Source: Oleiphilus sp.
Lineage (GTDB): Bacteria > Pseudomonadota > Gammaproteobacteria > Pseudomonadales > Oleiphilaceae
Assembly: GCA_006212045.1 (NCBI GenBank)
Contig: PZPK01000013.1
Location: 62,001 to 126,000, forward strand
Reading direction: 5' to 3'
DNA: 64,000 bases
A program made the position numbers and the translations under genes. The notes below the pieces were generated by a model that did not search any database, was not told the DNA's origin, and saw nothing but the letters and a program-made list of their open reading frames with translations. The first letter of the stretch is position 1. Each line of letters starts with the position of its first letter. Shown here piece after piece: positions 1 to 64,000 of the stretch.

Positions 1-1
1 A

Positions 2-1201
2 CTGACTGCCCAATGGAATTATCCGACCCGAATCTGTTGCGGACCCGGGGAGGTCAAGAGTTTGCCGGAAAAGTGTTTCGAGCTTGGCTTTCGATCCCCG
101 TTGCTGGTGACAGACCCGGGCCTGATCCAATTGCCCATGACACAAGCCCTGCTGGACAACTGCAAGGATGCGGGCTTGGCCCTGGGGACTTTTAGCCAGG
201 TCAAAGCCAACCCCAACGGGCAGAACGTGTATGACGGTGTGCGCGTGTATCAGGACGGCGAGCACGATGGGGTAATCGCTTTGGGGGGAGGGTCGGCAAT
301 CGATGCCGCCAAAGCGATCGCCTTGATGTCGGGGCAGGATAGGCCGCTATGGGACTTTGAGGATGTTGGCGATAACTGGTTGCGTGTCCGCGAAGAAGGG
401 ATGGCGCGGGTCATTGCCATTCCCACCACCGCGGGCACGGGCTCGGAAGTCGGAAGGGCCTCGGTCATTACCGACGAAGAGACCCAGTGTAAACGCATTA
501 TCTTTCATCCAAAAATGCTTCCGGAACTAGTCATACTGGATGCCGAATTAACGCTTGGCCTGCCACCCGCGATGACAGCGGCAACCGGAATGGATGCCTT
601 GTCCCATAGCCTCGAAGCCTTTTGCTCCAACGCCTACCATCCGATGGCCGAAGGTATTGCGCTGGAGTCCATGCGTCTGATCCACTTGTATTTACCGCGC
701 GCTTTTGATGATGGCCGGGATGTGGATGCGCGGCAGCAAATGCTGGTGGCATCGGCCATGGGGGCAACAGCCTTTCAGCGCGGGCTGGGCGGTATGCATG
801 CGATCGCACATGCCCTGGGTGCGCTTTATGACGCGCACCACGGTACCTTGAATGCGGTCTTGATGCCTTATGTTTTGAGAGCCAATACCGCGGCAATTTC
901 GGAGCGTTTGGGCCGTGTTGCACATTACCTGCAATTACCTGAGCCCTGTTTCGAAAGTTTTCTAAGCTGGGTGCTGGACATGCGCTCGCATTTGCAGATT
1001 CCCCACCGCTTGTCTGAAATGAATATCGATACCGATATGGCCGAACGGGTAGGTCGTATGGCAGAGGCGGATGCTGCGGCATCCGGAAACCCGATCGCAT
1101 TCTCGGCGCAGCATTACCAGTGCATCTTTGAGGCTGCCGTAGAAGGGCGTCTCGATGATCTGCCCAAACTACTGGCGGTTCTAGGGGCCCCGGCTGTTTA
1201 G
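2..1201 (+). CDS. Iron-containing alcohol dehydrogenase, 5'-truncated by window edge
   Basis: The frame stays open to the window edge upstream of the listed TTG start (reads ..LTAQWNYPTRICCGPGEVKSLPEKCFELGFRSPLLVTDPGL). GGGSAIDAAK and GMHAIAHALGALYDAHHG are typical of Fe-ADH. Confidence 0.9.
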   Translation: MTAQWNYPTRICCGPGEVKSLPEKCFELGFRSPLLVTDPGLIQLPMTQALLDNCKDAGLALGTFSQVKANPNGQNVYDGVRVYQDGEHDGVIALGGGSAIDAAKAIALMSGQDRPLWDFEDVGDNWLRVREEGMARVIAIPTTAGTGSEVGRASVITDEETQCKRIIFHPKMLPELVILDAELTLGLPPAMTAATGMDALSHSLEAFCSNAYHPMAEGIALESMRLIHLYLPRAFDDGRDVDARQQMLVASAMGATAFQRGLGGMHAIAHALGALYDAHHGTLNAVLMPYVLRANTAAISERLGRVAHYLQLPEPCFESFLSWVLDMRSHLQIPHRLSEMNIDTDMAERVGRMAEADAAASGNPIAFSAQHYQCIFEAAVEGRLDDLPKLLAVLGAPAV

Positions 1202-1205
1202 CGCA

Positions 1206-2180
1206 ATGGCAGTATTCACCGAGCTCAGTAAAAGCGATGTCGACCAGATTCTGGAAAAGTATGCTCTGGGTGTTTGTACCGCTTTGGAACCCATTGGGGA
1301 AGGTATCGAAAATACCAATTATTTTCTGGATACGCTTAGTGATGCTGGTCAGAAGCAACGTTCGGTGCTGACACTGTTTGAAAACCTTGAGGGGAAAGAG
1401 CTTCCCTACTTTGCGCAGCTCACTGAGCACCTTGCATCTGCCGGTTTTGCGGTGCCAGCACCGGTGAAGATGCAAGACGGGAGGGTGCTTTTCCAGGCGC
1501 GAGATCGTTATGGCATGATCGTGCCTCGATTGGGCGGGAAAGCCAAGCCGCAGGTCAACGAGCAAGAGTGCGCAGAGCTGGGTCGCTGGATTGCACATAT
1601 GCACCTGTGTTTGAAGGACTTCCGCGGTAAAAGGCCATTGGTTCGAAATGCAGGCTGGATGCGTGCACATTGTAAGAGGTTAAACGTAGCCCTGGCGCCG
1701 TCCGTGTTCGATGAGCTGGAATCTGCCATTGCGCGTTACGAAGCGCACTTGGGTTTGCTCAACAGCTGTACGCAAGGCACTGTGCATGGCGACCTGTTTC
1801 GTGACAATGTGCTGTTCAACGACGACAAGATCAGCGGAGTGATTGATTTCTACAATGCCAGTGATGCCACATTGCTTTACGATCTCGCCGTTGCTGCCAA
1901 TGACTGGACTATTGATACAGGGAACGTCCGCAATCAGGGCCGGCTCGATGCCCTGATTCAGGCCTATCAGGGGGTTCGTCCCTGGTCTGAGGCAGAGCAG
2001 CGCGCCTGGCCCTATCTGCTGGAATTGGCGGCGCTACGTTTCTGGATCAGTCGTCTGGCCAGTTTCCATGCCAGTGGTTATCAATCTGCGGCGCTTTCCG
2101 GTCATGCCATCAAGGATCCGGAAGAAATGCGGCAGTTGATGCAGCTTTGCAAACAGGCGGGGTCAGAATCCCTAACCTGA
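1206..2180 (+). CDS. thrB: Homoserine kinase (APH-like, ThrB type II)
   Basis: MAVFTELSKSDVDQILEKYALG..GIENTNYFLDT and VHGDLFRDNVLFNDDKISGVIDFYNA motifs; 4-nt gap to upstream Fe-ADH. Confidence 0.9.
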   Translation: MAVFTELSKSDVDQILEKYALGVCTALEPIGEGIENTNYFLDTLSDAGQKQRSVLTLFENLEGKELPYFAQLTEHLASAGFAVPAPVKMQDGRVLFQARDRYGMIVPRLGGKAKPQVNEQECAELGRWIAHMHLCLKDFRGKRPLVRNAGWMRAHCKRLNVALAPSVFDELESAIARYEAHLGLLNSCTQGTVHGDLFRDNVLFNDDKISGVIDFYNASDATLLYDLAVAANDWTIDTGNVRNQGRLDALIQAYQGVRPWSEAEQRAWPYLLELAALRFWISRLASFHASGYQSAALSGHAIKDPEEMRQLMQLCKQAGSESLT

Positions 2181-2336
2181 TTTCCCCAAGCGCATTCATC
2201 TGCTTATCCCGGATGACCATAAATCACCCGGTTTTCACTGCCAATTGATCTAGCATTGCACTAAAGCTCTTCTGCAGCCTGCCGATACAAGGCCTAACCA
2301 TTGTTGCGTTTAGGGCCTTCGGCACCGGGGTGTATT

Positions 2337-3560
2337 ATGTTTTCTGTTTCAGCGTCGCTTTTCAGTCAGAGTGAATCCTACTTTCAGCAGTTTCAATCCA
2401 GGGTCGCTCCGGGAATGGCAGGACAGGACGCGCCGGTAGCATCGAGTTTGAACCTGGGACTGAAAAAAGGCCTGGGGGTCGAGCTGGATGAGCAGGCGGT
2501 AAAACCTACGCCCAAGGGTTTCGATATCGACAAGGTCGTGGATACGGTGATGCAGTTTGTTGAAAGCCGGATCGTAGGGGCCCGCGCGGACGGTGCCAGC
2601 GATGAGGAGCTAGAGGGCATGTTTTCTGCCGCCCGCAAAGGTGTCGAGCAGGGATTTTCAGAAGCACGAGAGCAAATTATTGCCCTTGAAAAAATGAACG
2701 AGCCGCTGGCGGACAATATCGATACCGCCGAGAACAGAATTTATCAGGGTGTCGATAAACTGGAGGGGCGTCTGCTTGGCACGGAGCCGGGGATTACGGG
2801 TTCAACTCTTTCACCTGAATCAGTCAAGACGAGTAGATCGGAGAATCTTGATAGCCGGACAGAAAGGGAATCAGGCGCTGTAGGGAGCACAGGCCGGGAT
2901 GATACGCCGGCGCTGAAGCGCTTTTCCTATTTGGAGGCGCGTCGCGAGCAAAGCGAAACCTTCAGTTTTCAGTTGACCACACAGGACGGCGACACTGTGG
3001 ATATTTCGGCATTCTACAATCAGAGTTTTTCAGTTGAGAGTGCCCGTATTCGGGGTGAAAGCGGCGCTGCCAAATATGCCGCTTTCGACTTTCGTCAGAG
3101 CGGCGGCTTCGACCTGGTAATTCAGGGCTTTCTGGATGAGGATGAAAAACGCGCTATCGCCGACTTGCTGACACAGGTGGATGCACTGGCCACTGAATTT
3201 TATCAGGGAGATTTGCAGACGGCTTTCCAAATGGCGATGGAGCTTACCAGTGATCCCGATGAGATCGCGCAGTTCAGTCTGAATCTGCAACAGCAGCAGC
3301 TGAGTGCGATTGAATATGGAACCTATCGTTCTGGCCCCCGGGCCTATGCTCAACCGGCTTTGCCGAGAGGCCTGTCCGAACCTTTGGCGGAATTTGCCCA
3401 AGGTGTCCGTGAGGCATTTAACGATGCCGAGCGATTTGACCGCCCGGCAAAACTTCTGGAAGGGCTGTTTGAGCAGTTTGATGTAAACCGGGAAATGTCC
3501 AAACTGACTTCACCACTACTGGCGTTACTTGAAAGCAACAGTGCCGCTCGCACCGCCTGA
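2337..3560 (+). CDS. DUF5610-like hypothetical protein
   Basis: Long ORF; KGFDIDKVVDTVMQFVESRIVGARADGASDEELEGMFSAARKGVEQGF resembles DUF5610 proteins; the ATG at 2337 is more plausible than the upstream start. Confidence 0.6.
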   Translation: MFSVSASLFSQSESYFQQFQSRVAPGMAGQDAPVASSLNLGLKKGLGVELDEQAVKPTPKGFDIDKVVDTVMQFVESRIVGARADGASDEELEGMFSAARKGVEQGFSEAREQIIALEKMNEPLADNIDTAENRIYQGVDKLEGRLLGTEPGITGSTLSPESVKTSRSENLDSRTERESGAVGSTGRDDTPALKRFSYLEARREQSETFSFQLTTQDGDTVDISAFYNQSFSVESARIRGESGAAKYAAFDFRQSGGFDLVIQGFLDEDEKRAIADLLTQVDALATEFYQGDLQTAFQMAMELTSDPDEIAQFSLNLQQQQLSAIEYGTYRSGPRAYAQPALPRGLSEPLAEFAQGVREAFNDAERFDRPAKLLEGLFEQFDVNREMSKLTSPLLALLESNSAARTA

Positions 3561-3609
3561 TCGCCGGTCCGCGTGGGCGATGTTTTAATTAGAAAATGGG
3601 TCTTTGTTC

Positions 3610-4941
3610 TCAGTCATTGTGATCGGGCATGTGACGGTCTCTGTCGTGCCTGAGTTGCCCCGCAATATAGGTCTGTTTGATCGCTCGATCATCGCCAAGC
3701 ATCATTAACGTAAATAACTGTTCCTGCAGGCTTTCGCAGTGTGTCTGTTTAAGCTTCATCAGAGGCGTGGCGGCGCGATCTATCACCAGAAAGTCAGCTT
3801 CATTGCCCTGTTTAAAAGAGCCGATGCGATCCTCAAGATGTAGTAATTTCGCATTTCCAAGCGTGGCGAGATAGAACGCGTGAAGCGGCTCCAGAGTGGC
3901 TTGCTGCATGCGCGATACCTTATAGGCTTCATTTAAGGTATGCAGCATGGAAAAACTGGTTCCGGCGCCTATGTCGGTAGCGATACCATACCGAACCCCG
4001 TGCTTATCCAGACGCGCTGTATCGAGTAGTCCGCTTCCGAGAAATAGGTTGGAGCTCGGGCAAAACGCCACACTCGCGCCGGTTTCCTTGAGACGTGCCA
4101 GTTCTCTCTCATTGAGATGAATGCCATGCGCATAAATACTGCGCTCATGTACCAGCCCATAACGGTCATACACATCCAGATAGTCGCGTGCATCCGGAAA
4201 CAATTTGGCGACAAGCGCCATTTCTTCGGGGGTTTCGGACAAGTGGCTTTGTAGCAGTAAATCAGGGTAATCACGACTCAGTGCCTGCGTCTGCTGGAGC
4301 TGTTCCGGACTGGAAGTAATAGCGAAACGCGGGGTTAAAGCATATTGTTGTCGACCAGTGTTGTGCCACTGTTCGATCAATTGCCTGCTGTCTTCATACC
4401 CGCTTTCGGGCGTATCGCAAAGTTCTTCCGGTGCACGGCGATCCATCAGAACCTTGCCGCAGACCATGCGGGTATTCAGTCTGGCAGAAACTTCAAAGAA
4501 GGCTTCCACAGATGTCTTGTGGACAGAGCCGAAGACCGCCGCAGTCGTTGTACCATTGCGTAATAATTCCCGCAGAAATACTTCCGCCATTTTAAGGGCA
4601 TAGCGAGGGTCTTTGAAGCGCGCTTCGGCCGGAAAGGTATAGCGTTGCAACCAGTCGAGCAGCTGACGGCCATAGGAGGCGATTATTTCGGTCTGAGGGA
4701 AATGAATATGGGGGTCGATAAAGCCCGGCATTAACAGGTAACCTGTCAGATCGGTCAGGTTGGCCGGGTGGTCCAGCGCCCTGATCATGGGCTCTGCCTC
4801 TCCTATTGCGACGACTTTGCCCTGGTCAACCACCAGCACGCCGTCTTCAATGAATTCGTAAGCCGCCGGTCCGTCTATTGCAGGGTCGGACAAAAAGTGC
4901 AAAATGGTGCCTCGGTAGAGGCTGGGGTGGATGGTTTTCAT
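3610..4941 (-). CDS. guaD: Guanine deaminase
   Basis: Amidohydrolase motifs PGFIDPHIHFPQTE, HLSETPEE, YAHGIHL, ATDIGAGTSFSML; start chosen at MKTIHPSLYRGTILHF (CAT at 4939-4941). Confidence 0.9.
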   Translation of the reverse strand: MKTIHPSLYRGTILHFLSDPAIDGPAAYEFIEDGVLVVDQGKVVAIGEAEPMIRALDHPANLTDLTGYLLMPGFIDPHIHFPQTEIIASYGRQLLDWLQRYTFPAEARFKDPRYALKMAEVFLRELLRNGTTTAAVFGSVHKTSVEAFFEVSARLNTRMVCGKVLMDRRAPEELCDTPESGYEDSRQLIEQWHNTGRQQYALTPRFAITSSPEQLQQTQALSRDYPDLLLQSHLSETPEEMALVAKLFPDARDYLDVYDRYGLVHERSIYAHGIHLNERELARLKETGASVAFCPSSNLFLGSGLLDTARLDKHGVRYGIATDIGAGTSFSMLHTLNEAYKVSRMQQATLEPLHAFYLATLGNAKLLHLEDRIGSFKQGNEADFLVIDRAATPLMKLKQTHCESLQEQLFTLMMLGDDRAIKQTYIAGQLRHDRDRHMPDHND

Positions 4942-5131
4942 CGAGCCGGCTCGGTGCTGATCATGGGTAACCCCGTGGTTATTGATGAGAATGCCTCGGT
5001 AGCTAATACCATAGTTCAAACTGAAACATAATTCACTTCGGCGCGCTGAATGCATGATTGGTTTGCAGCGGAGGGTTTGAACAAAAATATAAACCGTATT
5101 CGCCACGTGGCGGACGAGACAAGATCATAGA

Positions 5132-6694
5132 ATGACACGAATCGAGCTGAACCGAATTACCAAACGCTATCCCGGATGTGTCGCAAACCGGGACGTATCT
5201 CTGTCGGTTGATGGCGGAGAAATCCATGCCCTGTTGGGAGAGAATGGCGCCGGTAAAAGCACCTTGATGAAGATTATCTATGGTGTCGTGAAGCCCGATG
5301 CCGGAGATCTGTTCTGGGAAGGCGAGCATGTTGAAATACGGGGTGCAGGTCATGCGCGAGGCCTTGGTATTGGCATGGTGTTCCAGCATTTTTCCTTGTT
5401 TGAAACCCTGACCGTCGCTGAAAACATAGCGCTGAGTCTGCCTGCGAGCGAAGTTGGATCGATGGACACGCTCAAGGCGCGTATTACCGAAGTGTCGGTG
5501 CGTTACGGCATGAGGCTGGATCCCGACAGAACCGTGCATTCGTTGAGCATTGGCGAACAGCAGCGGGTGGAGATCGTGCGTTGCCTGCTGCAGAACGTCA
5601 AGTTATTGATTCTGGATGAGCCAACCTCGGTTCTGACGCCGCAGGAAGTCGAAACGCTTTTTGCCACCTTGCACCAGCTGGCCGCTGAAGGCTGCAGCAT
5701 ACTGTTTATTTCGCATAAACTGGATGAGGTGATCGCGTTGTGTGATCGTGCCACCATTCTGCGTGCAGGTCAGGTCACAGGCGAGTGCGTTCCGGAACAG
5801 GTCAGTGTTGAGGAGCTTGCCAGAATGATGGTCGGGGACGAAACACCACTCAGCGAAAACTACAGTAAAAAGGACGGTGGTGAAATTTTACTGGAGTGTC
5901 GCAAACTGAACTATCGGCCAGAGGACCCTTTTGCGAGCGCGCTTCAGGCGATTTCACTGCAACTGAAAGCGGGTGAAATTCTGGGTATCGCAGGTGTTGC
6001 GGGAAATGGTCAGGAAGAATTGATGCGGCTGATCAGTGGGGAAGAAACGTCGGCGGCAGATACGGTGGTGTTAAATGGTCGCTCGATCGGAAAGGACGGG
6101 CCGGCCAAACGGCGCGCACAGGGCTTGTGCGTGGTGCCAGAGGAACGCTTGGGGCGTGGGGCAGTGGCCGATATGTCGCTTGAGAACAATGCCCTGCTGA
6201 CGGCCTATCAATCCGGTCTGGTGTCTGGGAATGGCTGGCTCAATCTGGGGCAGATCAGGAAATTTACACAGCGCATTCTGTCCCGGTTTAATGTCAAAGC
6301 AGAGGGGTCATTGGCGCAGGCCAAGAGTCTTTCGGGCGGTAATCTGCAAAAATTCATACTTGGACGGGAAATTCTTCAGCAACCCAGGGTACTGATCTGT
6401 TCGCATCCAACCTGGGGCGTTGATATTGGTGCTGCGATCCTGATTCGGCATGCCCTGATTGAGCTGCGTGACCAGGGCGCGGCGGTACTGATGGTCTCTG
6501 AAGATATTGATGAGTTGTTTATGATTTGTGACCGGCTCTGCGGTATTTGCGATGGCCGCCTGTCCCCTGTCAGAAAAACCGGCGATCTGTCGATTAACGA
6601 GCTAGGGCAGTGGATGGCGGGCCAGTTCGACGTGGAGTCCGAATTATCGGATTCAATCACCGATTCCAATTCGATAGAGGAACAGGCGCTTTGA
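5132..6694 (+). CDS. ABC transporter ATP-binding protein (nucleoside/purine, BMP-type system; two ATPase domains)
   Basis: Walker A GENGAGKST, LSIGEQQRVEI, second LSGGNLQKFILGRE signature. Confidence 0.9.
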   Translation: MTRIELNRITKRYPGCVANRDVSLSVDGGEIHALLGENGAGKSTLMKIIYGVVKPDAGDLFWEGEHVEIRGAGHARGLGIGMVFQHFSLFETLTVAENIALSLPASEVGSMDTLKARITEVSVRYGMRLDPDRTVHSLSIGEQQRVEIVRCLLQNVKLLILDEPTSVLTPQEVETLFATLHQLAAEGCSILFISHKLDEVIALCDRATILRAGQVTGECVPEQVSVEELARMMVGDETPLSENYSKKDGGEILLECRKLNYRPEDPFASALQAISLQLKAGEILGIAGVAGNGQEELMRLISGEETSAADTVVLNGRSIGKDGPAKRRAQGLCVVPEERLGRGAVADMSLENNALLTAYQSGLVSGNGWLNLGQIRKFTQRILSRFNVKAEGSLAQAKSLSGGNLQKFILGREILQQPRVLICSHPTWGVDIGAAILIRHALIELRDQGAAVLMVSEDIDELFMICDRLCGICDGRLSPVRKTGDLSINELGQWMAGQFDVESELSDSITDSNSIEEQAL

Positions 6695-7824
6695 GTTCGC
6701 AGCGGTCTAAACATCTGTTCGGTGTGCGTCTGGAAAAAAGAGCTTCTGATTCGCGATGGATGGCTTATTGCTCCCCGTTGCTGGCGATACTGCTGACACT
6801 GTTGTGTGGTGCGGGAATTTTTGCGTCTTTGGGGCATGCACCCGGTGCGGCACTCTATACCTTTTTCCTTCAGCCTCTGGAAGACTTCTACGGCTGGACT
6901 GAACTGGGTTTGAAAGCCTCCCCGCTGTTGTTGTGTGCGATGGGGCTGGTGCTCTGCTTCAAAGCCAAAATCTGGAATATTGGTGCTGAGGGCCAGTTTA
7001 TTATTGGTGCACTGGGTGGCGGTTATATGGCGCTGCAATTGGACTCCATGGAGGGACCATGGGTGCTGTTTGCGGTGGTTGCTTTTGGCGCCTTGTGCGG
7101 CATGCTCTGGGCAGCGTTGGCGGCACTCCTTAAAACCCGCTTTGCCTGCAATGAAATTTTGACCACCATTATGCTCAATTATATTGCGCTGAACTGGCTG
7201 TATTATTCGGTGTATGGCCCCCTCAAAGATCCGGCCGGATATAACTTTCCCGAATCTGCACTGTTTTCGGACAGCAGCCTGTTGCCCTTGCTGTTTGACG
7301 GCTATCGACTCAACATCAGCCTTTATTTCGCACTTTTGGCGCTGGCCTGCGTTTGGACATTAATGTCGCGCACCTTGTTCGGGTTCCAGATTGCCGTATT
7401 GGGCGAGGATGCCTCGGCAGCCCGTTACGCTGGCTTTAAACAGAATCGCCTTGTCTGGCTGGCGTTGCTGGTTTGCGGGGCATTGGCCGGCCTGGCAGGC
7501 ATTTCAGAGGTGACCGGGCCTGTGGGCCAATTGAATGCCAATATTTCTCTTGGCTACGGCTATGCTGCAATCATTGTGGTCTTTCTGGGGCGCATGCACC
7601 CGGTTGGTATTCTGTTCGCAAGCGTTTTGCTGGCCCTGACGTTTATGGGCGGTGAAATGGTGCAAATGGAACTGACCTTGCCCAAATCCCTGACCGGGCT
7701 ATTCCAGGGCATGTTGCTGTTTTTCCTGCTGGCCTGCGATTTTCTGATCGGATACCAGCTGCAGTGGTCGCGCCCGAATCGCAAGATTTCAACTGTCGAT
7801 ATTGCACAAAAGGCCCAGGAGTAA
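6691..7824 (+). CDS. ABC transporter permease (nucleoside/purine uptake, NupP-like)
   Basis: Hydrophobic; KIWNIGAEGQFIIGALGGGY typical of BMP-associated permeases; likely TTG start overlapping the ATPase stop (TTGA). Confidence 0.85.
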   Translation: MSSQRSKHLFGVRLEKRASDSRWMAYCSPLLAILLTLLCGAGIFASLGHAPGAALYTFFLQPLEDFYGWTELGLKASPLLLCAMGLVLCFKAKIWNIGAEGQFIIGALGGGYMALQLDSMEGPWVLFAVVAFGALCGMLWAALAALLKTRFACNEILTTIMLNYIALNWLYYSVYGPLKDPAGYNFPESALFSDSSLLPLLFDGYRLNISLYFALLALACVWTLMSRTLFGFQIAVLGEDASAARYAGFKQNRLVWLALLVCGALAGLAGISEVTGPVGQLNANISLGYGYAAIIVVFLGRMHPVGILFASVLLALTFMGGEMVQMELTLPKSLTGLFQGMLLFFLLACDFLIGYQLQWSRPNRKISTVDIAQKAQE

Positions 7825-7827
7825 GAA

Positions 7828-8754
7828 ATGGATGCCGATCTGATCATCAATATCCTCTACGCGACGCTTCGTACCGGTACGCCTTTGTTGCTGATTGCCC
7901 TCGGTGAATTGGTCTGCGAAAAATCGGGCGTACTGAACCTCGGGCAGGAGGGCATGGTATTGATGGGCGCAGTCACAGGGTTTATGGCAGCTGTTGTCTC
8001 AGGCAGTCTGTTTACCGGAGTGCTTGTGGCGGTTTTGTGTGGCATCGGTATGGCTCTGCTGTTCGGATTTCTTGCCATTACGCTGGTGTCCAACCAGGTT
8101 GCGACAGGTTTGGCCCTCACTATTTTTGGTGGCGGTTTAAGTGCTTTTCTCGGAAGCAGCTATGTGGGAATTGGTATTGAGGGCTTCACACCCTGGGAAC
8201 TGCCACTGCTGAGTGAAGTGCCGGTGCTGGGCAAGATATTTTTCTCACATGACCCTTTGGTCTATGTCTCCTGGATTTTGTTCATTGCGGTGTACTGGTG
8301 TTTTCGGTCCAGCCGGGCGGGGCTCATTATTAGGGCTGTTGGCGAGAACCCCGAAGCGGCCAATGCGCTCGGCATGCGCGTTTTTCTGGTGCGATATGCC
8401 GCCGTGGCCTTCGGTGGTGCTATGGCAGGTTTGGCGGGCGCGTATCTGTCGCTTGCCTATACGCCGCTTTGGACGGAGGGAATGTCTGCAGGGCGCGGCT
8501 GGATTGCTCTCGCGCTGGTGGTGTTTGCATCCTGGCGACCGGAACGTGTACTTTTGGGCGCCTATCTGTTCGGAGCGGCCAGTATTTTGCATCTGGTGCT
8601 ACAGGGTCTGGGATTTGAAGCGTCACCCAATTTGTTGGCGATGCTGCCTTACGTGGCGACCATTCTCGTGTTAATGCTGATTGCCAATGATGCAATCAAA
8701 GCGCGACTGAATACGCCATTTGCCTTGGGCAAACCATTTCGGCCACAATTGTGA
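7828..8754 (+). CDS. ABC transporter permease (NupQ-like)
   Basis: SGVLNLGQEGMVLMGAVTGF motif; adjacent to the first permease. Confidence 0.9.
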   Translation: MDADLIINILYATLRTGTPLLLIALGELVCEKSGVLNLGQEGMVLMGAVTGFMAAVVSGSLFTGVLVAVLCGIGMALLFGFLAITLVSNQVATGLALTIFGGGLSAFLGSSYVGIGIEGFTPWELPLLSEVPVLGKIFFSHDPLVYVSWILFIAVYWCFRSSRAGLIIRAVGENPEAANALGMRVFLVRYAAVAFGGAMAGLAGAYLSLAYTPLWTEGMSAGRGWIALALVVFASWRPERVLLGAYLFGAASILHLVLQGLGFEASPNLLAMLPYVATILVLMLIANDAIKARLNTPFALGKPFRPQL

Positions 8755-8856
8755 GCTTTACATAAGGGATGTCCTCGATGTCAGGTCAACGCTAACGGTT
8801 GTTGGCATTTATAAAAACCAAGCACGGGCACCGTGCGATAGTTAACAGGAGAAAAT

Positions 8857-9960
8857 ATGAACCCGATGCAAAGGTTTAAAAACATAATCAAGAGGCCGCT
8901 TGGCTCCTTTGCTGTTGCCGCGGGTCTGGCCGCCATTGCTGCCACGGTCAACGCTGATCCGCTTAAAGTAGGGTTTATCTATGTGGGGCCTACCGGTGAT
9001 GCGGGGTGGACATATTCCCATGATCTGGGCCGGCAGTATGTAGAGGCGCAGCTAGGCGACAAAGTGGAAACGAGCTATGTCGAGAGTGTGTCTGAAGGGG
9101 CCGATGCCGAGCGCGTGATTCACCAGATGGCGTCAAAGGGACATGAACTGATATTTACGACGTCCTTCGGTTATATGAATCCCACTTTAAAGGTGGCCAA
9201 ACGTTTCCCGAAAGTGGTCTTCGAGCATGCGTCCGGCTATAAGCGGGCGAAAAATATGGGCACCTATTTCACACGTGCCTACCAAGGGCGTTACCTGACA
9301 GGACTGGTTGCCGGCAAGATGACAAAGACCAACGTGCTTGGCTATGTAGCTTCCTTCCCGATTCCTGAAGTAATTCGGGGAATCAATGCGTTTACCAAAG
9401 GCGCTCGTGAAGCGAACCCGGATGTCACGGTAAAGGTTGTATGGGCCAGCACTTGGTATGATCCGGCCAAGGAGAGGGAGGCGGCAGAAACCCTGATCCT
9501 TCAGAATGCGGACGTACTGACGCAGCATACGGATTCTGCGGCGATCATTCAGTCAGCTCAGGCCAAGGGTGTTTACGCGATCGGCTATCATTCGGACATG
9601 TCACTTTATGGTAAAGACGCACACCTGACCGCTACCGTGCATAATTGGGGGCCTCTGTATCTTGAGAAGGCTCAGCAAGTCATCGATGGAAGTTGGAAGG
9701 CGGTCGATCTGTGGCCTGGGATTGCAGAAGGGACGACGGATATTGCGCCTTTGAATGCGGCTGTGCCCGAAGAAGTGAAGCAGCTGGTAGCAGAGAAGAA
9801 AGCGGCGATTAAAGCCGGAACCCTGCGTGTATTTGATGGTCCGGTGGTGAATCAGAAAGGAGAGATGGTCGTGCCTGCCGGTGAAAGTCTGGAAGACGCC
9901 GCTTTGCTGGGGATGAATTATTATCTGCAGGGTGTTCAAGGCAAGTTGCCTCAGTCCTGA
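8857..9960 (+). CDS. BMP-family ABC transporter substrate-binding protein
   Basis: Signal peptide; KVGFIYVGPTGDAGWTYSHDLGR..; TTSFGYMNPTLKVAKRFPKVVFEHASGYK. Confidence 0.92.
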   Translation: MNPMQRFKNIIKRPLGSFAVAAGLAAIAATVNADPLKVGFIYVGPTGDAGWTYSHDLGRQYVEAQLGDKVETSYVESVSEGADAERVIHQMASKGHELIFTTSFGYMNPTLKVAKRFPKVVFEHASGYKRAKNMGTYFTRAYQGRYLTGLVAGKMTKTNVLGYVASFPIPEVIRGINAFTKGAREANPDVTVKVVWASTWYDPAKEREAAETLILQNADVLTQHTDSAAIIQSAQAKGVYAIGYHSDMSLYGKDAHLTATVHNWGPLYLEKAQQVIDGSWKAVDLWPGIAEGTTDIAPLNAAVPEEVKQLVAEKKAAIKAGTLRVFDGPVVNQKGEMVVPAGESLEDAALLGMNYYLQGVQGKLPQS

Positions 9961-10006
9961 TATCTTGGAACGGCCTCTAATTTCCGGGGCGGCAGCTCAT
10001 TGCAAG

Positions 10007-10057
10007 AAAACAGAAAAGGGAAAATCCGCTGTTGCGTGGTTTTCCCTTTTCTGTTTT
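10007..10057 (+). terminator. Strong intrinsic terminator with perfect 18-bp stem
   Basis: AAAACAGAAAAGGGAAAA (10007-10024) / TTTTCCCTTTTCTGTTTT (10040-10057) perfect inverted repeat, 15-nt loop, T-rich 3' end; 46 nt after the BMP protein stop. Confidence 0.85.
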
Positions 10058-10301
10058 TGGGGACGTTTATGAAGCGATTAGGATGGTTTTTCGTTCAACG
10101 CAGGAATTATTTCAAATTTTTTGCGCATGTTAGACGGTGATCACGGCAAAACATTGCCGCACTCCCTAAACTCCGCCCGTCCGTGTGACAGGCGTTTGTA
10201 TCCGAATCCCCCGTGTGATTACGAAAATTTGAAAAGGAAATCGAATCGACAAATGCCATTGAGAGCACACAGTAGCCACAAAATGCAGCAAGATCCATCC
10301 T

Positions 10302-10934
10302 ATGAAAGTCAAAACCGGCAGGATACGAGAGCAGAATAGCCTCAAGATCCTGGCAGCCGCAGAGGCTGAATTCGTCAAGCACGGTTTTAAGGGCACGAGC
10401 ATGCAAAACATTGCAGATGCTGCGGAGTTGCCAAAAGCCAACGTTCTGTATTATTTCAGCAGTAAAAAAAATCTTTATGTCGCGGTTCTGTCTGCGATTG
10501 CCGAGCGCTGGGACAGCAACCTGGATGACATGCACGAAAGTCAGGATCCGGGCGAAGTCCTCAATAACTATATTCGGAACAAAGTGGATCTGGCGATTCA
10601 ATATCCGAATGCGTCAAAGATCTATGCGACCGAGATCATTCAGGGTGCTCCTAATCTGAAAGAGCATATGCGAACCGGTTTGCGTACCTGGCTGCGCGAA
10701 AAAACACGCGTTATTGAAGCTTGGATCGCACAGGGCAAGATGGATCGTGTCGACCCCAATCAGTTGATCTTTCTAATCTGGTCCAGCACCCAGCATTATG
10801 CGGACTTCGAAGCGCAGATACTGACGGTGAGCAATAAACAGGAGTACGACAGCGACGATGTGGAGCAGATCAAGCGCTTTTTGTGTCAGGTGATTCTAAA
10901 GGGTGTCGGGTTAACGCCTCCCGGAAACGCTTAA
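10302..10934 (+). CDS. TetR/AcrR-family regulator, RutR-like
   Basis: TetR HTH (ILAAAEAEFVKHGFKGTSMQNIADAAELPKANVLYYFSSKKNLY) and RutR-type C-terminal domain (YATEIIQGAPNLKEHMRTGLRTWLREK). Confidence 0.85.
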   Translation: MKVKTGRIREQNSLKILAAAEAEFVKHGFKGTSMQNIADAAELPKANVLYYFSSKKNLYVAVLSAIAERWDSNLDDMHESQDPGEVLNNYIRNKVDLAIQYPNASKIYATEIIQGAPNLKEHMRTGLRTWLREKTRVIEAWIAQGKMDRVDPNQLIFLIWSSTQHYADFEAQILTVSNKQEYDSDDVEQIKRFLCQVILKGVGLTPPGNA

Positions 10935-10970
10935 CCGTGATATCAGAGGATCTGACACCCCGTTAACGGG

Positions 10971-11540
10971 TTATCGATCCTTCAATTGCTCTATGCGGTC
11001 TGCAATGTCTGACAGTTCCGGACGGTTGGTGCGAATCTCGTCCGGGCTTAATCCGTCGATTTCATGCGGAAACACCAACCATTCATTACTCTTGTAAAGA
11101 TAGTAGTCCGGAGTGCGGTCTGTTTTGTTGTTCTCAGGCTTAAAGTAGGGCGTAGCGACTCGGATCTCAGGTGTGTTCTTTTTACAGGCCCGCTTCAGTT
11201 CGATGATGATCTGTTCAATACTCAAACCGCTATCATGGACATCGTCGACAATCAGCAGGCTGTGCTCGCTTTCAAGACGCTTGATCAGGTAATTCAATCC
11301 ATGCACCTGCACGCGTTTACTGCGTTCGCCGATTCCGGTGTAGCTGGAGGTGCGAATCGCAATATGATCCGACGGCACACCCAAAACATGCAATAACTCC
11401 TGTACCGCAATACCGACCGGTGCGCCCCCGCGCCATACGCCCACGATATAATCCGGCCGAAAGCCACTTTCGTACACCTGTAAACCGAGTTTGAACGAGT
11501 CTTCCAGGAGCTGTTGAGCGCTGATGTACTTTTTTTGCAT
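10971..11540 (-). CDS. Hypoxanthine-guanine phosphoribosyltransferase-like protein
   Basis: PRPP loop LLIVDDVHDSGLSI; PDYIVGVWRGGAPVGIAVQELL. Confidence 0.82.
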   Translation of the reverse strand: MQKKYISAQQLLEDSFKLGLQVYESGFRPDYIVGVWRGGAPVGIAVQELLHVLGVPSDHIAIRTSSYTGIGERSKRVQVHGLNYLIKRLESEHSLLIVDDVHDSGLSIEQIIIELKRACKKNTPEIRVATPYFKPENNKTDRTPDYYLYKSNEWLVFPHEIDGLSPDEIRTNRPELSDIADRIEQLKDR

Positions 11541-11747
11541 AGCGAACCTTGTCTGGCATGCGGGAAGCCGGATTGTTCCCGTAAAAAGAGCGCTATTCTA
11601 CCGAAATGGTTGATGATGTCGATCCGGTGTGAGATCTGCTGTGTTCGGGAATTTTAGATTCAGTTGCTCGAATGTCACGTAGGCGATACTTGAAAAGCAT
11701 AAGCCCGGGACTAGCCCGGGGCAGGGTACTTGCAGAACGAATGCCCC

Positions 11748-13262
11748 TTAGTTGGTCAGCACGACCAAGCCGGCTGTTGTAATCACTGCACCGGCACTTT
11801 CATCCGGACCTCTGGCAACAACAGACAGCACGTCTCCCGCCGTAATGGTCACCGATAGTGCCTCAGTGACCAGAGTGCTGGTGCCTGCGGCCATCACGAA
11901 AATGTCATAATCTGTGCCCAACGCATCAGCGGCGACATCCACGTATCCGCTGTCGCCCTTGAAGGCGAAGTCTGTCAGCAGAGCCGTCGCACCAGCGACC
12001 ACATTGGTGCTATTAAAGTCGCCGGCTGCTGTGACATAAACATCCACGTCTTCAACCGCCGCTGCCGCATGGATCACTTTAACCCGCGCATGCGTGGCGT
12101 AGGCACGATTTTCATCTGCACTGGCGATCAGCTCAAATGCCGGTTGGTCATCGGTCGGCACGACATAACCCACAGCGATGACCGTATTTTCTGCGCCTGC
12201 CAACAGGGCCAGCTCGCCGCTGGTGTAAACGGCATCGGCATTAGTGTCGGTGTCTGGTGAAACACTGAAGATATAGTCACCCGCTGCCACCGGGGCATAC
12301 TCATCCGTATCAACGACGATATCACCGTAGGAGAATTCATCGATCAGCTGCACTGTGCCATTGGCGTAGACTTCTACCGCCCCGCCAGCTGCGTCTGCCG
12401 CGTCGGGTGACAGGTGAACCACTTTTGCGCCGGTCTCCGTGTCAGTATCCAGCAGAGTGGTGTCCAATGAGTTGTTGTTGGCAACAGCTCTGGAGCTTGC
12501 CTCAGTGATCACGACCAGTTTCACAGGTGAGGAATCGAGTTCCAGCTGGTTGGTCGTGTTCATGGCCGCAATCAGCAATTTCTCACCGGCGTATGCGCTC
12601 AAATCCAGTTCGCCCGAGTCATAAAGTACATTAGCGCTATTACCATCCTCAGTGATCCGCACCTGATAGCTCGCAGTAGCGTCCACCGGAGCCGGAAGCT
12701 CTGCACTGTCAAGATAATCTGCATCGATAGGGGAACTTAGAGCGCCCCCGAACGCTGTGATGTAAATATCCACATCAGCGGCGACCGGAGCCGCATGCAC
12801 TACCTTGATTGTGATTTCGTCAGCTTCCGGTTCGTTTACCGGATCCGACACGATGAGTGCGTCCAGTTGTTTGGACGGATCAGCATCGTCGCCGGTGTCT
12901 ACCGTGCCCACCGCAAAGATCGTGGTCATGGCATCTTCTGCCAGGGCGGTACCATTAACCTCAATCACAGAAGGGTCGTCGCCGGGCACAATCGCTGACA
13001 CAGCAATGTCGTATGTGCCGTCATCAATGCCTTTGAATCCTGAACTGTTGGCGTAGTCCAGCATGGAAATCCGTGCGTTACCGTTAAAAAGAATGTTGAC
13101 GGGAGGCGCATCCGGGACGGCATGTACCGCTCTCACGTAAGTTTTTTCTTCAAGGACCAAGGGATCATCACTATCGCTGCACCCGGTCATTAAAAGCGTT
13201 AAAGAGGCTAGAAGCGCCGCAGAGGACTTTTTCCCTGGTCTGGAAATTGTTCGATTAAACAT
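11748..13262 (-). CDS. DUF4397-repeat lipoprotein
   Basis: Lipobox LMTGC; repeated VRAVHAVPDAPPVNILFNG / IKVVHAAPVAADVDIYI / AKVVHLSPDAADAA..VEVYANG / VKVIHAAAAVEDVDVYV units. Confidence 0.8.
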   Translation of the reverse strand: MFNRTISRPGKKSSAALLASLTLLMTGCSDSDDPLVLEEKTYVRAVHAVPDAPPVNILFNGNARISMLDYANSSGFKGIDDGTYDIAVSAIVPGDDPSVIEVNGTALAEDAMTTIFAVGTVDTGDDADPSKQLDALIVSDPVNEPEADEITIKVVHAAPVAADVDIYITAFGGALSSPIDADYLDSAELPAPVDATASYQVRITEDGNSANVLYDSGELDLSAYAGEKLLIAAMNTTNQLELDSSPVKLVVITEASSRAVANNNSLDTTLLDTDTETGAKVVHLSPDAADAAGGAVEVYANGTVQLIDEFSYGDIVVDTDEYAPVAAGDYIFSVSPDTDTNADAVYTSGELALLAGAENTVIAVGYVVPTDDQPAFELIASADENRAYATHARVKVIHAAAAVEDVDVYVTAAGDFNSTNVVAGATALLTDFAFKGDSGYVDVAADALGTDYDIFVMAAGTSTLVTEALSVTITAGDVLSVVARGPDESAGAVITTAGLVVLTN

Positions 13263-13678
13263 TTGCAGTTACCTTTCTTAAGATCAAGCACGCCTTAGCG
13301 AGCCTGTAAATAAAAACGTTAGTTTCTGCTGCATGGTCGAGGATGGATTTCAGTTTTCTTTTCCTGAGCCGGCAGAAGTTCGTGAGCGCTCAGGGTCAGA
13401 TACGCGCGCTCTTTCTGTCCGGATCACTCGCAAGAATGCTTTTGCGGAATCAGCCGCGGGAATTGCAAAAACGATCGTTCTGTTCTGTATCTCACCAGTT
13501 TGCTGCTCTAAAGGCTGACAGGGCGTGAATCCATTCATGTAGATCTTAGTGGAATGCTTTGAAAGCTTTGGTTTCCCATCGGGAATTCTGACTGAGACAA
13601 TTGTTTTCATCTGTGGACACGGGGGATTAGTTTCTGGGCTATGCTTGATTAAGACCCCCCAACTTTTACCTATTCGGA

Positions 13679-15604
13679 ATGAGCGCTATAGATTCATCAG
13701 AAAGCACGCCAGATCACAGGGGCGATGCCTCTCCATTCGCGGCAAAGAAGCATTACGACTTGATTCGCACTCGACGCGTCGCGCAGATCACCGTCAGCGT
13801 GATCATTGGCTTGCTCTGCGTTGCGGGCATACAGTTCTATCATCAGGCCTACCATGAAGTGGTCATTCTGGCCGTGGTTGCCATGTTGTGTGGCGTACTG
13901 CTGCTTCGGCTCAGGCGGGGCCGGGTAGAACAGGCTGCAACGGCTATTATCGTGATTCTGATGACCATGGCAGGGCTGATGGCGATGCTCGGTGGCGGCT
14001 TGCGCGACGCTGTTCTATATGTGTTTCCCGGTGTGATCATTGTCTCGGGCATGTTGCTTAGTCTGAAGCGCACCCTCATGGTGGTCATTACCATCGTGAG
14101 TTATCTGATGCTGACAGGGCTTGGCCTGGAGTTGGGGTGGTGGCAGCATGAGACGGAAGCGACCGGTATCTCTACGGCTCTGATCATTTCGATTGCCTTG
14201 CTGGTCAATGGCTTCAGTATTTACGTCTTGCATATGGATCTTGTGCGTCTTTTATCCAAATTGCAGGCAGAAAACCGACGATACAGGGAAACCCGGAAGC
14301 GGGTTCAGCATATTGCTCTGCATGACGCCCTGACCGGTTTGCCTAACCGCAGACTGGCCCGTGAGCGTTTTAACGCGCTGTTCGAATTATCCAAAAGAAA
14401 AAATGCGAAACTTGCCTTGCTGTTCATCGATCTGGATGAGTTCAAGATCGTCAATGACAGCAGTGGTCACGAGGCCGGCGACAGGTTGCTGCAGGTGGTT
14501 GGAAAGAGGTTGCAATCCTGCTTGCGCGATTCGGATACAGTATGCCGACTCGGAGGTGACGAGTTTCTGGTCATCGTCAATGACGTCGTGGATGAAAAGG
14601 CACTGGGTCGACTGGCAAGCAAGTTGATTGCCGCCATTTCAGAGCCGCTGAAAATCTTCGATATGGAACATAGTTGCTCTGCTTCGATTGGCATTACGAT
14701 TGCTCCTGAAGATGGTGATGACTTTGATGCCTTGCTGAAAAATGCGGACATGGCGATGTACCTGGCCAAGGACGAAGGGCGCAATAATTATCAGTATTTT
14801 GATGAGCGTCTGCAGCAGGATGCCAACCGCAAAGTGGAACTGGTCAGCCACATGCGGCATGCCATTCCGGACAACGAATTTTCCCTCTTGTATCAGCCCA
14901 AGGTCCGTCTGTCGGATAATTGCGTGATTGGTGCTGAAGCTCTGATTCGCTGGAACAGCGAAACCTACGGGAGTGTCTCGCCCAATGAGCTGATTCCTCT
15001 GGCTGAGTCTTCCGGATTTATTCATGATCTTGGTTACTGGGTAATTGAAGAGGCCTGCAAAGACCTCAGGTTTCTGAAAAACCTGGGTTTTGAACAGTTC
15101 CACTTGAGCATCAATGTATCGATCGCGCAGTTGCAAAATCAGAATCTGCGCACGCAGGTGGCCGAGATTCTGGATCGTTATGGACTGGAACCCGGCGCCA
15201 TCGACCTGGAGTTAACCGAAACCCTGCTTGCAAATGACCATAGCCAGTTGAGCTCAAATCTAGACCACCTGCGCGAATTGGGTATGTCCCTGTCCATTGA
15301 TGATTTCGGGACCGGTTACAGTAATTTGGGGTATTTGAAACGCTTTGATGTGGAAACCCTCAAAATAGATCGTTCCTTTGTGTCCGACTTGCCTGAAAAT
15401 ACCAATAACCAGGCGATCGTGCGGGCGATACTGCAGATTTGTGAAGAGTTGGGCATGCGATCCGTAGCCGAGGGCGTGGAGGACGAAGCGACGCTGGCAT
15501 ACCTGCGCAATATCGGGTGTGACGCAGCGCAAGGTTATTTCTGGTCCAGGCCCCTGCCACTGGATCAAATGATCGAATACCTTCAAAATGCATCGAAGCC
15601 CTGA
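13679..15604 (+). CDS. Bifunctional diguanylate cyclase/phosphodiesterase (GGDEF-EAL) with N-terminal TM region
   Basis: CRLGGDEFLVIV and IGAEALIRWN, DDFGTGYSNLGYLKRF; both domains look intact. Confidence 0.92.
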   Translation: MSAIDSSESTPDHRGDASPFAAKKHYDLIRTRRVAQITVSVIIGLLCVAGIQFYHQAYHEVVILAVVAMLCGVLLLRLRRGRVEQAATAIIVILMTMAGLMAMLGGGLRDAVLYVFPGVIIVSGMLLSLKRTLMVVITIVSYLMLTGLGLELGWWQHETEATGISTALIISIALLVNGFSIYVLHMDLVRLLSKLQAENRRYRETRKRVQHIALHDALTGLPNRRLARERFNALFELSKRKNAKLALLFIDLDEFKIVNDSSGHEAGDRLLQVVGKRLQSCLRDSDTVCRLGGDEFLVIVNDVVDEKALGRLASKLIAAISEPLKIFDMEHSCSASIGITIAPEDGDDFDALLKNADMAMYLAKDEGRNNYQYFDERLQQDANRKVELVSHMRHAIPDNEFSLLYQPKVRLSDNCVIGAEALIRWNSETYGSVSPNELIPLAESSGFIHDLGYWVIEEACKDLRFLKNLGFEQFHLSINVSIAQLQNQNLRTQVAEILDRYGLEPGAIDLELTETLLANDHSQLSSNLDHLRELGMSLSIDDFGTGYSNLGYLKRFDVETLKIDRSFVSDLPENTNNQAIVRAILQICEELGMRSVAEGVEDEATLAYLRNIGCDAAQGYFWSRPLPLDQMIEYLQNASKP

Positions 15605-15652
15605 ACGGACATTCTAAGCCATGCAGGGACAAGCTGTTAAGAGACCTGCACT

Positions 15653-17245
15653 ATGCCCGGTATCCATTCCAAAACATCCCTGCTGAAACTGATAGAAAAG
15701 AAGCTCAGCCGAAGGGATCTAATCAAAGTTGGCGGGCAGGGTCTCTCGGTATTGGCTCTGGCGGGAGGGGTTAGTGCTTGCGGTGGTTCCGGCAGCGCGC
15801 CATCTGCGGGCAAAAGTCGCTCCGCAACAATCCCTCGGCCGTCGGCGGAATACTCAGTTCTGATGCGTACCAGCTTTGGCCCTAATCAGGCGGCAATGTC
15901 CGAAATACTGGATCGCGGAATAGATCCTTATCTGTTGACGCAGCTGGCTTACGAAAGCATTGACGTCAGTGAATTGGAAGCCAGCATCGCCGCAGCGTTT
16001 CCTCTCTCGACTCAAAATGCCGACACCTTGATCGATGGTTTTCCCGATAATATCCAGAGCGTCGCGATTCAGATGGCTTCTGCGACGCAGTATCGACAGA
16101 TGTTCAGTCCACGTCAGCTTTACGAAGTGATGGTCGAGTTCTGGAGCGACCATTTCAATATTCATCTGGTCAATGGTCTGGGGCCAACCCTGAAGCCCGA
16201 TGATGACAGAAATGTGATCAGGGCCCATGCGCTGGGTAATTTCGGCGACCTGCTTCGAGCTTCTGCCAAAAGTCCGGCGATGTTGTTTTACCTCGACAAC
16301 TACAACAATCTGGTAACTGCACCGAATGAGAACTATGCCCGAGAACTGATGGAGCTGCACACCCTGGGCGTTGATGGCGGCTACACCGAGAATGATATCA
16401 AGGAAGTCGCGCGCTGCTTTACCGGCTGGACACTTAACTTTCCGTGGCAGGAGCCTTATGGCCAGTTCAATTACCAGTCGGCCTGGCATGACGATGGTGA
16501 GAAAGAGGTGTTGGGAGAAACGATTGCGGCTGGAGGTGGTATTTCCGATGGAGAACAGGTACTCGATATTCTTCTGGCGCATCCTTCCACGGCCACATTT
16601 ATAGCCACCAAGCTTTGCCAGCGTTTTATTTCAGACAGTCCCCCAGCGTCTATCGTTGCCGAGGTGGCAGCTGCCTTTAGTGCAAGCAATGGTGATATCA
16701 AAACAAGCTTGCGGGTGATATTTGCCAGCCAGGTATTTTTGGACAGCCAGGATACCCGCTTGACCAGACCCAGTGAATTTCTTGCGCGCATTGCACGGGG
16801 CCTGGGTAGCGGCAGCTTGCCAAGCGACAATGGCCAGTTGTTTTATTTCGCGCAGGCGATTCTGGGACAGTTGCCGTTTTTCTGGCCAACACCGGATGGA
16901 TTTCCTTCTGAATCATCCTATTGGGCGAGCACCGGGGGCATGCTGAATCGCTGGCGTATGTCGTTTTTGAGTCTGGCGCCGGTATTGCCTGAAATCGACG
17001 TGTTTGACATTGACTATGAAACGCTGACGAATGGAGCCCGAACGCTCAATGACATCATCAGCGGGCTGGAAGCCAATGTGCTGATGCGATCTCTATCGGG
17101 GAAAGACCGCCGTATCATCACCAATGGTTTGGAGGAGGGGTACGGTGGAGAGGCTGACCAGGAACTCAGTCCCGAAGAGGCACAGGGCGTCGCGGCCCTG
17201 GTTGCGGCTGTTTTGATCAGTTCCGCCTATTTCCAGTTGAGGTGA
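15653..17245 (+). CDS. DUF1800 domain-containing protein (Tat-like leader)
   Basis: KLSRRDLIKVGGQGLSVLALAGGVSACG leader; ENYARELMELHTLGVDGGYTENDIKEVARCFTGWT. Confidence 0.88.
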   Translation: MPGIHSKTSLLKLIEKKLSRRDLIKVGGQGLSVLALAGGVSACGGSGSAPSAGKSRSATIPRPSAEYSVLMRTSFGPNQAAMSEILDRGIDPYLLTQLAYESIDVSELEASIAAAFPLSTQNADTLIDGFPDNIQSVAIQMASATQYRQMFSPRQLYEVMVEFWSDHFNIHLVNGLGPTLKPDDDRNVIRAHALGNFGDLLRASAKSPAMLFYLDNYNNLVTAPNENYARELMELHTLGVDGGYTENDIKEVARCFTGWTLNFPWQEPYGQFNYQSAWHDDGEKEVLGETIAAGGGISDGEQVLDILLAHPSTATFIATKLCQRFISDSPPASIVAEVAAAFSASNGDIKTSLRVIFASQVFLDSQDTRLTRPSEFLARIARGLGSGSLPSDNGQLFYFAQAILGQLPFFWPTPDGFPSESSYWASTGGMLNRWRMSFLSLAPVLPEIDVFDIDYETLTNGARTLNDIISGLEANVLMRSLSGKDRRIITNGLEEGYGGEADQELSPEEAQGVAALVAAVLISSAYFQLR

Positions 17246-17248
17246 GCA

Positions 17249-18445
17249 ATGACTAAACCAACCGTGCAGAAAAAGATGACTCGCAGGGCCATGCTTGGTT
17301 TTCAGGCCTTACCCGCCAACAAGGATGTATTGCTTTGTATTTTTCAGCGCGGGGCCGCGGATGGGCTGAATTCTCTGGTGCCACATGGCGACGCGAATTA
17401 TGCGACTCAGAGAGACAGCCTAGCGGTTCCCATACCTGGGCAGCCGAATGGCGCGCTGGATCTGGACGGATTTTTTGGCTTGCATCCGGCGCTTTCGCCT
17501 TTGCTTGATATTTATACGCATGATAACAACATGGCTCTGGTGCATGCCTGCGGATTTCCGCATGGCTCACGATCCCATTTCGATGCCCAGGTTCTGGTCG
17601 AGAGGGGAGTGGTCAGCAAGGCCAGCGAAGCCGGTGGAGGATGGCTCGGGCGCTACCTGGCGGCCCATCCGGCAACGTCGAATTCGGCTTTCAGGGCGGT
17701 CGCGCTGAGCGGAAATGTACCGGTATCTCTCACCGGAGTCGAGGAACCTCTGGCGGTCAGCAATCTCAGTGAATTTTCTTTTGATCAGGAAGTTATTGAT
17801 ACCGGTTATACCCGGATTCTTTCCAGTTTGTTTCGTGACGGCTTGCCCTTCAGTTCGCCTGCCCTGGCGGCTCTGGGAGCGATTGATGAGTTGCAGGACG
17901 CGCAGTTGGATAGCATTACGCCGGAAAATGATGCCGTATATCCCGATACGCCATTGGGTGGCAAATTGGCTCAGGCGGCTAAACTGATCAAATCCTCGCT
18001 GCCGGTGGAGGTGATTTGTATGGATACTGACGGCTGGGACCATCACGAGAACCTTGCCTTATATCTGGACTTGTCATTGACGGAACTGGCGGAGGCCATT
18101 CGTGCGTTTTATCAGGATATGGGAGACCGGATGGATTCCATTACGGTACTGGTACAAACAGAATTCGGTAGGCGTGTGTTTCCCAATGCGTCGGGTGGCG
18201 TTGATCATGGTACCGGTTCGCTGGCCTACCTTATCGGCGGCGGCGTGGTCGGAGGACAGGTATATGGTGAGTGGCCGGGTCTGGCAAATGAAGATCTTGA
18301 TGCAGGAGAAGACCTGGCCATTACTACGGATTTGCGAGAGGTGCTTTGGCAGCTTTTGGATACCCGTCTGGGGGCGACAGCCTTGCGCGATGTTTTTCCG
18401 GATTTTACACCGGGGTATGACAGCCTATACTTCAGTGCTCGATGA
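17249..18445 (+). CDS. DUF1501 domain-containing protein
   Basis: FQRGAADGLNSLVPHGDANY; GFPHGSRSHFDAQ; TEFGRRVFPNASGGVDHGTGS. Confidence 0.88.
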   Translation: MTKPTVQKKMTRRAMLGFQALPANKDVLLCIFQRGAADGLNSLVPHGDANYATQRDSLAVPIPGQPNGALDLDGFFGLHPALSPLLDIYTHDNNMALVHACGFPHGSRSHFDAQVLVERGVVSKASEAGGGWLGRYLAAHPATSNSAFRAVALSGNVPVSLTGVEEPLAVSNLSEFSFDQEVIDTGYTRILSSLFRDGLPFSSPALAALGAIDELQDAQLDSITPENDAVYPDTPLGGKLAQAAKLIKSSLPVEVICMDTDGWDHHENLALYLDLSLTELAEAIRAFYQDMGDRMDSITVLVQTEFGRRVFPNASGGVDHGTGSLAYLIGGGVVGGQVYGEWPGLANEDLDAGEDLAITTDLREVLWQLLDTRLGATALRDVFPDFTPGYDSLYFSAR

Positions 18446-18639
18446 AAACAGTCACGGTCAGACGTCTATCTGAAGGTTTTTTGTTTGTTTCGCAGCGTCA
18501 AGGATGAGTTCCGGAAAAGACAGAAATGCTCCATTGATGCAAAAGCTGGTCTATACCTATAGATTGGGAACCGAGGTTGCCATCAGGGGTATCGATCCTC
18601 TTTTAGTTGATGCAGACATAAGCGACAAGGTGAGCGCAT

Positions 18640-21600
18640 TTGCCAGATAAAGAACAAAAGTTTATCCAGGCGGTAGGGACGGCGGACGATGACAGCTCCC
18701 GCGCCAAACTGAGTACGCGCAGAATCAAACAATGGGCTGGTGCTGATAATATAGCCGCGGATCCCGCAGAACGCCGAAAGCGTCGATCTTTGTCCCATCA
18801 GTTGATCCGCTCTTTTTTGTTATTGATTCTGGTTCCCTTGGTTTCTGTCCTGGTCTGGTTGCATTGGCAGATCAAGCATGACTTGCATTCCCAGCATGCC
18901 AATAGCTTGCAGGTAGCCGCAGAGCTTGAGTTCGGTTCGGTCGTGCGCTGGTTTGAAGAACGCGAACAGCAGCTCGCCTCATTGACCGGGCAAGAGAGCA
19001 TCGCCGACTTTCTTCGAGCATTGCAAGCACACTTTCTCGAGTATGGAGAACAAATTGACGCTGCCACCCGCGATCCGTGGGAAGCCGCGGGAAGAATATC
19101 ATCAGGCCATCCGCAGCAAAGTTTATCAAGACAAGTAAGCAATAGTGCCTATATTGAGGATTTTTACTTACTCAACCCGCAAGGCAGACTGCTGTTTGCC
19201 GCGCAAGACCAAAGCATCGTCGGCCAAAGTGTTTTGACTGCTGACCTTTCGCGCTCTGGGTTGAAGCCTTTGCTGAATCGTTCCCTGAGGTCTCCGGCAG
19301 CGCAATTGCTTGTCAGTAAACGGCAGGGACTTGAACAACCTTTTGTATTAATGAGTATGCCGGTTGCAAATCCTGATGGCAGCATGCTCGGCTTGGTGGT
19401 CCAGCGCCTGGATCTGCGGGCGATGCAGGCGGACATCCAGAGCATTCAGTCAAAGCGCTATCTTTCCTATCTCATGCAAATTGAGGACGATGGAAAAATT
19501 GTCCATGACCCTCGTGTAGATGATTCGGGACTGCCCTCTGAGCAGGATCGCATTGTTTTTCAGTCACTCATAAATTCAGTTATTCAGTCTGATCAGAAGA
19601 AACAGAACGAATCGGTGCGGCTTCCTTTGGGTTCGCATCTTTCCCCTTTAAGTACGATCATCGAATACCGCAGCGACAATGGGATGATGCGGGTGGCGCA
19701 AGCCAATATTTTGGAGGTCATGGGCTCATATTGGGTGTTGATCTCAACGCTTGACCAAAGCCAGACAGCCGGGGTTTTGCAGCGGGTGTTCTGGATCGGC
19801 CTGATTCTGATTGTGGCGACCGTAGCGCTGTTTTTGTTGATGGTGCGCCGTGTCTCCAGACGTTTAGGTGGTCCTCTTTCGGAAATAAGCGAGCTGAATG
19901 GACGTGTAGCGAAGGGCGAAAGGGGGCAAGTGGCCATAAGCAGTGATTGCAGCGAGATTGATGCCGTGGCCCGGTCTTCTATGCAGATGCTCGCGAAAAT
20001 TGAAAATGATGAACAGGCTTTGCAGGCGAGAGTCAGCGCTTCTGAAGAGGCAATGCAAACACTAATGGAGTTGAAATTCGCGCTCGACCAGCACTCCATC
20101 GTTGCTGTGACCGACGTGGCCGGGACCATTACCTATGTAAACGAAAAGTTCGAAGAAATCAGCGGATATGACGCTGACGAACTGATCGGGCAAAATCATC
20201 GCATGCTGAGTTCCGGCGAGCATGATGAAGCCTTCTGGCGCGAAATGTTTTTGCAGATCAGTACGGGCAATAGCTGGCGAGCGGACATATGTAATCGTGC
20301 CAGGGATGGTTCGTTGTTCTGGGTGGATACTACCGTTGTGGCATTTATGCGCGATGGCAAGCCAAAGAGTTATATTGCTCTTCGTACCGATATCACGATG
20401 AGCAAGCTGGCCGAACAGCAGCTGATAGAGGCCAAGGAATCTGCTGAAGATGCTGCGCGTGCCAAGAGTGAGTTTTTGGCCAGCATGAGCCACGAAATTC
20501 GGACACCAATGAATGGTGTATTGGGGATGCTGAATCTGGTTAAGAGAACCCAACTGGATCAAGAGCAGAAGAGACAGGTTGATCTGGCGTACAGCAGTGC
20601 TGAATCCTTGTTGAACATCATTAACGACATTCTTGATTTTTCGAAGATCGAGGCTGGTAAGCTTGATCTCGAAGCGATGGATTTCAATCTGATTTCCGAA
20701 ATCTGTGAGTTTGCAGATACCATAGCACCGCGATTTCAGGACAAGGGTCTGGAATTCGTGCTGGATCTGAGTGGCGTGGAGCACACGTGGGTTCGGGGCG
20801 ATCCGGGCAGACTGCGTCAGATTCTGATCAACCTTGTCGGCAATGCGCTCAAGTTTACTGAGCGGGGTGAAGTAAGCCTGAAAGCGAAGCTCCGGCAGAG
20901 TTATCGGGGCCGGAGGAAGTTGGAGATTTCGGTGTGCGATACGGGGATTGGAATTTCACCCCAAAAACTGCATGCCCTGTTCGAGTCCTTTTCACAGGTA
21001 GATGCCTCAACCACACGCAAGTTTGGCGGTACAGGACTGGGTCTGACCATCGTGAAACAGTTATGTGAGTTGATGGGTGGAGCAGTGGAAGTGAAGAGCG
21101 AACCGGGCAAGGGGAGCGTCTTTTCCTTTTCGGTAAATCTGTCGGCCAGCGAAGTTGACAAGGAAAATCGCTTACCGACTTTGCCACCTTATTTGAGAGT
21201 ATTGATTGCGGACACCAGCGCATCACGGCGTCATGCTGTTCGTCAACAATGCGAAAGCTGGCAGGTTGAGGTGCTCGAAGCGGAAGACCCCCTTCAGATG
21301 ATGGATGCATTGGCAAGCGCTGAAGAGCTGCATCAAGTTGTGGATGTAATCATCGTGGATACCGGTTTGCCGCATTCAGTGCATTCGGCAAGCGAAGAGG
21401 AACAACATACTGCAGCATTGACTCATCAGTTGAAAGCGATCAAAGAGGACGCCCGCTATCAGGGTTTGAGAATTATTGCGTTACTGCCTCCCAGTTTGCA
21501 GGAAGAGGGGCATCAGTACCTGCAGTCAGGTGTGGATGTCTGTTTGCGTAAGCCCCTGAAACCGCTTGATTTGCATCAGGCTTTACTGACCTTTTCGCGT

Positions 21601-22515
21601 GTCTCGGAGGCGCCGAAGTCCGACTCCGGGACTACCAGGACGCCAGTCCAGGCTGGACAGGAAAATAAACTAAACAGCGTTGCCTCAGCTCTGCGTATAT
21701 TGTTGGTGGAGGATAACCCGGTCAATCAGTTGGTAGCATCAGCCTTGCTGGAGCAATTCGGGTTCAGTTGTGATCTGGCGGGAAACGGTTTGGAAGCCTT
21801 GGAAGCCTTGAAAAACTCCCCTGATGATATGCCTTACCATCTGATCTTTATGGATTGCCAAATGCCGGAAATGGATGGCTATGCGGCTGGACGTGATATC
21901 CGTAATGGTGCCGCCGGCGCGCGTTATCAAGATATCCTGATTATCGCAATGACTGCCAATGCGATGAAAGGTGATCGTGAAAAATGTCTGGCAGCCGGCA
22001 TGAATGACTACATCAGCAAACCCATAGAGGGGAGTGTTTTACAGGAAACATTGGAACGTTGGCTTCTGGATGAACCCTTGATCTATCTGGACGGACTACG
22101 TGAAAAAATACGTCAAGAAGGCGTGCAGGACAAACTGGAAGCGTCTGCTCAGGAAGAACCTTCAGATCATAGTGAAGACAAAACTACGCTCATCTGGGAT
22201 AGGGATACCGCTTTGCAGAACCTTGGCGGCAATGAAGAGCTCTATGACCAGCTGAGTGAAGCGGCTCTGGAAGATATCCCTGCCAATATCCACCGACTGG
22301 AGACGGCAATTGCCGAGAAGGATTTTGCTGCTGCCAAGATAGCGGCGCATTCAATCAAGGGTGTGGCTTCCAGTCTCGGTGGCATGCAGTTGATGTCAGT
22401 GGCTATGCAAGTGGAGCTGGCAGCGCGTGCAGAGGAGCAACAAGGCCTGAAGCAGTCATTTCCGTCCTTACAGGCGAGTTACGAGGCTCTGGTCAATGCG
22501 ATGAAGGTCGATTAG
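18640..22515 (+). CDS. Hybrid sensor histidine kinase (sensor-HAMP-PAS-HisKA-HATPase-REC-REC-Hpt)
   Basis: MSHEIRTPMNGVLGML, HATPase GTGLGLTIVKQLCELMGG, second REC LLVEDNPVNQ..FMDCQMPEMDG..SKPI, Hpt AAHSIKGVASSLG; TTG start with AAGGTGAG upstream. Confidence 0.9.
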   Translation: MPDKEQKFIQAVGTADDDSSRAKLSTRRIKQWAGADNIAADPAERRKRRSLSHQLIRSFLLLILVPLVSVLVWLHWQIKHDLHSQHANSLQVAAELEFGSVVRWFEEREQQLASLTGQESIADFLRALQAHFLEYGEQIDAATRDPWEAAGRISSGHPQQSLSRQVSNSAYIEDFYLLNPQGRLLFAAQDQSIVGQSVLTADLSRSGLKPLLNRSLRSPAAQLLVSKRQGLEQPFVLMSMPVANPDGSMLGLVVQRLDLRAMQADIQSIQSKRYLSYLMQIEDDGKIVHDPRVDDSGLPSEQDRIVFQSLINSVIQSDQKKQNESVRLPLGSHLSPLSTIIEYRSDNGMMRVAQANILEVMGSYWVLISTLDQSQTAGVLQRVFWIGLILIVATVALFLLMVRRVSRRLGGPLSEISELNGRVAKGERGQVAISSDCSEIDAVARSSMQMLAKIENDEQALQARVSASEEAMQTLMELKFALDQHSIVAVTDVAGTITYVNEKFEEISGYDADELIGQNHRMLSSGEHDEAFWREMFLQISTGNSWRADICNRARDGSLFWVDTTVVAFMRDGKPKSYIALRTDITMSKLAEQQLIEAKESAEDAARAKSEFLASMSHEIRTPMNGVLGMLNLVKRTQLDQEQKRQVDLAYSSAESLLNIINDILDFSKIEAGKLDLEAMDFNLISEICEFADTIAPRFQDKGLEFVLDLSGVEHTWVRGDPGRLRQILINLVGNALKFTERGEVSLKAKLRQSYRGRRKLEISVCDTGIGISPQKLHALFESFSQVDASTTRKFGGTGLGLTIVKQLCELMGGAVEVKSEPGKGSVFSFSVNLSASEVDKENRLPTLPPYLRVLIADTSASRRHAVRQQCESWQVEVLEAEDPLQMMDALASAEELHQVVDVIIVDTGLPHSVHSASEEEQHTAALTHQLKAIKEDARYQGLRIIALLPPSLQEEGHQYLQSGVDVCLRKPLKPLDLHQALLTFSRVSEAPKSDSGTTRTPVQAGQENKLNSVASALRILLVEDNPVNQLVASALLEQFGFSCDLAGNGLEALEALKNSPDDMPYHLIFMDCQMPEMDGYAAGRDIRNGAAGARYQDILIIAMTANAMKGDREKCLAAGMNDYISKPIEGSVLQETLERWLLDEPLIYLDGLREKIRQEGVQDKLEASAQEEPSDHSEDKTTLIWDRDTALQNLGGNEELYDQLSEAALEDIPANIHRLETAIAEKDFAAAKIAAHSIKGVASSLGGMQLMSVAMQVELAARAEEQQGLKQSFPSLQASYEALVNAMKVD

Positions 22516-22792
22516 GCGATTCTTTGCAGGCTTTGTTGCGATCAAATGTTTGAGTGGGAATTCATTGTTTAATGAAATAGAAGCGCAACAATAACAGAAT
22601 GTTAGCGCTGATCAATTGGTCAGTTATTATCTGAATTTTACTCATAATCTTGGCAAATCCCGAATCTGCTCTACTATAGAAATGAAGTCTTAAAAAAGAC
22701 AGGCCTTTATAACGCGGGTGCCCAGTGGCAGGGTGCCTACCGACAAGTAGTATTAGCTGGTTAGTATATGCGCACTAAAAAATGCATGAAGA

Positions 22793-23068
22793 TTGGAATC
22801 TGTGGGTGTGGTTGAGCCTATCCCTTCGCTGCTGAATACCGTTATCCCTAAAGAAGTCATTTACTTTGTCGAGGGTGTAGTGGCTATTCTGTTGGTACTC
22901 ATGATCACGCGTGTAGTAAAGCGTTACCGTAAAAGCAATTCCACTCAATCTTTTGTTGCAGAGCATTTCAACGAGCGGCAGGTGCCCGACTTGCCGGTTG
23001 AGTCTGAAAAAGAGCAGGACAAAGCGCCAGCGAAAATTGTAGGGCATTATATCGATGATTTTTTCTAA
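22793..23068 (+). CDS. Small single-TM hypothetical protein
   Basis: ORF with one hydrophobic segment (VIYFVEGVVAILLVLMITRVV) and charged tail; TTG or GTG start uncertain. Confidence 0.5.
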   Translation: MESVGVVEPIPSLLNTVIPKEVIYFVEGVVAILLVLMITRVVKRYRKSNSTQSFVAEHFNERQVPDLPVESEKEQDKAPAKIVGHYIDDFF

Positions 23069-23106
23069 TCTATTGCACCGGTGCCTTGCCGAATAAATAA
23101 CTCCGT

Positions 23107-24228
23107 TTACTGCTGAAGGCTTTCAATCACCTGTGCCAGAAACCGGGCTGCTTCGCCTCCCGTGATCGCTCTGTGGTCAAAGCTCAGAGATAATGGCAGC
23201 ATCGCGTGAATCACCGGTTTACCTTTGTGCGGCACCACAGCTTCATGAATCTTTCCTGCACCCAGAATGGCTACCATTGGGGGTACAATTACCGGATTGC
23301 CGAAGCGGCCTGCGATGGTACCGTAATTGGACAACGTGATCGTCGCGCCCATCAATTCTTTAGGCGGGATGGTACGTGTTTTCACATCAGCACGCAGGGC
23401 ATCCAGTCCTTGTCTTATATTGGCGTCCGTGCGCTGTCCGATATCTCTTAGCACGGGCACGAATAAACCATCCGGTGTATCGACGGCGATGCCGAGATCG
23501 ATGGATTCAATAACACGTAAACTCATCTGCTCACCGTTATACCATGCATTCAGATTTGGCTCGGCCTTGATGGCGGATGACATTGCCTTGATCAATCGCA
23601 GGGTAGGATCGTCCGAGCCAAACCAGTGATGAATGTCCGCGAGGTCATGAATCGTGACTTTCACCACCTCGGCATGGGCTTTGGCCATATTCTTCGCCAT
23701 CACCCGACGCACGCCCTTAAGCGGTTCAGACTGGCCGAAATCCTGCTCCATTCGAGCGGCCTTTTCCACATCATCTCCGGTGATCAGGCCCTGACGACCG
23801 CTGCCCTTGATGCCATCCAGCGAAACGTTGAGGCGCTTTGCCAGTGCACGGATTGCGGGTGTCGCCAGGGCTTGAGTTGAGGTTTTTCGGTCCGGGCTGC
23901 CAATGATAAACTGATCGACTTCAGGCCTGGAATGATCTGATCGTTCGGCTTCGGTTTTTACCTTGCCGACAACGGTGCCGCTGTCCTCCTGCTCCTCATT
24001 GGCATATTCCAGCAGTGGCTCGCCGATATGAATCAGATCGCCCTCCTGGCCAAACAATTCAGCGATGACACCAGCCTGAGGCGAGGGTACCTCAACAATG
24101 GCTTTGGCTGTTTCGACGGATACCAGCAATTGATCAAGCTCGACTGAATCACCCACGTTGACATGCCATTCGACAATTTCAGCTTCCTGAAGGCCCTCTC
24201 CAAGATCGGGTAGTTTGAAGTATTTCAT
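23107..24228 (-). CDS. 2-oxo acid dehydrogenase E2 (dihydrolipoyl acyltransferase)
   Basis: Lipoyl domain VETAKAIVEVPSP, E3-binding domain TPAIRALAKRLNV, C-terminal SFDHRAITGGEAARF. Confidence 0.92.
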   Translation of the reverse strand: MKYFKLPDLGEGLQEAEIVEWHVNVGDSVELDQLLVSVETAKAIVEVPSPQAGVIAELFGQEGDLIHIGEPLLEYANEEQEDSGTVVGKVKTEAERSDHSRPEVDQFIIGSPDRKTSTQALATPAIRALAKRLNVSLDGIKGSGRQGLITGDDVEKAARMEQDFGQSEPLKGVRRVMAKNMAKAHAEVVKVTIHDLADIHHWFGSDDPTLRLIKAMSSAIKAEPNLNAWYNGEQMSLRVIESIDLGIAVDTPDGLFVPVLRDIGQRTDANIRQGLDALRADVKTRTIPPKELMGATITLSNYGTIAGRFGNPVIVPPMVAILGAGKIHEAVVPHKGKPVIHAMLPLSLSFDHRAITGGEAARFLAQVIESLQQ

Positions 24229-25256
24229 GCGAACTCCAGGCAGTTCTTCACTGCGGCAAGAATGTCATCCACGCTGGGCATGTACAGCTGTTCATTACTG
24301 AAATAGGGCATGGGCGTGTCGTATCCGGTCACTCTTTGCACCGGAGCCTGAAGGTGGAGCAGGCAGCGCTCGCTGATGTTGGCCGAGATCTCCGAGGCAA
24401 GCCCGCATTGTCTTGCCGCTTCCTGAACGACCACCGCTCGACCGGTTTTTTCAACTGAAGTGCAGATGGTCTCCATATCCAGCGGACTGATGGTGGCGAC
24501 GTCTATGACCTCGGCATCAATGCCAAGTCGTTCCAACGCTTGGGCGGCAGCCAGGGTTTCATGCATCATCGCGCCCCAGGAAATCAGGCTGATGTCCCGT
24601 CCGGTACGCAGGGTAAAGCAGGTATCAAGTGGTAGTCCTTCGCCATTGTCCCGGATTTCCTGTCTTGCCATGCGATAGATGCGTTTGGGCTCAAGAAATA
24701 CTACCGGATCCGGGTCCGCAATAGCGCTGAGCAAGAGTCCATAGGCGCGAGTAGGGGAGGACGGAATCACAACACGCAAACCGGGAATGTGCGCAAATAG
24801 TGCTTCTGTGCTTTCCGAGTGGTGCTCCGGTGCATGAATACCACCGCCATAGGGCGCACGCAGTACCATCGGGCAGCTCAACCTTCCACGGGTGCGATTT
24901 CGCATACGCGCGGCATGCGATATCATGTGCTCCACCGCAGCGTAGATAAAACCCATAAACTGCATTTCGGCCACCGGCCTGAGGCCCTGTGTTGCCATGC
25001 CGACCGAAATACCTGCGATCAGGCTTTCGGCCAGCGGGGTATCCATGACACGTTTACAGCCGTAGCGATCTTTCAGGTCGACGGTGGCGCGAAAAACGCC
25101 GCCATTGGTCGCCACATCCTCTCCGAGTACCACCACGTTTTCGTCTTCCTGCATAGCCCGGTGCAAGGCCAGATTGACGGCTTCAACCATTGTCACAACC
25201 TTGGTATCGGACAGCTTGAGGTCTGCCGTAACGGCGATTTGATGATCAATGCCCAT
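24225..25256 (-). CDS. 2-oxo acid dehydrogenase E1 beta subunit
   Basis: MGIDHQ.. start (CAT at 25254-25256); VVLGEDVATNGGVFRAT; overlaps E1 alpha by 11 bp. Confidence 0.92.
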   Translation of the reverse strand: MGIDHQIAVTADLKLSDTKVVTMVEAVNLALHRAMQEDENVVVLGEDVATNGGVFRATVDLKDRYGCKRVMDTPLAESLIAGISVGMATQGLRPVAEMQFMGFIYAAVEHMISHAARMRNRTRGRLSCPMVLRAPYGGGIHAPEHHSESTEALFAHIPGLRVVIPSSPTRAYGLLLSAIADPDPVVFLEPKRIYRMARQEIRDNGEGLPLDTCFTLRTGRDISLISWGAMMHETLAAAQALERLGIDAEVIDVATISPLDMETICTSVEKTGRAVVVQEAARQCGLASEISANISERCLLHLQAPVQRVTGYDTPMPYFSNEQLYMPSVDDILAAVKNCLEFA

Positions 25257-26319
25257 GCGTCTGCCCTCCCGCCATCGCGGCCTTGTGCGAAATCTGTGTT
25301 CTCTGTGCGTGTAAAGCCTCCGGCAGTTCTTCGAACAGATAGTCAAATAAGGCTTCCGGGGGTTGTTTTGGTGTATTGAGGTAGGTACTGACAGCGTCTT
25401 CTATCTGGCTGGAAACGCCGGCCAGCAAAGCCTGTTCCTGTTCGGCTGACCAGAGTTTCTGCTGATGTAAGAAGGCTTGCAGGCGTTTGACGGGCTCCTT
25501 CTGCCATGCCGCTTTGACCTCGGCGTGATCGCGATAGCGTGATGCATCGTCTGCGGTGGTGTGATCGCACAAGCGGTAACTGATGGCTTCAATCAGGGTC
25601 GCCCCTTTGCCTGCCCGGGCTTTTTGAAGCGCCTCGTTGCAGGCCTGATACACCGCACAGACATCATTGCCATCAACAACACAGCCCGCTATGCCGGCAG
25701 CCTGGGCCTTCTGGGCAATGGTGGCGGCCCCGGTTTGCAAATGACGGGGCACCGAGATCGCCCACTGGTTGTTGTTGACGACGATCACTAAAGGTAATTG
25801 CCAAACGCCGGCCAGATTGAGGCTTTCGTAAAAGTCACCACGGGACGTGGCACCATCACCACAGGTGGTGACAACGGCGCGATGTTGCGCACGTGCTTTG
25901 ATTGCAGTGGCAATGCCCGCAGCATGCGTAATTTGGGTGGCGATCGGCACACACACCGGAAGATCCTGCGCAGCGGCGCCCGAAAACAGATTGCCGCGTT
26001 CGTCTCCGCCCCAGAGTTGCAAAAGTTGATGCAACCTGACACCGCGCAAATACTGAGCGGCCTGATCCCGATAGTAGGGCGCCAGAACGTCGTCTTCGTG
26101 CATGGCCAAACCGATTCCCGTGCTGAAAGCCTCTTGTCCGAGGCAGGAAGGGTAGGTGCCCATTTGACCGGTGCGCTGGAGAGCGACGGCTTTTTGGTCA
26201 AACTGACGTATCAGTACCATGGTTTCGTAGGCTTTGATCAGGTCAGGGCTTGCGAGTGGGCTCGTCTTGCCCGCATTCAAGTGCCCTTCTTCGTTCAGAA
26301 TCTGAAGTGGTTCATACAT
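25246..26319 (-). CDS. 2-oxo acid dehydrogenase E1 alpha subunit (ThDP-dependent)
   Basis: GDGATSRGDFYESLNLAGVWQLPLVIVVNNNQWAIS ThDP motif; start MYEPLQ (CAT at 26317-26319). Confidence 0.9.
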   Translation of the reverse strand: MYEPLQILNEEGHLNAGKTSPLASPDLIKAYETMVLIRQFDQKAVALQRTGQMGTYPSCLGQEAFSTGIGLAMHEDDVLAPYYRDQAAQYLRGVRLHQLLQLWGGDERGNLFSGAAAQDLPVCVPIATQITHAAGIATAIKARAQHRAVVTTCGDGATSRGDFYESLNLAGVWQLPLVIVVNNNQWAISVPRHLQTGAATIAQKAQAAGIAGCVVDGNDVCAVYQACNEALQKARAGKGATLIEAISYRLCDHTTADDASRYRDHAEVKAAWQKEPVKRLQAFLHQQKLWSAEQEQALLAGVSSQIEDAVSTYLNTPKQPPEALFDYLFEELPEALHAQRTQISHKAAMAGGQTHGH

Positions 26320-26416
26320 TGCATTTCTCCCGGCAACTTTTGGTTGCCTGTATTCATCTGGGCCGGGGATCACCCGGAGAGCCATCTGATGAAGGGTTAT
26401 TTTCGACCCCGTAGAC

Positions 26417-27496
26417 TCAGGGCTTCGTTGCCTTGTTCAGTATTTCCTCGGCCAGTCGATCGGCGACTTCACTGGTGGGAGTATCGCTCTGTGCAGAGCG
26501 ATCAAAGATATCCGAAAGCGTGTCACCGATCTTGCGGGTTTTCTGTTTAATCTGTTCAGCCGGCATCTTATGCATCCCGAGTGAGACGTTAATTAGCCCT
26601 CCGGCATTGATGACATAGTCAGGGGCATACAGAATTTCCTGTTCGTGCAGAAGCTTGCCGTGGTAGTGTTCGGCAAGCTGGTTATTGGCCGAACCTGCAA
26701 TGACCTTGCAGCGCAGACGGTCGATACTCCAGTCATTGATCACCGCGCCCAGACCACAGGGGCAAAATACCTCGCATTCCACTGTGCTGATCTGTTCCGG
26801 GTCGATGGGCCTGGCTGAGAATTCGTTGACACAACGAGCCACTTTATCGGGGTCAATGTCCGCGACCAAAAGATCGGCGCCGTCTGCATGCAGAAGTTTG
26901 GCCAGTTCGTAACCCACGTTCCCCAACCCTTGCAGAGCTACGCGAAGGCCCTTGACTTGATCGCTGCCGAGGCGTGCTTTTACGGCGGCCCGAAGTCCGG
27001 AATAGACACCCAGAGCGGTAATCGGTGAAGGGTCCAGACCATCGCGATGCGAGCCACCCACATGGGCTGTGCGTGTGGCTACGGCATCCATATCCGACAG
27101 CGTTGTGCCGCTATCGATGGCGGTGATGTAGCGACCGCCCAAGGCATCGACAAAATCACCGAACGCCTGATACAGCGCTCGCCGATCCACGATGCGGGCG
27201 GGTTTGAGAATGACTGACTTACCGCCTCCCTGAGGTACCCCTGCTAGCGCGGCCTTGTAACTCATGCCGCGCGCCAAACGTGCGGCATCGGTTAATGCCT
27301 GGGTCTCGTTGTCGTATTCAATGCAGCGGCAGCCGCCGAGGGCAGGTCCAAGCGAAGTACTATGGATTGCGATAATGGCTTGAAGCCGGTGGGCAGGGTC
27401 TGAACGAAAATGCAGGGCTTCCAGTTCGAACTGCTGAAGTTGCTCGAAAACGCCAGATTGACGTGCATGCTCGAGCGGCACGGATAGAGATGACAT
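26417..27496 (-). CDS. Leu/Val (Glu/Phe-family) dehydrogenase
   Basis: ARGMSYKAALAGVPQGGGKSVI and GLGNVGYELAKLLHADGADLLVADID motifs. Confidence 0.88.
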   Translation of the reverse strand: MSSLSVPLEHARQSGVFEQLQQFELEALHFRSDPAHRLQAIIAIHSTSLGPALGGCRCIEYDNETQALTDAARLARGMSYKAALAGVPQGGGKSVILKPARIVDRRALYQAFGDFVDALGGRYITAIDSGTTLSDMDAVATRTAHVGGSHRDGLDPSPITALGVYSGLRAAVKARLGSDQVKGLRVALQGLGNVGYELAKLLHADGADLLVADIDPDKVARCVNEFSARPIDPEQISTVECEVFCPCGLGAVINDWSIDRLRCKVIAGSANNQLAEHYHGKLLHEQEILYAPDYVINAGGLINVSLGMHKMPAEQIKQKTRKIGDTLSDIFDRSAQSDTPTSEVADRLAEEILNKATKP

Positions 27497-27801
27497 ATTG
27501 CGCTCCTTACCAGAACAGGTTTGGTAAACCCGATAACAGCAAGCCGGGGTTCGGGGTGTTGAGCGCCGGCTTCAGTGGCAATGTTGCTGAACATACTATA
27601 ACGCAAACACTCCGATCTGGCTAAATAATGAACAGTTTGTTTTTGTAAGTGAACAAGGCTAAACAATGCGTGAGGTTGCGTTGCCGTTATTACGGTCCAA
27701 ACAATCGAAAGGATAATTAGAGGCCTTGCCAAGGCTGGTCTACACTTGAGGGATAAATCGAATAATTTTCATCACTGCTTCAAACAGGGAGTCCTATATC
27801 T

Positions 27802-28665
27802 GTGACCAGTAACATTCCTAATCTGAGCGACAACGGAATTGAAGTTGCCAGTCTGCTTGAACAACAATTACTTAGTAATCATATAGATGTGCCACTTTTA
27901 CCGGATGTTGCGAGTCGTGTTTTGCACCTTTCAAATGACCCGGATTCGGATGCGCAGCAGCTTGCAAACCTGATCCAGAGTGATCAGGCCCTGGCAGGGC
28001 ACGTGATGCGCATTGCCAACTCCGCGGCCTATACGCCGAATGCATCAATGGTGTCACTGCAGCAAGCGGTTGCTCGATTGGGCATGGATCTGATTTCTGA
28101 AATAGCCATCGCAGCCTCGCTGAACTCCAAGTTATTCAAGGCGCCGGGATTTGAAAAGCGTATGGATGCGATCTGGCAGCATGCGTTGTGTGCCGCGTTC
28201 TGGGGTAAGGAGATCGCGCGCGCTTCAAAGCAGAATGTGGAAGCATCGTTTTTGTGCGGCCTCCTGCATTCCATTGGTCGGCCAGCCGTTCTGCAATGTA
28301 TTGCCGATCTCGAAGGCAAGCATGAAGCGGTTTTGAGTCCTGATGAAAACCGTAGCCTCGAGGATCACTTCCATGTGCCTTATGGCGTGGCGATTGTAGA
28401 GAAGTGGGAAATGCCGTTGATCGTATGTGAGTCGGTCAAGTATTACCTTAACTACAGCGAAGCGGAGAACAAGGCAGAGCAGGCAATGGTGGTCTATGCC
28501 GCTGGAAAAGCCGCTGAGGTGACCTTATGGCCGGAAGAATATAGTGTGGACCAGTTAAAACTGAACGAAGTGTTTGCCGACCTGAATCTTTACGAAGATG
28601 AGATTGAACAGGTACTGGCGCGCGAAGATGCCGTGAAGGCAGGTGTGGAGGCAATTCGGGCATGA
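27802..28665 (+). CDS. HDOD domain-containing protein
   Basis: LPDVASRVLHLSNDPDSDAQQLANLIQSDQALAGHVMRIANSAAY; GTG start. Confidence 0.88.
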   Translation: MTSNIPNLSDNGIEVASLLEQQLLSNHIDVPLLPDVASRVLHLSNDPDSDAQQLANLIQSDQALAGHVMRIANSAAYTPNASMVSLQQAVARLGMDLISEIAIAASLNSKLFKAPGFEKRMDAIWQHALCAAFWGKEIARASKQNVEASFLCGLLHSIGRPAVLQCIADLEGKHEAVLSPDENRSLEDHFHVPYGVAIVEKWEMPLIVCESVKYYLNYSEAENKAEQAMVVYAAGKAAEVTLWPEEYSVDQLKLNEVFADLNLYEDEIEQVLAREDAVKAGVEAIRA

Positions 28666-30062
28666 GTCATTTCGATGTAGTCGTTATCGGTAGTGGACCG
28701 GCGGGCCAGAAAGCCGCGGTTCAGGCGGCGAAAGCGGGCAAATCTGTTGCTTTAATTGAGCGTGATAAATGGTTGGGTGGTGCCTGTGTGCATCGGGGCA
28801 CCATTCCGAGTAAAACCTTGCGGGAAAACGCTTTGCGGGTGAAGAAAATGCGCGAAAATGCAGCCCTTTGCCAGTTTGAATTGGCCGAAGATACCGAAAT
28901 GTCGACCCTGATTGACCGACTGACGCGCGTTATCAAAGCGCATGACGGTTTTATGGTGAATCAGATCGAGCGCAATCATATTACACGCATTCATGGTCGT
29001 GCCCGTTTCCTGTCACCCAAGCAACTTTTTATTACCAAAGTGAAGGGTGAGGCTGAAGTCATACAGGCTGACAGTTTTATTATCGCGTCGGGCTCAATTC
29101 CTCGCCAGCCAGATAATATTCCGATAGACCACGAAAACATTTTTGATAGTGACTCCGTGTTGAGCATGCTTTATCTGCCGCCCAGTCTGACGGTGCTCGG
29201 CGGAGGCGTCATTGCCAGTGAGTACGCGTCGATATTCCAGGCGCTCGGGGTAAAAGTGACCATGATAGATCGGTATCCCTTGCCATTGGGCTTTATGGAT
29301 GCGGATCTGACAGAGAAATTTGTACGTTCGTTTACAGAAATGGGAGGTACCTGGATAGGTGAGAAACAGGTGAAATCTGTCGAATGGGACGGGCTTTCCC
29401 AAGTGGTCACCACATGTGAAGACGGTACTATCATTAAATCCTCCAAGTTGCTCTGTGCAGCAGGCCGAGTGGCGAATGTGAAGGACCTCGAAATAGAAAA
29501 AGCTGGCTTGAGTCTGAATGAAACGGGCAATATTTCAGTCAATGAATTGCTACAAACCGAAGTGCCGCATATCTATGCTGCCGGCGACGTGATTGGACCG
29601 CCTTCGCTAGCCTCAGCGTCAATGGAGCAGGGTCGTCGAGCCAGTTGCAATGCTATGGGCATGGAGGTTGGTGCGATTACCAAAATGATCCCTTCCGGCA
29701 TCTATGGCATCCCCGAACTGTCTGCAGTTGGCATGACTGAGCAGCAGGCACAGAAAGAGCATAGCGAAGTGTTGGTCGGACGTGCGCACTTTGAAGAGAT
29801 CTCCCGGGGCCAGATCAACGGTATTCGTGATGGTATGCTGAAGATTATCGCGGATGGTGAGGGTAAACAGATTCTGGGTGTTCAGATTGTGGGTGAGGGG
29901 GCGACCGAGCTGATTCATATCGGTCAGATGGCCATGATTGCCGGCAGCCCGGTGGATATCTTTGTCGAAAGTATCTTCAATTTCCCGACGCTGGCGGAAG
30001 CTTATCGAGTGGCGGCCCTGGCGATCATTGGCCAACGTCCAGAGAATACTGACAAATACTAG
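28662..30062 (+). CDS. sthA: Soluble pyridine nucleotide transhydrogenase (Si-specific)
   Basis: VIGSGPAGQKAAVQAAKAGKSVALIER, GGACVHRGTIPSKTLRE; ATGA overlap with HDOD gene. Confidence 0.93.
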   Translation: MSHFDVVVIGSGPAGQKAAVQAAKAGKSVALIERDKWLGGACVHRGTIPSKTLRENALRVKKMRENAALCQFELAEDTEMSTLIDRLTRVIKAHDGFMVNQIERNHITRIHGRARFLSPKQLFITKVKGEAEVIQADSFIIASGSIPRQPDNIPIDHENIFDSDSVLSMLYLPPSLTVLGGGVIASEYASIFQALGVKVTMIDRYPLPLGFMDADLTEKFVRSFTEMGGTWIGEKQVKSVEWDGLSQVVTTCEDGTIIKSSKLLCAAGRVANVKDLEIEKAGLSLNETGNISVNELLQTEVPHIYAAGDVIGPPSLASASMEQGRRASCNAMGMEVGAITKMIPSGIYGIPELSAVGMTEQQAQKEHSEVLVGRAHFEEISRGQINGIRDGMLKIIADGEGKQILGVQIVGEGATELIHIGQMAMIAGSPVDIFVESIFNFPTLAEAYRVAALAIIGQRPENTDKY

Positions 30063-30112
30063 CCTTGTTACGCTTCCTTGAGCGATTTTAGTCGTCCAGA
30101 GTGAGTTGTATG

Positions 30113-30146
30113 AAAAAGCCCCGCAACAATGCTGCAGGGCTTTTTT
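30113..30146. terminator. Intrinsic terminator between convergent genes
   Basis: AAAAAGCCC..GGGCTTTTTT stem, 9 bp plus inner GCA/TGC. Confidence 0.75.
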
Positions 30147-30188
30147 CGTTTTCAGCGCCGGTTTCGTGGCGCATACCCACGGTCAGAC

Positions 30189-31142
30189 TTAATTCAGTAA
30201 CTGGAATACCTGAATGCCCGCAGCCGTGTGCACGGCAGTGGTCGGGTGTACCGTATCGAAGAAAATGTAGCCCTCGCACGCTGGCAGATTGCTGAAATCT
30301 TCAATACATGCCGAAGTGGTGTTGTCGAATCCAAGAACGTCTGCGTCTTCAATCTGGTTAGACAGGAAACTGGCCAGGTCCCACTCTACAATTTCGATGT
30401 TAGCCGCGACTTCAACACGTGCAACAGCAGCTGCGAGCTCTTCATTGAATTGAGAGGTTAATTTGGAAATATACTTGCCGTACTTGCTTGCCCGTTTGGC
30501 TTCCTGATGGTCATCGGCAGCCGCTTCTGCAGCCGCTGCTCTCATCAGGGATGAAGGGGTCTGGGCAACATCAGGTGCGTTTCCGACCAGAATATTTGTG
30601 GCACCGGCAGCGACGAGTTTCAGCAGCTGGTTTTCGATCGAAGTAACCGCCTGAGAGACATAGGCTTCTGCCTGCTTGCGCAAATCCTGACGGACCGGTC
30701 CGGAGTCTTCCGCGATTGTTTGTGCCCGGATCGACTCTGCAAAAAACAAGTCATTACCGCCAATAATCAAGACATACAGGGCATTGGGGTCAGCCATATT
30801 ACCGCTCGCCTGCAGGTAGGAATTGACCTGTATAGGCAGGTTGGTATCGAACTCTGTTTCGCTACCGATTGCACGTGCGCCACCAAAAGCGAAATTGTTA
30901 CCACCTAGCAGTGAAGGCACTGCGTCCAGGCCATATTGCGCTGTCAGAATATCCACGGCCACAGGGCCGTTGGAGAAGCGAAGGGGGGCTTGCGGGATGA
31001 TGACATTGATATTGCCCGTGTCGGACAAACTGTCACCGAAGATGTAAATTTCGTCGAATGCCAGTGCATTGGCGGAGAGCAGGGCTGCTCCGATAAAACC
31101 GGCAAAGGTTTTCAGCTTGAGTTGTGAGAATAGATTTCGCAT
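30189..31142 (-). CDS. SGNH/GDSL-family hydrolase, secreted
   Basis: Signal peptide; FDEIYIFGDSLSDTGN block I, GGNDLFF, FFDTVHPTTAVH catalytic motif. Confidence 0.88.
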   Translation of the reverse strand: MRNLFSQLKLKTFAGFIGAALLSANALAFDEIYIFGDSLSDTGNINVIIPQAPLRFSNGPVAVDILTAQYGLDAVPSLLGGNNFAFGGARAIGSETEFDTNLPIQVNSYLQASGNMADPNALYVLIIGGNDLFFAESIRAQTIAEDSGPVRQDLRKQAEAYVSQAVTSIENQLLKLVAAGATNILVGNAPDVAQTPSSLMRAAAAEAAADDHQEAKRASKYGKYISKLTSQFNEELAAAVARVEVAANIEIVEWDLASFLSNQIEDADVLGFDNTTSACIEDFSNLPACEGYIFFDTVHPTTAVHTAAGIQVFQLLN

Positions 31143-31646
31143 CGTAATTTCCTTCAGAAAGGTCTGAAATTATTATCATTGTTGAATCCTGATGACGGCC
31201 TTGCTTTCCTCTAAGAAAACAAGTGCAAAGCTTCCCGTCTTTGACTTCGCGAACCATTGGGTTAGGCCTACGGTCAACGCTTCTCAACTATCACTCAAGG
31301 CTCGCTGTCTGGAGAGTCCAAATATGTACCAAGTGCCTAAACAGGTGCGCATATAGCATTAATGTCAGATTTATTGGAAAAAGTTGAGAGAGTCCTCACA
31401 TTTAGCTTTGCACGCTAATCGCGTCGAAACCGCTTGTCCGAGCGCCTTATCGGGTTACATAACAAACTCACGTTTCACACTATTTTACGCTTCGCAATCA
31501 AGTGTTATGTATTGGCCGGCGAGGTAACAGCTCTATACAGATCACCAACGGTTAAATTTACGATTCCTCGCCAGACTTAGGGTATCCACACAAGTGACAA
31601 GACAGGATTCGCAGAAATCCTGCACTACTCAAAAACGGGTACCATA

Positions 31647-32279
31647 ATGATCAAGTCAGCAAAGAGCTCAGTATTGAGTGTTTGTGCTTCTGTATTGCTG
31701 GTGGGCTGTATCGAAGGCGAAACTTCAACTGCCACCGAGGACGTCAGCGGTCTCGCGCGCGACAACAATGCTTTTCCCGAGGCCGTTGCCTCAAGCTCAG
31801 AAACCAGTAGCGAAGGCGGATCAGCCACCATGCAGCCGGTGGGGGATTGCCGTCTCAGTGTGCTCGATGAAAAACTTTTGGCAAAACTCAATGAAGTGAG
31901 AGCGCAGGCACGCTATTGCGGCGACAGCTATCAGGAGGCCGTTGCCCCTGTTGTCTGGAATTGCACGCTGGAAGATGCTGCCCACATGCATTCTGAAGAT
32001 ATGGGTGATAACAACTTCTTCAGCCATACCGGATCAGATGGTTTGCGTGTGGGTGCACGCGCTGATCAGGCGGGTTACAACTGGAGCATGGTGGGTGAGA
32101 ATATTGCGGTGGGCTTTTCATCGGTAAATGCTGTGATGAAAGGTTGGCTCGAAAGTCCCAGCCACTGCCGTACCATAATGAATGAGCACTATGAAGAAAC
32201 CGCGACCGCCTTATATCTTCCCTCCGGTTCCGATTACTCCAGCTACTGGACCCTGTTGATGGGACGACCTGCGGGTTAA
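31647..32279 (+). CDS. CAP-domain (SCP/PR-1-like) lipoprotein
   Basis: Lipobox LVGC; HSEDMGDNNFFSHTGSDG..WSMVGENIAVGF. Confidence 0.85.
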   Translation: MIKSAKSSVLSVCASVLLVGCIEGETSTATEDVSGLARDNNAFPEAVASSSETSSEGGSATMQPVGDCRLSVLDEKLLAKLNEVRAQARYCGDSYQEAVAPVVWNCTLEDAAHMHSEDMGDNNFFSHTGSDGLRVGARADQAGYNWSMVGENIAVGFSSVNAVMKGWLESPSHCRTIMNEHYEETATALYLPSGSDYSSYWTLLMGRPAG

Positions 32280-32418
32280 GAGAATCCTCCACGGATGTGA
32301 TCGGAAGTACCGGATTTTCTGCGCCGCACAGATATCGGCTGCGGCATTGCCAGGAAAAGACTGGCTATTTCCCTGAAAATAAAAAAGAATTCCTATCTCC
32401 TTGCTCTGAGTTCTAAAG

Positions 32419-32859
32419 ATGGATGAAACCTATATCCTGCAAGCACTGGGCATGATGTTTTTCAGTGCCTGGAAAACCTATATCGGTCCGGCCATCGCGG
32501 CCGGATTGCATTTCGCTTACTGGGAGATGCTAGTGTTCAACATGGGGGCGGCAATGATGTCTGCCGCCGCGACTATGTTTGCAACCGACTTGTGGATGGC
32601 AAAGCGGCAATCAAAATCCAAAGGTTTCAGCAGGAATCTGCGTAAAGCGCTCAGAATATGGCGGCATTACGGCAAGGGTACTGCGCTGCTTCTGTCCCCG
32701 GTACTGCTCGGCATTCCCAGCTATGCCTTGCTGGCGCGGCGCTTGAAGGAGCGTCGATCATCAATCATGCTGGAGCTGATAATTGCGACATTCTTTTGGT
32801 GCACAGCGATCTACTGGGCAAGTGTTGAAGGGCTATTGCTGATTGAGCAGCAATGGTAA
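32419..32859 (+). CDS. Hypothetical membrane protein
   Basis: 146-codon ORF with several hydrophobic segments. Confidence 0.55.
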   Translation: MDETYILQALGMMFFSAWKTYIGPAIAAGLHFAYWEMLVFNMGAAMMSAAATMFATDLWMAKRQSKSKGFSRNLRKALRIWRHYGKGTALLLSPVLLGIPSYALLARRLKERRSSIMLELIIATFFWCTAIYWASVEGLLLIEQQW

Positions 32860-32887
32860 AGGGGAGGGACCTCATAGCAAACCCCGC

Positions 32888-33271
32888 TTAATCCCGATAC
32901 AGCTGCGCCTTGCCATAGGACAGTTCGAGTGCCTGTCGCTCCGCCCGTTTCAGCCCTTTCACCACCAGCCCATAGGAATGATCGATCATTCGCTCGATCT
33001 CGCCGCGTGGTATGGAGCTGTCCAGAACAATGGTATTCCAGTGCCTCTTGTTCATGTGGTAACCGGGCTGGACGGCTTCGAACAGATCACGCAGCTCCTG
33101 CGCCTGATGGGGCTCACATTTGAGATTCATATTGGCAGTATCGCCATTGTAAGCGAGCGTGGCGAACATCTTCCCTTTTACTTTTGGCACCATCACATCT
33201 GCGCCGAAAGGGTAATCTTCCTGCGCTTCCGGTTTGGATAAGAGATAGGCTTTGGCTTCGTTGTAGTCCAT
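32888..33271 (-). CDS. MmcQ/YjbR family protein
   Basis: MDYNEAKAYLLSKPEAQEDYPFGADVMVPKVKGKMFATL; start CAT at 33269-33271. Confidence 0.85.
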   Translation of the reverse strand: MDYNEAKAYLLSKPEAQEDYPFGADVMVPKVKGKMFATLAYNGDTANMNLKCEPHQAQELRDLFEAVQPGYHMNKRHWNTIVLDSSIPRGEIERMIDHSYGLVVKGLKRAERQALELSYGKAQLYRD

Positions 33272-33441
33272 CGAATCTTCCTTGCGGCATGCGCCCCTGT
33301 GGTTGGTGTCTGGCGGACAAGTGTTTATTATAGTTCGATTGCATGGTCGGCTATCAACATCGTTGGCACGTGGGCAGATATGGGCAGGCTCAGAATAGCG
33401 CAGCTTGCACGATGTCATCAGAATTTATGGGGAGGTTCAGG

Positions 33442-34107
33442 ATGAGTCAAACAGTATTAATTACCGGTGCCAGTCGGGGGATCGGTCTGGCTTTTTGCGA
33501 GGTTTACCGGGCACGCGGCGACACAGTGATCGCAGCCTGCCGCACGCCCAGTGAGGCGCTAAACAGTTTGGGTGTTGAGATCATCGCAGGCATTGACGTT
33601 AGCCAGGCTTCCGCAATGATCACCCTAAGAAACGCCCTGGGTGAGCGTCATCTGGACCTTCTGATCAACAATGCCGGCATATTGCTAGATGAAGTACTTG
33701 GCAGCATCGACTACGCGCAAATTGAAGCGCAATTCCAGACCAATGCCTTGGGGCCTTTGCGTGTCACCGAAGCTTTGCGTCACCATTTACGAGACGGTGC
33801 CAAGGTCGCAAATATTACCAGCCGCATGGGTTCGGTTGCCGACAATACCAGTGGCGGCCGTTATGGCTATCGTATGTCCAAAGCCGCGCTGAATATTGCT
33901 TCTGTTTCCCTGGCGCGGGATCTTGCGCCGCGTAATATCGCTGTGGCGATCCTGCATCCCGGCTTGGTCGGGACCGATATGATCGGCGGCCACGGCAACC
34001 TGACGCCCGAGCAGGCAGCGGAAGCGCTGGCAGATCGGATTGATGCACTGACAATGGAAACTTCAGGCACTTTCTGGCATTCCAATGGTGAGGTCTTGCC
34101 GTGGTAG
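33442..34107 (+). CDS. SDR family oxidoreductase
   Basis: VLITGASRGIGLAF, NNAGIL, YRMSKAALN. Confidence 0.88.
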   Translation: MSQTVLITGASRGIGLAFCEVYRARGDTVIAACRTPSEALNSLGVEIIAGIDVSQASAMITLRNALGERHLDLLINNAGILLDEVLGSIDYAQIEAQFQTNALGPLRVTEALRHHLRDGAKVANITSRMGSVADNTSGGRYGYRMSKAALNIASVSLARDLAPRNIAVAILHPGLVGTDMIGGHGNLTPEQAAEALADRIDALTMETSGTFWHSNGEVLPW

Positions 34108-34198
34108 CACTGCTTTCATTGGCGGGTAAACCTCATGTGGACCATACGGCAAGCGAAGTTCCGGGAATTTACACACTCAAATCTTAAAGGAAGAAAGT

Positions 34199-35185
34199 AT
34201 GCGCTATATCGATACACCTGAATTCGGAGCACCCGAGGTCATGTGCCTGGCAGAAAGTGAAGCGCCTGAATGCAAGGCGCATGAAGTGCGTATCGCTGTG
34301 AAGGCCGCGGGCGTGAATCGTCCAGACGTGATCCAGCGGCAGGGACATTATCCGGCGCCACCTGGTGCTTCTCCGATTCTGGGGCTCGAAGTCGCAGGCA
34401 TCATTGAGCAAGTGGGCAGTGGTGTCAGTCAATGGCAGGTGGGTGATAAGGTCTGCGCACTCAGCAATGGCGGTGGTTATGCCGACAGTGTCTGTGTCCC
34501 GGCCGGGCAATGCCTGCCGATCCCTGAAGGTTTGAGCATGGTTGAAGCGGCATCCCTTCCCGAAACGCATTTCACGGTCTGGTCAAACGTTTTCCAGCGC
34601 GCTGCTTTGAAAGCGGGAGAATCCTTTCTCGTGCATGGCGGTTCAAGCGGCATTGGCACCTGCGCGATTCAATTGGCCAGGGCTTTTGGTGCGCGGGTGT
34701 TTACGACGGCCGGGAGTGCAGAGAAGTGCGCGCAGTGCGAGGCTTTGGGAGCCGAACAAGCGATTCCCTACCGTGAAGCCGACTTCCTCGAAGTGCTTAA
34801 GGAAACCCTGGGAAAACAGGGCGTGGATGTGATTCTGGATATGGTCGGCGGTGACTATCTGCAAAAGAATATATTTCTGGCGGCCCGTGATGGCCGGATC
34901 GTGAATATCGCTTATCTGCAGGGCGCCAAGGCAGAGGTCAACTTTATGCCGGTCATGCTCAAGCGCCTGACGCTGACCGGCTCTACCTTGCGTCCGCAGT
35001 CTGATGCGGTCAAGGCCGGCATCGCTACCGAACTGAAAGAAAAGGTCTGGCCTCTGTATGCAGACAACACCCTGAAACCGGTAATTGCCAGCGTATTTCC
35101 GATGGAGCAAGTAGTGCAGGCGCATCAACTGATGGAAAGCAGTCAGCATATTGGCAAGATCATGCTGGATATGGAAGCCGGTTGA
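34199..35185 (+). CDS. NAD(P)H-quinone oxidoreductase (zinc-type MDR superfamily)
   Basis: AAGVNRPDVIQRQGHYP; FLVHGGSSGIGTCAIQLARAFGARVF. Confidence 0.88.
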   Translation: MRYIDTPEFGAPEVMCLAESEAPECKAHEVRIAVKAAGVNRPDVIQRQGHYPAPPGASPILGLEVAGIIEQVGSGVSQWQVGDKVCALSNGGGYADSVCVPAGQCLPIPEGLSMVEAASLPETHFTVWSNVFQRAALKAGESFLVHGGSSGIGTCAIQLARAFGARVFTTAGSAEKCAQCEALGAEQAIPYREADFLEVLKETLGKQGVDVILDMVGGDYLQKNIFLAARDGRIVNIAYLQGAKAEVNFMPVMLKRLTLTGSTLRPQSDAVKAGIATELKEKVWPLYADNTLKPVIASVFPMEQVVQAHQLMESSQHIGKIMLDMEAG

Positions 35186-36843
35186 TGACAGACGGGGAGC
35201 AGAATTCTGGCGGCCTGAACGTGCAGGAAAGCAAGCCTGGGATTCCCGAGTACTTTAACATCGGGCAGGCCTGCACACTTGCGCATCGGGCCGGGGCTTC
35301 CTTTCATGTGGATCATCCCGCCATCATTGTGCATCAGGGGAATGTGGATGCCGATGATACGAAGATTAGCGCGCTGAGCTATGCACAACTCGATGCGCTG
35401 TCCAATCGCTTTGCCCATGCCTTGTTGGCGCTAGGCTATAAACAGGGTGACCGCGTGCTTTTGTGGTTACCTAACTGTATCGAGTTTCCTGTCGCATTTT
35501 TTGCCTGCCTGAAGGCCGGACTGATTGCGGTGCCGGCATCCATCATGCTGGCAGCCGAAGAACTCGAATTTCTGGCCAATGACAGTGGCGCACGCGCGCT
35601 GGTGACTAACAGGGAGCTGTGGTCACGATTGATCCGGCAAGTACCGGCGCAGCATGGTCTGGAACAGGCTATCCTGATAGATGAACCGACGCCGACCACA
35701 GCCGCTGATGATCACCTGCTACAGTCATTTCAAACCTTGCTGGATACCGGCAGTACCACAGCGGTAGGCGTTCAGACACGCGCCGAAGATCCGGCCTATC
35801 TGGTTTACACCTCCGGAACCACAGGCTACCCCAAGGGAGTCCTGCATGCGCATCGCGCCTTGCTCGGTCGCATGCCGGCCGGAGACTATTGGTTCGACTA
35901 TCAGGCCAATGGTGACCGCATCCTGCATTCCGGCAAATTCAATTGGACCTACGTGCTCGGTACCGCCCTGATGGACCCGCTGTATCGAGGTCAGACGGTG
36001 GTGGTACATGAGGGCAAAAGTGAAGCGGCGACCTGGCCGGGACTGATTGCGCGCCACCAATGCAGTATCTTTATCGGTGTGCCCACCATTTATCGCCAGA
36101 TTATTCAGAAGACCGGGTTGGGCAAGACTGATGTACCTACCTTGCGCCATTGTATGTCAGCCGGAGAGCACCTTTCGGATGAAATACTGCATGCATGGCA
36201 GGCCCGTTTCGGGCAGAACATTTATGAAGCGATTGGTATGTCGGAATGTTCCTACTATTTGTCCCAACACCCGGGTAGAGCATTACGACCCGGTTCGGCC
36301 GGATTTCCGCAACCGGGACATCATGTCGCCTTGCTGGATGAGCACATGAATGAAGTGCCGGCCGGCGAAGAAGGCATGTTGTGCATCGGTCTGGATGATC
36401 CCGGGTTATTTCTGGAATACTGGCATCGACCTGAGGAAAATGAAGCCGTCAGGCATCAGGGCTACTTTCTCACTGGAGACTATGCCCGCCGGGATGACGA
36501 GGGTTATTTCTGGTTTCATGGTCGCAGGGACGACATCATTAACAGCTTCGGCTACCGGATCTCTCCGCACGAGATCGAACGGGTGTTGAAAGGCCATGCG
36601 CATGTCGCAGACTGTGTGGCATTAGGGCAGGCTGTGACGGCCGACAAGGTGCTTGTGGTCGCCTGCGTCATCACTAAACCGGGCTTAACACTGATAAAAG
36701 ATGACTTATTGAACTATGCTGCGGCACATTTGGCGGCATATAAGGTGCCAAAGGCGATTCACGTGATGGACGGTTTTCCGCGCACCGCAAACGGCAAGGT
36801 TATTCGCCGTCAACTGCGGGAGCAGTTGCCCGCACTGAACTGA
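35185..36843 (+). CDS. AMP-dependent acyl-CoA synthetase/ligase (benzoate-CoA ligase-like)
   Basis: YTSGTTGYPKGVLHAHRA; TGDYARRDDEGYFWFHGRRDDIINSFGYRISPHEIE; overlaps the previous stop. Confidence 0.85.
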   Translation: MTDGEQNSGGLNVQESKPGIPEYFNIGQACTLAHRAGASFHVDHPAIIVHQGNVDADDTKISALSYAQLDALSNRFAHALLALGYKQGDRVLLWLPNCIEFPVAFFACLKAGLIAVPASIMLAAEELEFLANDSGARALVTNRELWSRLIRQVPAQHGLEQAILIDEPTPTTAADDHLLQSFQTLLDTGSTTAVGVQTRAEDPAYLVYTSGTTGYPKGVLHAHRALLGRMPAGDYWFDYQANGDRILHSGKFNWTYVLGTALMDPLYRGQTVVVHEGKSEAATWPGLIARHQCSIFIGVPTIYRQIIQKTGLGKTDVPTLRHCMSAGEHLSDEILHAWQARFGQNIYEAIGMSECSYYLSQHPGRALRPGSAGFPQPGHHVALLDEHMNEVPAGEEGMLCIGLDDPGLFLEYWHRPEENEAVRHQGYFLTGDYARRDDEGYFWFHGRRDDIINSFGYRISPHEIERVLKGHAHVADCVALGQAVTADKVLVVACVITKPGLTLIKDDLLNYAAAHLAAYKVPKAIHVMDGFPRTANGKVIRRQLREQLPALN

Positions 36844-36897
36844 CAACTTGCCTGGCAGGGTATCTTCGCTCGCAGGTGCCCGATAACAATCACTGAT

Positions 36898-37566
36898 TTA
36901 CGGGGTCTGTTTGGCATCGGCCTTGCTTTTCACCCGGGCAGTGTCTTGAGCAGTGTCTGACTTTTTCCGGGGTTTCTTTTCTGTTTCCTTTTCGGGTTCA
37001 ATGCATTCAGGCCTGCCTTCGTTGATCTTCCCGATGACGGACATGCGCTCACGCGGGTTGACAAACATGGGGCGCGCAACCAGCAGGTTGTTGGGATAGA
37101 TAATGACTTCCCGGTTTTCGCTGATCAGCTTGGTGTTGAACATATTGATTTCCGAGATATAGCCCTCGACATAATTGTCGATATCAATCACCCGGATAAA
37201 ATTTCCGCGCCTGAAAGACGAATGCGCGAGCAGAATAAAAAATGCGGTGACATTACTCAGGACCGACCAGCCGGCAAACAGGGCGACACCGGTGACCGCC
37301 AGAATACTCGCCGACAGCGTCAGTAAGCCCCTGAAATCAAAGCCCCAGACAATCAGCGTACTGGAGACCGCGGCAATACCCAGCAAAATATTCAATGCCG
37401 AAAGTGCCTTGGTCGTGGCGTCCAGTTTCAGCCGCCCCTGCTTGGCCTGTTTGCGTATTCGCTTGCCGGCAAAGGAGCGAAAGGCAAAGTAGATGGTGAA
37501 GACGATCAGTGTCAGGAAAACATTGAACTGGTAGGTCAGTAACCAGTCGAGAATACTTTGTTCCAT
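36898..37566 (-). CDS. MscS-family mechanosensitive channel
   Basis: MEQSILDWLL start; FRRGNFIRVIDIDNYVEGYISEINMFNTKLISENREVIIYPNN. Confidence 0.8.
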   Translation of the reverse strand: MEQSILDWLLTYQFNVFLTLIVFTIYFAFRSFAGKRIRKQAKQGRLKLDATTKALSALNILLGIAAVSSTLIVWGFDFRGLLTLSASILAVTGVALFAGWSVLSNVTAFFILLAHSSFRRGNFIRVIDIDNYVEGYISEINMFNTKLISENREVIIYPNNLLVARPMFVNPRERMSVIGKINEGRPECIEPEKETEKKPRKKSDTAQDTARVKSKADAKQTP

Positions 37567-37803
37567 TGTGAGTGATGTTCCTCGCCGGAATGCGGTCGAT
37601 AGAATTGGGTGAGCAAGACGCTGCCTGCTATAAATGCCTATTTCCGTGAAGGCAGGCTTGTCTTGCATCTTACGGTAAAAGCGCAGGCGGCACTATGCTG
37701 AATTTGCAGCCTTGGCCGGGCAAAAAGTGGGGTTGAATCCTGAGCAAGGCAGTTGCAAGGATGCTTTAAGCGCGCAGAGAACCTGTAGCTCTTGCCAGAT
37801 GCT

Positions 37804-37816
37804 GTTATATTATAAC
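37804..37816. promoter_or_regulatory. Zur-box-like palindrome
   Basis: GTTATATTATAAC, perfect match to the core GTTATA-W-TATAAC of the known gammaproteobacterial Zur box. Confidence 0.65.
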
Positions 37817-37831
37817 GTTTGTTGTGTTTTC

Positions 37832-37909
37832 ATGGCCGCACCTTTTTGGCTACTATTTTTGGCCTTTATCTTTGGCCTCTATCGAATGATCAGGTTCCCT
37901 AGTTTATGA
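37832..37909 (+). CDS. Putative 25-aa hydrophobic small protein
   Basis: [25 protein letters not shown], stop overlaps the downstream start (ATGA). Lies between Zur-like box and zinc-binding protein. Confidence 0.45.
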   Translation: MAAPFWLLFLAFIFGLYRMIRFPSL

Positions 37910-38907
37910 AGTTATTGCCCCTTACCAATCGTATAAAATGTGCCTCCCGACCAGGGTTCGGACTCCCGCTGGCGATGATGGTCCTGACGTCTATTCTGTG
38001 TTTGCCGGTCACCGGCTATGCGGAGTCGAAACTGAAAGTCATTACCAGCTTTAGCATATTGGCGGATTGGGTCAGGGTGCTGGGCGGAGGACACATTGAG
38101 GTTCTGAGTCTGGTGGGACCGGATGAAGATGTTCATGTCTATCGTGCTTCGCCCGATGATCTGCAGGACCTGGCGCATGCCGATATCATGATCATTAACG
38201 GGATGGGGCTGGAAGGCTGGCTGGAGCGCCTGATTGAAGCATCGGGTTTCCAGGGTACTTTGGTGCGCGCTTCCGCAGGTATCGAGCCAATTTATCTTGG
38301 ATTGATGCGCCCCCACGCGCATCACCACCATGAAAATGATGATCTGCATGGAGACGGACATGGCTTGCATACCCGGATGGATGGTCGGTACGTCGACCCT
38401 CACGCCTGGTTAAGCCCGAGGGCTGCAAAACGCTATGTTGATAACATTGCGCGCGCCCTTAAGCGTGTTGATCCATCAATTCAGGACGTGATCGAGCAGA
38501 ACCGTCTGGCCTATCAGCAGGCTTTAACTGCATTGGACGCCTCAATTCGTGAGGCTGTTGATGCGTTGCCGAAGACCCGCCGCCAAGTGGTCGTGCCCCA
38601 TGCCGCGTTTAAGTATTTTGAACGTGACTATGGCATTACCTTCCATAGCCTGCAGGGGATGTCGACCGAATCCGAATCGTCTGCCGCCGCATTTGCAAGC
38701 ATTGTCAGAACGATACGGGCCCAGGGCATTGATGCAGTCTTCGGAGAAAATACCTCGAGTCAAAAGCTGATTGAGCGTGTGGCCAGTGAAGCGAACCTCA
38801 AACTCGGCGGGAAACTGTATTCGGGTGCCTTGTCGAAACAACAGGCAACAAGCTATCTGGAGATGATGCGGTTCAATGCAGATCAGCTACTCGCGGCCCT
38901 GAAATAA
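37906..38907 (+). CDS. Zinc/manganese ABC transporter substrate-binding protein (ZnuA-like)
   Basis: Signal peptide; His-rich loop [38 protein letters not shown]. Confidence 0.88.
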
Positions 38908-39076
38908 AGATCTTCGATCTACTTCAGTATTGGCGTGTTGGGCTCACTTAAGCGGCGGCAAATCTCCCACAATCGACTACGCTGTTAGGGGTAATAATGA
39001 CGGTAGTGGACTGCATGCTGCATGGCGTGAAGCATTCCGGTATCGAAAGTCTTTATCAATCAGGGAAACCCGCAGC

Positions 39077-41062
39077 ATGACATTTTTCTCTCAGTTCACT
39101 CTACGCGCCAAAGTGATGACCGGTTTTGCGCTGATGGGATGTGTCGTGTTGATGGTATGGCTTTCGGGCTATCAGGGCATAAAGCAAGTGTCCGACAATC
39201 TGGCTTTTGTTTCCGGGCCTGCACTGGACACCTCAAGACAGCTTGGCGCCATCGAGGGCGGCCTGAACGCCAAGATGCTTGCGTTGGCGCAACTGCTGAA
39301 TGGCGAGGATATTGATACCGAGCTGGGCTGGCTAGAGGCCGAAAGGAAAAAGGTGCAGCAGGCGCTGGATCATTTGAAAGGTTCGGAATGGATATCCCGA
39401 TTGGACGCTGAAGCCTTGCAAGCCTTCGAGCAGGACTTTACAGGCGCTGCAAAATCCACCATTGAAAGCCACCGGGCCTTTGTTTCGGCGCGTCAGCAGT
39501 TCGAACACAATGCCGAACGTTTTCGGGGCTTTTCCGAGTATTTGCAAAGTGGGTCGATCGCAGATGACCCTGCAACTAAGGTTGATTCATATCTTAGTGC
39601 CGCCTATCGCGCCTATTTGACAGGACTTTATCAGGTCAATCGGCTGCTTGATCGTGATAACAGTGATGCTGCTACCCAGACGGCTATTGAGCAAGCTCTG
39701 GCTCAGCAACAGGCAGCCCTGTTTGCGGCTGGTTCCGGCGGTGGACTGACCTTTTCCACTCACGCTGAGTGGGGGCAGGGCTCGATTGCCGAAGTGTATG
39801 AGGCTTTCTATGAAAAACATACCGATCTGACTGCCAGACTGATTGCAGCGACCAAAACCTACCATGCTTCGGTTGACGAATATTACGCCTCGGCTTCCCG
39901 CCTACGGGCGCACATACAGTTATTGCAGGAGCAAGGGTTTGGCCGGGTGCAGGAACGGGTGGTTGAGTTGGGACAGGACAGCGAGAAGGCGCACATCCGG
40001 ATGCAGTGGACCCTAATGGTCGGGTTTTTCCTGGGTCTTGGTGCCTGTTGGTTTATCCTGCGCTCAATTCTTGGGCCATTGAACATGATGCGCAAGCGTG
40101 TGCAGGAAATGGCCTCGGGTGAGCTGGATTTAACAGACAGAATTCAGCTGGATAACCGGGCTGAGTATGGAGAGTTGTCCGGGAGTTTTGATCAGCTGTT
40201 GGAGAATGTACATGTTCTGGTAAAACAGTTACTGGATCGTTGCGAGCGTATGGGCGACGCCATGGCTGAAATGAATCAAAGTGCGCAATTGACGGAAAAT
40301 GAGGTACTGCGACAGAAATCGCTGACCGACCAGATGGCTGTGGCCATTCTGGAGATGTTCAATACCGGGAAAGATATTGTTCAGAATACCCAGATGGCAG
40401 CGACCACCGCTTCTGATGCGGATGACAGTGCACAACAGGCACAGGCCACCGTTTCTGATGCCATTCAGACGATACGTCACCTTTCAGCCGATATTTCAGA
40501 AGCTGCGAACGTGATCGGAGGGCTGGAGGATGATGTATCCGATATCGTCAAAGCACTGGATGTGATTGTCGGGATTGCCGAACAGACCAATCTGTTGGCC
40601 TTGAACGCAGCGATCGAAGCGGCACGGGCCGGCGAACAGGGGCGCGGCTTTGCGGTAGTGGCTGACGAAGTACGCAGTCTTGCCGTGCGTACCCAAGAGA
40701 GCGCAGAACATATTCAGGGAATTATTGGTCGTTTAAAGTTCAGCTCGGAAAACGCCGTGGGCGTGATGGTGCGTAGTGATGAACAGAGTCTCCAAACTGT
40801 GACCCGAAGTGAAGAGGTGCAAGGTGCACTCGCGCAGATAACACAGGATATCCTCAGGATTAAGGATATTAACCATGCGGTCGCCAGCGCCTTCAAACAG
40901 CAATCTGAAGTTGCCGGTGAGATGAGTCACAAGGTGCAGGATATTGTCGCTATTGCCAAGAACACGAGCGAGGGCATGCAGCAAACGGCACGCCTAAGTG
41001 AGCAGGTATTGGGGGAAAACCGCGCTTTGGCAGTTCTGGTGAGCAAATATAAAGTGCAGTAG
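39077..41062 (+). CDS. Methyl-accepting chemotaxis protein
   Basis: HAMP then [35 protein letters not shown]; start MTFFSQF. Confidence 0.9.
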
Positions 41063-41136
41063 TGCTTACCTGCGCCTTTAAGGCAGTGGCACATTCGCAC
41101 TATAATCAGCGGATCAACGTTTTCTCGGAACATGTC

Positions 41137-41679
41137 ATGAAGTCTCTTCAGGAACAACTAATGGGCGCAGGCCTGGTCGACAACAAAAAGGTCAAAGCGA
41201 TCAAACAGGCGCAACGCAAACAGAAAAAACAGCAGCAGAAAGCGCCCAAAGGGCAGCAGGAAATAGACGAAAACAAACTGCGTCTGGAGCGGGAGCGACT
41301 TGAGAAGGTCGAGCGTGATCGCGAACTGAACAGGCAACGTGAAGCGCAGGTGCAGGAACGTGCCATTGCCGCCCAGATCAAACAGCTGATCGAAAGTAAC
41401 CGGATTGAAGCTGAACAGGATGATGTGGGTTACCAGTTTGCCGATGGCAAAAAGATCCAGAAAATCTATATCTCCAGCCGCCTGGTCGAACAACTTTCCC
41501 GCGGACAGTTGTCGATTGCCAAGCTGGAAGATCGTTATCATCTGATACCAAACGGCGTGGCAGAGAAAATCGCACAGCGCAATGCGGATGCGATCATTCC
41601 TGTCAAAGTAGAGCAGGATCAGGTTTCAGACGACGACCCGTATGCGGATTACAAGATTCCTGATGATCTGATGTGGTAG
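41137..41679 (+). CDS. DUF2058 family protein (YaiL-like)
   Basis: MKSLQEQLMGAGLVDNKKVKAIKQAQRKQKKQQQK and C-terminal DDPYADYKIPDDLMW. Confidence 0.85.
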   Translation: MKSLQEQLMGAGLVDNKKVKAIKQAQRKQKKQQQKAPKGQQEIDENKLRLERERLEKVERDRELNRQREAQVQERAIAAQIKQLIESNRIEAEQDDVGYQFADGKKIQKIYISSRLVEQLSRGQLSIAKLEDRYHLIPNGVAEKIAQRNADAIIPVKVEQDQVSDDDPYADYKIPDDLMW

Positions 41680-41811
41680 ACATCAGAATCAGCAGCTGCT
41701 TGGAACAGGCATCATCAGTGTCTGAAAATCTGGCGTGCATTGATGTTTCAGCAGTATGTTTGCCTATAGCGATAGACTTATCGGGCACAAGTTGCTTGTG
41801 CAAGGATTCCC

Positions 41812-42699
41812 ATGTTTGAGTTTGAATGGTTAAGTTTTGCTCTATTCAAAAGCGGTGATTATGCCATCACCCTCGGCCAGATTATGGCCTTTTTTCTGGT
41901 CTTGATTGTCACTCTGATCATCTCAAAAGTGATCCGCATGGCCATGCATCGACTGCGTTCCCGTGAGTTTGTCTTCAGTGCCGCCCAGATCTACGCATTG
42001 GAGCGTATTGTCCACTACCTGATTCTGGTTGTTGGTTTTGTGGTGGCTTTATCCACCGTCGGCATCGATGTCGGAAAACTGGCGATACTCGCCGGCGCGC
42101 TTGGCATTGGTATTGGCCTGGGTCTGCAGAATATCGTCAACAATTTTGTTTCCGGACTGGTGATTCTTTTTGAACGTTCGTTGAAGGTGGGTGACTTTAT
42201 TGAACTGTCCAACGGCCTCGTAGGGGAGGTCAAAGAAATCAATATGCGCTCCACGCTTATTCGTACTAACGACAATGTTGATATTCTGATACCCAATGCA
42301 GAAGTGATCGGAAATCAGCTCACCAACTGGACACTGGAAGAAAACATTCGCCGTTTTCGTATCGCGTTTGGCGTGGCTTATGGTAGTGACAAGCAGGCGG
42401 TAAAAAAGGCTGCGCTTGAAGCCGCTGATAGTGTCCCATACACGCTTGATCGGGCGGGCCGGGAAACCTCGGTCTGGATGACCGGCTTTGGAGACAGTTC
42501 TCTGGATTTCACTTTGGCTGTCTGGGTTTCACCGGAGCAGGTGAAGCGTCCAACCGCCTTGACCTCAGACTACCTATGGGCGCTGGATGATGCGTTTCGT
42601 AAATATGGTATCGAGGTGCCGTTTCCCCAGCGCGATCTGCACTTGCGCAGTGCCGAGTCCGTCATTTCGGTGCACAACCAAAACCGCGAACAAACATAA
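41812..42699 (+). CDS. MscS-family mechanosensitive channel
   Basis: AILAGALGIGIGLGLQNIVNNFVSGLVILFERSLKVGDFIE. Confidence 0.9.
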   Translation: MFEFEWLSFALFKSGDYAITLGQIMAFFLVLIVTLIISKVIRMAMHRLRSREFVFSAAQIYALERIVHYLILVVGFVVALSTVGIDVGKLAILAGALGIGIGLGLQNIVNNFVSGLVILFERSLKVGDFIELSNGLVGEVKEINMRSTLIRTNDNVDILIPNAEVIGNQLTNWTLEENIRRFRIAFGVAYGSDKQAVKKAALEAADSVPYTLDRAGRETSVWMTGFGDSSLDFTLAVWVSPEQVKRPTALTSDYLWALDDAFRKYGIEVPFPQRDLHLRSAESVISVHNQNREQT

Positions 42700-42837
42700 G
42701 TTTTGGGCCCGTTGAAAGGACAGAGTCGCCCAACCGTGGGCAAAAACTACCGGGAAATCGCGTTTGTAAGGGACCTCACTAACCGTTCGGCGCACCTTCA
42801 CCTGACGCAAAAGTGCTTTGTATCTGGCGATTGAGGG

Positions 42838-43434
42838 TCAGGCAGATGTTTTGCGGTATGCGATAAGCATGCCTAAACCGCTCATAAACAGCCAGACTCC
42901 CGCAGGAAGAGGCACAGGTGTCAGATCGACACCAAACGCCACTGTTTCGTTCACGCCGTTGTTTGGATTGTCGAACTGAAAGCTGATGTCATAAATATCT
43001 TGAATACCCTGATATTTCAAAGTCGCGTAGCTTGCCTCTATCCACATGCCGCCATTGAAGTTGTGGTTCCATAAACCGAAAATAAACGATGAGTCACCGA
43101 CGAGCTCAAGCACATCGCCCGTTTGATTGTGTGTTGCAGTCAAACCATTGAACTCGACCTGCATTGGTACAGGGTCGATGGAGAGTAGTGTCTGGTCATT
43201 CACGAAGTTCGGGCTGTTGGGGTTATAGTGATTCAAGATCGTCGCTTCGTCGAACATGTATAAGGTATAGTCCCATAGAACACCCGAATCGGTGATGCTG
43301 ATAATGTCGATGTCCTGGTTGGTGGGTTGAAAGATAATGTTGCCCGTACCGTTGGGGTTCGGTGCAACGCCAGCAGCATGTGCAGACACACTGAGCAGGC
43401 TCGCCATAAGCGCGAGAACAATTCGATTGATCAT
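42838..43434 (-). CDS. VPLPA-CTERM-type sorting-signal protein
   Basis: N-terminal signal peptide and C-terminal VPLPAGVWLFMSGLGMLIAYRK. Confidence 0.75.
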   Translation of the reverse strand: MINRIVLALMASLLSVSAHAAGVAPNPNGTGNIIFQPTNQDIDIISITDSGVLWDYTLYMFDEATILNHYNPNSPNFVNDQTLLSIDPVPMQVEFNGLTATHNQTGDVLELVGDSSFIFGLWNHNFNGGMWIEASYATLKYQGIQDIYDISFQFDNPNNGVNETVAFGVDLTPVPLPAGVWLFMSGLGMLIAYRKTSA

Positions 43435-43737
43435 TAGTTTTCCCCTAATTAGAGACTGGTTAATTTGTAAAAATACTCAGTTATTGGGAGTGCTACAGCG
43501 CTTACATCAACACCTTGTTATGCTCAAAATCATACCGCAAAAAAAGATCTTGATTGTTAAATTTAGATGATTCTAATGTTTAAGTTTTGAGTACGATTTG
43601 TGACATGATTTGAGTTTAGAACCAGAGAAAAAGGGGACATTTTGTTTTCCGGTTTGATATATAGCTGTGCAGAAAGTCTCCTAAGCATGTCTGTTTCGGT
43701 GAGGGCGTATTCCGTCTTCCACCCGGTATTCGGCCAA

Positions 43738-43760
43738 GACGCCACTGCAGTTGTGGCGTC
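43738..43760 (-). terminator. Hairpin at 3' end of diguanylate cyclase gene
   Basis: GACGCCAC-7 nt-GTGGCGTC perfect 8-bp stem just after the stop codon. Confidence 0.45.
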
Positions 43761-43768
43761 CAATCAAT

Positions 43769-45601
43769 CTAGCCTATCTGCACGCGATTCCGGCCCTTGG
43801 ATTTTGCTTCATAGAGCAGATAATCTGCGCGTTTCCATACCTGCTCCATGCTTTCGCCCGATACCACAGCCGTGGCGCCAATTGACAGTGTTGTCCCGAC
43901 AGGCTTGCCATCGGGAGCCGTCACTTTCATCTCAGCAAAGTGCTTGAGTAAGCGGGTGGTAAATTTCTCCGCATTCGGTAAATCACAATCAACCAGCAGC
44001 AAAGCAAATTCCTCACCTCCGATTCGGCCTGCTATATCGTTCTTGCGTTTCGATTTCACCAGCATACTACCCATTTTTCTCAATAGCGCATCGCCGGCCG
44101 GGTGGCCATGTTGATCGTTGAATTTTTTGAAGTGATCCACGTCGAGTGCCAACCAGATCAGACTACCGCTTTCGCTCGCGGTCAACTGTTCTTCAACGCT
44201 CTCTACAAAACCACGACGGTTGAAGATGCCGGTTAACTCATCGGTAAAACTTAGCTTCTTATAGCGTGATTTTTCGGCTCCCAAAGTCTCTGTCTGTTGC
44301 TTCAAATGGCTGAAGCGGAAGCCCAAGACAACAGATAGCAAAACAACTTCAGTCAAGGTGCCCAGATAATACAGCCAGACGACCCATTCTTTGGGTTCAA
44401 CATAGCCAAGCCACATCCAGCCCCAGAAACCGGCGGATACGAGATATAAACTCCAGGCAATTGCAAAGTATATAGCCATCGGGTGTGCCTGACGCAGCGC
44501 AATCACGCCTACCACAATCGCAATCGCCGGGTCGATGACACCTGTAGAAATCGTCAGTAGATAGCTCAGTGAATTGGGGATGAAACTGTAGCTAAGCATT
44601 GCAAGCGCAAGGAAAACGATGATCCCCAGTATGATCTTATCGACGCCCGGCATAATACGGCGCGTTTCAAGAAACTCCCGGATAAAGATACAGCCCGCGA
44701 TTACCACAAGGGTTGTCATCGTATTCGAGAGTAATGCACTACCGCCCCATTCCGGCCCAAGTAAGCGGAAATAGCCACCGGTAACAAGCAAATAAACAAG
44801 ATTGCAGCAGACATAGAAGGCGTACGTCAGGTACATGGATTCGCGGGCGCGCAATCCGATCGCCAAGTTGTAACTCTTGGCCAGGAACAGCATGCCAAGG
44901 ACCATGCCGAAGAACAGATTGCTTTTCAGAAAGTACCATAGCAAACCGTCTACCAGGGTCGCCTTGATACTGAACTGAAATACCTGCTCACCGGTTAAAC
45001 GTACATAAGCTGTTTTATTGGGAATGGCGGTGTTGAGAATGAATGTCAGGTAGCGAGCAGGTTGCAGAATGGCACTCTCGGCCGCTCTATTGACAGGAGA
45101 ATACCATTGCCATTCACCTTGCCGAAGAAAAGCAATTTTTCCATCTATTCCGGTATTGGGCAGCAACTCAAGCCACACCCTGTCAAGCCTTGATGACTCA
45201 GGGATGTCTAATTTTAGCCAAAGCACGCTTCCCTGTGATGCGCTCCAGTATTCAGGGTCGCTTAATCGATACCCAATGGTATCGTTGTGAGGGCGCTGCC
45301 AGCGATCCAATGGCAAACGTTCAATATGCTCGAGCGTCATTGCACCGCTCAGGTCGTGGTAGAAAAACGTCTCTAAGGTAACGCTTTCGTCAGCAGTGGC
45401 AGCGGTCGCTAACACTAGCCAAAGAAGCAAGAAGAAAGACAATCGATAGCGAGTAAACCAATCGCGATGTAAGGCCGCGGCGCGCTCATTTCCTGATTGC
45501 CGTTGAACTCGAGTGTCCGATAAACGCATAATAATTCTGTAAACTTGTTCGAAGTTTACTAAGCATAGCTGACGAATAGCGACTACCGGGGTCAGAGTCA
45601 T
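43769..45601 (-). CDS. 7TMR-DISM diguanylate cyclase (GGEEF)
   Basis: N-terminal 7TMR-DISMED2-like region, 7 TM segments, AGRIGGEEFALLLVD. Confidence 0.85.
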   Translation of the reverse strand: MTLTPVVAIRQLCLVNFEQVYRIIMRLSDTRVQRQSGNERAAALHRDWFTRYRLSFFLLLWLVLATAATADESVTLETFFYHDLSGAMTLEHIERLPLDRWQRPHNDTIGYRLSDPEYWSASQGSVLWLKLDIPESSRLDRVWLELLPNTGIDGKIAFLRQGEWQWYSPVNRAAESAILQPARYLTFILNTAIPNKTAYVRLTGEQVFQFSIKATLVDGLLWYFLKSNLFFGMVLGMLFLAKSYNLAIGLRARESMYLTYAFYVCCNLVYLLVTGGYFRLLGPEWGGSALLSNTMTTLVVIAGCIFIREFLETRRIMPGVDKIILGIIVFLALAMLSYSFIPNSLSYLLTISTGVIDPAIAIVVGVIALRQAHPMAIYFAIAWSLYLVSAGFWGWMWLGYVEPKEWVVWLYYLGTLTEVVLLSVVLGFRFSHLKQQTETLGAEKSRYKKLSFTDELTGIFNRRGFVESVEEQLTASESGSLIWLALDVDHFKKFNDQHGHPAGDALLRKMGSMLVKSKRKNDIAGRIGGEEFALLLVDCDLPNAEKFTTRLLKHFAEMKVTAPDGKPVGTTLSIGATAVVSGESMEQVWKRADYLLYEAKSKGRNRVQIG

Positions 45602-45731
45602 GAATTCTTACTTTTCAAGGCTTAAGCTTTGCGCTTGTATATTTAACTTTTCAGTGTAGTTTCGAAGTCGTCTCATTCGAGTGTTCTAGGCGTCGTGCAG
45701 GCGTCTCCCGTCTTCCGTTTCCCATCCAGCG

Positions 45732-46475
45732 TTAAGACTCCAGTAATACGCGATCAACAAAGCTTCCTATTAATTGATTCGAGACAGGCGTTTCCTGAGC
45801 GTTTTCGAGCACCTTTGCCAGATGACCGTCATCGTCAGTATATTTTTCCTTGTAGTAAGTCAGGCGCTCAACCAGTATGTTGCGGTCTACTTCCGGGTGA
45901 AACTGAAACGCCCAGAATGGTTTGCCTTCCACCCTGAAGGCATGGCAACACATGTCGGTATAGGCCAGTTCAATACAGCCTTCAGGTGGCGATGTCGCCT
46001 TTTGCTGGTGTACTGACACGGCCAGGAAGCCATCCGGAACGTCAGAGAAAACGGGATCGGAGGCGGCATGTTGGGTTAGAGAAACAGGAACCGTTCCCAT
46101 TTCGTAGAGGGTTTTATCATCAATGATTTGCCTTCCCAGCGCCTGCGCGGCTAACTGGAAACCGAAACAGGAGGCAAAGACCGGGGTTTCGTCTTCAATG
46201 CACTTCAGGAGTAGGCGTTCGGCGAACGGGACAAAGGAATAGATTTCCGGTTCCAGGACATTGGCTTCGCTGGCACCACCGACAAACAGGGCGTCATAGC
46301 CATGCGCCGCGTCAGCCGGAAATTCCGGTTGCTCAAATACATTCAGCACATCGAATTGCTTTACATCGAGTTTGCTGTAGCGGGCAAAACTCTCAAGCTC
46401 TTCCTGTTTCACACGCGCCGTTTCGCGGATCTGCAACAGCAGAATTTTGAGTTGGCTTCGGTCGATATTTGGCAT
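45732..46475 (-). CDS. Class I glutamine amidotransferase
   Basis: ASCFGFQLAAQALG nucleophile and FQFHPEV. Confidence 0.85.
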   Translation of the reverse strand: MPNIDRSQLKILLLQIRETARVKQEELESFARYSKLDVKQFDVLNVFEQPEFPADAAHGYDALFVGGASEANVLEPEIYSFVPFAERLLLKCIEDETPVFASCFGFQLAAQALGRQIIDDKTLYEMGTVPVSLTQHAASDPVFSDVPDGFLAVSVHQQKATSPPEGCIELAYTDMCCHAFRVEGKPFWAFQFHPEVDRNILVERLTYYKEKYTDDDGHLAKVLENAQETPVSNQLIGSFVDRVLLES

Positions 46476-46578
46476 AAGCAGCTGGATTGTAACTCGATGG
46501 ATAGAAGCTTAGCCTAACGACGTTTTCTGCACACTAAAAAATCAGAGGAATAGCCGATGCTTGTCCCCGGTCATCCGC

Positions 46579-47001
46579 TCACGAGTCCAGTCGTTTCTTG
46601 AGGTGATAGAGCGAAGAACCAATGGGCCGGTCTTCCAGAACACCGTATACGCGATAGCCTCGCTTTTCATAAAAGGCCAAAGCATCCACGGTTTTCAAGA
46701 AGGCGATCACGGCACCATGCTCCTTGCCATGGGCTTCTGCGCGTTGCAGAAGATTGTGTCCGAGCCCTTTCTCTCGATACTTCTGATCGACCCAGAGGGT
46801 TTCAATTTCCAGGCCGTCCCAGTATGCATTGGCCCGGACCCCGCCAACCATATCGCCGTGTTCATTGCGGATACTAATCAAAAAGCGACAGTCTTCAGAG
46901 GCGTCGGGTAGGGCATAGTTGTCGCGAATGTGGGAATGGAAGTGCTGGTCCAGTTCGGCACATTCCAGATGAGAAGGGCGTTCGCTGAGTTCATATTGCA
47001 T
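46579..47001 (-). CDS. GNAT family N-acetyltransferase
   Basis: LWVDQKYREKGLGHNLLQRAEAHGKEHGA; start at CAT 46999-47001. Confidence 0.85.
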   Translation of the reverse strand: MQYELSERPSHLECAELDQHFHSHIRDNYALPDASEDCRFLISIRNEHGDMVGGVRANAYWDGLEIETLWVDQKYREKGLGHNLLQRAEAHGKEHGAVIAFLKTVDALAFYEKRGYRVYGVLEDRPIGSSLYHLKKRLDS

Positions 47002-47163
47002 GTGCGCAGATCCTCGTAGCATTAACGATGACATGGATGCAGAGCTTTCAGTTTTCTCCAACAGCATAGCACGTATCTGTGCATGTCAGCGCAGAATTGT
47101 GCCGCCGCGGGTTGGTTTGTGCCGTCGCGCGGTGCCCGGATAGTTTTTTCTCGGGGAGCCTTT

Positions 47164-48222
47164 CTATATTCTCAGATAGTCAGTCAGCAACACACCGATA
47201 CCAATACGCTGGACTGAATGGTCATAGTCAATCAGGCTTTCGCCATAGCCATTGAAATACTGCACATAACCGCGAATGCGATTGAACAGGGGAAAGCTGA
47301 TGCCGGCTTCGTAAGCGCCTTTCCCTGTCGAGAAATGCTGTCGGAACATGCTGGATACTTCGATATCGTTGTTTTTGTAGATGGCATAAAACTCGTAATA
47401 GCCCATGTAGTCATCGATGTTCGGGTTATCATCGCCTTTGGCGGGAGGCAGGGTGTCGGGGTCTCCGTCGTCGACTTTCTGACTCTCGGGTAAACGGTAC
47501 CAGGGTTGTAGGTAAAGCACCCAATTGTCGCGGTGATAGCCTAGCCCCGCATAGATACGGTTCCAGCTGCGGCTAAAAAACTGGCTACGTCCATTGGATT
47601 CGTGCTCAAAACCGACACGACCAACAAATTCGCCATCCATAAAACGAATCCCTAGCGGGGCACGGTAGAATATTTCGGGCCGGTAATTGGTCTCTCTGAA
47701 GGGCGCGGAGAGTTTCTTGTTGTACATCTGCCAGAAGGATTTAAGCGTAAAACCGAAATAGATGTTGTCGTTTTCGACCAGCAAACGCTCCTTCAGCAGA
47801 GGTACTTTGAAACTGATCTGTAATTTGGCTTCCTGATGCTGCAATGGCTTTTCAAACTCCGGGAAAGCTTCGGGTGCCGTCCATGGGGCTTGATTCGGGC
47901 GGTCATTATAGGTACCTAGCAACATATAGTTTTGCCGGTGTGGTGTAATCACAAAAGCACTTTGCTGCACCAGTTTTTCGCGTTCGAGTCGTTCCGAGGC
48001 TGGGCCGGTCGTCTTTAGTTCCTCACATTGCTTTTTGATTTCACCGACGGTTAGTTGGTCGTCGGCGCCGATCAAAGCGCGCTCCAGACAGGTGCTTGCC
48101 TGTGTGTATGCGGCCAGTTGCAGTAACACAATACCGAGTGCTGAAAGGAGCATCTGCCGGGAATGTTTGAAAAGGGTAGTGCGATTGCAATAGCGTATGG
48201 TCGGGCTTGGCTTCGAGGTCAT
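47164..48222 (-). CDS. pldA: Outer membrane phospholipase A
   Basis: VGRVGFEHESNGRSQFFSRSWNRIY active-site region; C-terminal beta-strand. Confidence 0.88.
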   Translation of the reverse strand: MTSKPSPTIRYCNRTTLFKHSRQMLLSALGIVLLQLAAYTQASTCLERALIGADDQLTVGEIKKQCEELKTTGPASERLEREKLVQQSAFVITPHRQNYMLLGTYNDRPNQAPWTAPEAFPEFEKPLQHQEAKLQISFKVPLLKERLLVENDNIYFGFTLKSFWQMYNKKLSAPFRETNYRPEIFYRAPLGIRFMDGEFVGRVGFEHESNGRSQFFSRSWNRIYAGLGYHRDNWVLYLQPWYRLPESQKVDDGDPDTLPPAKGDDNPNIDDYMGYYEFYAIYKNNDIEVSSMFRQHFSTGKGAYEAGISFPLFNRIRGYVQYFNGYGESLIDYDHSVQRIGIGVLLTDYLRI

Positions 48223-48482
48223 TAACAGTATGCGTCCGTGAAAAGTGGCTGCCGGTCATTCATCTGCCGGTAAAGCTCAGCCGGTATTGCAACAGTTTAC
48301 CCAAGCCCGCGAGAGAACCCAATCCTGTTATTAGGAAAAAGATACCGTGCTGCACTCCGGTATGTCTTGCGCCCTGGCGCTTTCTGAATGAGAATCGGAT
48401 TTTGTTCTTTTAAACCTGTTTATCTGCGCCTCCGGACTGAGACGCGAAACATTCCAACACCAATCTCAAAGAGGGCTTCACA

Positions 48483-49823
48483 CTGAAACACTGGCAACCC
48501 GACAGCTGGCGCAATTACCCGATTGTTCAGCAACCCGGCTATCACGATCAGAATCAACTGGCTCAGGTCGAACAGGATCTGAGCGGCTATCCGCCTTTGG
48601 TCTTTGCGGCAGAGGCACGCACCCTGCGCAAGCAATTGAGTGATGTTGCGCTTGGCAAGGGCTTTCTCTTGCAAGGCGGGGACTGCGCCGAATCCTTTGA
48701 AGATTTCAATGCTCCCAAGATACGCGATACCTTCAAGGTCATCCTGCAAATGGCGGTGGTGATGACATTTGCGGCAAGATGCCCTGTGACGAAGGTTGCG
48801 CGCATGGCCGGCCAGTATGCCAAACCGCGTTCAGCCGATTTTGAAGAAGTCGATGGCAAACAGTTACCCAGTTATCGGGGCGATATTGTCAACCGTTTCG
48901 GCTTCACAGAGGCTGATCGCATGCCAAACCCGAATCGCTTGAAAGATGCCTATTTCAGGTCGGCCGCGACCATGAACCTGCTGCGGGCGTTTGCGCAGGG
49001 CGGGCTGGCAGACTTGCATGAGGTAAATCGCTGGAATATGAGTTTTCTGGAGAATAATCCCCAGAAAGAATTGTATGTGGGTCTGGCGCAACGGATTCAG
49101 GACGCTTTGTCATTTATGGAAGTGTTGGGCATCAATAGTGCCAACACGCCCGCGATCTATGAGACGACCTTATTTACCTCTCACGAAGCACTATTGCTGA
49201 ATTACGAAGAGGCACTGACGCGTACCGATACCATCAGCGGAAACTGGTACGCCTGTTCGGCGCACATGCTCTGGATCGGTGAGCGTACCCGACAACTGGA
49301 CCATGCCCATGTTGAGTTTTTCAGGGGAATACATAACCCGATCGGCGTGAAAGTGGGCCCCTCGATCAAGGAAGATGAATTAATACGTTTGATAGACGCT
49401 TTGAATCCGGACAATGATCCCGGCCGCCTGACGCTGATCACGCGTATGGGAGCCGATAATATCGGCGCCAAACTACCGGCTCTGTTGCGCAGGGTGAAAC
49501 AGGAAGGGCGGCATGTGGTTTGGAGTTCCGATCCCATGCACGGCAATACCGTCAAGGCCTCTAGTGGCTACAAGACCCGGGATTTCGATGCCATTCTCAA
49601 AGAGATACGCGAGTTTTTCCAGGCCCACCGGGCGGAGGGCACCTATCCGGGCGGCATTCATCTGGAAATGACGGGTCAGCATGTCACGGAGTGCACCGGG
49701 GGGGCTTACAAGATTAGTGATGATGATCTGGCGCAGTGCTATAAAACCCAGTGTGATCCGAGACTGAATGCGGATCAGGTGCTGGAGATGGCCTTTCTGG
49801 TGGCCGAAGCGATCAAGGAATAG
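48483..49823 (+). CDS. Class II 3-deoxy-7-phosphoheptulonate synthase, apparent CTG start
   Basis: [51 protein letters not shown]. Conserved N-terminus precedes the listed TTG (48597). Confidence 0.88.
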
Positions 49824-49839
49824 CGTTTGGCGAACTGGC

Positions 49840-50271
49840 TTAGCAATCCGTAGTAACCACGGAAACGGTGCAGTTGGGGTCTCCATTCAATGCGTCGCCC
49901 AATTCGGCCCGGCTCTCCGGGCACAGGTTGCGCCAGTCTACTTCTGACGTCCCGGCCTCGGGTTCAACAATGTAACCCGCCTGACTCGGCGGATTGGCGG
50001 GCGCGATTGATAAGCCTTTCACATGCGCTTTACTTTAAATAATAATGATGGTCGAGCGCATCGCACCTGCAATTCCTTCCAGCGTGGCGATGCGTGCCGA
50101 ACGGGACAGGTCGCTGGATTTTGGAATTGCGACGGCGGCGAGTATGCCAAGTAGAGTAATAACCATGACCAGCTCTATCAGAGTAAAGCCCTGCTGTTTT
50201 TCCGGGATCCGAAGGTGCACCGCACCGGATTCACCTGATGTGAATAGTGAGAATTCAATGCTGAAGCTCAA
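49840..50271 (-). pseudogene. Type IV prepilin-like gene interrupted by in-frame TAA
   Basis: EKQQGFTLIELVMVITLLGILAAVAIPKSSDLSRSARIATLEGIAGAMRSTIIII*SKAHVKGLSIAP..NPNC-type C-terminus continue in the same frame across TAA at 50037-50035. Confidence 0.7.
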
Positions 50272-50476
50272 TATGCGAAAAAGGTCAGAGGTGTTTGTTC
50301 TGTTACTATTTTAACCTCAGACAAAAACAGAAGGGTGTGAAGTGCACATCACACTGTCGCATATGGCTGGCTGGTGCAATGAAATGGCTTGGCGGTTAGC
50401 ACTCGTGGCTGGTCATTTGATCCATCTTTGAGTCAGCTGCGTAAGTATGCATAGACAATCCATCAGGAGATTCAGC

Positions 50477-50650
50477 ATGCTTTCGCTCTTTAAAGCAGAC
50501 CCGAAGAAAAAACTGCACAAACAATACGAACAAAAGCTTGAACAGGCCATGCACGCGCAGCGCAGAGGCGATATTAAAAGTTATTCTTTTCTGATGAATG
50601 ACGCCGATAAACTCTGGCAGGAAATCTCGAAGCTTGAGGCTGAAACCTGA
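50477..50650 (+). CDS. Small DUF6435-like protein
   Basis: MLSLFKADPKKKLHKQYEQKLEQAMHAQRRGDIKSYSFLMNDADKLWQEI. Confidence 0.75.
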   Translation: MLSLFKADPKKKLHKQYEQKLEQAMHAQRRGDIKSYSFLMNDADKLWQEISKLEAET

Positions 50651-50968
50651 GGGGCGGCATGACCGTTGGCAATCCCTGGCCTCTGTTGGGTTCGCGCATT
50701 ATCCCGGCCGGTTTGAATGGTTGTTCCTGGCCTTGGCTTGGCAAGGCGGGCCAGGTTCATAGCACCATATTGTGACAAATCAACGCCTTTTGAAACGAAA
50801 TAGGCGATACATCCGTTGTGATCCCCGATATAATTCTCCTTCACTCCTTTTGATCTGGCGTCGACGAAATGAGCAGTTTGCTGTTTATCAGATGCCGAAC
50901 TAGGCATTAATATACCCGTTTCATATTGGGCGATTGTTGTTGAAGCGGATACGTAAGGAAAGCGGACA

Positions 50969-51781
50969 ATGTCAATTCTGAGCAAAGTGAAAAAGCTGTC
51001 TTCACTTGCGCTGCACCCGGGCATTATTGCCAGTCAATCAAAGTATCTATTTATTCTTGGTCATATGAGGAGTCGTTCCTCGGTGCTGTCTCATATTCTG
51101 GGAAGCAATGAAGGCGTTTGCGGCTATAGCGAACTGCATCTTTCCTATGAATCTCCCATGAGTCTGCTTCGAATGCGGCTGGAGCTCCATAATGATCTTG
51201 GTTGTGATCTGAAGGACAAATATCTTCTCGATAAAATTCTGCATAACAAGCTTGTCCTATCAAAGGACCTCATACAATCGGTCAAACCCAAGGTTATCTT
51301 TTTGATCAGAGAACCGGAAAGCACCTTGAAAAGCATCATCTACATGGGGCAAATGACAGGCGTAGACTGGTATCAGAATCCGAAAAGAGCGCAGGAATAC
51401 TATTGTTCGCGATTATCGAATCTTGAGGCATATGCGGCCCTTCTCGAGGGAAACTATTTCTTTCTGGAAGCGGATGAGCTGGTAAAACATTCCGACCTTG
51501 TGCTCGCCCGTTTATCTGACTGGTTGTCACTGAAGGAGCCACTGGATGCCAATTATTCCACCTTCAACCACACTGCCAGCAAGGGGCGTGGCGATCCTTT
51601 GGATAACATTCGTGCCGGTACCATCAAAGAGACGGAGAGTCACGCTTCGATCGAGATTCCCGAGCAGGTATTGCAATTGGCACATGCTGCCTATACACGG
51701 TGTCAGTCCCTGCTGAAAAAGAACGCGGTGGATGGAATGGGGGCTTGGTCTGCCTCCAGCAAGATCGGCACAGGCCCGTGA
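50969..51781 (+). CDS. Sulfotransferase-like protein
   Basis: 5'-PSB-like loop FILGHMRSRSSVLSHILGS and VIFLIREPESTLKSI. Confidence 0.72.
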   Translation: MSILSKVKKLSSLALHPGIIASQSKYLFILGHMRSRSSVLSHILGSNEGVCGYSELHLSYESPMSLLRMRLELHNDLGCDLKDKYLLDKILHNKLVLSKDLIQSVKPKVIFLIREPESTLKSIIYMGQMTGVDWYQNPKRAQEYYCSRLSNLEAYAALLEGNYFFLEADELVKHSDLVLARLSDWLSLKEPLDANYSTFNHTASKGRGDPLDNIRAGTIKETESHASIEIPEQVLQLAHAAYTRCQSLLKKNAVDGMGAWSASSKIGTGP

Positions 51782-51963
51782 TAAGGTCAGTAGATATTAC
51801 CTGGCGACCTTGAATATTCTTCATCACCGAAGACGTTTATGCTTTTTTAGACGGCTACAAAAGCTAATAAAAACAAATACATATATTAGTTCTTGTTGAT
51901 TTGGCACGGGCTTGGCAAAGCTTATCTCCGAATGCTTATGCACAGCACAAGGAGAATCCCATC

Positions 51964-52944
51964 ATGAACGTCAATCTCGATCTTGAAGCCTTTGATAAAT
52001 TCTGGGCATTGATCAGCGATAAGGTCGACAACTGGCTCGAGCTGGCCATTCAGCATATTCCGAACGTTATCGTTGCCGTACTGGTAGTTTGCGTCTTTGC
52101 GCTCATTGCAAAGATCGCCACAAGCCTCATGCGCAAGGTATTCCGTCGCTCGATGGAATCGCAACAGATTGCGGACCTGATCGTGTCAATACTTCGGGTG
52201 TTCATCCTGGCAATCGGGGCCTTTGTAGCGCTTGAACTGCTTGGTCTGAAAGGTACCGTAACTTCGCTCCTTGCCGGTGCCGGTATCATTGGGCTGGCTT
52301 TGGGTTTTGCCTTTCAGGATATGACCGAGAACCTGATTGCCGGTATTGCCATGGGTATTCGTAAACCCTTTCAGCTGGGCGATATCATCTCGGCCGATGG
52401 TGTGTTCGGAACCGTAAAGGCGATTAACCTGCGCAACACCCTGATCGAAACGTTCTCCGGGCAGATGGAAGTGGTTCCCAACAAAGTCCTGTTCCGAAAC
52501 GTGCTGACCAACTTTACCCGCTATCAGAAACGCCGTGTCGATATTCCTGTCGGTATTTCCTATGCCGATGACCCGGAGAAGGCGCGGGAAGTGATCGTAG
52601 AAGCGATCAACGCCTGTGACTTCGTCAGGGATCCGGATCAAACCGCCGTGTATGCCGAAGGGTTCGGGGACTCTTCCGTGAACTTGACGGTCTGGTTCTG
52701 GATCGACTATCCGGGCGAGACCGGCTATATGGAAGCGCGTCACCAGGGCATCGTGAAAGTGAAACAGGCGCTGGAGAAGGCGGACATTCTGATCCCGTTT
52801 CCTATTCGCACACTGGAGTTCGACGCCAAAGGCGGCACGACGCTGGAAGAAATTGTGGATGGCGGTATATCAAACATGTCGGATTATCGACCCAAAGGCA
52901 AAGATGGCCATCAAGCGAAACAAGCCGCCGGGGAACAATCCTAG
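51964..52944 (+). CDS. MscS-family mechanosensitive channel
   Basis: SLLAGAGIIGLALGFAFQDMTENLIAGIAMGIRKPFQLGDII. Confidence 0.92.
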   Translation: MNVNLDLEAFDKFWALISDKVDNWLELAIQHIPNVIVAVLVVCVFALIAKIATSLMRKVFRRSMESQQIADLIVSILRVFILAIGAFVALELLGLKGTVTSLLAGAGIIGLALGFAFQDMTENLIAGIAMGIRKPFQLGDIISADGVFGTVKAINLRNTLIETFSGQMEVVPNKVLFRNVLTNFTRYQKRRVDIPVGISYADDPEKAREVIVEAINACDFVRDPDQTAVYAEGFGDSSVNLTVWFWIDYPGETGYMEARHQGIVKVKQALEKADILIPFPIRTLEFDAKGGTTLEEIVDGGISNMSDYRPKGKDGHQAKQAAGEQS

Positions 52945-53347
52945 CCTTTAAAAATGATCTATTGGAGAGAGCAGGGGGCCGAAAGGTCCTCTGATTTTTT
53001 GCACCTTGGTCCTCGCGCAATAAACAAGTGATCACATCAGTAAGCTGCGGAGCCTGTAGAAAAACCTCAGGGGCTTTCAACGAAGCGCACTTGGGTTAAT
53101 TTAAGAACAAAAGTAGACCCAAAATCTAGCTGCTTTTCACGTAGCGATGTCATTTTTAGATCAAATATTATACGAATTCTACAGAATTAAAATCGATGGA
53201 GTTTCTCTACAGCCAGAACGCCCGGCTCACCGAGCAAATTTTTGATGGCGGCTTTTGTGCGTGTTTTTGCACAAAAGGTGACAGCGAAGATTTTAAACTA
53301 AAGAAAAATCGCTATTTTGACTCCGCTTTGTGATTACTTCATGACAG

Positions 53348-53390
53348 CTAACAGTGTGTTTAACGAACCTTCCAGTCCGCTAAACACGTT
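53348..53390. repeat. 43-bp attC-like palindrome, copy 1
   Basis: CTAACAGTGTGTTTAACGAACCTTCCAGTCCGCTAAACACGTT; one mismatch to copies 2 and 3. Confidence 0.85.
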
Positions 53391-53654
53391 TTAGTTGTCA
53401 CTTTTAGCACCATGTGTAAAAAGAAGGTACTTAGGAGCGAAACTCGTGAATACGACGCTACCTGAGATATGACTTAAAACCAACCCAATGAAAACACCTG
53501 ATAACATAATTAATTCAAATGGCTCTATGAACATAATAAAGCAAACAAGCAATACTTCGAGCGCAGAAAAGAAGAAGAGGAAGCCAGCACAAATCCGATA
53601 AAACGTTTTAACCTTTGCTACTTCATTTCTCGTGGGATATTTCATTGCATCCAT
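53391..53654 (-). CDS. Small two-TM hypothetical protein encoded in module 1
   Basis: 87-codon ORF, hydrophobic; fills the interval between repeats 1 and 2. Confidence 0.55.
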   Translation of the reverse strand: MDAMKYPTRNEVAKVKTFYRICAGFLFFFSALEVLLVCFIMFIEPFELIMLSGVFIGLVLSHISGSVVFTSFAPKYLLFTHGAKSDN

Positions 53655-53667
53655 TCTCTAATGACAA

Positions 53668-53710
53668 CTAACAGTGTGTTTAACGAACCTTCCGGTCCGC
53701 TAAACACGTT
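53668..53710. repeat. 43-bp attC-like palindrome, copy 2
   Basis: CTAACAGTGTGTTTAACGAACCTTCCGGTCCGCTAAACACGTT. Confidence 0.85.
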
Positions 53711-53724
53711 TTAGTGCCATTATT

Positions 53725-53745
53725 TGTATATGGTGATAATATACA
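53725..53745 (+). promoter_or_regulatory. Candidate operator upstream of toxin-antitoxin pair
   Basis: TGTATAT-N7-ATATACA perfect inverted repeat ending 3 nt before the ATG at 53749. Confidence 0.5.
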
Positions 53746-53748
53746 GAA

Positions 53749-54048
53749 ATGATTAATTGGAAACAAATTAAAGGCTTTAACTGGGATGCTAGTAACGAAA
53801 GAAAAAGCGCTGATAAGCACAGTGTTAGCCAATTAGAAGCCGAACAGTTGTTTTTTAACGAGCCTTTACTGCTTCTGCCAGACAAGAAGCATAGTGATAA
53901 AGAACCTAGATACCATGCCCTTGGTATTACAGATCAAGGGCGACAGCTGCATATTACGTTTACGCTGCGTGAAGATAATACCTTGATAAGAGTGATCTCC
54001 TCACGCCCAATGCACAAGAAAGAGAGGAAATTTTATGAACAAGCATAA
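53749..54048 (+). CDS. brnT: BrnT-family toxin
   Basis: FNWDASNERKSADKHSVSQLEAEQLF.. RYHALGITDQGRQLHITFTLREDNTLIRVISSRPMHKKERKFYE matches the BrnT fold pattern. Confidence 0.82.
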   Translation: MINWKQIKGFNWDASNERKSADKHSVSQLEAEQLFFNEPLLLLPDKKHSDKEPRYHALGITDQGRQLHITFTLREDNTLIRVISSRPMHKKERKFYEQA

Positions 54049-54310
54049 ACAGCCTCCAAAGTTTAAAACAGAGGCCGAAGAGAGAACATTTTGGGAGCAA
54101 AATGACTCAACGGAATATTTGGATTGGAGCAAAGCTGAGAAAGTGACTATGCCCAATTTAAAGCCATCTACAAAGACCATTTCTTTGCGCCTGCCTGAGT
54201 CTTTACTTGAAAGTATTAAGATTGAAGCTAATCGAAGAGATATGCCTTATCAATCATTGATTAAAGTTTGGCTTGCAGATGACGTGAAACAGAGCCGCCA
54301 TGCTTCTTAA
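54035..54310 (+). CDS. brnA: BrnA/CopG-family antitoxin
   Basis: Overlaps brnT by 14 bp; FWEQNDSTEYLDWSKAEKV..KTISLRLPESLLESIKIEANRRDMPYQSLIKVWLADDV ribbon-helix-helix. Confidence 0.82.
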   Translation: MNKHKQPPKFKTEAEERTFWEQNDSTEYLDWSKAEKVTMPNLKPSTKTISLRLPESLLESIKIEANRRDMPYQSLIKVWLADDVKQSRHAS

Positions 54311-54314
54311 AGCA

Positions 54315-54357
54315 CTAACAGTGTGTTTAACGAACCTTCCGGTCCGCTAAACACGTT
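54315..54357. repeat. 43-bp attC-like palindrome, copy 3
   Basis: Identical to copy 2. Confidence 0.85.
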
Positions 54358-54867
54358 ATCTACGTTTTGATTAATTTACGATTACCCAATCATATCAGTT
54401 ATTTACGGCAACTGATGAGATATATGTCATTGAAAAAAGCGGACCGATTGTTCGCCTTTTCTCTTAGGGGATTGTACGCATTTAGATTTTTCTATTTTAA
54501 ATCAATGGGCTACGTAAGCTAGCTATCGGGAGCAGAGAGGAAAAAGCGGACCCTTTCATAAATCTGTAATAAAGGCACCCAAAAACGTCCGCTTTGCCCT
54601 TCGGATGGAGTTTGATTTTAATCGGCTGGAATGTCTGCTCTTCACCAACAGCAAATGCGGTGTCACCCTCCAATTTAGGTCCGCAGTGAGGGAGAAGCAG
54701 ACTGAAAATTCGGTACGTCATCCCCTCAGCTGCCAAATGTCTTGAGACTAAAACAAAACTCAAAGCTTCAGTCCGCTTTGTCTATGAAACCAACGCGAAT
54801 ACAACCAGCGGCGATAGAATTTCGACCAGACTTCGTTTCAGTTCGAGCCACATGGATTGCCGCCTTC

Positions 54868-54946
54868 GCGGCAATGACGAGAAGTGGGGAGACAATGACG
54901 GGATGTTGGGGCATTGATGAGGTGTTGGGGCAATGACGAGGTGCTG
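54868..54946. repeat. Degenerate ~20-bp tandem repeat
   Basis: About four units of GGGCAATGACGAGGTGTTG-like sequence. Confidence 0.6.
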
Positions 54947-55075
54947 TGAAGCTTAGTTAAGCTTCAGCACGGCCGGATGCTCCTATACAGAAGCAATATG
55001 TGGATGATGTGGCTATCCAGCCTAAGGGACAATAAGTTTTGATCAATCACCTTCAGTGAGTGCGTGTTTAAGTGC

Positions 55076-55405
55076 TTAATCTGTTGAGGCTTTGTCGTCG
55101 GGCGCAAACCAGAATTCGATTTCGTCTGTTTCCTGCTCAAACTCCGCGGCATGCTCAACGCCCGCAGGTACATGATACCAATCGCCGACACCGAATCTTT
55201 CAGTTTTGCCCTCCATGTGAAGAATCAGTTCACCCCGAATAATAATGCCATGATTCTCCGTGGGGTGGCTATGCGCTGGAATGCTGGTCCCGGCCGGGTA
55301 AGATGCAAACAGCACATCCGCGCCTTCTGCCGCCAGTCGATATGCGTCGAAACGGCCGTCAAAGAGCGGCAGGGTGCGCATCTTATCGGGGTATTTTCCT
55401 GGCAT
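55076..55405 (-). CDS. Cupin domain-containing protein
   Basis: PAHSHPTENHGIIIRGELILHMEGKTERFGVGDWYHVPAGVEH. Confidence 0.88.
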   Translation of the reverse strand: MPGKYPDKMRTLPLFDGRFDAYRLAAEGADVLFASYPAGTSIPAHSHPTENHGIIIRGELILHMEGKTERFGVGDWYHVPAGVEHAAEFEQETDEIEFWFAPDDKASTD

Positions 55406-55731
55406 GTGTTCCTCCTTTGATTTTTTTGATGTCGTTGTTTTTTGTGCAACTGTTTCTGGTCGACACTGGCGTCAGGTCGCCTTTGGTTATGCAACATACA
55501 AACGTTAAAGCCAAAAGTCGATTGATTCAGCGGTCCGGTTTCTTTGAAACCACTGTCGTCAATTTTGCGTTCGCGTATCGGCGCGCGATTTGTGCGTCGA
55601 AAAACTGTACGTTTTCTATTCAATTCGCCTCGACTTTGCACCACGCAAACGGTATAGTCCGCCCCCTTTTGGGTGGAGCCTTTCACAAGGCGGGTTCCAC
55701 GTAGTCGCGATTATTCTCAAGGTTCCTTCAT

Positions 55732-57336
55732 TTGATCTCCACCGCAAATATTACGATGCAGTTTGGCGCCAAGCCATTGTTTGAAAACATCTCCGCCAAA
55801 TTTGGCAACGGTAACCGCTACGGTCTTATCGGAGCGAATGGTTGTGGCAAGTCCACGTTTATGAAAATCCTGAGCGGTGCGCTGGCGCCAACGGCTGGCA
55901 ATGTGTCTATTGATCCGGGTTGCACTCTGGGGACGCTGAGCCAGGACCAGTTTGCCTTTGAGGAATACAGTGTCGTTGATGCGGTCATCATGGGCGATGT
56001 CGAACTCTGGAAAGTGAAAAAAGCGCGCGATGAAATTTATGCCAAGGCAGAAATGAGCGAAGAAGACGGCATGGCTGTGGCCGATCTGGAAGTGAAGTTT
56101 GCCGAAATGGACGGCTACAGTGCGGAAAGTCGCGCGGGTGAAATCCTGCTTCAGGCGGGGATCGAAGAGAGCCTGCACTTCGGCTTGATGAGTCAGGTGC
56201 CTCCCGGCGTTAAACTGCGTGTGTTGCTGGCGCAAGCCCTGTTTGCAGATCCGGATATTCTGTTGCTTGATGAGCCGACCAACAACCTCGATATTCATAC
56301 CATCAGTTGGCTGGCGGATATGCTCAATGCACGCTCCAGCACCATGGTGATCATCTCGCACGACCGTCATTTCCTGAATGCTGTTTGTACCCATATGGCA
56401 GACATTGATTATGGCGAGTTGCGGGTTTATCCCGGCAACTACGATGCCTTCGTTGAGGCCTCGACGCTGATTCGTGAACAGCTGCTGAATGAGAATGCCA
56501 AGAAAAGCGCCGAAATCGAAGACCTCCAGGCATTTGTTAATCGCTTTTCAGCCAACGCCTCCAAAGCCAAACAGGCAACGTCGCGCGCCAAACGCCTGGA
56601 AAAAATCACGCTGGATGAAGTGAAAGCCTCGAGTCGTGTGTCACCTTATATCCGTTTTGAACAGCATCAGAAGCTGCATCGGCAAGCGCTGGTGCTGGAG
56701 CAGTTGGGCCATGGTTTTGATGAAGGCGCCTTGTTCGAAGGTGGCGATCTGATTCTGGAGGCGGGTGCACGTTTGGCGGTGATCGGTGAGAACGGCGCAG
56801 GTAAAACCACGTTTTTGCGTTGTCTGGTTGGCGCATTGGAAGCGCAGCAGGGAGTCGTCAAGTGGTCCGAAAATGCGGCCATTGGCTATTGTCCTCAAGA
56901 CAGTAGCGCCGAGTTTGATTGTGATCTGAATCTGTTCGAGTGGATGTCGCAATGGCGCACCCCGGAACATGATGATCTCAAGGTGAGGGCAATTCTGGGG
57001 AGGCTTCTATTCAGTGCCGACGACATCAACAAGCAAGTACGTGTTTGTTCGGGTGGAGAGAAAAACCGCCTGCTGTTTGGTAAGTTGATGATGCAGGAAA
57101 TCAATGTGCTGGTGATGGACGAACCGACCAACCACCTGGACATGGAAGCGATCGAAGCCCTCAACAATGCACTGGCTTTATACGAAGGCACGCTGATCTT
57201 TGTCAGTCACGACCGTGAGTTTGTATCTTCCCTGGCGACACGTGTGATTGAAATCAAGGATCAGCAACTGATCGACTTTCAGGGCACTTATGACGAATAT
57301 CTGGCCAGTCAGGAAGCCAAGCGCGCAGTAGCCTGA
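55732..57336 (+). CDS. ybiT: ABC-F family ATPase
   Basis: GANGCGKST and GENGAGKTT Walker A motifs, two DEPTN motifs, no TM segments; TTG start. Confidence 0.9.
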
Positions 57337-57357
57337 TTCGCAAGGCAGTTGAAACCG

Positions 57358-57376
57358 GCCCGGCATTGTGCCGGGC
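57358..57376. terminator. GC-rich hairpin downstream of ybiT
   Basis: GCCCGGCA-TTG-TGCCGGGC perfect 8-bp stem; no strong T-run. Confidence 0.5.
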
Positions 57377-57386
57377 AAAGGGCTTG

Positions 57387-57650
57387 CTACTTCATGCCCA
57401 ATATTGGCCCCAGAATCTTTTCCTCGACACTTTGTCCAAACATCAAGAACAGTCTTATCAGCAACACCACAGCGCCGATCTGGTGCAGGTAGAATTGCAG
57501 ACGCGCCAGCGCACCCGGGACGTCTGTTAGCCATAACTTTTGGCACACGCCGCAGACAAACGAGATGGCAAAGCCAAGCAGCAGGATGTGTGCATGCGTC
57601 ACCATCTGGACATGGTTCTTGCTTGATGCCATGTAGATGCCGGGAGTCAA
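57387..57650 (-). CDS. Small hypothetical membrane protein
   Basis: 87 codons; HAHILLLGFAISFVCGVCQKLWL and further hydrophobic segment. Confidence 0.55.
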   Translation of the reverse strand: MTPGIYMASSKNHVQMVTHAHILLLGFAISFVCGVCQKLWLTDVPGALARLQFYLHQIGAVVLLIRLFLMFGQSVEEKILGPILGMK

Positions 57651-57761
57651 GTCCAGTATTGCTAAGCTAGTCTTGCCGGGACATCGTTTCGATCCATTCT
57701 TCCTTCTTCCTTTTTTAGACGTTTAGTCGTGGTGTAGCTGGCTGTGCTCGCAATTCTTCTG

Positions 57762-58367
57762 TTAGGTCGAAGCTCTGAGCGAGGGCTCCAACTGTGAGAC
57801 AGGTGTATCCCAACCATGCTTGAGCAGATGCGCGTGCGCTTCCCGGTCCTTGAGTGTGTGGCTTGAACCGCGTCCTTGCTGGGCAGAGCGCGCACAATCG
57901 CCTGATTTAATTTGCTGCCAATGCTGTTTGAACAGGGATTGCAGTGTGTGATGCAATTTCGTATAGCTACTGGCCAGTGTTTCAGTATGCGTATCAAATA
58001 CCATCGCTTGCTGGACGATAATGTCCCCGGTATCCAGCCCCTCGTCCAGATAGTGAATGGTCACGCCTTTCGGTGTATTGTCGAAAAAACTCCAGAAATT
58101 AGGGTCGGCCCCCCGGTTCCAGGGCAGGTAAGAAATGTGCAGGTTGATGGCCCTGTTAGGGAACATTTCGAGAATGTCTTTGGAAAGGATATGCCGATAG
58201 CCATAACTGATCAGAAAATCGAAACCTTGTGCGGCGATGTTTTCCGGAATCAGTTTGTCTTCTGTCTGAGCGACCTCTTCGCCTTGCTCACGCAGCCATG
58301 ACAGCAAGGGCGAGTCTTCTGGACCAAGAAACAGAATGGGGGCTGATGCTGTCGTATCGTTGTCCAT
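57762..58367 (-). CDS. Formyltransferase-family protein
   Basis: NLHISYLPWNRGADPNFWSFFDNTPKGVTIHYLDEGLDTGDII with N/H/D catalytic residues. Confidence 0.85.
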   Translation of the reverse strand: MDNDTTASAPILFLGPEDSPLLSWLREQGEEVAQTEDKLIPENIAAQGFDFLISYGYRHILSKDILEMFPNRAINLHISYLPWNRGADPNFWSFFDNTPKGVTIHYLDEGLDTGDIIVQQAMVFDTHTETLASSYTKLHHTLQSLFKQHWQQIKSGDCARSAQQGRGSSHTLKDREAHAHLLKHGWDTPVSQLEPSLRAST

Positions 58368-58554
58368 TGGCGTGCGGGCATCCCCTGTATCGCGCTGCTT
58401 GCAGATTTGTCAACGGCACGAAGAACCATTGCAGGGTATTCACTGACGGTGAGACAGGGGTGTCAGAGGGCTCTGCGTGCGTCATGATGGCAAGAAGATA
58501 CCATACTGTTTGGGAAAATGAATACCGCATGCGAATGCTTCCGGTTTTGCAATC

Positions 58555-60597
58555 CTAAAAACGACTTTCCGAAAGCGATAGTGCTTCGAGTGGTCGGCAT
58601 TGGCACGCCAGGGTGAAGCCAGCGGCAGATTCCGGTGCCGTCAGTCCGGGCGTCTCTCCGGCGAGGGGCACAATGTCGCCTTTGTCCAGCTTTAGCTTGC
58701 AAGTGCCACAGGTGCCGGTGCCGCAGGCATGGGGCAGCGCCACGCCCTCTGCTTTGGCGACTTCCAGAACGGTTTGATTGGAAGCCACTTTCAGGTGATG
58801 AGACTGCCCATCGGCCAGAGTGACATGCACGCTATGTTGTGGTCCCTTGGGGGCCGTTATTCCTGCAATAAACTCCTCACTGTGCAGGCGTAAGGGGTCG
58901 ACCATCTGCTTCGACAGGGTCTCGACTACGGTTTGTTTCAGTCCTTCCGGACCGCAAACGTAGCACTCGGCTTTTTGGAGGTTTCCAGCCTTGGCATCCT
59001 CAAACCGGAGTGAAAGCAACTGCGTCAATGTGTCAGCATTCAGCGTGTGTCCGGTGGCCGCATTTTCAGCAGAGAACAGGGTGTACAGTTTGAAGCGGTT
59101 ATGGTGTTGTCTGGCCAGTGCTTCCAGGTGCTTCAGGAACATGCAGTGCGCACGGTCGCGTGAAACGTAGACGAGCGTCACCGGTGTATCCGAGACATCT
59201 TCCAGCGCGCTCTCTAAAATGGCCAGAATCGGTGTAATGCCGCTACCACCTGCGACCAGCAACAAATGATCGAATCTCTGTTGATGCTTCGGTGGGTAGA
59301 CAAAATCGCCTCCCGGTCCCTGCACGACAAGTTCGTCGCCCACATGCAATTGTTTATGAATAAAGCCGGAAACGCTGCCGCCGGGCAGATGTTTTACTCC
59401 GACTTTAAGTTGTCCACGTGCCGGGCTGCTACAAAGTGAATAGCAGCGACTCTGTTGCTGACCATTCAGCCACTTGCTCAGCGTGATATATTGGCCTGCC
59501 TGATAATCAAGGCGTTGGCCCTCGGGCAGTTCAAAGCTGATTGCAAGCGCATCCGGGGTGAGTTGCTCAATCTCTTTGACACGCAGCACATGGTGCAGGG
59601 TGCGCCCCTCATCCTGAAGATTCCGGGCATCAGGCGACTGCAGCCAAGCGGGTCGGCGTTTGCCGCTCAGGTCTTCAATGGGCGCGCGCCGGGCTTCCAG
59701 TTCCGGCAGAATGCGTTGGTACACATCAACATAGCGGTACCAGGGGACGCGCGGATACAGATGATGAATCAGGTGATAGTTCTGGCCTAACAATACAATG
59801 TTGCCAATACGCCCGGGGAATATACGTGTGTTGTGATAGCGCCCGAGTGACTTGTGCGGATGATGCGGAATATAGTCAAAAAACATCGCCAGAAAAAACA
59901 CCGCGATGATTGCCGGAGCGACCGCAAAATACATGACTTCGCGCGCATAGCCGGAACTTGCCAGCATGGCCAGGCTACCAACGACCAGAACCAGATAGAG
60001 CAGCGAGCTGGAGTAAGTGGCCCGAATCACTTTGAGATGGCGCAGCGTCGTGACCGACATAATATGGTACTGCAGCGGGATAAACAGACTGTTGAGCACC
60101 ACGAGATACCATTTGTCTCCAAACGAATAATGGTCCGGGTCCCGTTCCGGATCATTAGTGAAGGCGTGGTGACGATCATGGATTTTCTGAAACAGCCGAT
60201 AGGGCGCAATTAACAGCGGTATCGACGCCAGCCAGCCAATCATTGCTTCCAGCTTCTTAAGGCGTGATCCGACCTGTATCAGGCTGCCATGACCGGCGTC
60301 ATGCATGACGGTGAAACTGGCATAAGCCAGATAGGCGCACACCAGTGTCGCCAGGGGGTAGGGCAGATAGCCTTGCATTGCCGCCGGTATCACCAGCGCA
60401 TAGCCCAATAGTATGCCCGCCAGAAGCAACAGTGTTCCCCAAGCCAATTCGGGAACGAATGCCTGCCACATGCCAGCATCGTGAAGCTTGGGCGCCGTCT
60501 CGTCTGAAGTGGGCTCGTAGAGCACCTCTGTTGCTTTCGTCGACCCCATGGTGGGCGCTGCGCTGTGTTGCCGGACTGTCTGACAGGAAGACTTCAT
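58555..60597 (-). CDS. Fatty-acid desaturase/hydroxylase fused to ferredoxin reductase and 2Fe-2S ferredoxin
   Basis: His boxes HDAGHGS, HDRHHAFTNDP, HLIHHLYPRVPWYRY; FNR RCYSLCSSP and GGSGITPILA; 2Fe-2S CGTGTCGTCKLKLDKG..C. Confidence 0.92.
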   Translation of the reverse strand: MKSSCQTVRQHSAAPTMGSTKATEVLYEPTSDETAPKLHDAGMWQAFVPELAWGTLLLLAGILLGYALVIPAAMQGYLPYPLATLVCAYLAYASFTVMHDAGHGSLIQVGSRLKKLEAMIGWLASIPLLIAPYRLFQKIHDRHHAFTNDPERDPDHYSFGDKWYLVVLNSLFIPLQYHIMSVTTLRHLKVIRATYSSSLLYLVLVVGSLAMLASSGYAREVMYFAVAPAIIAVFFLAMFFDYIPHHPHKSLGRYHNTRIFPGRIGNIVLLGQNYHLIHHLYPRVPWYRYVDVYQRILPELEARRAPIEDLSGKRRPAWLQSPDARNLQDEGRTLHHVLRVKEIEQLTPDALAISFELPEGQRLDYQAGQYITLSKWLNGQQQSRCYSLCSSPARGQLKVGVKHLPGGSVSGFIHKQLHVGDELVVQGPGGDFVYPPKHQQRFDHLLLVAGGSGITPILAILESALEDVSDTPVTLVYVSRDRAHCMFLKHLEALARQHHNRFKLYTLFSAENAATGHTLNADTLTQLLSLRFEDAKAGNLQKAECYVCGPEGLKQTVVETLSKQMVDPLRLHSEEFIAGITAPKGPQHSVHVTLADGQSHHLKVASNQTVLEVAKAEGVALPHACGTGTCGTCKLKLDKGDIVPLAGETPGLTAPESAAGFTLACQCRPLEALSLSESRF

Positions 60598-60805
60598 AAA
60601 CGGTTCTCTTCGTGATGATGGGCTTCACTTTAAACCAGTCCGGTGTATTGTGTGATTTCATATTTTGACTTATTTATTGTCATAAACTGACATTTGTTGC
60701 ATGCTTCGTACGACCTCATTTGGGTGCTGACCGGATTTCCAGGCATCTGATGATTTGGCTTGGGCTGGCAAATATCGCTCAACTTTTACACTTAGCAGGT
60801 AAGTC

Positions 60806-61837
60806 ATGCCGGGAATCGTCAAGGCCTATGTCGCCATTGCCATTAACCTCCAGTTTGCGCCTGTAGAGCGTTTGCTGGAGGATAATCCGGGGCTGCTCGA
60901 ACAGTTGGAAAAGCATGATCGCATTGCTCTGGAAGATGCGGTTCAGCTGGTTCACAAGCTCTACCTGCACAGTCAAGAAGTGAATATGGCGGCGATTATG
61001 GGGCGTCATCTTGGGGTTGCCAGTCATGGGCCTGTCGGCTATGCAACGCTCAGTGCGCCCACCGTTGGCAAGGCCCTCACCACTTTTGTGGAATGGTTTC
61101 GTATCCGCTGCGATACCTATGCGGCGAGAATATCGGAACGGGAAGATGCCTACGAAATCACGATCAGTGATACCAGCGGTGATCGTGCATTTGAAACGTT
61201 CTTTGCGGAAGCCTTTTTGCGGGCTTTTGAAGTGCTGATCGCGACACTGATGGCTGAAGCGCCCAAGCACCAAACGACGCTGTATTTTGCAAGTGAAGCC
61301 ATTAACCGGCGGGCACAGATGTGCGCCGAATATGATTCCCGGCTCGTCTTCGCCGCGAATGAGAACAAAATGTCTGTACCCAAGGACATCTGGTTTTTTC
61401 GGTCACCCTTGTATGATCGGGATGCCTATGAATTTAATCTTGGAAAATGCCGGCAACTGCTGGCGGCGCAGGCAGAACAGGGACGTATAGACATGCAGGT
61501 GCGCCTCCGGCTGCAGAATCATTTTGAACGCGTCATGCTCGATCAGAGCATGTCCGCACCGCCTTCGCAGAAAGCGCTATGTGAGGCCATGAATATCACC
61601 GAACGAACGATGATCCGCAGGTTGAAGCGCTGTCACCAATCTTATCGGAACATTCTGGAGGAAGAGCGCCAGCGCCACGCCGAACGCATGCTGCGCGATG
61701 CACGGTATTCCATCGCCCAGATTGCCGACGCGCTAGGCTATCGCGAAGCGGCCAACTTCTGTCGGGCTTTCAAAAAATGGACCGGGCAAAGACCTTCTGA
61801 CTATCGGCGCGCACCGGATGTGGATGCCGGTATCTGA
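60806..61837 (+). CDS. AraC-family transcriptional regulator
   Basis: C-terminal HTH RMLRDARYSIAQIADALGYREAANFCRAFKKWTGQRPSDYR. Confidence 0.92.
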   Translation: MPGIVKAYVAIAINLQFAPVERLLEDNPGLLEQLEKHDRIALEDAVQLVHKLYLHSQEVNMAAIMGRHLGVASHGPVGYATLSAPTVGKALTTFVEWFRIRCDTYAARISEREDAYEITISDTSGDRAFETFFAEAFLRAFEVLIATLMAEAPKHQTTLYFASEAINRRAQMCAEYDSRLVFAANENKMSVPKDIWFFRSPLYDRDAYEFNLGKCRQLLAAQAEQGRIDMQVRLRLQNHFERVMLDQSMSAPPSQKALCEAMNITERTMIRRLKRCHQSYRNILEEERQRHAERMLRDARYSIAQIADALGYREAANFCRAFKKWTGQRPSDYRRAPDVDAGI

Positions 61838-61882
61838 GTTTCATGCCCCATGATTCAGAGGCGTTTGAAAGCCTATTTGCGT

Positions 61883-62479
61883 TTATTCGCTGAAGCTATG
61901 TGTTACATAGCGCCAGAATCGCAACTGGTCAGACCAGTAATCTGTCGGTAGTCCGGCTTTCTGCTTCAGTGACGCAATAAAATCCTGCTTGTTCGGCAGC
62001 TGCTCCCAGACCGAGGGCAGGTAAGTGGCCTTATGCTGTAATCGGCCCCGGGCGTCATGTTCTTCGAGAATAATGCCGTCGCGCCCTGTTTCGATCTGCC
62101 TGAGTAAATCGGTCTCGCTGTTCGATTCAATCGGACTTGGCGCCGACAGCACCGAAATACTGATCTGCAGTTTCGGAATTTCCGCTTCACTTACGCCGGG
62201 AAAACGCGGGTCCTGATAGGCCGCCGCGTAGGCGTGCTCGGCGACATCCCTGAATAAAGGCTGGTATGGCTCCAGTGCACCGATGCAACCACGCAGCTGG
62301 CCATTGCTATGCAAGGTCACAAAGCAACAGCCTTGTTTTTGCAGGGAGGGCGGGTAGTCTTCCTGCTGCAACGTTGGCACGGCAGGGTGCCTTTGGCCAT
62401 AGTTTATCGACTGTCGTGCCAGTGCCAGCAGTGCGGTTTGCTCTTGTGGAGACAGTTCAGTGCAGGGCATAGGAGGCAT
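61883..62479 (-). CDS. amrA: AMMECR1-domain protein (AmmeMemoRadiSam system protein A)
   Basis: GCCFVTLHSNGQLRGCIGALEPYQPLFRDVAEHAYAAAYQDPRF. Confidence 0.9.
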   Translation of the reverse strand: MPPMPCTELSPQEQTALLALARQSINYGQRHPAVPTLQQEDYPPSLQKQGCCFVTLHSNGQLRGCIGALEPYQPLFRDVAEHAYAAAYQDPRFPGVSEAEIPKLQISISVLSAPSPIESNSETDLLRQIETGRDGIILEEHDARGRLQHKATYLPSVWEQLPNKQDFIASLKQKAGLPTDYWSDQLRFWRYVTHSFSE

Positions 62480-63242
62480 AGCCGACGACTCGGTCTTTGG
62501 GGCCTGAAGTATCGCCGGAATTTCGCATATCGAGTGGCTGAATGCTCAGACCATGCCGGCGCGCGCTTAACAAAAGCCCATTGATGGGCTTGCAGCCACA
62601 GGCCTGCGCACCAACCAGTTCCGGCACATAATTTTCTATCAGTTGTCCGGTGCGGCGGTCGATTTCCTGTGCCTGCCCATAATCGTGAAAGTGGCTCAAA
62701 TCAGAACTGACAACGATCAGGGTTTCCTCCTTTCCCCAGAGCCGTTCAATCACTTCGGAGACCTCTTCCGCAGTGCAATCTCCCACGACGATGGGGAGTA
62801 GTTTAAAGTCGGAGAGAATGTGTTGCAGAAAGGGCAGGTGCACCTCCAGGCTGTGTTCAGCCGCATGGGCATCGTCACGTCGCGCAATTTGCGGTAGTGC
62901 ACTCAAAGCTTCAATGGCATCCAGATCCAAAGGCACGTCGCCCAGTGGCGTACCAAACGCCGTGCTGGATGGCACCGCCATTCCGGAAAAACCGACACGA
63001 TGCGAAGGCCCCAAGAGCACCACTCGAGAAATGTCACCGGCGATCGGTATCAGATTCTTGTAAGCATAGGCTGCGGTCAGTCCCGAGTACATATAGCCGG
63101 CATGGGGGGCAATCAGCGCTTTGGGGCGACAGTCTGCGGCCTCGGCTTGCGCAAGATAGTGGGCGATCTGAGTCGTGAGCTCGTTTGCGTCGTCCGGATA
63201 AAACAACCCGGAAACGGCAGGTGAGCGGGTGGATGTTGTCAT
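62457..63242 (-). CDS. amrB: MEMO1-family protein (AmmeMemoRadiSam system protein B)
   Basis: SPAVSGLFYPDD; IAPHAGYMYSGLTAAYAY; GPSHRVGFSGMAVPSS; start CAT at 63240-63242; overlaps amrA. Confidence 0.9.
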   Translation of the reverse strand: MTTSTRSPAVSGLFYPDDANELTTQIAHYLAQAEAADCRPKALIAPHAGYMYSGLTAAYAYKNLIPIAGDISRVVLLGPSHRVGFSGMAVPSSTAFGTPLGDVPLDLDAIEALSALPQIARRDDAHAAEHSLEVHLPFLQHILSDFKLLPIVVGDCTAEEVSEVIERLWGKEETLIVVSSDLSHFHDYGQAQEIDRRTGQLIENYVPELVGAQACGCKPINGLLLSARRHGLSIQPLDMRNSGDTSGPKDRVVGYASYALH

Positions 63243-63522
63243 GGCACCGGCTCCTGTATATGAGTGAATCCCGGATAGACTCATCTTAATGCAATTCAGC
63301 CAGATGGCAATGGATGGGCCGGAAGCTACTTGATACGCTTGGTATTTCTATCTTGCTTGCAGGCGAGCGGATGCTATGTGCTTTTCTTCGCGTTTCAGTT
63401 TACGGCATGCCAGTTGTGCAGGGCTGAAAAAATAGGTTAAATAGTAAGCATGGCACATAAAAGTGTAGTAATCAGATACCATACTACGCATCCATGGATT
63501 GCACTTTAAAAGGAATTTTTCG

Positions 63523-64000
63523 ATGAATATCTCCCTTTACAAAACCCTTGGTTTGATGCTCTGTCTCCTTGTTCTGTCTGCTTGCGGAGGCGGCGGAGGT
63601 GGTGGCGGAAACGTCGGGACTTCGGAAGAGAGCCGTGCGAGTGGCGTATTTATTGACAGTGTTGTGGTCGGACTCACGTACACGACCCCAACGCTATCTG
63701 GGATTACGGATGCCAATGGCGTCTTTCGATATATAGAAGGCGAAACAGTGACCTTTTCGATTGGCGGAATTATCATTGGTAGTGTCATGGGCGGGAGTAT
63801 AGTTACGCCCTTGGATTTGGTTCCCCATGCCGCGAGTGTTTCCGACGATCAGGTCCTCAACATCGCACGCCTGCTGCAAACCCTTGATGATAATGGCGAC
63901 CCCGATGACGGCATCACTATTACACCGGCCGTAAGTGCGGCTGCTCTGGATTTTACAGTTGATTTTTCGCTTTCTGTAGAGGCCTTTGCCAATGCAAGTG
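63523..64000 (+). CDS. Putative lipoprotein, 3'-truncated by window end
   Basis: MNISLYKTLGLMLCLLVLSACGGGGGGGGNVGTSEESRASGVFIDSVVVGLTY..; lipobox LSAC; not in the supplied ORF list because it runs off the end. Confidence 0.75.
   Translation, partial: MNISLYKTLGLMLCLLVLSACGGGGGGGGNVGTSEESRASGVFIDSVVVGLTYTTPTLSGITDANGVFRYIEGETVTFSIGGIIIGSVMGGSIVTPLDLVPHAASVSDDQVLNIARLLQTLDDNGDPDDGITITPAVSAAALDFTVDFSLSVEAFANAS

Follow-up and report, generated by a model that had tools for sequence, protein, structure and literature searches.

The locus discussed here spans positions 53205 to 54577 of the window, the 64,000-nucleotide stretch of Oleiphilus sp. DNA that we analyzed, and is read along the minus strand. 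Its genome (G000) comprises 4.43 Mb in 79 contigs. A 43-bp motif is found exactly at 53348-53390, 53668-53710, and 54315-54357, just as a preceding sequence-only reading of this DNA had reported; zero copies are expected in shuffled sequences. The genome-wide search proposed in that reading returned no further copy of the 43-mer at up to three mismatches across the 4.43 Mb, but it did return one integron integrase gene (intI; contig C64, 413 bits). Integrons are bacterial gene-collecting systems, and in their terms the locus is laid out as follows.

54358..54577, minus strand: leader (attI region), conserved relative to contig G001:C61; intI would be expected at higher coordinates and is missing
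54315..54357, minus strand: site 1, the probable attI-type palindrome of the leader; putative crossover G54319|T54318
53672..54318, minus strand: cassette A, 647 bp, whose 3' end bears site 2; brnT/brnA lie inside, reversed
54035..54310, plus strand: brnA-like antitoxin gene, 91 aa (PF12441 CopG_antitoxin, E=1.5e-35)
53749..54048, plus strand: brnT-like RNase toxin gene, 99 aa (PF04365 BrnT_toxin, E=1.7e-21, above cut-off)
53668..53710, minus strand: site 2, cassette-borne palindrome; putative crossover G53672|T53671
53352..53671, minus strand: cassette B, 320 bp, bearing site 3
53391..53654, minus strand: called ORF, 87 aa, probable small membrane protein
53348..53390, minus strand: site 3, cassette-borne palindrome; putative crossover G53352|T53351
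53205..53300, minus strand: remnant similar to a canonical attC in its right half (..AAAAGCCGCCA..GCCGGGCGTT), the apparent end of a decayed last cassette

The brnA-like gene also reaches 62.5 bits with the BrnA model NF047399 (cut-off 60). The 87-aa ORF of cassette B starts with an ATG about 14 nt past the junction, its stop codon adjoins site 3, and no Pfam family scored over the cut-off for it. Within the 39-nt core, site 2 does not differ from site 1 and site 3 differs at one position. The remnant includes a long inverted repeat and shares 42 bp at 90% identity (E=4e-9) with the interior of a canonical attC from the related genome G004 (contig C3); an R'' box was not found for it.

Tblastn detected neither intI nor an intI relic in the window, in agreement with the earlier statement that no integrase is in view. 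A CALIN is recognized by at least two integron-type sites bounding small cassettes, and by an intI that is missing nearby yet present in related arrays. Here, three sites delimit two cassettes, 647 and 320 bp long, and intI adjoins the same site in G001:C61. Like published CALINs, the locus combines several recombination sites and cassettes with the absence of a nearby intI (PMC9024848); unlike them, it retains the intI-side leader, and its sites are not canonical attC. When an empty site was looked for, orthologues of the flanking mscS and cupin genes were not found in the same-genus genomes at the limits used. The locus is almost certainly an array of integron cassettes with no integrase gene alongside. 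The CALIN-like array postulated from the sequence has thus held up well, given an intI elsewhere in the genome and in relatives, further arrays, and self-complementary cassette ends. Because the copies mark the junctions of cassettes, neighboring intI and canonical attC in relatives, and do not lie singly in unrelated intergenic places, and because the cassette ends are self-complementary, a REP/MITE-like dispersed repeat or a transcription terminator flanking small genes by chance is very improbable, even though one copy matches a terminator-like pattern.

The functional orientation of the sites is the minus strand, the reverse of the frame in which they had first been read. On this strand, they follow the pattern R''(YYTAA) AA[A/C] GTGTTTAGCGGACC GGAA GGTTCGTTAAACAC ACT G|TTRNNN, the cores of the three sites being G|TTAGTG, G|TTAGTT, and G|TTAGCT, near the consensus GTTRRRY, with ACTG|TTA nearly invariant among relatives. 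The departure from GTTRRRY ascribed earlier to the right core is genuine on the plus strand, but this 'right core' is the R'' side of the site; the plus-strand GTT is a local variant that reads TTT in relatives. Both strands form the hairpin in single-strand folding, and the fold originally described was recovered, with AGT unpaired on one arm, a 7-bp GTGTTTA/TAAACAC stem, and a mismatch in the inner stem. The regular form contains mismatches and no bulged (extrahelical) bases, in contrast to the attC-like extrahelical bases that had been suggested for one arm. A bottom-strand hairpin, the fold that the sequence-only reading had proposed to check, does form, yet the top strand is equally or more stable: the energy of the bottom strand minus that of the top strand amounts to 0 to +5 kcal/mol for the short sites vs. 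-3.9 to +0.2 kcal/mol for canonical attC of the same genus. Six pairs of the stem have changes on both sides, most strikingly in the relative L093:1990 (GTGTTTGATGG/CCATCAAACAC), and sliding the partner columns abolishes the pairing. This compensated stem, retained even in the diverged L093:1990, points to a role for the folded form, as in attC.

Published attC sites range from 57 to 142 nt and carry two or three extrahelical bases that steer the use of the bottom strand (PMC2727003). The sites under study resemble them in having R''- and R'-like boxes, the G|TT core, the hairpin, and a spacer (PMC2727003). They differ in spanning 51 nt from R'' to R', in their one-sided spacer, in the absence of extrahelical bases, and in a top-strand hairpin that is the stabler one; hence, neither the length nor the extrahelical bases nor the bottom-strand folding bias of canonical attC is found in them. 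Of the boxes, R' (G|TTAGTG, G|TTAGTT, and G|TTAGCT) approximates the canonical GTTRRRY, and R'' in relatives reads YYTAA, lacking the final C of the canonical RYYYAAC.

If cassettes circularize, the head that follows G| must pair with the tail that precedes the cassette's own site. This holds for cassette A, where TTAGTGC at the head is complementary to GCACTAA at the tail (7 nt), and for cassette B, where TTAGTTGTCA is complementary to TGACAACTAA (10 nt), a pair also detected as an inverted repeat. We compared heads and own tails in 14 cassettes from the window and its relatives, whose ends were set by reading the sites and thereafter by a fixed rule. The uninterrupted matches summed to 92; permutation gave a mean of 51 and a maximum of 78, so that none of 100,000 permutations reached the observed sum; two cassettes (G004C19b_1 and G000C28_1) failed to match. 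In six of the 14, a short site at one end is combined with a canonical attC of 75-100 nt at the other, and there is one further case besides these; one machinery consequently handled both kinds of site. Where a short-site cassette has a clear main ORF, it points in the array direction, the exception being brnT/brnA in the window.

Conservation does not stop abruptly to the right of the third copy, as had been claimed, but continues for about 220 bp (54358-54577). Across about 275 columns, this leader shares 74.5% identity with the one in an uncultured Oleiphilus (G001:C61), which lies between an intact intI and the first cassette. The intI of G001:C61 is directed away from the array, the standard integron layout. 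It is located 240 nt from the same palindrome, scores 384 bits with TIGR02249 (cut-off 265), and encodes a protein that aligns over its full length with the structure 2A3V of the V. cholerae integrase VchIntIA (E=1.9e-75). The leader of the window also resembles leaders on contigs C3, C5, C17 (two), and C19 of G004. Its R'' (TAGATAA) finds nothing to pair with inside or close to the leader, in contrast to the cassette copies, and the leader copy therefore belongs to the platform; the idea that the leader hairpin might be the attC of a promoter-only cassette was dropped, its R'' being unpaired within the leader. A promoter scan of the leader gave nothing above chance. Repeated AAAAAGCGGACC / GTCCGCTTT motifs were seen in it (54436-54600) and around the arrays of relatives.

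An intI is present in three of the four same-genus genomes. The sole intI of G000, at the end of contig C64, represents a different lineage with 45% identity to that of G001:C61, and this contig runs out before any cassette. Upstream of the gene (12440-12666 of the extracted locus, L037), a LexA-box-like CTGTTTGCATATACAG was spotted by eye, suggestive of SOS control.

To qualify as attI, a site must adjoin intI where the first cassette is inserted. The palindrome occupies this place in G001:C61 and, outside the genus, at two of 30 intI loci checked (G528:C8 and G466:C114), where it ends AACTG|TTA; the window has the leader but no intI. In G528:C8, from another family, an intact intI is accompanied by the same GGACC-GGAG-GGTCC core and by AACTG|TTATG, and a canonical attC follows the first cassette, so that the palindrome is linked to attI there. 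Judged from its placement, it evidently travels with attI instead of attC, in G528 at least. In unrelated Gammaproteobacteria (G528:C8, G466:C114, and G539:C56), we also saw attI regions beside intI that contain palindromes or palindromic motifs in repeated form. In G011, an intI relic lies near a similar palindrome in a non-standard arrangement.

Cassettes of a related kind have been described. In class 1 and 2 integrons, 'unusual' cassettes of the delta-attI type have the junction R''|AAACAAAG|TT and are attributed to a crossover that joins the L side of attI with the R'' of attC (PMC12901181, which traces them to Partridge 2000/2009). The junction here, YYTAA|AA[AC]-site, matches this junction, and the cassette copies begin directly after R''. 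From there to G|TT, those of the window equal the site of their own leader over 39-nt cores with zero or one difference. Both systems thus have an R'' followed by a platform attI piece in place of attC, the order attI-ORF-attI, and a mixture with canonical attC. The present one differs in that its attI piece is a 39-nt palindrome and recurs across several cassettes and genomes of marine Gammaproteobacteria, within chromosomal arrays; the pieces of the class 1 and 2 cassettes mostly measure 14-18 nt, in one case 244 nt, and palindromes are not described (PMC12901181). The attI1 site of class 1 integrons likewise belongs to the platform, adjoins intI, and has a TAAA..G|TTRRRY core, but it contains the direct repeats DR1/DR2 in place of a 14-bp hairpin (PMC12901181).

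Collectively, describing the sites as attI-type palindromes that platform and cassettes have in common seems to us more apt than calling them canonical attC, and we somewhat favor this description. It builds on the leader and site beside intI in G001:C61, on cassette units with self-complementary ends, on short sites that have no canonical attC features and yet are mixed with canonical attC in one array, and on the local variants AACG and GGAAGGTT that the window sites have in common with their own leader. In minus-strand order, the array would start with an attI-like leader with its palindromic site, followed by cassette A, cassette B, and a decayed cassette end. The palindrome would serve a genus-specific integron lineage as its attI-type site; behind R'', the attC of the cassettes would have been replaced by this site through a crossover between the R'' of attC and the L side of attI, with recombination presumably at G|TT. 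Relative to their own leader, the window cassettes carry zero or one change, and those of G001:C61 carry none in one cassette and 10 in another. Several observations speak against this description: only two of 30 intI leaders checked outside the genus have such a palindrome, a cassette site in G004:C19 deviates from its own leader at two positions and is identical to another leader, the G000 arrays on C28 and C18 have no leader, the arrangement in G011 is not the standard one, the compensated stem points to the folded form as in attC, and head/tail complementarity is equally expected of true attC.

Whichever way the sites are read, the array may be an inert fossil, a platform that has lost intI and no longer recombines, and we regard the chances of this as evenly balanced. 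Neither intI nor a relic lies beside it, the distal site is decayed, and the only intI of the assembly is of another lineage; against this, the three sites are nearly identical with intact stems, and integrases can use sites that belong to other integron classes (PMC12901181). Any present-day mobility by IntI would be possible only in trans, as the sole intI of the genome lies on another contig.

That the palindromes are true attC, unusually short and genus-specific, with the leader copy an attC fixed beside intI that took over the role of attI, is the main alternative and seems to us less likely. The V. cholerae repeats are a homogeneous attC set, and attC of sedentary integrons are restricted by genus; the distribution of the palindrome, largely within the genus, is of this type. 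The compensatory stem changes, the GTTRRRY-like core, and the R''/R' pairing in each cassette fit as well. A length of 51 nt as compared to 57-142 nt, the absence of extrahelical bases, the opposite strand bias, and the placement at attI in G528, whose first cassette bears a canonical attC, do not. Hence, the initial interpretation as attC stands insofar as these are integron recombination sites, while attC in the strict sense is doubtful in view of the reversed orientation, the absence of extrahelical bases, length, strand bias, and the attI position in G001:C61. More tentative still is an extension of the attI-type description in which one palindrome serves as platform and cassette site, new cassettes arise when attI is copied behind any R'', and several leaders that have conserved ends but no intI (six in G004) are extra docking platforms for a distant integrase.

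How the sites are read bears on the way in which gene cassettes are made; the origin of cassettes and their acquisition of recombination sites is listed as a question still to be answered (PMC12901181). Chromosomal arrays of natural origin whose cassette site equals the palindromic platform site, amid canonical attC, would offer natural substrates for the attI-to-cassette route. Extrahelical bases impose single-strand recombination. Two double-stranded attI recombine through classical second strand exchange, a step normally blocked by extrahelical bases (PMC4792948). Without such bases, the short sites would be open to this double-strand route, and they could serve as natural substrates for testing it.

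A pattern scan of named genomes located related sites in uncultured Oleiphilus and Oleiphilaceae MAGs. With a covariance model, the site was detected in three genomes of the genus and, as weak forms, in a second genus of the same family (G011); among 369 genomes of the class, there was no convincing match, the weak ones in G229 and G337 looking like chance on inspection. Viral contigs and plasmids contained no copies; the plasmid matches concerned the brnTA genes only. Rfam 15 gave no relevant match. In G004, six leaders and about nine array ends with a conserved tail occur, none adjoining intI. There, the final canonical attC in many small arrays (L040, L042, L067, L068, and L136-L148) is succeeded by a tail G|TTRATRCGTACTAAGAATGAAAAGCGGACAT, which has 16 partial or full copies in this one genome; no empty copy was found in which tails (G|TTRATRCGTACTAAGAATG) and leaders would be the halves of one platform. 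Elsewhere in G000, the covariance model identified more copies on C28, C18, and C32, plus weaker ones. The leaderless array on C28 (L064, 243000-262000 of the contig) has three related sites amid defence genes (5457-9389 of the extracted locus), with genes for a CBASS-like cyclase (8520-9389) and a NucC effector (7757-8518) upstream of the sites and, past the last site, one for an 'Aga' pPIWI-associated nuclease (5457-6299).
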